DNA of 29,285 nucleotides. Origin: Thermodesulfobium sp. 4217-1. Lineage in GTDB: Bacteria > Thermodesulfobiota > Thermodesulfobiia > Thermodesulfobiales > Thermodesulfobiaceae. Positions 1-29,285 of the stretch are shown here, piece by piece; positions within the stretch are counted from its first letter, which is position 1; each line of letters begins with the position of its first letter. Where the stretch lies: assembly GCF_039822205.1 (NCBI RefSeq), contig NZ_JBAGBW010000022.1, positions 1-29,285 on the forward strand. The letters run 5' to 3'. The notes under the pieces were generated by a model that saw only the letters and a program-made list of their open reading frames with translations, was not told the DNA's origin and ran no database searches. Made by a program: the position numbers and the translations under genes.

Positions 1-201
1 CAAACAAATGCAAAAACATACAATAAAAAATTTCTAGGTAATATCCAAATAATATCCAAGCTTTAAACCTAAGGGAAAATCCATAGTGGCTGTGAAAGGA
101 TCCAATATCCTATAATGACAGTTTATTCTGCACTAAAATGACGAAGATGGGTTAAGTCATTAGATTAAAGTCTATCTATTAGATAAAATACTTTGCTTAA
201 C

Positions 202-1383
202 TTAATCCTTGTATAAAAATTCAAATGTCTCAGGATATTCGTTGTTTATGCCAAGGGATAATATAAATTGGTGAACGTCTACAAATCCTAGCTTAAATGA
301 GGCTGCGCAGCCCTTAAGATATATATCCCACATTCTGAGGAAGGTTCTCCCAAATTTTTTCTCTATTTCATCGCGATGGGCATCAAAATTTTTAGACCAA
401 TATTCTAATGTCCTTGCGTAGTGACGCCTCAGACTTTCTATATTTACTATTTTGAAGTCATACTCGGGTATTATGTTCACGATTTCTCTTACTGTTGGGA
501 CATAGCCACCAGGGAATATGTGTTTCTCCATCCAGGAGTGATGCCCACCCTCTTCTAAGCCGGTAATTGTATGAAGCATAAATATCCCAGAACTTTTTAA
601 TATACTCGATGCCTTTTTCATAAATTCTGGCATTCTCTTCCTTCCAACGTGTTCAAACATTCCTATGCTTACGATCTTATCAAATAAGTCCTTCTTTGGA
701 CTTAGCTCTTCATAGCTCTCTAATCTTACCTCTACCTTACTGCCAAGGTCTCTGAGCTTTATTTTCTCTTTTATGTGATCAAATTGTTCCTGACTTAGAG
801 TTATCCCAGTAGCGTGTACGTCATACTTTGTAGCGGCCTCAAAAAGCAGCTCTCCCCATCCGCAGCCAATATCAAGCAAGCTTTCACCTTTTTGCAAGTT
901 TAACTTTTTAAGCGAGTGAGATATCTTGTTTTTCTGAGCTTGGGCCAATGAATCCGCTGTCGTTTTAAAGTATGCGCACGAATAGCACATTGATGGATCA
1001 AGCCATAAGGAGAAGAAATCATTTCCAAGATCATAGTGACTCTGAATATTTTGTAAGTCTTTGTTTTTGGACTTGACGACTCCCAAGGTGGTTTCAAGCG
1101 TTGTCATAAAGACGTTCTTTTTCTGTGGTCTAAAGAGATCTCTATTTTTCTCAATTAGATCCATTAGGTCTTCTATAGTCCCATCTATATCGAAGTATTC
1201 TTCGATATATAGATCTCCTAAGGTTAGAAGCGGATCTTCTAAAGAAGTTAATGGCGGCTCTTTTAAGAATCTTATCACTATCTTCGAGTTATCGTTGTAT
1301 GATCTCTTTTCCCCATCCCAATAAACAACCTTTACTGAATCTTGCATTTTCTTGAAAAAAACATCTAAGAGTTCCTTCTTCAT
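202..1383 (-). CDS. cfa: Cyclopropane-fatty-acyl-phospholipid synthase family methyltransferase
   Basis: The 393-aa product should add a methylene group from S-adenosylmethionine to cis double bonds of membrane phospholipid acyl chains, acting at the inner face of the membrane. Its length is close to E. coli Cfa (382 aa). Visible motifs: HYDLGNDFF at 116-124, the SAM-binding LDIGCGWGE at 170-178, GMFEHVG at 241-247, HTI at 271-273 and HYARTLEYW at 321-329. C136 (in YSCAYF), E244, H271, I273 and Y322 line up with the active-site residues known from the E. coli enzyme, so it looks catalytically intact. The ATG follows GGAGG at a normal distance. It stands alone and is transcribed away from the divergent TSUP gene, with an AT-rich 94-bp gap between them. 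A related SAM-dependent lipid-modifying activity cannot be excluded. Confidence 0.9.
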   Translation of the reverse strand: MKKELLDVFFKKMQDSVKVVYWDGEKRSYNDNSKIVIRFLKEPPLTSLEDPLLTLGDLYIEEYFDIDGTIEDLMDLIEKNRDLFRPQKKNVFMTTLETTLGVVKSKNKDLQNIQSHYDLGNDFFSLWLDPSMCYSCAYFKTTADSLAQAQKNKISHSLKKLNLQKGESLLDIGCGWGELLFEAATKYDVHATGITLSQEQFDHIKEKIKLRDLGSKVEVRLESYEELSPKKDLFDKIVSIGMFEHVGRKRMPEFMKKASSILKSSGIFMLHTITGLEEGGHHSWMEKHIFPGGYVPTVREIVNIIPEYDFKIVNIESLRRHYARTLEYWSKNFDAHRDEIEKKFGRTFLRMWDIYLKGCAASFKLGFVDVHQFILSLGINNEYPETFEFLYKD

Positions 1384-1477
1384 AGGTAACCTCCAAAATG
1401 TATACAGTATTTACAATAGTATTATAACTCTTTTTTTATTATAATATTAGTATATATAAGTTTGAAAGGAGCTTAAT

Positions 1478-2371
1478 TTGAATATATTTTTCCCCATATC
1501 TGGCATTAGCGTGAATATATTTTTGCCTCCCTTAGTCGCTTTTGTTATATCCTTCTTTACCTCTATGGGCGGCGTTTCTGGCGCTTTCTTGCTTTTGCCA
1601 TTTCAAGTCAGCTTTTTAAATTATACCACTCCAGGTGTTTCTGGGACTAATTTTGTTTACAATATAGCCGCCATTCCTGGCGGAGTTTACAGATACTTTA
1701 AAGAGGGCAGAATGTTCTTTCCGTTGGCGATTGTCCTTACAATCGGAACGCTGCCTGGAGTTTTTATTGGTTATTTTATCAGGGTAAAGTACCTTTATAA
1801 TCCTGTTGTCTTCAAGGCATTTGTGGGTGTCGTTTTGCTTTATGTAGGAGTTCGTTTGTTGTTTAGCCTGATCAGACCAAAAAAAGTTGAGCACACAAAA
1901 AACTTCGATTTAAAAATTTTAACCTCAAATATATTTAGATCGTCTTTTGAATTTCAAGAAAAAACTTATAGTTTTTCAAACTTTTGGACTTTTTTATTGT
2001 CCTTTTTTGTTGGGATTATAGGAGGTGCTTACGGTATAGGCGGGGGATCTATTATAGCTCCATTTTGTGTGGCAGTATTTAATCTGCCCGTTTATGTGGT
2101 TGCTGGTCCTGCACTCTTAGCTACTTGGATAACTTCAATCTTAGGAGTTTTTTATTATTCGTTAAACCCTCTTGGCAGCCCAGGGTCAGAGCCAGATATT
2201 CTCTTGGGACTTCTATTTGGCTTAGGTGGAATTGCAGGAACATATCTTGGGGCAAGGCTTCAGAAACACGTGCCATCAGGAATAATTAAGCTAATTTTGT
2301 CTTTATCTATATTATTTCTTTCCGTAAAGTATATCTTTGACTTTGTGCTGAAGACCTTCTTCACTCCTTAG
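1478..2371 (+). CDS. TSUP family (TauE/SafE) anion permease
   Basis: A 297-aa polytopic membrane protein of the TSUP family, whose members move sulfite, sulfoacetate, thiosulfate or similar anions. It shows the family's two-repeat design: a first half with SMGGVSGAFLLLP (about 29-41) and a second half with GIIGGAYGIGGGSIIAPF (about 178-195), separated by a polar loop of roughly 30 residues (135-167) that makes it longer than minimal family members. The start is TTG, six bases after AAAGGAG (1465-1471). It is divergent from the cfa gene and its last 11 bases overlap the convergent MgtC gene. The substrate cannot be told from sequence; a sulfur oxyanion would suit a sulfur-metabolising anaerobe, but that is inference. 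Confidence 0.85.
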   Translation: MNIFFPISGISVNIFLPPLVAFVISFFTSMGGVSGAFLLLPFQVSFLNYTTPGVSGTNFVYNIAAIPGGVYRYFKEGRMFFPLAIVLTIGTLPGVFIGYFIRVKYLYNPVVFKAFVGVVLLYVGVRLLFSLIRPKKVEHTKNFDLKILTSNIFRSSFEFQEKTYSFSNFWTFLLSFFVGIIGGAYGIGGGSIIAPFCVAVFNLPVYVVAGPALLATWITSILGVFYYSLNPLGSPGSEPDILLGLLFGLGGIAGTYLGARLQKHVPSGIIKLILSLSILFLSVKYIFDFVLKTFFTP

Positions 2372-3044
2372 ATGAAATACTAAGGGATTTAATAAATTTT
2401 ATTTCTCTAAGCTCTTCGAATAGTTTTAAAAATGGCCTTTCTGAAACTGCTTCAATCAAAAGTGATACCATTAGCTCTTCTTTTTCAAGGTTACACGATA
2501 TATCGTGAGATAAAACGACAATTTTATTTTGAGCAAGAATTTTGGCAATTTTTGTTTGGGCTTCTTCTTTGTCGCATGACTTTATCACTAATTGTAAAAT
2601 TTTTATTTCCCTTTTTATTAAACTGCTTAGCTTCCTAAGTATGGTTAGGGGTATAAGAGAAAATATTGTGCCTGTAATTACTAATAAATATAATCCCGAT
2701 CCAATGCACAGGCCAAGTATCATATTTAGAAAGATCAGCGCAGCCGTTGTAAGTCCCTGTACTTCTCCCTTGGTTTTCAGTATTACTCCTGCACCTAAAA
2801 ATCCTATTCCTGTAACTGCCCCTGCAGCAATTCTGCCAAGATCTATCTGAATTCTTACTGCCAAGTCGCTTATATTAGTAAAATAACTCGATGACAAGAG
2901 CATAACTAATGTTCCTGAAAGGCAAACAAGGATATTCGTCCTAATTCCAGCAGGCCTACCGCTAAATTCTCTTTCGGCACCAAAAATGCCACCCACAAAA
3001 ATAGCCAAAGTTAGTTTTAATATTATTTCAAGTAAATTTTCCAC
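2361..3044 (-). CDS. MgtC/SapB family membrane protein
   Basis: A 227-aa inner-membrane protein with the MgtC/SapB signature: LAIFVGGIFGAEREFSGRPAG near residues 13-33, followed by four more hydrophobic segments up to about 135. The soluble C-terminal part (about 145-227) has the length and alternating pattern of the ACT-like domain found in longer members. Family members influence Mg2+ or low-pH adaptation and F1Fo ATPase activity in pathogens; in free-living bacteria the role is unclear. The start is GTG, with AAAGGG upstream on the minus strand. It converges on the TSUP gene with an 11-bp overlap of coding ends. No magnesium-transport P-type ATPase is adjacent, so function stays at family level. 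Confidence 0.85.
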   Translation of the reverse strand: MENLLEIILKLTLAIFVGGIFGAEREFSGRPAGIRTNILVCLSGTLVMLLSSSYFTNISDLAVRIQIDLGRIAAGAVTGIGFLGAGVILKTKGEVQGLTTAALIFLNMILGLCIGSGLYLLVITGTIFSLIPLTILRKLSSLIKREIKILQLVIKSCDKEEAQTKIAKILAQNKIVVLSHDISCNLEKEELMVSLLIEAVSERPFLKLFEELREIKFIKSLSISSKE

Positions 3045-3090
3045 CCTTAGATCCCTTTAAAATTTAATAAAAAATTAACGTTTTAAATGT

Positions 3091-3690
3091 TTAAAGATTT
3101 GAAAAGCCTGAAAAATCATAGGATTTTAATGCTTCATCCATAACGTTATTGGTAGCGTCTATTATTGCCTTTTTCATAGAAGCACCTTCATAAGGAGTGT
3201 TTGTGCTCTCTCCCTTTTCTTTAAAATCATAAGTAAAGATATCGCCTTTATACCTTTCGTATTCAATAATCTTAACGCTTACTTGAGCAGATAGCTTATA
3301 CGTTACGTCAAGAGGTGTTGGAGGTTGCCTGGTAATGTTTTCTAAAGAGAGCCCAATTACGTCATCAGCATTTGTCATTACTGCTAAGTATTTTAAGGTA
3401 TCCTTGCTTGGAAATTCTTTTTTTTCTGGATCATAACCGCTCTTTTTTAGGTATTCCATGACTTCTTTTTCAGGAACCAGCTCTATATTTGAATTCTTAA
3501 GAAAATCGGAGAATCTTTTGTTAACAAGCTCTTGAAAAAATGGTTGCTCATCAGTTTTGTTTATTATAGGCAAGACTGCTACTCTTATTGGTGGTATGGG
3601 GAAAAGTTTTTTTGCTGATGCACAGCTTGAAAGAACTGTAAGAGAAGCAACTATTACAAATATTAATTTCAGTAAGTTAGATTTTCTCAA
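3091..3690 (-). CDS. Predicted lipoprotein of unknown function
   Basis: A 199-aa secreted lipoprotein. From the TTG at 3690 it has a textbook type II signal peptide: basic start (MRKSNLLK), hydrophobic core and lipobox L20-S21-S22-C23. A TTG nine codons upstream (3717) is also open, but GGGAGG lies five bases before the 3690 TTG, which decides the start. After the signal the chain has RVAVLPIINKTDEQPF, typical of envelope lipoproteins with an alpha/beta start of the 'LPF/LPI-N-T' kind (compare GNA1162- or CsgG-like N-termini), then mixed alpha/beta sequence to the end. I do not recognise the exact family. The gene is monocistronic and divergent from the peroxiredoxin operon. Confidence 0.8.
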   Translation of the reverse strand: MRKSNLLKLIFVIVASLTVLSSCASAKKLFPIPPIRVAVLPIINKTDEQPFFQELVNKRFSDFLKNSNIELVPEKEVMEYLKKSGYDPEKKEFPSKDTLKYLAVMTNADDVIGLSLENITRQPPTPLDVTYKLSAQVSVKIIEYERYKGDIFTYDFKEKGESTNTPYEGASMKKAIIDATNNVMDEALKSYDFSGFSNL

Positions 3691-3861
3691 ATTAGCCTCC
3701 CTTGGCTCGATTTTCAAAATTACACAAGTATAGAACTTAGAAGTATTCTACCATAAAGTTAACTTATATTTATTACAAACCGCTCTTTTTTTGTTAAAAT
3801 CATCGTATGTATATTATTTATTTGTTCTAAAGTTGTTAAAAATTAATATTGGAGGTAAAAG

Positions 3862-4473
3862 ATGTCTCTTGTAGGTCAGGTTTTTCCAGAAATATCAGCA
3901 ATGGCATATTTAGAAGGCAAGGTAGAAGAAATAAACCTTGGTAATTATAAAAAATCATGGAAATTAATTTATTTTTATCCAGGAGACTTTACATTTGTTT
4001 GTCCTACAGAGTTAGCTGAACTTGCAGGGAAAAAATGCGATTTTGACGAGCTTAAGGTCGATATTTTTGTCATCAGCGTAGATAGCCCTTATGTTCACAA
4101 GGCTTGGGATGACGCAGAGTTAAGCAAGATGACAGCGTTTAAATTTCCTTACCCAATGATCAGCGATCAAGACGGAAAGATTGGCAAGAGTTTTGGAGTT
4201 TATGACGAGAAATCAAAGGTTAATTTGAGAGGAGCTTTTATCATAGATCCAGATGACGTTATCCAGGCTATAACCATTTTGGCATCACCTGTAGGCAGGA
4301 GTGCCGCTGAAATAATTAGACAGATACAGGCTCTTCAGTATTCTCGCGAAAACAATGAGGTGTGTCCTGCGAGCTGGAAACCAGGCGAAAAAGCTCTCGT
4401 TCCAGGTGCAGATCTTGTAGGGAGCGTTTATCACTATTGGAAGATAGGAACTATTTCTGACGAAGGGGCATAA
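3862..4473 (+). CDS. ahpC: 2-Cys peroxiredoxin (AhpC/Prx1 type)
   Basis: A 203-aa cytoplasmic thiol peroxidase that reduces H2O2, organic peroxides or peroxynitrite. The peroxidatic cysteine is C47 in FYPGDFTFVCPTE; the resolving cysteine is C168 in NEVCPASWKPGE, the typical 2-Cys arrangement that forms an intersubunit disulfide. An extra C59 is present. The ATG follows GGAGG (3851-3855) at good spacing. No AhpF is adjacent, so the electron donor (thioredoxin, rubredoxin or other) is unknown. The Lon-like protease gene starts two bases after its stop codon, so the two are almost certainly co-transcribed, which suggests a joint role in oxidative damage control. Confidence 0.93.
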   Translation: MSLVGQVFPEISAMAYLEGKVEEINLGNYKKSWKLIYFYPGDFTFVCPTELAELAGKKCDFDELKVDIFVISVDSPYVHKAWDDAELSKMTAFKFPYPMISDQDGKIGKSFGVYDEKSKVNLRGAFIIDPDDVIQAITILASPVGRSAAEIIRQIQALQYSRENNEVCPASWKPGEKALVPGADLVGSVYHYWKIGTISDEGA

Positions 4474-4475
4474 AA

Positions 4476-6857
4476 ATGAGAGAACTTTCTGTTTCAGATC
4501 TGACAATTGAAGAGATTAAGCTCGATGCGATCAATGAACCAGGTAAGGATGATATAAAGTTTTTGGGCCAGGGAAGGGCTCTTAAGGCTCTTGATTTTGG
4601 TCTCTCTATAAAAGACTTTAGATACAATATGTTTGTGGTTGGGCATGAAGGAATGAGCAAGAAGGATGCGGTTCTATCTATACTTGAAAATAAAGCAAAA
4701 ACTATTAAAAGACCTGATGACGTAGTCTATATTTTTAACTTTAAGAATCCAGATATGCCAAAGGTATTATGCTTGCCTGCTGGAAAAGGTAGAATTTTTC
4801 AAAAATATATGAGCGATTTTGTGGCGAGTCTGAAATCTGATTTTCCAAAAAAATTCGAATCAAAGAATTATGAGCTTGCAAGGAGAAAACTAATAGAGGA
4901 ATTTCAGAAAAAGAGGGCACAAATTTTTTCTGAATTTGAAGAAGAGGTGGCAAAATATAATTTTGCCATCAGGACTTTAGAAAATGGTGGGATAGAGCTT
5001 TTTGCAGTTTCAACAAAGACAGGCGCCCCATTTACAGAAGAAGAATATAAAGATCTTTCTGACGAAGATAAGGAGCATATTAGGGTTTCTGGGGAAATGC
5101 TGAACGAGAAGATGAACGAGGCGCTTCGGCTGATAAGAGATGAAGAGAAAATCCTTAGAGACAATACAATTTCTCTTGATAGAGACTTTGCTAATTCCTT
5201 TATAGAAAGCATGCTGACACAGGTGAGAGATGAATTTTCTGACAGAAAAGATCTTCTTCTTTACCTGGAAGAGGTGAGATTAGATCTTTTGGATAGGGTC
5301 CAGGAGCTAAGGGCTAGCGCAGAACAAAATACCAACGTGCCCTTTTTAATGAGGCCTCCAGAGCCATCTTTTGATAAATATCTTATAAATCTTTTTGTTG
5401 ATAACTCTGAAATCGAGGGTGCCCCCGTTGTTTATCTGTCAAATTCTAGCTACGGTAACCTTTTTGGCAAAACTGAATACAAAATCGTTTATGGAGCAGC
5501 CGTTACAGATTTTACTCAAATTAAATCTGGCGCGATAAATAGAGCAAATCATGGCTTTCTTGTTTTAGAGGCTCAGGATCTCTTGAAGAATATATTTAGC
5601 TATGATGCCCTTAAAAGGGCGCTTAAGGAGGGCAAGGTTAGAATAGAAGATCCGTGGGAGCCTTACAGGGCTGTTAGCTCAAGCGCCCTCAGGCCGGAGC
5701 CAATCGATCTCGATCTAAAGGTAATCCTTGTCGGTTCTAGCATGCTTTACGAAATTTTAAGCCAGTATGATGATGAGTTTAGGGAGCTTTTTGGAGTAAA
5801 AGTCGATTTTGACGATATTCTGGATTCTGGCAAAAATGTAGAAAAATACATATCTCTTATAAAAGATATATCAAAGAGGGACAGCATATTGCCATTGAAC
5901 GAATCTGGCATTACTTATATTGTCAGAGAGGCAGCCAGAATTGCAGGTCAGAAGAATAAGCTTTCTTTGAGAACAGGCATGATAAGGAACCTTCTTACAG
6001 AGGCAAATTATTTTGCTACTAAATCTGGCAGCACTGAAATTACCAATGTACACGTTAAAGATGCAATCAAAAATAAAATACTTAGGAATGGAAGAATTGA
6101 AGAGAGGATTCAGGAGGCTATCCTTGAAGACACCATCATTGTTCGTACTTCTGGGGAGATGATCGGACAGGTTAATGGGTTGGCTATATTATCTTCGGGA
6201 GGGCATATGTTTGGCAAACCTGCCAGAATAACTGCTCAGGTATATGCAGGCAAGAGGGGAGTTTTGAACATAGAAAGAGAAGTTAAGATGAGTGGGCAAA
6301 TCCACGACAAAGCTGTATTTATACTCTCAGGTTATCTTGGGCACCTTTTTGGTCAGAAAAGACCTCTTTCCTTCTCTGCATCCATTACTTTTGAACAGTT
6401 GTATTCGGGAATTGAAGGCGATTCTGCAACATGTGCCGAATTTTATGCTTTGATTAGTGCTCTTTCTAATATCCCTTTGAAACAAAACGTTGCAATAACG
6501 GGTTCAATGGATCAGTGGGGTGAGGTTCAACCAATAGGCGGTGTAAACGAAAAGATAGAGGGATTTTTCGATCTGTGTAAAGCAAGGGACGTAAATGACG
6601 CAATGGTAATAATACCAGAAAGAAACGTAAACAATCTTATTCTCAGAGACGAAGTTGTTGAGGCAGTAAAAGAGGAAAAATTTAAGATATTTGCAATTTC
6701 AAGGGTCGAAGAAGGCCTGAAGATTCTTACCGGTTTAGATGTAGATTCTAAAGATGATAAGGGCAATTTCATAAAAAATTGCGTATATTCTTGTGTAGAA
6801 AAAAGGTTAGAAGAGTTTGCAAAGGTTGGGGTAGAGGAAGATAAAAACAAGGAATAA
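4476..6857 (+). CDS. Lon-like AAA-family serine protease (AAA_32 plus Lon C-terminal domain)
   Basis: A 793-aa protein of the Lon-like family with an AAA_32 N-terminal region, as in E. coli YcbZ, rather than classical Lon. The start has GQGRALKALDFGLSI (31-45) and then a P-loop position reading GHEGMSKK (56-63), which departs from GxxGxGK[ST]. A coiled-coil-rich helical insert fills about 110-290; GFLVLEAQDLL is the Walker B-like strand. The C-terminal proteolytic domain is intact: S650 in GDSAT and K693 in NEKIEG form the Ser-Lys dyad, 43 residues apart as in E. coli Lon. The last ~40 residues are charged and low in complexity. It starts two bases after the peroxiredoxin gene with AAGGGG inside that gene as ribosome site. 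It probably degrades damaged proteins in the cytosol. Confidence 0.9.
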   Translation: MRELSVSDLTIEEIKLDAINEPGKDDIKFLGQGRALKALDFGLSIKDFRYNMFVVGHEGMSKKDAVLSILENKAKTIKRPDDVVYIFNFKNPDMPKVLCLPAGKGRIFQKYMSDFVASLKSDFPKKFESKNYELARRKLIEEFQKKRAQIFSEFEEEVAKYNFAIRTLENGGIELFAVSTKTGAPFTEEEYKDLSDEDKEHIRVSGEMLNEKMNEALRLIRDEEKILRDNTISLDRDFANSFIESMLTQVRDEFSDRKDLLLYLEEVRLDLLDRVQELRASAEQNTNVPFLMRPPEPSFDKYLINLFVDNSEIEGAPVVYLSNSSYGNLFGKTEYKIVYGAAVTDFTQIKSGAINRANHGFLVLEAQDLLKNIFSYDALKRALKEGKVRIEDPWEPYRAVSSSALRPEPIDLDLKVILVGSSMLYEILSQYDDEFRELFGVKVDFDDILDSGKNVEKYISLIKDISKRDSILPLNESGITYIVREAARIAGQKNKLSLRTGMIRNLLTEANYFATKSGSTEITNVHVKDAIKNKILRNGRIEERIQEAILEDTIIVRTSGEMIGQVNGLAILSSGGHMFGKPARITAQVYAGKRGVLNIEREVKMSGQIHDKAVFILSGYLGHLFGQKRPLSFSASITFEQLYSGIEGDSATCAEFYALISALSNIPLKQNVAITGSMDQWGEVQPIGGVNEKIEGFFDLCKARDVNDAMVIIPERNVNNLILRDEVVEAVKEEKFKIFAISRVEEGLKILTGLDVDSKDDKGNFIKNCVYSCVEKRLEEFAKVGVEEDKNKE

Positions 6858-6877
6858 CTGAATCTTCAAGCTTAAAA

Positions 6878-6906
6878 AAGCCCCCTATTAGGTTTCAAGG
6901 GGGCTT
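6878..6906. terminator. Bidirectional intrinsic terminator
   Basis: An 8-bp perfect stem, AAGCCCCC (6878-6885) with GGGGGCTT (6899-6906), around a 13-base loop. Read on the minus strand the stem is followed by a run of six T, a strong signal ending the pap-side operon. Read on the plus strand the tail is weaker (TTATTTAATTTAACTTTT) but would still serve the Lon-like gene 21 bases upstream. Confidence 0.85.
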
Positions 6907-6914
6907 AGCGTTAT

Positions 6915-8390
6915 TTAATTTAACTTTTCTTTTAATTTGTTAACAAAGGTCTCTAAAACTTTTATTCTTGCAAAATATTTGTCGTTTGCTTCTATTATGT
7001 TCCATGGAGCTTCAGCTGTGCTTGTTCTAATGAGCATCTCCTCTACAGCGGGGAGGTAGTCATCCCATTTGCCTCTGTTTCTCCAGTCGTCTTCTGTTAT
7101 TTTCCAATGTTTAAAAGGATTTTTCTCCCTTTCTTCAAATCTCTCAAGCTGAGTTTTTTTATCTATATGAAGCCAGAATTTTAATAGAACTATTCCGAAA
7201 TTTGTAAACTGTTTCTCCATTTGTTTTATTTCCCCATACGCCCTTTGCCAGTCAAAATCGTTGCAGAGCTTTTCTACTCTTTCCACGAGAACTCTGCCGT
7301 ACCATGTTCTATCGAATATGGCAATATTTCCACTCTCTGGAACGTTTTGCCAGAATCTCCACAAGTAATGATGTGCTAGCTCGTACTCGTTTGGGGCGCC
7401 TACTGGTACTACCGTATAGCCCCTTGGGTCCATTGCTTCGGTAAGCCTTTTTATGTTTCCGCCCTTTCCTGCCGAATCCCAGCCCTCAAAAGCTACGATT
7501 ACCGGGATCTTTTTTTCCCACAATCTAAACTGAAGGTCATGTATCTCCCTTTGAAGCGGGTGAAGTTTTTCGACATATTCTTCGTAGGTTAACGACTTGT
7601 CCAGGTCTATATCTGAAAGGACGCTGGAATCATTTATGGGGAAAAAACTCTCAAATGATGGCAATTCATTTTTTTCTTTTATAAATTCAACTTTGTACTT
7701 TATTGTCTCAATTAGAGTTTTAAATATTTTTACTGTTGCATAACGCTTATCTGTAGATTCAATTACCGTCCATGGAGCAAAAGCAGTGTCAGTTTTCTCA
7801 AAAACTATTTCTGCTGCATCTTGTAATTTTTTATATTTTTTATATAGTTTGAGAACCCTGTCGGTTACTCTCCAGGACTCATCTTTATTTTTTTTCAATT
7901 TTTTTATTCTGTCCTTTTGTTCTTCTTTGGAAATATATAGGAAAAATTTTACTATCAGATAACCATCCGCAGCAAGCTGCCCCTCAAAGGATGCAGTCTC
8001 ATCTAAAAGAAATTCTACCTCGTCAGGAGAGGTCTTTTTCAAGACTCTATCTGATAACAGAGCCTTGTACCAGCTCTCGTTTACAATGCTTATGTCTCCC
8101 CTTTTTGGGATAGTTTTCCAGAATTTGTAAAAATATGGTCTGTTATCAGTTTCAGATGGACACTCGAATCTTTTTATTACGTCGAAACCCCTTGGATCAA
8201 GGGGAAGTATTAGTTTATTTATTAAAGTGCCCTTTCCAGCCGACTCAAAACCCTCAAAAACTATAATTATTGGCAGTTTCAAATCTCTTGCCTCTCTTTG
8301 AAGCGCGCCTAATTCTATACTGAGGCTGTCAAACTCTTTCTTGTAATCTTCTCTGTCCATAATTTTATTTAAATCAATCTTTTCTAACAT
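6915..8390 (-). CDS. pap: Polyphosphate:AMP phosphotransferase, two PPK2 domains
   Basis: A 491-aa protein made of two tandem PPK2 domains, matching the Pseudomonas PAP architecture (about 496 aa). Such enzymes phosphorylate AMP to ADP with polyphosphate. Domain 1 (about 15-235) has Walker A FEGFESAGKGT (45-55, K53); domain 2 (about 265-490) has FEGWDSAGKGG (301-311). The Walker B/catalytic strand is FDRTWYGRVLVER in domain 2 (359-371), but VNESWYKALLSDR in domain 1, so the Asp-Arg pair is lost there and catalysis should rest on domain 2, as known for this class. ATG follows AAGGAGG. It is the last gene of the minus-strand series and is followed directly by the 6878-6906 terminator. Confidence 0.92.
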   Translation of the reverse strand: MLEKIDLNKIMDREDYKKEFDSLSIELGALQREARDLKLPIIIVFEGFESAGKGTLINKLILPLDPRGFDVIKRFECPSETDNRPYFYKFWKTIPKRGDISIVNESWYKALLSDRVLKKTSPDEVEFLLDETASFEGQLAADGYLIVKFFLYISKEEQKDRIKKLKKNKDESWRVTDRVLKLYKKYKKLQDAAEIVFEKTDTAFAPWTVIESTDKRYATVKIFKTLIETIKYKVEFIKEKNELPSFESFFPINDSSVLSDIDLDKSLTYEEYVEKLHPLQREIHDLQFRLWEKKIPVIVAFEGWDSAGKGGNIKRLTEAMDPRGYTVVPVGAPNEYELAHHYLWRFWQNVPESGNIAIFDRTWYGRVLVERVEKLCNDFDWQRAYGEIKQMEKQFTNFGIVLLKFWLHIDKKTQLERFEEREKNPFKHWKITEDDWRNRGKWDDYLPAVEEMLIRTSTAEAPWNIIEANDKYFARIKVLETFVNKLKEKLN

Positions 8391-8430
8391 CCCTGCCTCC
8401 TTTTGAAGATATTTTGCTTAGGATATAAAA

Positions 8431-8544
8431 CTATATGTGCTTAAAAATAAAATATATTACTATTCCAAACAAAAAATATACTAATAAAGGCAATAATATT
8501 GACCAGGTGAACCTGAGCAAGATCTGCCAAATTGGAGTCTTCAC
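8431..8544 (-). CDS. Possible 37-aa single-pass membrane protein
   Basis: A GTG-started 37-codon frame beginning one base after the stop of the U32 gene and ending 40 bases before pap. Translation starts MKTPIWQILLRF, continues as one long hydrophobic stretch (about residues 8-34) and ends FKHI, so both ends are basic and the middle is a membrane helix. The ribosome site would be AGAGG inside the end of the U32 gene, at a rather long spacing, which suggests translational coupling. No homologue is recalled. Position and composition favour a real small protein, but length alone cannot prove it. Confidence 0.4.
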   Translation of the reverse strand: MKTPIWQILLRFTWSILLPLLVYFLFGIVIYFIFKHI

Positions 8545-8545
8545 T

Positions 8546-11008
8546 TTATTCTACGCCTCTATATATGTGACCTTTTGTAAACTTTCTTTCATCTCTTGAA
8601 ACGCGGTTTTGATTTGAATTAAAAAGATCATAGTTCTTTGATTCGCTTAGGAATGCCTTGACAATTTTTGCTATTTCATCTTCCTTTGTAGCCCTCAGAT
8701 CTATTCTAAGTTTTAGTTTAATGCCCATAAGGGTGTCTTTATCGTTGTAAAGGTTTTGGATATGGGCGTTTAAGATGTGTGTTCTGCAACTTTCATCAAT
8801 AAATATCGGATACTTAACCACGTTGTCCTGAAGATAGAAATCGCGATCTTTGCAAACTGAAGAGCACTGATCTTGTGAAAAAATCACGCACCCTTCTGAG
8901 ACCATCATTTCTAAGTTTCCATAAGCAGTAATCTCTATAGGAATATTGTTTTTTAAACTTGAAATTTCACTAAGGTTTAATTCGTTTGAGACGTGTACCA
9001 TAGACGCCCCCAAATCGTGCATCATTTTCAATGCATTAGAATTAAAAACGTTTAAAGAGTGATCCACTACAAAACTTATGCCTTCAGAGGCAACAAAGTC
9101 AAGCATAGCGGTGTTTGATACTAATACTATTGGGTTTAATTGTTTTTTTATAATATCAGCTATGAGATCGAACTCTTTTCTTATAATTCTTGGGGTTGAG
9201 ATTATCATTTGTCCTTTTGCCTTCTCGATCATCTCGTTAGCCTGCATAAATATTTCTGGGGCGTAAGAGAATTTTTCTTTATATCCCTCAGGCCCAAAAA
9301 TGATAGTTTTTGCCCCATTTTCTAAGGCTATTTTCAAATCCTTTATCGAAGACAATCTAAAGATGTAATTAGAATTAATACTTATTCTTTTTGGCTTGTT
9401 TATAATTAGCTTGTCCAGAAACAACTTATTTTCTTTGATTTGATTTTCTTCTTTTGACAAGAGAAACTTCTTGATCTCTTTTACAGAGCTCAAAGGCAAC
9501 ATTAAATTTTGCTTATTTTCCAGGTCTATCTCGAAAGAAAATGGGTGATCTAATGTATTTATTTTTTCAGATAAGGATTCTACGGTTGTTGGATGTTTTT
9601 TAGCAACTTCGAGAATCATCTGTTTTATAAATTTTTCTTGTTTGTTGTCAGCCTCTACCGTAACCTTGTCTGAATTTAGCTCTATGTGGACTTTTACCCT
9701 ATATCTCTTAATTGAACGTCGAAATATTTCATTGGCCTTTTCTTCGAGGATACTGGCTCTTACCCTGAAAACCCTATCTCCTTCGCGTATTTTTGACCTG
9801 ATATGGTAATTTGATATAAAAACTTTATTATCTTGTATGAAAAAATCATTTGACTCAAGCGTTATATTGCCCTGAGAAGAGAATATTACAAAGCAATCAC
9901 TTTCCCTGCATTCCCTTGAGGGCTCGAAATACAGTCTGTTCTCTGAAAATTTACCTTCTTTATCAGGACAAACCCTTCCTATAAACAAACCCCTGTTGTT
10001 TGGTCTTGAACTATCCATAAATGTATTTTCTTTATTTTTTATTAGTTTTATCTGGGAATGCTTTCTGAGATGCACAGGTGCTTTTATATTATAAGTGGTG
10101 AAAGTTCTATTAAAACATTCTGCCAGGTCATCTAAATCGCTCTTTGAAGGTTCGAATACCCCTTGATCTCCAGATAAACACATCTCTTTAATGGAATCTA
10201 AGGCCTTTCTGTAAATGAGAGTAACGTTTGCAACGTATGTTCTTGACTTTAGCCTGCCCTCTATCTTTAGAGACTTTGTTTTGGTTTTTGCAATCTCTTG
10301 CAACATGGGATATAGACAAAAGTCCCTCATAGACAGAAGGTGCCCCTTTTTGATTAGCTCTTCGCCCTTTATGAGAGAGTATTCCATTCTACACGGTTGT
10401 GCACACCTGCCTCTATTGCCAGATCTACCACCTATTAAGCTGCTCATAAGACACTGTCCAGAGTAGCAATAACAGAGCGCTCCGTGAACAAATATTTCTG
10501 TATCCATTACTTCGGCAATCTCTGAAATTTCAGGCATTGAGAGCTCTCTTGCGAGTATTGCTCTTGAAACGCCCAAACTCTTTAAAAATTTCGCTCCATG
10601 TAAAGAGGTCGTGGTGGTTTGTGTACTTGCGTGAATCTCTAAGTCTGGAAATTCCTTCCTAATCTGGTATATTAGTCCAAGGTCTTGAACAATTATTGCA
10701 TCTGTTTTTATATCATGCAGCTCACCAATTAAATTCATACAGTCATAAAACTCACTGTCTTTTATTAGAGTATTGACTGTTATGTAGCATTTTGCGTTTC
10801 TTTCGTGTGCAAACTGAATCGCACTCTTAATCTCTTCCCTGTCAAAATTTTTTGCACTATTCCTTGCTGAGAAATTTCTTGCTCCAAAATAAACAGCATC
10901 TGCTCCAGCAAATATAGCAGCTTTTAGGGTGTCAAAGTCGCCTGCGGGGGACAGCAATTCTGGTATTGTGATGATTTTTTTTTCTGAAGATCTTAGGATA
11001 TTTTCCAA
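8546..11008 (-). CDS. Peptidase U32 family protein with DUF3656 (RlhA-like)
   Basis: An 820-aa cytoplasmic protein. The first ~300 residues form the U32 domain: PELLSPAGDFDTLKAAIFAGADAVYFG at the start (16-42) and the U32 signature FVHGALCYCYSGQCLMSS (173-190). C179, C186, C202 and C206 are the likely iron-sulfur ligands. The middle matches DUF3656 and the last third looks like a second barrel with its own Cys-rich patch (GCVIFSQDQCSSVC). Members of this group, such as E. coli RlhA and TrhP, hydroxylate 23S rRNA or tRNA rather than cut collagen, so an RNA-modification role is more likely than proteolysis. The TTG start is 14 bases from AAGGAG, unusually far; an in-frame stop three codons upstream limits alternatives. 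It follows sbcC by 62 bases. Confidence 0.85.
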   Translation of the reverse strand: MENILRSSEKKIITIPELLSPAGDFDTLKAAIFAGADAVYFGARNFSARNSAKNFDREEIKSAIQFAHERNAKCYITVNTLIKDSEFYDCMNLIGELHDIKTDAIIVQDLGLIYQIRKEFPDLEIHASTQTTTTSLHGAKFLKSLGVSRAILARELSMPEISEIAEVMDTEIFVHGALCYCYSGQCLMSSLIGGRSGNRGRCAQPCRMEYSLIKGEELIKKGHLLSMRDFCLYPMLQEIAKTKTKSLKIEGRLKSRTYVANVTLIYRKALDSIKEMCLSGDQGVFEPSKSDLDDLAECFNRTFTTYNIKAPVHLRKHSQIKLIKNKENTFMDSSRPNNRGLFIGRVCPDKEGKFSENRLYFEPSRECRESDCFVIFSSQGNITLESNDFFIQDNKVFISNYHIRSKIREGDRVFRVRASILEEKANEIFRRSIKRYRVKVHIELNSDKVTVEADNKQEKFIKQMILEVAKKHPTTVESLSEKINTLDHPFSFEIDLENKQNLMLPLSSVKEIKKFLLSKEENQIKENKLFLDKLIINKPKRISINSNYIFRLSSIKDLKIALENGAKTIIFGPEGYKEKFSYAPEIFMQANEMIEKAKGQMIISTPRIIRKEFDLIADIIKKQLNPIVLVSNTAMLDFVASEGISFVVDHSLNVFNSNALKMMHDLGASMVHVSNELNLSEISSLKNNIPIEITAYGNLEMMVSEGCVIFSQDQCSSVCKDRDFYLQDNVVKYPIFIDESCRTHILNAHIQNLYNDKDTLMGIKLKLRIDLRATKEDEIAKIVKAFLSESKNYDLFNSNQNRVSRDERKFTKGHIYRGVE

Positions 11009-11070
11009 GATTATTTATTTGACTCCTTATCTATAATATGAGTTAATTTTATACTAATTATCCCTTTCAG

Positions 11071-14000
11071 TTAACAGCGTTTTACTCCAGGCCCTACAAT
11101 TATACTTTTTCCGCCTGGTTTCTGCGTAACCCGTATATGAGTCCCAATTCTTTCTTGTATGTATGCGAGGTGAGATATTATTCCTATTATTTTATTTTCT
11201 TGCTTTAAATTAGATATTGCATCAAGAGCGGTTTCTAAGGTCTCTTCGTCTAGTGTACCAAATCCCTCATCAAGGAACAAGGAGTCTACCCTAACGTTCT
11301 TGCTTGACATAGAAGATAGCCCAAGTGCCAAAGCAAGGCTTACAATGAAGCTTTCTCCGCCGGATAAATTTTTTGTGCTTCTTATCTCGCCTGCCTGGTA
11401 GTTGTCTATTACAGAAAAACAAAGTTTTTCCTTTTTGTCCCTTGTTAAGATATATCTGTCCGTTATTCTTTTTAGATGCCTATTTGCATGTCTTATTAAG
11501 ATGTCAAAAGTTAACTCTTGCGCGAAACTCCTGAATTTTTTGCCATCAGATGAACCGATAAGATCGCATAATATATTATATTTATTTAGATCCTCTTCCC
11601 TTAACTTTATCTTTCTTGATAAGTCTGAGTGTGATTCTTTTATCTTGCTATTTGCAGATAACTTTTGCTTTATTGAGCCCATATTCACTCTTAAGCCTTT
11701 TAGTTGAGACTTTAGTGCATCCATCTCATTGTTTATTTGATCAAATTTTATATTCTTTTCTCCAAAATGACTTTTTATTACGTCTAATTCTTTTCTCTTT
11801 TCACCTATCCTTACAGTAGTTAGTTCGCTATCTTTTTCCAACCTATCAAATTCTTTGGCTATATTTATCAAATCTTCATCTGGGAGCAATGACTCTTCAA
11901 AGTCCTCTTTGTTTGCGAAATCATACTCTTTTAAAAGATCTTCAAACTTATTTTTTTTAGTCTGGAGGGCATCTTCTGACTCAAGTTTTTTTTGTTTTAT
12001 GCTTACAATTTCGCCCTTTAAAAATGATAACTTATTGTCTGAATCGTTTAAAATATTTTTTTCAGCACTAAGATCCATATTTAGCTTGTTTATCTCAAGT
12101 CTTATTCTTTCTTCGCATTTATCCGGGTCTTGGCCCTTGAAGATTTCAAATCTTTTTAACTTCAAGCCCTCTATGGTCTCGTTAACTTCGTCAAATTGAG
12201 CCTTATATTTTCCTATTTCTTCTTGTATTTGCTGGGCATCTTGCACCACTTTGTTTAGGGAATCAAACTTATTTTTTCTTTCTAACTGGAGTCTTTCAAC
12301 AGAATTTTTCTTTTTAAGAAAGTCTTCTGATTTTCTTTTGAGTTCTAAATAAACATTATCTAATTCTTTAAGACAACTCTTATCAAAGCCATAATCTTTT
12401 ATTATAGATAGGGCTCTCTCTTCATGTGAGTTTATCTGCTCTGTCAGTCGCTTTTTTTCAGATGTTAGACTTAAGATTATAGCTGAGATATTTTCAGCTT
12501 TTTGTTTTTTTATATTGAAAGCCTCTCTTAGCTTGCCTAAGCTTTCTTGTAAATCTATACGCTCTTTGTTTGTCATATCTAAATCAGTTCTAAGCGATTC
12601 ATATTTTCTAATAATATCTGTCAATTCTTTTATATTAAGTTCATTTTTTTCTATCTCGGCTTCTATGAAATCAATATCTATCTGATAGCTTATTTTGTTT
12701 TCAGTGTCTTTAAACTTATTAAGCAAATCATTTTTAATCTTTTCAAGCCTGCCCCTTTCAAAGGCGCTATTTTCAAGTCTATTTTCTAATAGTGTAAGTT
12801 GTGTATTGGCTTCAGATAAAGCATCTTTAATGGTTTCCAGATATTTTGCCCTTTTGTTGTATTCTTCTACTAAGGAATTGTCAATTAAAATGTCTCCTCC
12901 TTGTTTGTAAGGGTGATGAATTGAGCCGCACACAGGGCAGGGCTCGCCTTCTTTTAACAATTCCCTTGCACTTTCAAAACTTTTTAGGAGGCTGAACTCT
13001 TCGTATTTCTTTTTGTTTTCAGTTAAAAATTCTTCAATCAATCTTTTTTCAATCTCTTTTTGGTCTCTTTCTCTTTCTAACTCCTCCTTGTTTAATCTCA
13101 GAGACTCATAGTTTTCAATCTCTTTTTTTATATCAAGATCGCAGTCTTCAATCTCCCCCTGTTTAGATTTACACATTTCGAGATAAAATTTGTCGGACTT
13201 TTTCTTATCTAACAGACTCTTTAGCTCATCAATAGTTCTATTTGACAATATTTTGTTGGCTTCTTCATCAAACAGTTTTGCCTCTGAAGAGAGCCGTTCT
13301 AAGTCTTTTGTTTTTTTATTTAGCTCATCTGAGTCAGTATGGATATCAAGGGATGCTTCTTCTTCTTTCTTGCGAGCGGCTTTTAACTCTTCTTCGTTTT
13401 CAAGGATTCTGTTCTTTAAATCTTTTACTATTTCAATAGCAGTTTTTAACTCAGGAAGAATATTGTTTATGCCCTCAAATGCACTGTTTTGGGTTATGTA
13501 TTTCTTCAAACTCTCAATCTCTTCTTCAATGTTGGCTATATCACTTTTTATAGATTCAATTTGTTCTATGCTCTTGACTCTATCTTCTTCAGCCTTGTTT
13601 AGCAAACCTTTATAGATCTCCAGGTTTTCACCCTTACTTTGTATATCCGAATCAAGTCTCCTAACCTCTTTTAGAATGGGCTCTAATGACTCTTTCTCTT
13701 CTTCTTTCCTTTGCAAATTTATGTTTATATTTTCAAATTTGATTCTAGAGTCTTCACGTTGTTCGCTTAGGTTTTTATTCTCTTCTTCTTTTTTGATTAA
13801 ATAAGTGCTTATATTTTTCAGGGATTCTTCCAAATTTTGTAATTCTTTATATTCAGGACAGAGTTTTTTTGCCTCTTTAGCCCTTTCTAACCTTAATTTC
13901 TGTGGCTCAAAGTTTATGAGCTTTTGTTTGATGTTTGAAAGGGCTTCCCCTAGGCTTTCTAATTCAATCTCAAGCTCTTTTTCCCTTATCTTTTTATTGG

Positions 14001-14736
14001 CTGCATCGTTTAACTGTGCAAGCTCTGCGTCATATATTTTTTCTTGCTTTAAACAATTGTTGTACTCGAGTTCAAGTTCGTCTTCCTCTTCAAGAGTTAG
14101 CATTTTTAAGCCCTTAAGCTCTGTTATAAGTGAATTTAGCTCCCCTTGTTCAGCTTTCTTTTTTTCGTGGACGTATATGGAAATTTCGCTGTAAATCTTT
14201 GTGCCAGTAATCTGTTCAAGAATGGCTGACCTCTCATCAAGATTTGCTTTCAAAAAGGATGCGAAATCCCCCTGTGCCAGCAGAATAGACCTTGTAAACT
14301 GATCGTAGGTCATTCCTGTTATTTCATTTATCTTTTCTTCTACTTTGTTTATTTTTGTTTCTAAAATTTTATTATTTTTAATATCAAACAGTTCTCTTTT
14401 TGGCGGTTGCAGCTCGCCTGATGTCTTAAGTCTAGCCCTATTTTGTCCCCAATATGTTCTATATACGCCCTTTTGTGTTTCAAAAGTGACCTCTGAAAAA
14501 CAATCCTGCGTATTCCTTGACATTAACTCGTTGTTGTTTTTAGAGATCTTGTCCAATCTTGGCGTCCTTCCGTACAGAGCAAGGGAGATGGCGTCCAATA
14601 TAGTAGATTTTCCAGATCCAGTTTGACCTGTGATTAAAAATATAGAACTTGATGTAAATTCAGGATGGGTAAAGTCTATTGACCATTCGTTGTAAAGTGA
14701 ATTTATATTTTTTAGCCTGATTTTAAGAATCTTCAC
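11071..14736 (-). CDS. sbcC: Exonuclease subunit SbcC (Rad50-like SMC ATPase)
   Basis: A 1221-aa SMC-type ATPase, the Rad50 homologue that works with SbcD to open and trim hairpins and protein-blocked DNA ends. Walker A is GQTGSGKS (37-44). Two very long, Lys/Glu-rich coiled-coil arms flank the zinc hook CPVC at 600-603, almost exactly mid-protein. The ABC signature NLSGGE is at 1123-1128 and Walker B FLDEGFGTLD has D1156-E1157. All key elements are present and the length is normal. The start is GTG, with AAAAGGA upstream lying inside the end of sbcD; the two coding regions overlap by 14 bp, the usual coupled sbcDC order. Confidence 0.96.
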   Translation of the reverse strand: MKILKIRLKNINSLYNEWSIDFTHPEFTSSSIFLITGQTGSGKSTILDAISLALYGRTPRLDKISKNNNELMSRNTQDCFSEVTFETQKGVYRTYWGQNRARLKTSGELQPPKRELFDIKNNKILETKINKVEEKINEITGMTYDQFTRSILLAQGDFASFLKANLDERSAILEQITGTKIYSEISIYVHEKKKAEQGELNSLITELKGLKMLTLEEEDELELEYNNCLKQEKIYDAELAQLNDAANKKIREKELEIELESLGEALSNIKQKLINFEPQKLRLERAKEAKKLCPEYKELQNLEESLKNISTYLIKKEEENKNLSEQREDSRIKFENININLQRKEEEKESLEPILKEVRRLDSDIQSKGENLEIYKGLLNKAEEDRVKSIEQIESIKSDIANIEEEIESLKKYITQNSAFEGINNILPELKTAIEIVKDLKNRILENEEELKAARKKEEEASLDIHTDSDELNKKTKDLERLSSEAKLFDEEANKILSNRTIDELKSLLDKKKSDKFYLEMCKSKQGEIEDCDLDIKKEIENYESLRLNKEELERERDQKEIEKRLIEEFLTENKKKYEEFSLLKSFESARELLKEGEPCPVCGSIHHPYKQGGDILIDNSLVEEYNKRAKYLETIKDALSEANTQLTLLENRLENSAFERGRLEKIKNDLLNKFKDTENKISYQIDIDFIEAEIEKNELNIKELTDIIRKYESLRTDLDMTNKERIDLQESLGKLREAFNIKKQKAENISAIILSLTSEKKRLTEQINSHEERALSIIKDYGFDKSCLKELDNVYLELKRKSEDFLKKKNSVERLQLERKNKFDSLNKVVQDAQQIQEEIGKYKAQFDEVNETIEGLKLKRFEIFKGQDPDKCEERIRLEINKLNMDLSAEKNILNDSDNKLSFLKGEIVSIKQKKLESEDALQTKKNKFEDLLKEYDFANKEDFEESLLPDEDLINIAKEFDRLEKDSELTTVRIGEKRKELDVIKSHFGEKNIKFDQINNEMDALKSQLKGLRVNMGSIKQKLSANSKIKESHSDLSRKIKLREEDLNKYNILCDLIGSSDGKKFRSFAQELTFDILIRHANRHLKRITDRYILTRDKKEKLCFSVIDNYQAGEIRSTKNLSGGESFIVSLALALGLSSMSSKNVRVDSLFLDEGFGTLDEETLETALDAISNLKQENKIIGIISHLAYIQERIGTHIRVTQKPGGKSIIVGPGVKRC

Positions 14737-15976
14737 TTAACAAATCCTTTTCGCTCATAGATTTTAGGATTTCCTTAAAGACATTTCTCAATTCAACTCT
14801 TTGTTCTTCTTGAATAGAGTTTTCATCCAGACACCTTTCAAACATTTCAAGAGGTCCTAATTCTAATTCTTCATCAACACTTTTGTATTCTTCATCTAAA
14901 GAGTTGTACAATCTGGCGTTTTTAATTTTCAATATCTCTATTTTATTTGATTTGGGCAATCCCTCAATTTGTTCCTTTAAATTGGATATTACCTCTTCTC
15001 CTGTGTATGCTACCTCCAGATAATATTCTTTATCTGTCTGGGACAGACTCCCTATCTTGTTGGCTATTTCTTCAATTGTGCCGCTTATAGAAATTAAATC
15101 CCTCTTTTTTGGAACTTCGATACTTTCTACAGTTAAATTTTCATTATAGAATTCAGCTAAGAAAATCTTCTTCTTTTGTTCGTATTGTTTAAAGTTCATT
15201 GGCAATAAAGATCCAGAGTATCTAATTGTTTCATTTTTATTTATTTTTTGTGGAGTGTGGATGTGACCAAGAGCGATGTAGTCGGCTTCTTGTGGCAGAA
15301 GCTCTACTGGTATTTGGCAAAGAGACCCTACGTAGAGATCTCTTATACCATCGTCATCTGATAGTTCGGCAGAGCTTAAGAAAAGATGCCCCATTATGAT
15401 TATTGGAATATCTAGCCCTAATTCGTTCTTTTTATTCTTTGCAATCTCAAAGACCAGATCATAGTGTTTCTTGATACCCTTGACAACGCTATTCTCTTTT
15501 TCGCCAATGGTCTCTCCCTCTTCAGGAAGTCTTATGTCTTTTTCTCTTAAATATGGCACTGCACAAACTATCAGGATGGGTTTGTTTTCATTGTCTGACA
15601 AAACTACAACTTCATCTTCTAAGTTGTCTGAAATTGATCCTACTACGTGAACGTTTAATGCCTTTAATATCTCTTTTGGCGCTGACAAAAAAGAGGGCGA
15701 GTCGTGATTGCCAGCAGTAATCACCACGTGTTTGCATCTTGATTTGGATATATTGTGCAAAAATCTGTAATATAGCTCTTGTGCCTGACTGCTTGGAGTG
15801 CTTGTGTTAAAGATATCTCCAGATATTAGCACTATGTCGACATCTCTTTCTTCTATTACGCTATATAGCCAATTTAGGGCAAGTTCAAACTCATCGTATC
15901 TTCTCTTTGAGCAAATGGTATCTCCAATATGCCAATCAGACGTATGCAGAACCCTCAATGGCTTTATTTTATTCAA
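14723..15976 (-). CDS. sbcD: Exonuclease subunit SbcD (Mre11-like nuclease)
   Basis: A 417-aa metallophosphoesterase nuclease, partner of SbcC in the DNA end-processing complex. The five phosphodiesterase motifs are visible in order: HTSDWHIGD (11-19), SGDIFN (52-57), AGNHDS (about 87-92), MGHLF and LGHIHTPQ. These carry the two-metal ligands for Mn2+-dependent nuclease activity. The C-terminal ~100 residues are the charged capping and SbcC-binding region. The start is TTG with AAGGAG four to five bases upstream; the known motifs begin at residue 10, as expected. It overlaps sbcC by 14 bp and follows the 81-aa unknown gene by 44 bases. Confidence 0.96.
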   Translation of the reverse strand: MNKIKPLRVLHTSDWHIGDTICSKRRYDEFELALNWLYSVIEERDVDIVLISGDIFNTSTPSSQAQELYYRFLHNISKSRCKHVVITAGNHDSPSFLSAPKEILKALNVHVVGSISDNLEDEVVVLSDNENKPILIVCAVPYLREKDIRLPEEGETIGEKENSVVKGIKKHYDLVFEIAKNKKNELGLDIPIIIMGHLFLSSAELSDDDGIRDLYVGSLCQIPVELLPQEADYIALGHIHTPQKINKNETIRYSGSLLPMNFKQYEQKKKIFLAEFYNENLTVESIEVPKKRDLISISGTIEEIANKIGSLSQTDKEYYLEVAYTGEEVISNLKEQIEGLPKSNKIEILKIKNARLYNSLDEEYKSVDEELELGPLEMFERCLDENSIQEEQRVELRNVFKEILKSMSEKDLLSEDS

Positions 15977-16020
15977 ATTGTCTCCTTAAATAAACTTACA
16001 GTTTAGAAAATCTTTTAAAC

Positions 16021-16266
16021 TCAGTTTACGTTTACATCCTTTGTCCACTTTAGACCGCTTATATCAATCAATTCTACTTTGTATTTCCCTTTTTCGAGCT
16101 TTATATTGTGGTTTGGCAAAAGGTCTACTTCGGCCTTAGCCCCAAGTGGTACTACTAAGCTATATTTATTGGGCTCTATCTTGTTAAAGTAAAAATTTTT
16201 AATTTTGGACTTGTCAACGCTTGCTTCATTTGGATTGAGGATTTCAACGATTTTTTCTGCTTGCAT
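16021..16266 (-). CDS. Unknown 81-aa protein upstream of sbcD
   Basis: An 81-aa hydrophilic protein with no recognised family. It begins MQAEKIVEILNPNEAS and alternates short hydrophobic and charged runs, suggesting an all-beta fold, with VVPLGAKAEVDLLP and a C-terminal ELIDISGLKWTKDV. The ATG at 16266 has AAGGAG seven bases upstream; a further in-frame ATG at 16299 lacks such a site, so the shorter form is chosen. It is the first gene of the minus-strand series and lies 44 bases before sbcD, so it may be co-transcribed with the exonuclease genes. Function unknown. Confidence 0.7.
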   Translation of the reverse strand: MQAEKIVEILNPNEASVDKSKIKNFYFNKIEPNKYSLVVPLGAKAEVDLLPNHNIKLEKGKYKVELIDISGLKWTKDVNVN

Positions 16267-16362
16267 TGTTGAACTCCTTAACCCAAAATATAATTTCATC
16301 TTTGACAGTTAGAGCAAACAAAAACCTTAAGAATCGTTGGTAATTCAAAGAATTCAAGCTTT

Positions 16363-16620
16363 TTATTTACTGTTTAAAAGTGAGTAATATTTTTGTTTTT
16401 TGTACAACTTAATAAGAGATCGGTCTAAGGTTATCAACTCTTCTTCGCCTCCTATCTCTGATATCAAATCTTGTGTTCTTTCTGAACCATAATTTATGGA
16501 AACGTAGTTTATTACAATTAAAATCTCTTCATTTAATAAATCAAGACCTTGCTCTTTAATAATATGATACACTAATGCAAATATTTTTTTCAATTCTTCA
16601 AAACTATCTTTATAATGCAT
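16363..16620 (-). CDS. Unknown 85-aa ORF at the FprA breakpoint
   Basis: An 85-codon frame starting MHYKDSFEELKKIFALVYHI and ending KKQKYYSLLNSK. It is helical and charged in composition and resembles no family I know. There is no ribosome site before its ATG; the bases just upstream belong to the antisense of the truncated flavodiiron gene. It may therefore be the surviving 3' part of a longer gene cut by the same rearrangement, or a chance frame. It is followed by 96 bases before the 81-aa gene on the same strand. Confidence 0.35.
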   Translation of the reverse strand: MHYKDSFEELKKIFALVYHIIKEQGLDLLNEEILIVINYVSINYGSERTQDLISEIGGEEELITLDRSLIKLYKKQKYYSLLNSK

Positions 16621-17284
16621 CGCAACCAGCGAGCTTTATGTGACTGATGAATCACTTGTATATCTGGCTGCAAAGAGATATTACTCAGAAGTAATGATGC
16701 CATTTAGAAACAATATCAAAAAGAACATTGAAGTTGTAAAGGATCTTGCTCCAAAAATTATTGCCCCAAGTCACGGTCCAGTTTATCAAGATCCGAAATT
16801 TATTATAAGCGCTACCGAAGATTGGATATCGGACAAAGTGAAAAATCTTGTTTTGATACCTTACGTTTCTATGCATGGCAGCACGAAAATATTAGTAGAC
16901 AGGTTAACGCAGAGCTTGATTGATCTTGACGTTGAAGTTATGCAATTTAATTTAATCAAGACCGATGTTGGAGAGATTGCTACCCATATGGTTGATGCTG
17001 CCACAATTGTGCTTGCAACGCCTACGGTATTACTTGGGCCTCACCCTGCCGCTGTTTATGCCACTTATTTGGTAGCTGCCTTGAAGCCAAAAACAAAATA
17101 CTTTGGTCTAATAGGCTCATACGGTTGGGGTTCAAAAGTAGTGGCTATTGTTTCAAGCACACTTTCACCCCTGAAGCCTCATATAATAAACCCAGTTCTC
17201 ATAAAGGGGATGCCAAAAGATGAAGATTTAAAAAGGATAGACGATTTGGCTAATCAAATACACGAGCTGCACAAAAACTTGTAA
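16616..17284 (+). pseudogene. fprA: 5'-truncated flavodiiron protein (FprA), flavodoxin half only
   Basis: The frame is open from 16616, just after an in-frame stop at 16613, and matches the A-type flavodiiron protein only from its middle onward: IATSELYVTDES, AAKRYYSEVMMPFR, then APSHGPVY with the last diiron-site histidine. The flavodoxin domain follows with the FMN-binding YVSMHGSTK, ATPTVLLGPHP and GSYGWGSK and ends normally. About 215 residues remain of roughly 400; the whole metallo-beta-lactamase-like part carrying the other iron ligands is missing. A GTG at 16640 could start a 214-aa product but has no ribosome site. O2 or NO reduction by this product is not possible; at most an orphan flavodoxin could be made. 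No stops or frameshifts are seen in the surviving half, so the loss looks recent. Confidence 0.8.
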
Positions 17285-17294
17285 CCCTTACTTT

Positions 17295-17468
17295 CTACTC
17301 TAACCATATAGCCTCAACTGGGCAGGATTCTTTGGCGCTTTGGCAACAATCACTACAGGTTTCTGAGATGACTTTTGCCACAGCGCCATCCATTTTAAAT
17401 ACATCGGGGCAAAACGCTTCACAGGTTCCGCAGCCAATGCACAGAGTTTCGTTTACATAAGCTTTCAT
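17295..17468 (-). CDS. Mono-cluster [4Fe-4S] ferredoxin
   Basis: A 57-aa low-potential electron carrier. The sequence starts MKAYVNETLCIGCGTCEAFC, with C10, C13, C16 and the later C49-P50 as cluster ligands, the arrangement of the Thermotoga maritima-type single-cluster ferredoxin. C20 plus one of C38, C41 or C42 could form the disulfide known in that family. The ATG is preceded by AGGAGGTG at ideal spacing, one of the best ribosome sites in the window. It ends 10 bases from the stop of the truncated fprA on the other strand and is divergent from the DUF364 gene. It could supply electrons to bifurcating or reductase complexes such as the nearby FixABCX, though that link is inference. Confidence 0.93.
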   Translation of the reverse strand: MKAYVNETLCIGCGTCEAFCPDVFKMDGAVAKVISETCSDCCQSAKESCPVEAIWLE

Positions 17469-17481
17469 TCTTTCACCTCCT

Positions 17482-17495
17482 TTTAAAGCTTTAAA
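17482..17495. promoter_or_regulatory. 14-bp perfect palindrome upstream of the ferredoxin gene
   Basis: TTTAAAGCTTTAAA is self-complementary and directly abuts the ferredoxin ribosome site on the minus strand, so it would lie in the 5' leader or near the start site. In AT-rich DNA such palindromes also arise by chance; an operator role is a guess. Confidence 0.25.
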
Positions 17496-17594
17496 GTATA
17501 GATAAAGCTTATAATATGTTTATAAATCTTACAAATAAGAAATTTTTATTTAAATTTTAACAAAAAATTATTTTTATTTGAGAGGGTGACAAGC

Positions 17595-18323
17595 GTGCTT
17601 CTTAGCTCTTTGAAGGAGAGATGGTGGAAAAGGGTAGTTGATATGAATCTTCAATGCGAGAGCATAAATGTAGAAATTAAGGGTCTTACTCCAAAGGAGG
17701 CAATTGGAGAGCCACAAAGAGACGACTTCCCCCTGCTAAAGGGGAAAGAATTTTTAATTCAAGCTAAAATCAAGGAGTCAATTGGTCAAGCATTTACCTC
17801 AACTCCATCTAAATATGTTGGCCATCTTGAAGAGATAAATAGATTGAACGAGTCGCAAGAACAAAATAGGGCATTGATAGTTGCAACTATCAATGCTACT
17901 TACAGGTATATTGGGCTTTTACACGACACTGTCCACTGTAAAGATGAAGGACCAGAGCTTTGTGCTAAGAGGACATTGGAGCATTTCAAGGACAACTATA
18001 AAAATTTAAAAATTGCAGTTGTTGGATATCAACCAGCTTTTGTATCGAGCCTTTCGAAACACTTTGATATACGAGTGGCCGATATGGATCCAGAAAATAT
18101 TGACAAATTTAAAAATGGAAGTTTAATCGAGTCATATAAGTTAAACAAAGAGATAATAAAAAAGAGCGATGTAGTTTTTATGACGGGTTCAACCTTAGTA
18201 AATAGCTCTATTGATGAACTAATTGGGTATAGTTCAGGCAAAGAAGTTATCCTATTTGGGACTACATGTGCCGCTCTTGCTTATGAATTCGGTTTTAAAA
18301 GGCTTTGTTTTCAGAGCAGCTAA
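17595..18323 (+). CDS. DUF364/DUF4213 domain protein (putative heavy-metal chelation family)
   Basis: A 242-aa cytoplasmic protein of the DUF364 (PF04016) family. An N-terminal region (to about 100) resembling DUF4213 leads into a Rossmann-like second half with KIAVVGYQPAFVSSL, DIRVADMDPENI, DVVFMTGSTLVN and a final GTTCAALAYEFGFKRLCF. Family members have a pocket proposed to chelate metals or bind a cofactor; no reaction is established. The GTG at 17595 is preferred over the GTG at 17586, because GAGGGTGA sits five bases before the former and would overlap the latter. It is divergent from the ferredoxin gene and stands 122 bases before the next gene. Confidence 0.8.
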   Translation: MLLSSLKERWWKRVVDMNLQCESINVEIKGLTPKEAIGEPQRDDFPLLKGKEFLIQAKIKESIGQAFTSTPSKYVGHLEEINRLNESQEQNRALIVATINATYRYIGLLHDTVHCKDEGPELCAKRTLEHFKDNYKNLKIAVVGYQPAFVSSLSKHFDIRVADMDPENIDKFKNGSLIESYKLNKEIIKKSDVVFMTGSTLVNSSIDELIGYSSGKEVILFGTTCAALAYEFGFKRLCFQSS

Positions 18324-18335
18324 GCGATGTTAATT

Positions 18336-18434
18336 AAAGCTTTATAAAAATATTAATCTATATTATAATATAAATATATTATTGAGTATTGTGTTACATA
18401 ATTTTTCCAATAATCGTATTTTATAAAAAGCTTT
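18336..18434. repeat. Inverted repeat around an AT-rich gap
   Basis: The arms AAAGCTTTATAAAA (18336-18349) and TTTTATAAAAAGCTTT (18419-18434) are complementary with a two-base bulge and enclose about 70 very AT-rich bases. The right arm directly touches the ribosome site (GAGAGG, 18435-18440) of the amidase gene. It could form a leader hairpin or be the ends of a tiny insertion; low base complexity means chance is possible. Confidence 0.35.
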
Positions 18435-18445
18435 GAGAGGATAAT

Positions 18446-19564
18446 TTGTTTTATAAAGCAAGAGGTTTGTTTGTAATAGTCCTGACACTTTTTGCACTGC
18501 TGTGCATAGGTTCTATGGCATTTGGGTGTACAGCAGTTGTTTTGCATGGGAAAGATATAATTGCAGCGAGGAACCTTGATTGGACTGATGGACATGCCCT
18601 TGTAGTGAGGCACGAAAGGGGGGTTAAAAAGGAAGCTGACCTTTTACAGGATGACGATGACGATGATTTCAACGCTGCTGGATGGGTTTCAAAGTATGGA
18701 AGTATAACATTTGATGTCGTTGAGACAAATCTTTTATACGGTCAGATAAACATACCAGTCGATGGAATGAACGAAAAGGGCCTATGGGTTTCATCTTTGT
18801 GGCTTGATGATAATAATGGCAAGGCTGTAAATAATGCAGATCTCAAGAGACCTTCGATAAACAACTGGGAGTTGGTAGGCTATCTACTTGATAACTGTGC
18901 TGATGTAGATGATGCGTTAAGCTCTATCAAGAATATTCAAATAATAAATTTTAACTATGCTGATATGTCGGTAAATTTACACTTTATTATGGCTGATAGT
19001 TCAGGCAACGTCGCAGTTGTAGATATCTTGCCCGATAATGAAATTGTAGTTCAAAAAAATCCTGAACTTGATGTCCTGACAAATAACCTTTATCAATCGA
19101 GTTTAAATAATTTGAAGAAATATAAAGGCTTTGGTGGGGAATTAAGTTTGTCAAAGGACGCTGAAGCAAATAGCGAAAATAGATTTGTAAAGGCTGCTGT
19201 TCTCTACGGTAATTTTAAAAAATATCACAAAGATTCAATTTGTGATGCATTCAAAATCATGAGGGAAACTGAGCAAAATGACATTGGAGAGCTACCTTAT
19301 GAAGGGATTACTCAATGGACTGTGGGATATGATCTTACAAAAAAAGAAATTTATTGGTATTCGAGAACCAAGGATGCTAAAAAATTTATAAAACTTTCTG
19401 AAATTGACTTCTCAAAGCCTCAAAAAATAAATTCTCTTGGCATAAGCGATGTGCTCGTTGGCGACGTTACAGACTATTTTAAAACGGGGGGAAAGGTTTC
19501 ACCGAATAAAAAACATAAATTTTTGTTTTTTGTATTTAATTCTATTTCAAACGACGATCGTTGA
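18446..19564 (+). CDS. Exported choloylglycine-hydrolase/penicillin-V-acylase family amidase
   Basis: A 372-aa Ntn hydrolase of the linear-amide C-N hydrolase family. A signal peptide covers 1-27; cleavage before C28 (AFG/CTA) would expose the catalytic N-terminal cysteine. Matching active-site features follow: R42 and D45 in ARNLDW, N109 in DGMNEKGLWVS and QWTVGYDL near the C-terminus. Substrates of the family include bile salts, penicillin V and N-acyl homoserine lactones; here the natural amide is unknown. A run of six Asp (about 69-74) interrupts the N-terminal part and is unusual. The start is TTG, five bases after GAGAGG. The site AFGC only loosely resembles a lipobox, so lipid attachment, which would block the nucleophile, seems unlikely. 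Confidence 0.85.
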   Translation: MFYKARGLFVIVLTLFALLCIGSMAFGCTAVVLHGKDIIAARNLDWTDGHALVVRHERGVKKEADLLQDDDDDDFNAAGWVSKYGSITFDVVETNLLYGQINIPVDGMNEKGLWVSSLWLDDNNGKAVNNADLKRPSINNWELVGYLLDNCADVDDALSSIKNIQIINFNYADMSVNLHFIMADSSGNVAVVDILPDNEIVVQKNPELDVLTNNLYQSSLNNLKKYKGFGGELSLSKDAEANSENRFVKAAVLYGNFKKYHKDSICDAFKIMRETEQNDIGELPYEGITQWTVGYDLTKKEIYWYSRTKDAKKFIKLSEIDFSKPQKINSLGISDVLVGDVTDYFKTGGKVSPNKKHKFLFFVFNSISNDDR

Positions 19565-19675
19565 ATAAAATTTATTTTATGTTATATAATATTTTGTATA
19601 ATTGATCGTATTGACAAAATTAATACATCTATTATTTACTATAAAATTATAAATAAATGAGGGGTCAAATTATAA

Positions 19676-20431
19676 TTGAATAAGTGGGATCCAGATAATT
19701 ATGACAACAAAGTGGGCTTTGTTTCCGAATTTGGAAAGGAAGTCTTGGGACTGTTGGCTCCTGTGCCTGGCGAGAGCATATTAGATCTAGGTTGTGGAAC
19801 TGGTGACTTAACTTATGAAATCTTTAAGTTGGGGGCGAAGCCTATAGGAATAGACTATTCGCCCACTATGATAAAAAAAGCTTGTGAAAAGTATCCTGGA
19901 ATACCATTTAGCGTAGACTTTGCTGAGACTTTTCGATTAAAGGAGACTGTTGATGCAGTTTTTTCTAATGCTGTTCTTCATTGGGTTAAAAGTGCCTCTT
20001 TAGCAATCGAATCAATTTATCTTGCTTTAAAGGAAGGGGGCAGGTTTGTAGCCGAATTTGGAGGCAAGGGCAATGTGGACATGGTTATAAAAGCGATATA
20101 TGAGGCATTTTCTAAATATGAAATTGATGCAGCTAAACTGAACCCATGGTTTTACCCTTCTGTTGAAGAGTATGCTCCATTGCTTGAAAGTCAAGGCTTT
20201 AAGGTAATAGAAGCATATCTATTTGATAGACCTACCAGGCTCAAAGGAGGAGAGAGAGGGTTAAGAGATTGGCTGGATATATTTTTCGGAATATTTTTTG
20301 AAGAATTATCAATTTATGAAAAAGAAGAAGCATATAATTCTATAGAAGAAATTCTCAGGCCAGCTTTGTTCAGAGACGGAAGCTATTTTGCAGATTATGT
20401 ACGCATAAGGGTCAAGGCTGTAAAAGTATGA
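19676..20431 (+). CDS. Class I SAM-dependent methyltransferase
   Basis: A 251-aa soluble methyltransferase. It begins [21 protein letters not shown] and carries motif [16 protein letters not shown] (about 36-50), the acidic strand GIDYSPTMI and the post-motif FSNAVLHWV, the pattern of trans-aconitate methyltransferase and ubiquinone-type small-molecule methyltransferases. The acceptor is unknown. The TTG start is 11 bases from GAGGGG and an in-frame stop directly precedes it, so no longer form exists. Its TGA stop overlaps an ATG (ATGA at 20428) and the isochorismatase-like gene follows, so the two form a transcription unit. Confidence 0.83.
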
Positions 20432-20451
20432 GCTCTATTTTAGGAGGGCAA

Positions 20452-21006
20452 ATGAAGAGAGCTTTGTTGATTATCGACGTTCAAAATGAATATTTTTCTG
20501 GAAAACTGCCAGTAACATACCCAAATGATAGTTTTTCAAATATATTAAAATCAATTGATTTTGCAAATGAAAATCAAATTCCAGTAATACTTATCCAACA
20601 TACAGCTCCTCAAAAAGATTCTGGGGTTTTTGTGAAAGGAACTAAGGAGTGGCAGATAAAGGAAGAAGTAAGAGAGAGAAAATATAAATATATAATTGAG
20701 AAAAATTTTCCTGATAGTTTCGCAAATACAGATCTTGAGGCAGTACTTAAAAGAGACGAAATTGATACTGTAACTATTTGCGGTTATATGACTCAGATGT
20801 GCTGTGATACTACTGCAAGGCAGGCAATGCATAAGGGATTTTTTGTCGAGTTTTTGTCTGATGCTACCGGAACCTTAGATATCTCTAATTATGCTGGCTC
20901 AATATCTGCAGAGCAACTTCACAACGCAATTTTGATTACCCAGGCAATGAGATTTAGTAAGGTTTTAACTACTCATGAGTGGATTGAAAATATAAAGTCA
21001 AGATAA
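20452..21006 (+). CDS. Isochorismatase-like cysteine hydrolase
   Basis: A 184-aa soluble hydrolase of the isochorismatase/nicotinamidase superfamily. The catalytic triad is visible: D9 in [12 protein letters not shown]84 in EKNFPDSF and C117 in [13 protein letters not shown]. Family members hydrolyse nicotinamide, isochorismate, ureidoacrylate or carbamoyl-type bonds; the substrate cannot be named. The ATG at 20452 has AGGAGG four bases upstream and gives the normal family N-terminus. An ATG at 20428 overlapping the methyltransferase stop would add eight residues and is less likely. A hairpin terminator follows 33 bases after the stop. Confidence 0.87.
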
Positions 21007-21038
21007 AATTTATTCAAAAGTTTTTTTAGTGTCTTTTT

Positions 21039-21064
21039 AAGCTGTTAGATTTTAATAGCTTTTT
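21039..21064 (+). terminator. Intrinsic terminator after the isochorismatase-like gene
   Basis: The stem AAGCTGTTA (21039-21047) pairs with TAATAGCTT (21053-21061), nine pairs including one G-U, with a five-base loop and a following T run. It separates the methyltransferase-hydrolase unit from fixA. Confidence 0.6.
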
Positions 21065-21092
21065 AAGTAATTTTTATCTAAAGGAGGTTTAT

Positions 21093-21908
21093 GTGCACTC
21101 TTTAGTTTTTATTAAACAAGTTCCAGATGCAGCTCAGGTTAGAGTAGACTATCATACTGGTACCCTGATTAGAGAAGGCGTCCCTGCGATAATCAATCCC
21201 TACGACACCCACGCTATTGAAGCAGCTGTCCAGCTGAAGGACAAATTCGGTGGGATAGTCTCAGTTTTAAGTATGGGTCCTCCAATGGCCGAAGAGGCTT
21301 TGAGGAAGGCTTTGTCAATGGGGGCGGATAAGGCCTATTTGTTGTGTGACAAGGTTTTTGCCGGTTCCGATACCTGGGCTACCAGTTATGCTTTGTGGGC
21401 AGGGGCACAAAAGGTTATACAGGAAAATGGACCAGTTGATATTTTTTGGGCTGGTAAACAGGCCATTGACGGTGATACCGCTCAAACTGGTCCGGGTTTG
21501 GCAACTCGGCTTGACATACCGCTTGTGACTTGTGCCATAAAGATAATAGAGGTAAAGCCTGAGAAGGGCTATATAATAGTCCAGAGATTAATTGAGGGCG
21601 GTTCTGAAACTCTTCAGGTATCTATGCCGTGCATGATTACAACAGAAAAGGAATTAAATGATCTGAGGTTTTCCCCTCTTCCGGATCTAATTAAAGCAGT
21701 AAAGTCGAATGTACAATTGCTTAACTCAACTAACACCACTATTGATCCAACACAGTGTGGTTTAAAGAGCTCTCCTACAAAAGTAAAAAGAGTTTTTATC
21801 CCTTCCAAAAGGGAAAGAGGTGAAATTCTTGAACTGGGCGGCAAAGAAATAGCCGATGTTTTGTTTGAAAAATTAGAACCTGTGTTAAAACAAATGGGAA
21901 GAGTATAG
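21093..21908 (+). CDS. fixA: Electron transfer flavoprotein beta subunit FixA
   Basis: A 271-aa ETF beta subunit, one half of the FAD/AMP-binding EtfAB heterodimer. Signature pieces are FIKQVPDAAQVR at the start, INPYDTHAIEAAVQLK, the 'SMGPPMAEEALRKALSMGAD' segment and WAGKQAIDGDTAQTGP, the loop that holds nucleotide. In FixABCX complexes the pair oxidises NADH and can bifurcate electrons between quinone and ferredoxin. The GTG start follows AAGGAGG by five bases. fixB starts 11 bases after its stop. Confidence 0.95.
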   Translation: MHSLVFIKQVPDAAQVRVDYHTGTLIREGVPAIINPYDTHAIEAAVQLKDKFGGIVSVLSMGPPMAEEALRKALSMGADKAYLLCDKVFAGSDTWATSYALWAGAQKVIQENGPVDIFWAGKQAIDGDTAQTGPGLATRLDIPLVTCAIKIIEVKPEKGYIIVQRLIEGGSETLQVSMPCMITTEKELNDLRFSPLPDLIKAVKSNVQLLNSTNTTIDPTQCGLKSSPTKVKRVFIPSKRERGEILELGGKEIADVLFEKLEPVLKQMGRV

Positions 21909-21919
21909 GAGACGGTGTT

Positions 21920-22954
21920 ATGAGTCATAATATTAGCGAATACAAAGACGTATGGGTTTTTATTGAGCACGATCGCGGGAAAATTGAACACGTATCTTTG
22001 GAGCTATTAACCAAAGGTCGCCATCTGGCAAAAGATATTGGCTGCAATATCTGTGCGTTTGCTGTTGGTGACAACGTTGAGACTTTTTCTGACAAACTGT
22101 CTGAATATGGTTCCGAGAAATTTTATTTTATTGAGAGCCCTGCTTTAAGAGAATACAGAACAGAACCCTATAGAGATAGCCTTTTGCATTTAATAGAAAA
22201 ATACAAACCCGAGATAATATTAATTGGAGCTACTACCCTTGGCAGAGACATTGCTGGCACGCTTGCAACGAAGCTTGATACTGGTTTGACGGCTGATACT
22301 ACAGCTCTTGATATAGATTTTGAATCAGAAACAAAAAATCTATTAATGACGCGTCCAACCTTTGGCGGCAATCTTATGGCTGTTATATATTGTCCAGATA
22401 CCAGGCCTCAGATGTCTACTGTGAGGCCAGGGGTTTTTCAGGCGATGAAAAATCCTGTCAATTTAGAAAAGATTAGGGAAGAATTTGAACTTTTTGAGGA
22501 CAGAATACCAAAAAAGATCTTGGAGAAGGTAGAGAGCGATTCGGATAAGGTAAATTTGGGGTTTTATGACGTTATAGTTGCGGGCGGCAGAGGAATAGGA
22601 AAAAAGGAAAATATAAAACTTTTGGAAGATCTTGCAAATGTTTTAGGGGGCACATGGGCTGTATCGAGGAAAGTTGTGCAGATGGGATGGGCTCCTTACT
22701 CAAGGCAGGTGGGTCAAACTGGTCAAACAGTTCACCCAAAGATTTATATTGCTGCAGGCATTTCTGGAGCAATTCAACACCTTGCTGGCATGAAATCCTC
22801 TGAGATTATTATTGCAATTAATAGAGATCCGCAGGCTCCGATATTTGATGTGGCAACTTATGGGATTGTTGGAGATGCTGTTGAAATTTTGCCACAACTA
22901 ACCCAAATTTTTGGGCAAAGGTTAAAAGTTGGAGGTTCAAATGAGAAAGAATGA
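21920..22954 (+). CDS. fixB: Electron transfer flavoprotein alpha subunit FixB
   Basis: A 344-aa ETF alpha subunit. The N-terminal domain (to about 200) has VWVFIEHDRG, the LIGATTLGRDIAGTLATKL motif and TRPTFGGNLMA. The C-terminal FAD domain begins near IVAGGRGIG and contains RQVGQTGQTVHP (262-273), AAGISGAIQHLAGM and the closing AINRDPQAPIFDVATYGIVGD, all normal for binding FAD. The ATG has AGGAG eight bases upstream. It overlaps fixC by 14 bp, so the subunits are translated together. Works with FixA as the electron-accepting dimer of the membrane-linked FixABCX complex. Confidence 0.95.
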   Translation: MSHNISEYKDVWVFIEHDRGKIEHVSLELLTKGRHLAKDIGCNICAFAVGDNVETFSDKLSEYGSEKFYFIESPALREYRTEPYRDSLLHLIEKYKPEIILIGATTLGRDIAGTLATKLDTGLTADTTALDIDFESETKNLLMTRPTFGGNLMAVIYCPDTRPQMSTVRPGVFQAMKNPVNLEKIREEFELFEDRIPKKILEKVESDSDKVNLGFYDVIVAGGRGIGKKENIKLLEDLANVLGGTWAVSRKVVQMGWAPYSRQVGQTGQTVHPKIYIAAGISGAIQHLAGMKSSEIIIAINRDPQAPIFDVATYGIVGDAVEILPQLTQIFGQRLKVGGSNEKE

Positions 22955-24242
22955 CTTTGACGTAATAATAGTAGGTGCAGGACCTGCGGGTCTTGCTGCT
23001 GGTTATGTTTTGGCTAAAGAAGGAATAAGCGTTGCTATTATAGAACGTGGCATCTTCCCTGGCTCTAAGAACGTTATGGGCGGCATATTTTACAGAAGCT
23101 CTCTGGATGATTTGATACCGGATTTTTATAAAGAAGCTCCCATAGAGAGACATATAGTCGAGCAAAAGATCTGGCTTTTGTCAGGAGATTCTATGTTCTC
23201 AACTGGTATAAAGAGCGAAAAATACAATGCAGAACCATATAATTGTTTTAGTATATTTAGGGCTAAATTTGACAAATGGTTTGCAAAAAAAGTGGCGGAT
23301 GCCTCTGCAATGATAATAAACGAAACCGTAGTAAAAGATCTGATCTTAGATGGCGACAGAGTAATAGGAGTTAAAACCGATAGGCCAAATGGAGACCTAT
23401 ATTGTGACGTTGTCATAGCGGCCGACGGAGTTAATTCATTTTTGACCAAATCTCTTGGCTTAAGAAAAAAAATAACCACGAATAATGTCGCTCTTGCACT
23501 TAAAGAGATTATTGAATTGCCAGACAAGGTTATAAACGATAGATTTGGGGTATCAGGTAGCTCTGAGGGAGTTACAATAGAGATTACAGGTCCATATTTT
23601 GATAAGATGAGAGCCATAGGCTTTGTTTATACGAATAGAAATTCTCTATCTTTAGGTTTAGGCGTGGTTACAGAAGATATGGTAAAACTCAAGATCAACC
23701 CAAACGATTTGCTGGAAGAATTTAAGAGTCATCCTGCTATAAAACCATTAATTAATGGCGGAGAAACTAAGGAATACATGGCTCATTTGATACCAGAAGG
23801 CGGTTATTATTCAATGCCAAAGTTATACTCTAACGGCTTTATGGTAGTGGGAGATGCAGCTATGCTGGTGAATAGCATCCATAGAGAGGGAGCAAACCTT
23901 GCAATCGAATCAGGTAAATTTGCAGCAAGAACGTATATCGAAGCCAGAAAAATAGGGGACTTTTCTCAGAAGACCTTGAGTTCTTATCAGAAGAAGCTTG
24001 AAGAGTCTTTTGTGTTAAGGGATTTAAAAACTTATAAAAATTTGCCAAAATTATTGGAAGAAAAACAATATCTTATATCAAAGTATCCCAAATTTATAAT
24101 AGATGCAATGTATGAAATGTATAACGTAGACAAGGTCTCAAAATCAGAAAAAATAAAATTAATTATGAATAGGGCTAAAAAAGAACTTGGATATTTTAAT
24201 ATCTTAAAGGATGTATTTAGTGTTTGGAGGGATTTCAGATGA
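22941..24242 (+). CDS. fixC: FixC, ETF-quinone oxidoreductase-like flavoprotein
   Basis: A 433-aa FAD-dependent oxidoreductase that passes electrons from FixAB toward quinone. The N-terminal FAD fold reads DVIIVGAGPAGLAAG with the GxGxxG glycines at 12, 14 and 17, then IERGIFPGSKNVMGG; the second FAD segment is GFMVVGDAAMLVNSIHREGANLAIESG. Length and layout match FixC/ETF-QO family members. A TTG at 22929 is in frame, but GGAGG at 22931-22935 lies inside that stretch and points to the ATG at 22941. Its coding region overlaps the end of fixB by 14 bp and its stop overlaps the fixX start (ATGA at 24239-24242). Confidence 0.94.
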   Translation: MRKNDFDVIIVGAGPAGLAAGYVLAKEGISVAIIERGIFPGSKNVMGGIFYRSSLDDLIPDFYKEAPIERHIVEQKIWLLSGDSMFSTGIKSEKYNAEPYNCFSIFRAKFDKWFAKKVADASAMIINETVVKDLILDGDRVIGVKTDRPNGDLYCDVVIAADGVNSFLTKSLGLRKKITTNNVALALKEIIELPDKVINDRFGVSGSSEGVTIEITGPYFDKMRAIGFVYTNRNSLSLGLGVVTEDMVKLKINPNDLLEEFKSHPAIKPLINGGETKEYMAHLIPEGGYYSMPKLYSNGFMVVGDAAMLVNSIHREGANLAIESGKFAARTYIEARKIGDFSQKTLSSYQKKLEESFVLRDLKTYKNLPKLLEEKQYLISKYPKFIIDAMYEMYNVDKVSKSEKIKLIMNRAKKELGYFNILKDVFSVWRDFR

Positions 24243-24514
24243 GAATTGAAGATAAGCTTTACCTGATAGGGTACAACATTGACGAAGAAGAAAGTCATCT
24301 GGGGGTTAGCGATCCAGAAGAGTGCAAAAAATGTCTGGGTAGGCCATGCACACATATTTGCCCTGCTGGGGTTTATTCGTATGACGATGAAGAGGGAAAG
24401 CTATCTATCAACTACGATGCCTGCGTAGAATGCGGTACCTGTAGAATTGTTTGTAGCTATATTACCTGGAGATATCCAAGAGGGGGATTTGGTGTGCAGT
24501 ACAAATTTGGCTAA
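24239..24514 (+). CDS. fixX: FixX ferredoxin-like protein
   Basis: A 91-aa ferredoxin-like subunit that partners FixC. Cysteines C29, C32, C37 and C41 form one group (CxxCx4CxxxCP) and C62, C65, C68 and C72 a second (CVECGTCRIVC); the C-terminal YITWRYPRGGFGVQYKFG is a family hallmark. The ATG at 24239 has GGAGGG seven bases upstream; a TTG at 24224 would include that site and is rejected. It overlaps the fixC stop by four bases, completing a gapless fixABCX operon. No clear hairpin terminator follows. Confidence 0.94.
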   Translation: MRIEDKLYLIGYNIDEEESHLGVSDPEECKKCLGRPCTHICPAGVYSYDDEEGKLSINYDACVECGTCRIVCSYITWRYPRGGFGVQYKFG

Positions 24515-24606
24515 AGCGTTATAGAGTTGTTGTAGGGGATTAAAATCTTAAAGTTTCAGTTTAATTTTTTTCTTAGCTTGCCATAGTCTTTTTGTCTTAT
24601 GATAGA

Positions 24607-24635
24607 TTAAAGATGGGTATTTGTTGTGTTATAAT
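24607..24635 (+). promoter_or_regulatory. Candidate promoter of the acyl-CoA synthetase gene
   Basis: A perfect -10 TATAAT (24630-24635) stands 17 bases after a weak -35 TTAAAG (24607-24612), about 43 bases before the ATG. This suggests the ligase gene can be transcribed separately from fixABCX. Confidence 0.4.
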
Positions 24636-24677
24636 AGCAGAATATTCTGACAATTATGGAGGAGAAAGGAATTAACT

Positions 24678-26438
24678 ATGAAAAGAGAGCTAGAAGAATT
24701 TTTAAAACTTAGAGATTTTATTCTTACTTCCCCTAGCTATGAGATATGCAGGAAAGATTTTAAATGGCCTCATTTGACAAAATTTAATTGGGCATTGGAT
24801 TATTTTGACTTCATTGCATTAAATAACGAAGAAAATGCATTGCTGTTTGTGGATGATGAAGGAAGAGAGATTTCAGCAAGTTATGACTTTTTAAGAAAAA
24901 GGTCGAACCAGGTAGCCAATTTTTTGAAAGAAATTGGATTACAAAAAAGAGATAGAGTTATGGTTGTAATGGAGAACTCTGTGTTCTTATTTGAAATTTT
25001 GCTTGGGATAATGAAGGCAGGTGGAGTTATAATTCCTGCAGCTACCATGCTGCCGCCCGAAGACATTGCTGAAAGGATAGAAACTGCAAATATAAAGTTT
25101 ATTTTTATAGATAGCGATATTGCCAAAAAGTTATCTGGTATCGAAAACGTTGTGAATAACCATCTGAGTGCTATTGTTAATGTTGGCAATCATTCTGGAA
25201 CGATCCTTAATCAGTGTAAGGGTAAATCTCCTGCCTGTTTAAACTATATTGAAGTTGACAATTTCAAGGAAGATTATTCTCCCTCTTTTATTACATATTC
25301 AACTGATGAGATGTACTCTTTCTTTACATCTGGCACTACTGCAAAACCAAAACTGGTTACACACAGCCATAATTATCCTGTAGGGCATCTAACCACACTT
25401 TATTGGGTAGGCTGTACAAAGGGCGATATTCACTACAATATTAGTGCGCCAGGATGGGCGAAACATGCGTGGAGCAGTATATTCGTTCCATGGAATGCTC
25501 AGGCTACAGCTTTTATATATAGATACAAGGGCAGATTTAGCGCAAAAGGCATTTTGTCAAAAATAGAGAAACATAAAGTTACCACACTGTGTGCGCCGCT
25601 TAGTGTCTGGAAGCTCTTTTTGATCGAGGATCTGAAAAGCTATAAGTTTTCTTTAAGGGAGATAGTTAGCGCAGGCGAGCCGCTTAACCCTGAGATTATA
25701 AAGAAGGTTAAAGAAAGCACAGATCTCAATTTAAGAGAAGGATATGGTCAGACTGAAAGCACTATTATGATCGGAAACTTTAGGGGAGAGCACACTAAAA
25801 AAGGTTCAATGGGCAAAACTGCTCCAGGATATGACTTGAGCATTTTGAGCAACCAATTAGATATTAAAAACTTTGGTGAAGATGGGCAGATTGGGGTCAA
25901 CATCTATCCAGTTAAGCCTCTTGGCAATCTGAGTGCATACAACGATGTAGGCAAAAATGAATCAGTCTTTAAAGGCGGTTATTATCTTTCTGGTGATACT
26001 GCTTATATGGATAAAGATGGATATTTTTATTTTATTGGAAGAACTGATGACGTGTTCAAGAGCCTTGATTATAGAATCAGCCCTTTCGAGGTTGAAAGTG
26101 AAATTATGGAACACCACGCAATTCTTGAGGTTGGAGTAGTGCCAACCACAGATGAAAGGGAAATAATAGTCCCCAAAGCATTTATCGTATTAAAGCCCGA
26201 TTATATCCCGTCTCGTGAGATGGCTCTTGAGATATTTAGGTTTATTAGAAAACATATGGCTCCATATAAAAGGCCTCGCGTAATAGAGTTTTTGGAATTC
26301 TTTCCTAAAACAGTTAGCGCAAAAATAATAAGAAAAGACTTAAAAGAATACGATCAAAATGTGAGAAAGAAGAAGGTTAAGGCTGAACACGAATATAGAG
26401 AAAAAGACTTTTTGGATGAGTTAAAGGGTAGCGTATAG
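24678..26438 (+). CDS. AMP-forming acyl-CoA synthetase (MACS/acetyl-CoA synthetase-like)
   Basis: A 586-aa adenylate-forming ligase that activates a carboxylic acid with ATP and CoA. The P-loop reads TSGTTAKPK (217-225), the A5 motif REGYGQTE, the A7 motif YLSGDTAYMDKDGYFYFIGRTDD and the A10 lysine is K549 in PKTVSAKIIRK. Some usually glycine positions are changed (TTAKPK for TTGxPK, SLDYRIS for SSGYRIG, SAK for SGK), which may shift specificity but keeps the catalytic lysine. The N-terminal extension WPHLTKFNWALDYFD is typical of medium-chain members. ATG follows AAAGGA. It lies 163 bases after fixX; the substrate is unknown. Confidence 0.9.
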   Translation: MKRELEEFLKLRDFILTSPSYEICRKDFKWPHLTKFNWALDYFDFIALNNEENALLFVDDEGREISASYDFLRKRSNQVANFLKEIGLQKRDRVMVVMENSVFLFEILLGIMKAGGVIIPAATMLPPEDIAERIETANIKFIFIDSDIAKKLSGIENVVNNHLSAIVNVGNHSGTILNQCKGKSPACLNYIEVDNFKEDYSPSFITYSTDEMYSFFTSGTTAKPKLVTHSHNYPVGHLTTLYWVGCTKGDIHYNISAPGWAKHAWSSIFVPWNAQATAFIYRYKGRFSAKGILSKIEKHKVTTLCAPLSVWKLFLIEDLKSYKFSLREIVSAGEPLNPEIIKKVKESTDLNLREGYGQTESTIMIGNFRGEHTKKGSMGKTAPGYDLSILSNQLDIKNFGEDGQIGVNIYPVKPLGNLSAYNDVGKNESVFKGGYYLSGDTAYMDKDGYFYFIGRTDDVFKSLDYRISPFEVESEIMEHHAILEVGVVPTTDEREIIVPKAFIVLKPDYIPSREMALEIFRFIRKHMAPYKRPRVIEFLEFFPKTVSAKIIRKDLKEYDQNVRKKKVKAEHEYREKDFLDELKGSV

Positions 26439-26475
26439 GATTTACTTAATTAATTAAAGAATATAATAAAGAGTA

Positions 26476-26742
26476 TCATTTTCCATTTGCTTTTTCCTTA
26501 GCTATTTGTTCTTCTGTAAGAGATCTTATGATATTAAAGTCTTCAGGCCTCTTATTTGGAAAAACTTTGCCAAAGTTTTCTTCTAAATCAGAATGTAAAG
26601 GGGCTATTTTTACTTCATATTGCTTGACTACAAAATCTACAGCATCTCCCGGTCTTAATCTTAGAAGGCCTCTGGCTACTTTAGCTTTCTTTTTTAAAGC
26701 CGACCTATCTGTCTTTTTTGGTATATTGCCTCCATTATTCAT
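26476..26742 (-). CDS. Small basic protein with an AbrB-like segment
   Basis: An 88-aa charged protein. Residues about 15-48 (KKKAKVARGLLRLRPGDAVDFVVKQYEVKI) resemble the LGLKPGDxVEF stretch of SpoVT/AbrB-type DNA-binding proteins and antitoxins, but the similarity is partial, and no toxin gene is adjacent. No ribosome site precedes the ATG; a TATAAT sits 11 bases upstream on the minus strand, so the mRNA may be nearly leaderless. It converges on the acyl-CoA synthetase gene. A transcription-factor or antitoxin role is a tentative idea only. Confidence 0.5.
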   Translation of the reverse strand: MNNGGNIPKKTDRSALKKKAKVARGLLRLRPGDAVDFVVKQYEVKIAPLHSDLEENFGKVFPNKRPEDFNIIRSLTEEQIAKEKANGK

Positions 26743-26811
26743 TTAAAAACTATATTATATGCAACACTAAATCTTTTGTATGAAAAAGTCAAGCAGAAAT
26801 TATATAAATAC

Positions 26812-26839
26812 TTGACGAAATTTATTATATAATTATAAT
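26812..26839 (+). promoter_or_regulatory. Sigma-70-type promoter of the thioredoxin-like/permease operon
   Basis: A near-consensus -35 TTGACG (26812-26817) and perfect -10 TATAAT (26834-26839) are separated by 16 bases. Transcription would start near 26846, giving a leader of about 30 bases with AGGAGGT before the GTG. It is the best promoter in the window. Confidence 0.7.
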
Positions 26840-26859
26840 ATACATAATTAATAATGTAT
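26840..26859. promoter_or_regulatory. Candidate operator palindrome at the transcription start
   Basis: A 20-bp palindrome with 18 of 20 matching positions (arms ATACAT/ATGTAT around ATTAAT) begins directly after the -10 box and covers the expected start site, where a repressor would block transcription. No regulator gene such as arsR is in the window. Confidence 0.4.
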
Positions 26860-26876
26860 TATTAGGAGGTCAAAAG

Positions 26877-27137
26877 GTGATTATAAAGATTTTAGGTACA
26901 GGATGTCCAAATTGCAAGAAGCTATATGAAAACACGAAAAAGGCTATAGAGATGGGCCAGGTTGCAGCCTCTATTTATAAGGTTGAGGATGTCAGGGAGA
27001 TTATGAAATACAAAGTTATGACTACTCCAGTTCTTGTGATAGACGAAAAGGTCGTTTTCAAGGGAAAAATTCCTTCGCCTGAAGACATATTAAAAACAAT
27101 ATTTAACGAAATGTTAAATAAAAATAAGGACAGTTAA
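26877..27137 (+). CDS. Thioredoxin-like small redox protein (MTH895 type)
   Basis: An 86-aa thioredoxin-fold protein. It begins MIIKILGTGCPNCKKLYENT with the redox CxxC at C10-C13, has the cis-proline segment MTTPVLVIDEKVVFKG and ends in a helix, fitting the short thioredoxin_3 family (MTH895, 'redox-active disulfide protein 2'). Such proteins are often encoded beside a permease of the ArsP/DUF318 group, as here: the next gene begins five bases after its stop codon. A likely role is thiol reduction linked to metal, metalloid or sulfur-compound transport. The GTG start follows AGGAGGT at six bases. Confidence 0.88.
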   Translation: MIIKILGTGCPNCKKLYENTKKAIEMGQVAASIYKVEDVREIMKYKVMTTPVLVIDEKVVFKGKIPSPEDILKTIFNEMLNKNKDS

Positions 27138-27141
27138 TCCT

Positions 27142-28116
27142 ATGCAAATATTTACTTGGCTTGCTGATTACGTAGCTTATAACCTTCTGCATCTTGAGAA
27201 GGGACAACATCTTACTAGCGCTATACACTTTTTTATCGAAGATACTTCCAAAATATTTTTCCTGCTTCTGGTTATTATATTCATAATAACCTATATAAGA
27301 AGTTATTTGACTCCAGAAAAAGTCAGATCGCTTCTTGTAAAGAAGGGTAAAAACGTTTATTTTGCTCACCTTTTAGCTGACCTGGTGGGCATAATAACTC
27401 CATTCTGTTCTTGTTCTGCCGTACCGCTGTTTATTGGATTTGTTGAGGCTGGAGTTCCATTGGGCGTTACTTTCACATACCTAATAGCTGCCCCGACAGT
27501 TAACGAAGTGGCGCTAGTGCTTTTATATGGTTTATTCGGTTGGGAGATAGCTGCTATATATATACTTTCAGGCGAAGTTATCGCATTTTTTGGCGGCATT
27601 ATAATTGGAGCCCTGAAACTTGAGAAATATGTCGAGGGCTATGTTTATGAGAATGTCTCGACAGAGATAGATTTAGAAGTAGAGGATGTCAAAATAACTT
27701 TTAAAGAGAGGGTAAACGAATCTTTTGAATATACTATGAATCTTATAAAAAAGATTGGGATATGGGTGATTATAGGTATAGGCATGGCATCTGGAATGCA
27801 CGGATGGGCACCTACAGGCTTTTTGGCTCAGATTGCTGGACCAGGCAACCCCTTCGCGGTATTGATAGCAGTATTAGTCGGCATTCCGCTTTACTCAAAC
27901 GCTGCTGGCATGATACCTGTGGTCTCAGAGTTAATAAGGCTTGGCGTTCCGGTTGGCACGGCATTGGCTTTCATGATGTCTGTAACTGCAGTATCGCTCC
28001 CTGAGACGATCCTTCTAAGACAGGTTATAAAACCTCAGCTTATAGCTATATTTCTTGGAATAGTGACGGTATCTATAATCTTTACAGGATATCTTTTTAA
28101 TTTTCTAATACCATAA
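27142..28116 (+). CDS. Permease of the ArsP/DUF318 family
   Basis: A 324-aa membrane protein of the permease family PF03773 (YraQ/ArsP). It has two hydrophobic halves, roughly 35-165 and 205-324, each with several membrane helices, split by a charged cytoplasmic loop (about 168-205). The family motif PFCSCSAVPLFIGF (87-100) carries C89 and C91, and APTVNEVALVLLYG follows; the second half repeats the pattern as GIPLYSNAAGMIPV. Some relatives export organoarsenicals; others are uncharacterised, so arsenic export is only a possibility. It is in operon with the thioredoxin-like gene; AAGGA inside that gene is the nearest ribosome site. Confidence 0.87.
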   Translation: MQIFTWLADYVAYNLLHLEKGQHLTSAIHFFIEDTSKIFFLLLVIIFIITYIRSYLTPEKVRSLLVKKGKNVYFAHLLADLVGIITPFCSCSAVPLFIGFVEAGVPLGVTFTYLIAAPTVNEVALVLLYGLFGWEIAAIYILSGEVIAFFGGIIIGALKLEKYVEGYVYENVSTEIDLEVEDVKITFKERVNESFEYTMNLIKKIGIWVIIGIGMASGMHGWAPTGFLAQIAGPGNPFAVLIAVLVGIPLYSNAAGMIPVVSELIRLGVPVGTALAFMMSVTAVSLPETILLRQVIKPQLIAIFLGIVTVSIIFTGYLFNFLIP

Positions 28117-28119
28117 AAG

Positions 28120-28827
28120 TTATAGGGGTGGGGGGACAATTTCTAATGTGTTACTTTTATCAAATTCGTACTCAAGTCTATCAGAGTGCATTGTTGCTCC
28201 GCTAATAAGCACCACTGCTTCGAGAAATTTTAGACTGCCTTTTACTTTGTATCTTGTTTTCTTGCTTCTTATTACTGTATTATTATTTATAAGTTCGAGA
28301 AAGAATTCTATAGCTTCAATTGAGTCCTGAGAAATGCTGCCAAGGGACCTCTTTATAAAGCCGATTAAAAGCTCTCTTCTCTCCTCAACGCTAAACTTTG
28401 TAAATATAAAACTCTTTTCCTGTGAAGCACAAAGTAGGACTTCGTTAAAAGGTGAGTATGATTTTATATCAAGTATTGGTGTCTCGTCATAGAAGTCTAA
28501 GCCTGAAACCGTCAAAATATTTTTCTCTCTTTTTATGAGCTCTACCGTATCGAGTGCTATTGGATTTGGCCGAACTGGACTTCTTAGAGAAAATACCCCT
28601 GTCTGAGGCTGGCTGAAATCTCCTCTTGGATAAACCAAAAGAGGCTTATCTGAAGGATTTCCAAAGAGCGCGACTAATACTAAAAAAGAATTATTTTCTA
28701 TGCCTGTAAGTCCAACTTCAAACTCGTCAAATACATGTATCTCACCGGTATAGCCGTTCGGTGGAATTTTCGAGCCCTTTTTCAGGTTCGATACTACTCT
28801 ACCAATCACTTTAAAGAATTCATTCAT
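28120..28827 (-). CDS. trmO: tRNA (adenine37-N6)-methyltransferase TrmO with C-terminal extension
   Basis: A 235-aa enzyme that methylates t6A37 of tRNA-Thr to m6t6A using SAM. The N-terminal ~135 residues form the TrmO/YaeB beta-barrel with GIENNSFLVLVALF, the hallmark SLRSPVRPNPIALDTVEL and DETPILDIKSYSP. The rest (about 136-235) is an extension I do not recognise, with RRELLIGFIKRSL and SGATMHSDRLEYEF; it differs from the short C-terminal domain of E. coli TrmO. The ATG has AGGGGG four bases upstream. The gene begins 17 bases after the tRNA-Glu CCA end on the same strand, so it may be made from the tRNA transcript. It converges on the permease gene with a 3-base gap. Confidence 0.9.
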   Translation of the reverse strand: MNEFFKVIGRVVSNLKKGSKIPPNGYTGEIHVFDEFEVGLTGIENNSFLVLVALFGNPSDKPLLVYPRGDFSQPQTGVFSLRSPVRPNPIALDTVELIKREKNILTVSGLDFYDETPILDIKSYSPFNEVLLCASQEKSFIFTKFSVEERRELLIGFIKRSLGSISQDSIEAIEFFLELINNNTVIRSKKTRYKVKGSLKFLEAVVLISGATMHSDRLEYEFDKSNTLEIVPPPL

Positions 28828-28844
28828 ATTTCCCCCTAAAAAAA

Positions 28845-28920
28845 TGGTAGCCCTATGGGGATTCGAACCCCAGTTACCGAGCTGAGAACCCGGCGTCCTG
28901 GTCCACTAGACGATAGGGCC
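28845..28920 (-). tRNA. trnE: tRNA-Glu (UUC)
   Basis: A full cloverleaf of 76 bases with encoded CCA. The anticodon loop reads GTTCTCA (anticodon TTC), the T-loop is GGTTCGAATCC and the D-arm is GTCTAGTGG. The acceptor stem pairs GGCCCTA with TAGGGCT, so the first pair is G1-U72 rather than G-C. Last tRNA of the array; a run of seven T follows the CCA. Confidence 0.95.
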
Positions 28921-28928
28921 AAAAAAAT

Positions 28929-29002
28929 TGGCTGGGGAAGATGGATTCGAACCACCACTACATGGTCCAGAGCCATGCGTCCTACCGTTAGACGATTCCC
29001 CA
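28929..29002 (-). tRNA. trnQ: tRNA-Gln (CUG)
   Basis: A 74-base cloverleaf with encoded CCA. Acceptor TGGGGAA pairs with TTCCCCA, the anticodon arm is CATGG-CTCTGGA-CCATG (anticodon CTG) and the T-arm carries GGTTCGAATCC. The U1-A72 end is typical of tRNA-Gln. It lies eight bases from tRNA-Glu and eleven from tRNA-Phe. Confidence 0.95.
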
Positions 29003-29013
29003 ATAAGGTAAGG

Positions 29014-29089
29014 TGGTGCCGAGGGCCGGAATCGAACCAGCGACACGAGGATTTTCAGTCCTCTGCTCTACCTACTGAGCTACCTCGGC
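29014..29089 (-). tRNA. trnF: tRNA-Phe (GAA)
   Basis: A 76-base cloverleaf with encoded CCA. Acceptor GCCGAGG pairs with CCTCGGC, the D-arm is GCTCAGTAGGTAGAGC, the anticodon arm is GAGGA-CTGAAAA-TCCTC (anticodon GAA) and the T-arm GGTTCGATTCC. First gene of the tRNA array. Confidence 0.96.
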
Positions 29090-29101
29090 GAATCATATAT
29101 A

Positions 29102-29130
29102 TTTATACATTATTTTAATTTAAAATGCAA
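29102..29130 (-). promoter_or_regulatory. Candidate promoter of the tRNA array
   Basis: Read on the minus strand, -35 TTGCAT and -10 TATAAA are 17 bases apart, and transcription would start about six bases before tRNA-Phe. It fills the short gap between the mobile-element end and the array. Confidence 0.5.
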
Positions 29131-29136
29131 GCCCTT

Positions 29137-29285
29137 GTGACATACTCCCACCACCTACGCTAACACTTAGAGGTGGAGGCTTCTTGGGACGTACCAGCTA
29201 ACGCCAGTATAACTACCAAGCTATCCCCGTTTGCCCAACGGTTCTATATTACTGTTAGGATATGCCAAGCAAGCGACAGCCTTCA
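29137..29285 (-). mobile_element. Right end of an IS200/IS605-family (TnpB-type) element, partial
   Basis: From about 29137 to the window edge the sequence changes to a more GC-rich type. Read on the minus strand it holds a hairpin with arms CCACCT and AGGTGG (plus two outer pairs past a T-T mismatch) and ends GTATGTCAC, the pattern I associate with the right ends of IS605-group elements. The frame ending at 29160 closes with TSQEASTSKC then a stop, similar to TnpB C-terminal tails, but it is open for only 27 codons. The tnpB body would lie beyond 29285. Identification rests on memory of such ends, without a search. Confidence 0.6.
29142..29285 (-). ncRNA. Possible 3' part of a TnpB guide RNA (omega-RNA)
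   Basis: In IS605-group elements the RNA that guides TnpB is made from the tnpB 3' end through the right end, with the guide taken from the flank. The hairpin at about 29145-29180 and its orientation fit this. If so, the guide would be the flank just outside the element, near 29117-29136. Inference from element type; transcription is not shown. Confidence 0.35.

Follow-up and report, generated by a model that had tools for sequence, protein, structure and literature searches.

The window analysed here, contig C22 in its entire length of 29,285 bases, almost certainly ends inside an insertion sequence of the IS200/IS605 family (IS605 group) that lies on the minus strand and of which the 3' end of tnpB and the right end (RE) with its guide-RNA scaffold are visible; this degree of confidence concerns the identification of the element and not its activity. 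The element is an ordinary further case of the known IS605-type kind; its remainder is lacking, as the assembly of this contig ends at 29285. The assembly consists of 2.0 Mb in 69 contigs with a stated completeness of 100%, and the genome belongs to a small group, its family being represented by four species in the species genome set. It extends the set of IS605-type elements to a small bacterial genus of low G+C that stands outside the Bacillota genera in which its relatives were found, and its scaffold is well bounded, with TTTAA as the predicted TAM. Its alignment with these relatives defines the scaffold, pseudoknot and target motif of the subgroup, the practical value of which is modest.

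The terminal stretch and the tnpB tail

Positions 29137-29285 have a G+C content of 49.7% as compared to 36.3% for the window as a whole, and a content this high is found in 1.7% of all 149-nt windows, hence the compositional difference from the flanks pointed out in the preliminary description is borne out. Read on the minus strand from 29285 to 29137, the stretch contains the last nine codons of tnpB, the stop codon, a short spacer and a 108-nt scaffold with the RE hairpin. It terminates in GTCAC at 29141-29137, with ...GTATGTCAC as its last bases. All features are listed in Table 1.

The tail of TnpB reads EGCRLLGIS-stop (29284-29255, minus strand) and has its counterpart in EGCRMLGIA-stop of the relatives' full-length TnpB. 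The nine codons and stop that are visible stand upstream of the right end in the same frame and at the same distance as in the full-length tnpB of these relatives. A TnpB-like tail frame had been described before and does exist, but not in the frame at 29160-29243 (minus strand; ...LALAGTSQEASTSKC), probably the one that had been noted by eye, which was rejected as tnpB frame because it is located in the RNA scaffold. The proposal of a resident nuclease element just outside the window is correct in that a minus-strand tnpB adjoins the edge with its last nine codons inside; the body of that gene, however, is absent from the assembly.

Table 1. Features of the element and of its surroundings in the window
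Feature	Position	Strand	Evidence
tnpB 3' end: final nine codons (EGCRLLGIS) and stop TAA (29257-29255), preceded by one base of an Asn codon (its last)	29255..29285	-	Relatives' TnpB EGCRMLGIA-stop/EGCRKLGIA-stop
5' part of tnpB (gene)	past contig end 29285	-	Contig boundary
Predicted guide RNA (omega RNA / reRNA) scaffold, 108 nt, also the transposon right end (RE)	29137..29244	-	Conserved in 15 other copies; ISDra2-like stems and pseudoknot
RE hairpin CCACCT/AGGTGG, presumed TnpA recognition hairpin and 3'-most guide-RNA stem	29147..29177	-	Folding, alignment
Right terminus GTCAC, whose GUC forms the pseudoknot with GGC (29233-29235) in the loop of stem 1	29137..29141	-	Divergence of copies, congener alignment
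Predicted guide AAGGGCTTGCATTTTAAATT (~16-20 nt), in the host DNA upstream of the tRNA operon	29117..29136	-	RE-adjacent position as in ISDra2 (PMC8612924)
Host genes for tRNA-Phe, tRNA-Gln and tRNA-Glu, downstream of the element, context only	28845..29089	-	

Boundaries and target site

The right boundary was fixed by means of the tRNA loci of two congeners, since their alignments to the window end at 29136 (G002), one base short of the element, and at 29133 (G001). In all copies the sequences part directly after GTCAC or GTCAA. The target motif can be read from the left ends: those of the relatives are preceded by TTTAA or TTTAT, and the left end of a deleted related element elsewhere in this genome, on C2, begins exactly after TTTAA, in a lyase gene that is uninterrupted in congener G003. 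Elements of the IS605 group carry subterminal hairpins at both ends in place of terminal inverted repeats, and they insert 3' of a short fixed target that is not duplicated. A left-end hairpin is seen in the relatives as well as in this deleted element; the RE hairpin is present in the window's copy.

A search for the left junction of this copy by means of gltB, the neighbour gene in the congeners, did not find it. The tRNA locus of G001 has gltB as its immediate neighbour, that of G002 has an unrelated transposase at this site, and in the present genome gltB is on contig C25 beside an unrelated gene that is cut by the contig end (L069:1666-2334, C25:25665-26333). The intergenic region between the tRNA locus and gltB has thus taken several insertions. 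With up to two mismatches allowed, the first 18 nt of the predicted guide have a single occurrence in this genome; elsewhere they are found only in two congeners, again at this locus.

Hairpin and scaffold structure

CCACCT at 29151-29156 and AGGTGG at 29171-29176 belong to a 46-nt hairpin of -14.0 kcal/mol, a value reached by 1.1% of all windows of this length when both strands are taken together. The strong hairpin reported near the GTCAC end is thus present, be it that its stability is modest when compared with dinucleotide shuffles (z -1.96), while the entire 122-nt stretch is ordinary in this respect (z -0.1). As a result, folding energy by itself would prove nothing about the end. It is conservation in other genera that lifts the end far above chance.

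The 108 nt of 29244-29137 were aligned in 16 sequences. The distant members L036 and L044 were excluded from the count of pairs; the MAFFT alignment containing them misplaced their 3' hairpin. The structure was modelled on the omega RNA of ISDra2 from Deinococcus radiodurans (PMC10097598) and consists of stem 1 with its pseudoknot, another two stems and the RE hairpin. Stems were matched to those of ISDra2 by position, which is our own assignment, and number-for-number identity applies only to the pseudoknot (bases -5 to -3). Both the ISDra2-type stems and the pseudoknot with bases -5 to -3 were found. Among the 16 sequences, 95.2% of the cells are paired in the ISDra2-like structure versus 36-47% in slid controls, and the pairs of the pseudoknot, between the stem-1 loop and the third to fifth last bases, are formed in all 16. 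Only one pair changes on both sides, and compensatory changes are no more frequent than in shuffles. The alignment therefore suggests a scaffold structure supported mainly by conservation, with weak covariation. When Rfam was searched, no family at gathering score covered 29137-29244; only three tRNAs passed.

The comparison with ISDra2 shows a number of likenesses. Its guide RNA likewise derives from the 3' end of tnpB and the RE, and an RE hairpin is found in both (PMC10097598, PMC8612924); as in the window's scaffold, bases -5 to -3 form a pseudoknot with the loop of stem 1 (PMC10097598). In ISDra2, however, the end of tnpB overlaps the scaffold (PMC10097598), whereas the window's tnpB stops before it, and the target is TTGAT rather than the TTTAA/TTTAT of the element group described here.

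Related elements in other genomes

An exact 27-nt word from the end was found at ten loci among 84,980 GTDB species genomes, in Paenibacillus, Sporomusa, 'Candidatus Formimonas' and MAGs named Bacillota, Dethiobacter and Clostridium. The 149-nt end gave 25 matches, complete or partial, in eight of those genomes, at 73-96% identity within alignments that are in some cases short, and upstream of many of these matches tnpB was found. Plasmid and phage collections were searched as well and gave zero matches.

Two intact full-length TnpB proteins, of 373 aa (L049) and 374 aa (L048), score 320-341 bits against the NCBIfam model NF040570 (guided_TnpB), which has a cutoff of 100; that of L049 matches ISDra2 TnpB (8bf8) over nearly its whole length with an E-value of 1e-61. 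In the relatives tnpB is preceded by an IS200-type (Y1) TnpA (L050; NF033573, E-value 4e-42), which is shortened or broken in several copies. Complete relatives have the order tnpA to tnpB (373-374 aa), which they share with ISDra2. The elements of Paenibacillus piri, P. mesophilus, Sporomusa sp. KB1 and 'Candidatus Formimonas warabiya' (L012-L021, plus further copies traced from these) have the same right end and scaffold as the window's element and, wherever tnpB is kept, the same TnpB tail. Some of them are complete and many lack tnpB, whereas in the window the element is truncated by the end of the contig. The occurrence of the same end beside tnpB in other genera supports the earlier proposal, a right end of IS605 type that includes the scaffold of a TnpB guide RNA, and makes it close to certain.

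ISAam1 TnpB has TTTAA as its TAM and consists of 369 aa (PMC11224200). It resembles the group in this motif and in size (369 as compared to 373-374 aa), and kinship with it is to be taken as a lead only.

Proposed mechanism

ISDra2 TnpA excises a single strand and inserts it 3' of the target, and TnpB with its reRNA has been proposed to cut the restored empty site, upon which the element is copied back (PMC8612924). By analogy with ISDra2 and the relatives, the bases of the window's right end may serve twice. In DNA, the RE hairpin would be bound by the Y1 transposase TnpA, which would excise the single strand and insert it next to TTTAA or TTTAT. In RNA, the same bases would form the scaffold of the TnpB guide RNA, with a guide of ~16-20 nt taken from the host DNA adjacent to the RE (AAGGGCTTGCATTTTAAATT). 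The predicted transcript would be bound by TnpB, and this complex would then cut those chromosomes which the element has left, at TTTAA plus guide, such that the element is copied back. That a working nuclease is encoded beside the window is a claim about equally liable to be false or true, because in relatives an intact tnpB is often missing beside this end.

Copies in this genome and alternative explanations

The preliminary description had staked its reading on the presence of further copies of the end in the genome, and both a second copy on C2 and a scar on C8 exist. The former stands at the end of C2 (162740-162855, continued by 39-40 nt past an inserted element) and is 98% identical over 155 nt. 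It has three differences with the window over 149 nt, two of which are in tnpB (AAT/AAC and TTG/CTG) and synonymous. The insertion, L006:4857-6347 (C2:162856-164346), belongs to the IS1634 family, encodes its transposase at L006:4875-6266 (minus strand), is flanked on both sides by the 7 nt ATATTAC and splits the copy between the tnpB stop and the scaffold. The scar is a bare 35-nt remainder of the right end at C8:55012-55046 (L007:5013-5047), between two genes; its core is flanked on both sides by AAACTATAAG.

There is an even chance that the window's copy is a dead relic, i.e. RE, scaffold and a stub of tnpB from which the body has been deleted or broken by insertion, with no nuclease produced from the locus. 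Such a relic would still be an IS605-type element, the question being one of activity. TnpB domain searches of the 2.0-Mb assembly detected no body of a window-type tnpB, nor does the assembly contain a Y1 TnpA, the 5' part of the window's element lying outside the assembled sequence. Furthermore, the sister copy is split and the C8 scar is bare, and among the other copies examined the full-length tnpB frame is uninterrupted in three only (L048, L049 and L052), the remaining ones being truncated, frameshifted, reduced to the RE, too diverged to be assessed or running off a contig. Right ends commonly outlast the loss of tnpB. Against a relic stands that the C2 copy ends at the same element base as the window's copy, where both contigs stop, which suggests an unresolved repeat of several indistinguishable copies rather than unique deletion junctions; yet the two ends are not identical. 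Also the fact that both coding differences between the copies are synonymous argues against it, though two changes prove little.

It is very unlikely that the right end is an independent guide RNA used in trans by the one other TnpB of the genome, which is of a different subgroup (C2:31506-32687, L010:2507-3688). Its frame is intact and encodes 393 aa, but over the C-terminal part the protein shares only ~34% identity with the TnpB family belonging to the window's end, and the right end of this other gene differs in sequence (ACAAGCCCCCGACTTTAGTCGTGGGGCAGTTGAC). As a rule, a guide RNA is read by the TnpB cognate to it. This other gene has its own right-end hairpin and is without tnpA in the assembly.

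Extremely doubtful is the idea that the scaffold would be read through into the tRNA-Phe-Gln-Glu operon on the same strand and that a TnpB-type protein with the guide, which matches the DNA upstream of this operon, would act on the tRNA promoter instead of in transposon upkeep, given that the TAM position at the locus is occupied by the right end itself. That the end is a chance hairpin or the terminator of the tRNA operon has practically no probability left, the homologous copies having refuted it. In its favour is a folding energy that lies only modestly below that of shuffles; against it, the end is conserved together with tnpB in other genera and is bounded against the congeners, and the hairpin precedes the tRNA genes, a position that rules out a terminator of their operon.

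The deleted IS605-type element on C2 (L006:4438-4717, C2:162437-162716, plus strand) has no transposon genes between its ends. Its left-end hairpin is found just after TTTAA and its right-end hairpin, which ends in TTCAC, ~280 bp further on. The gene it interrupts is methylisocitrate-lyase-like and whole in G003; the right flank does not continue this gene, which hints at a rearrangement.
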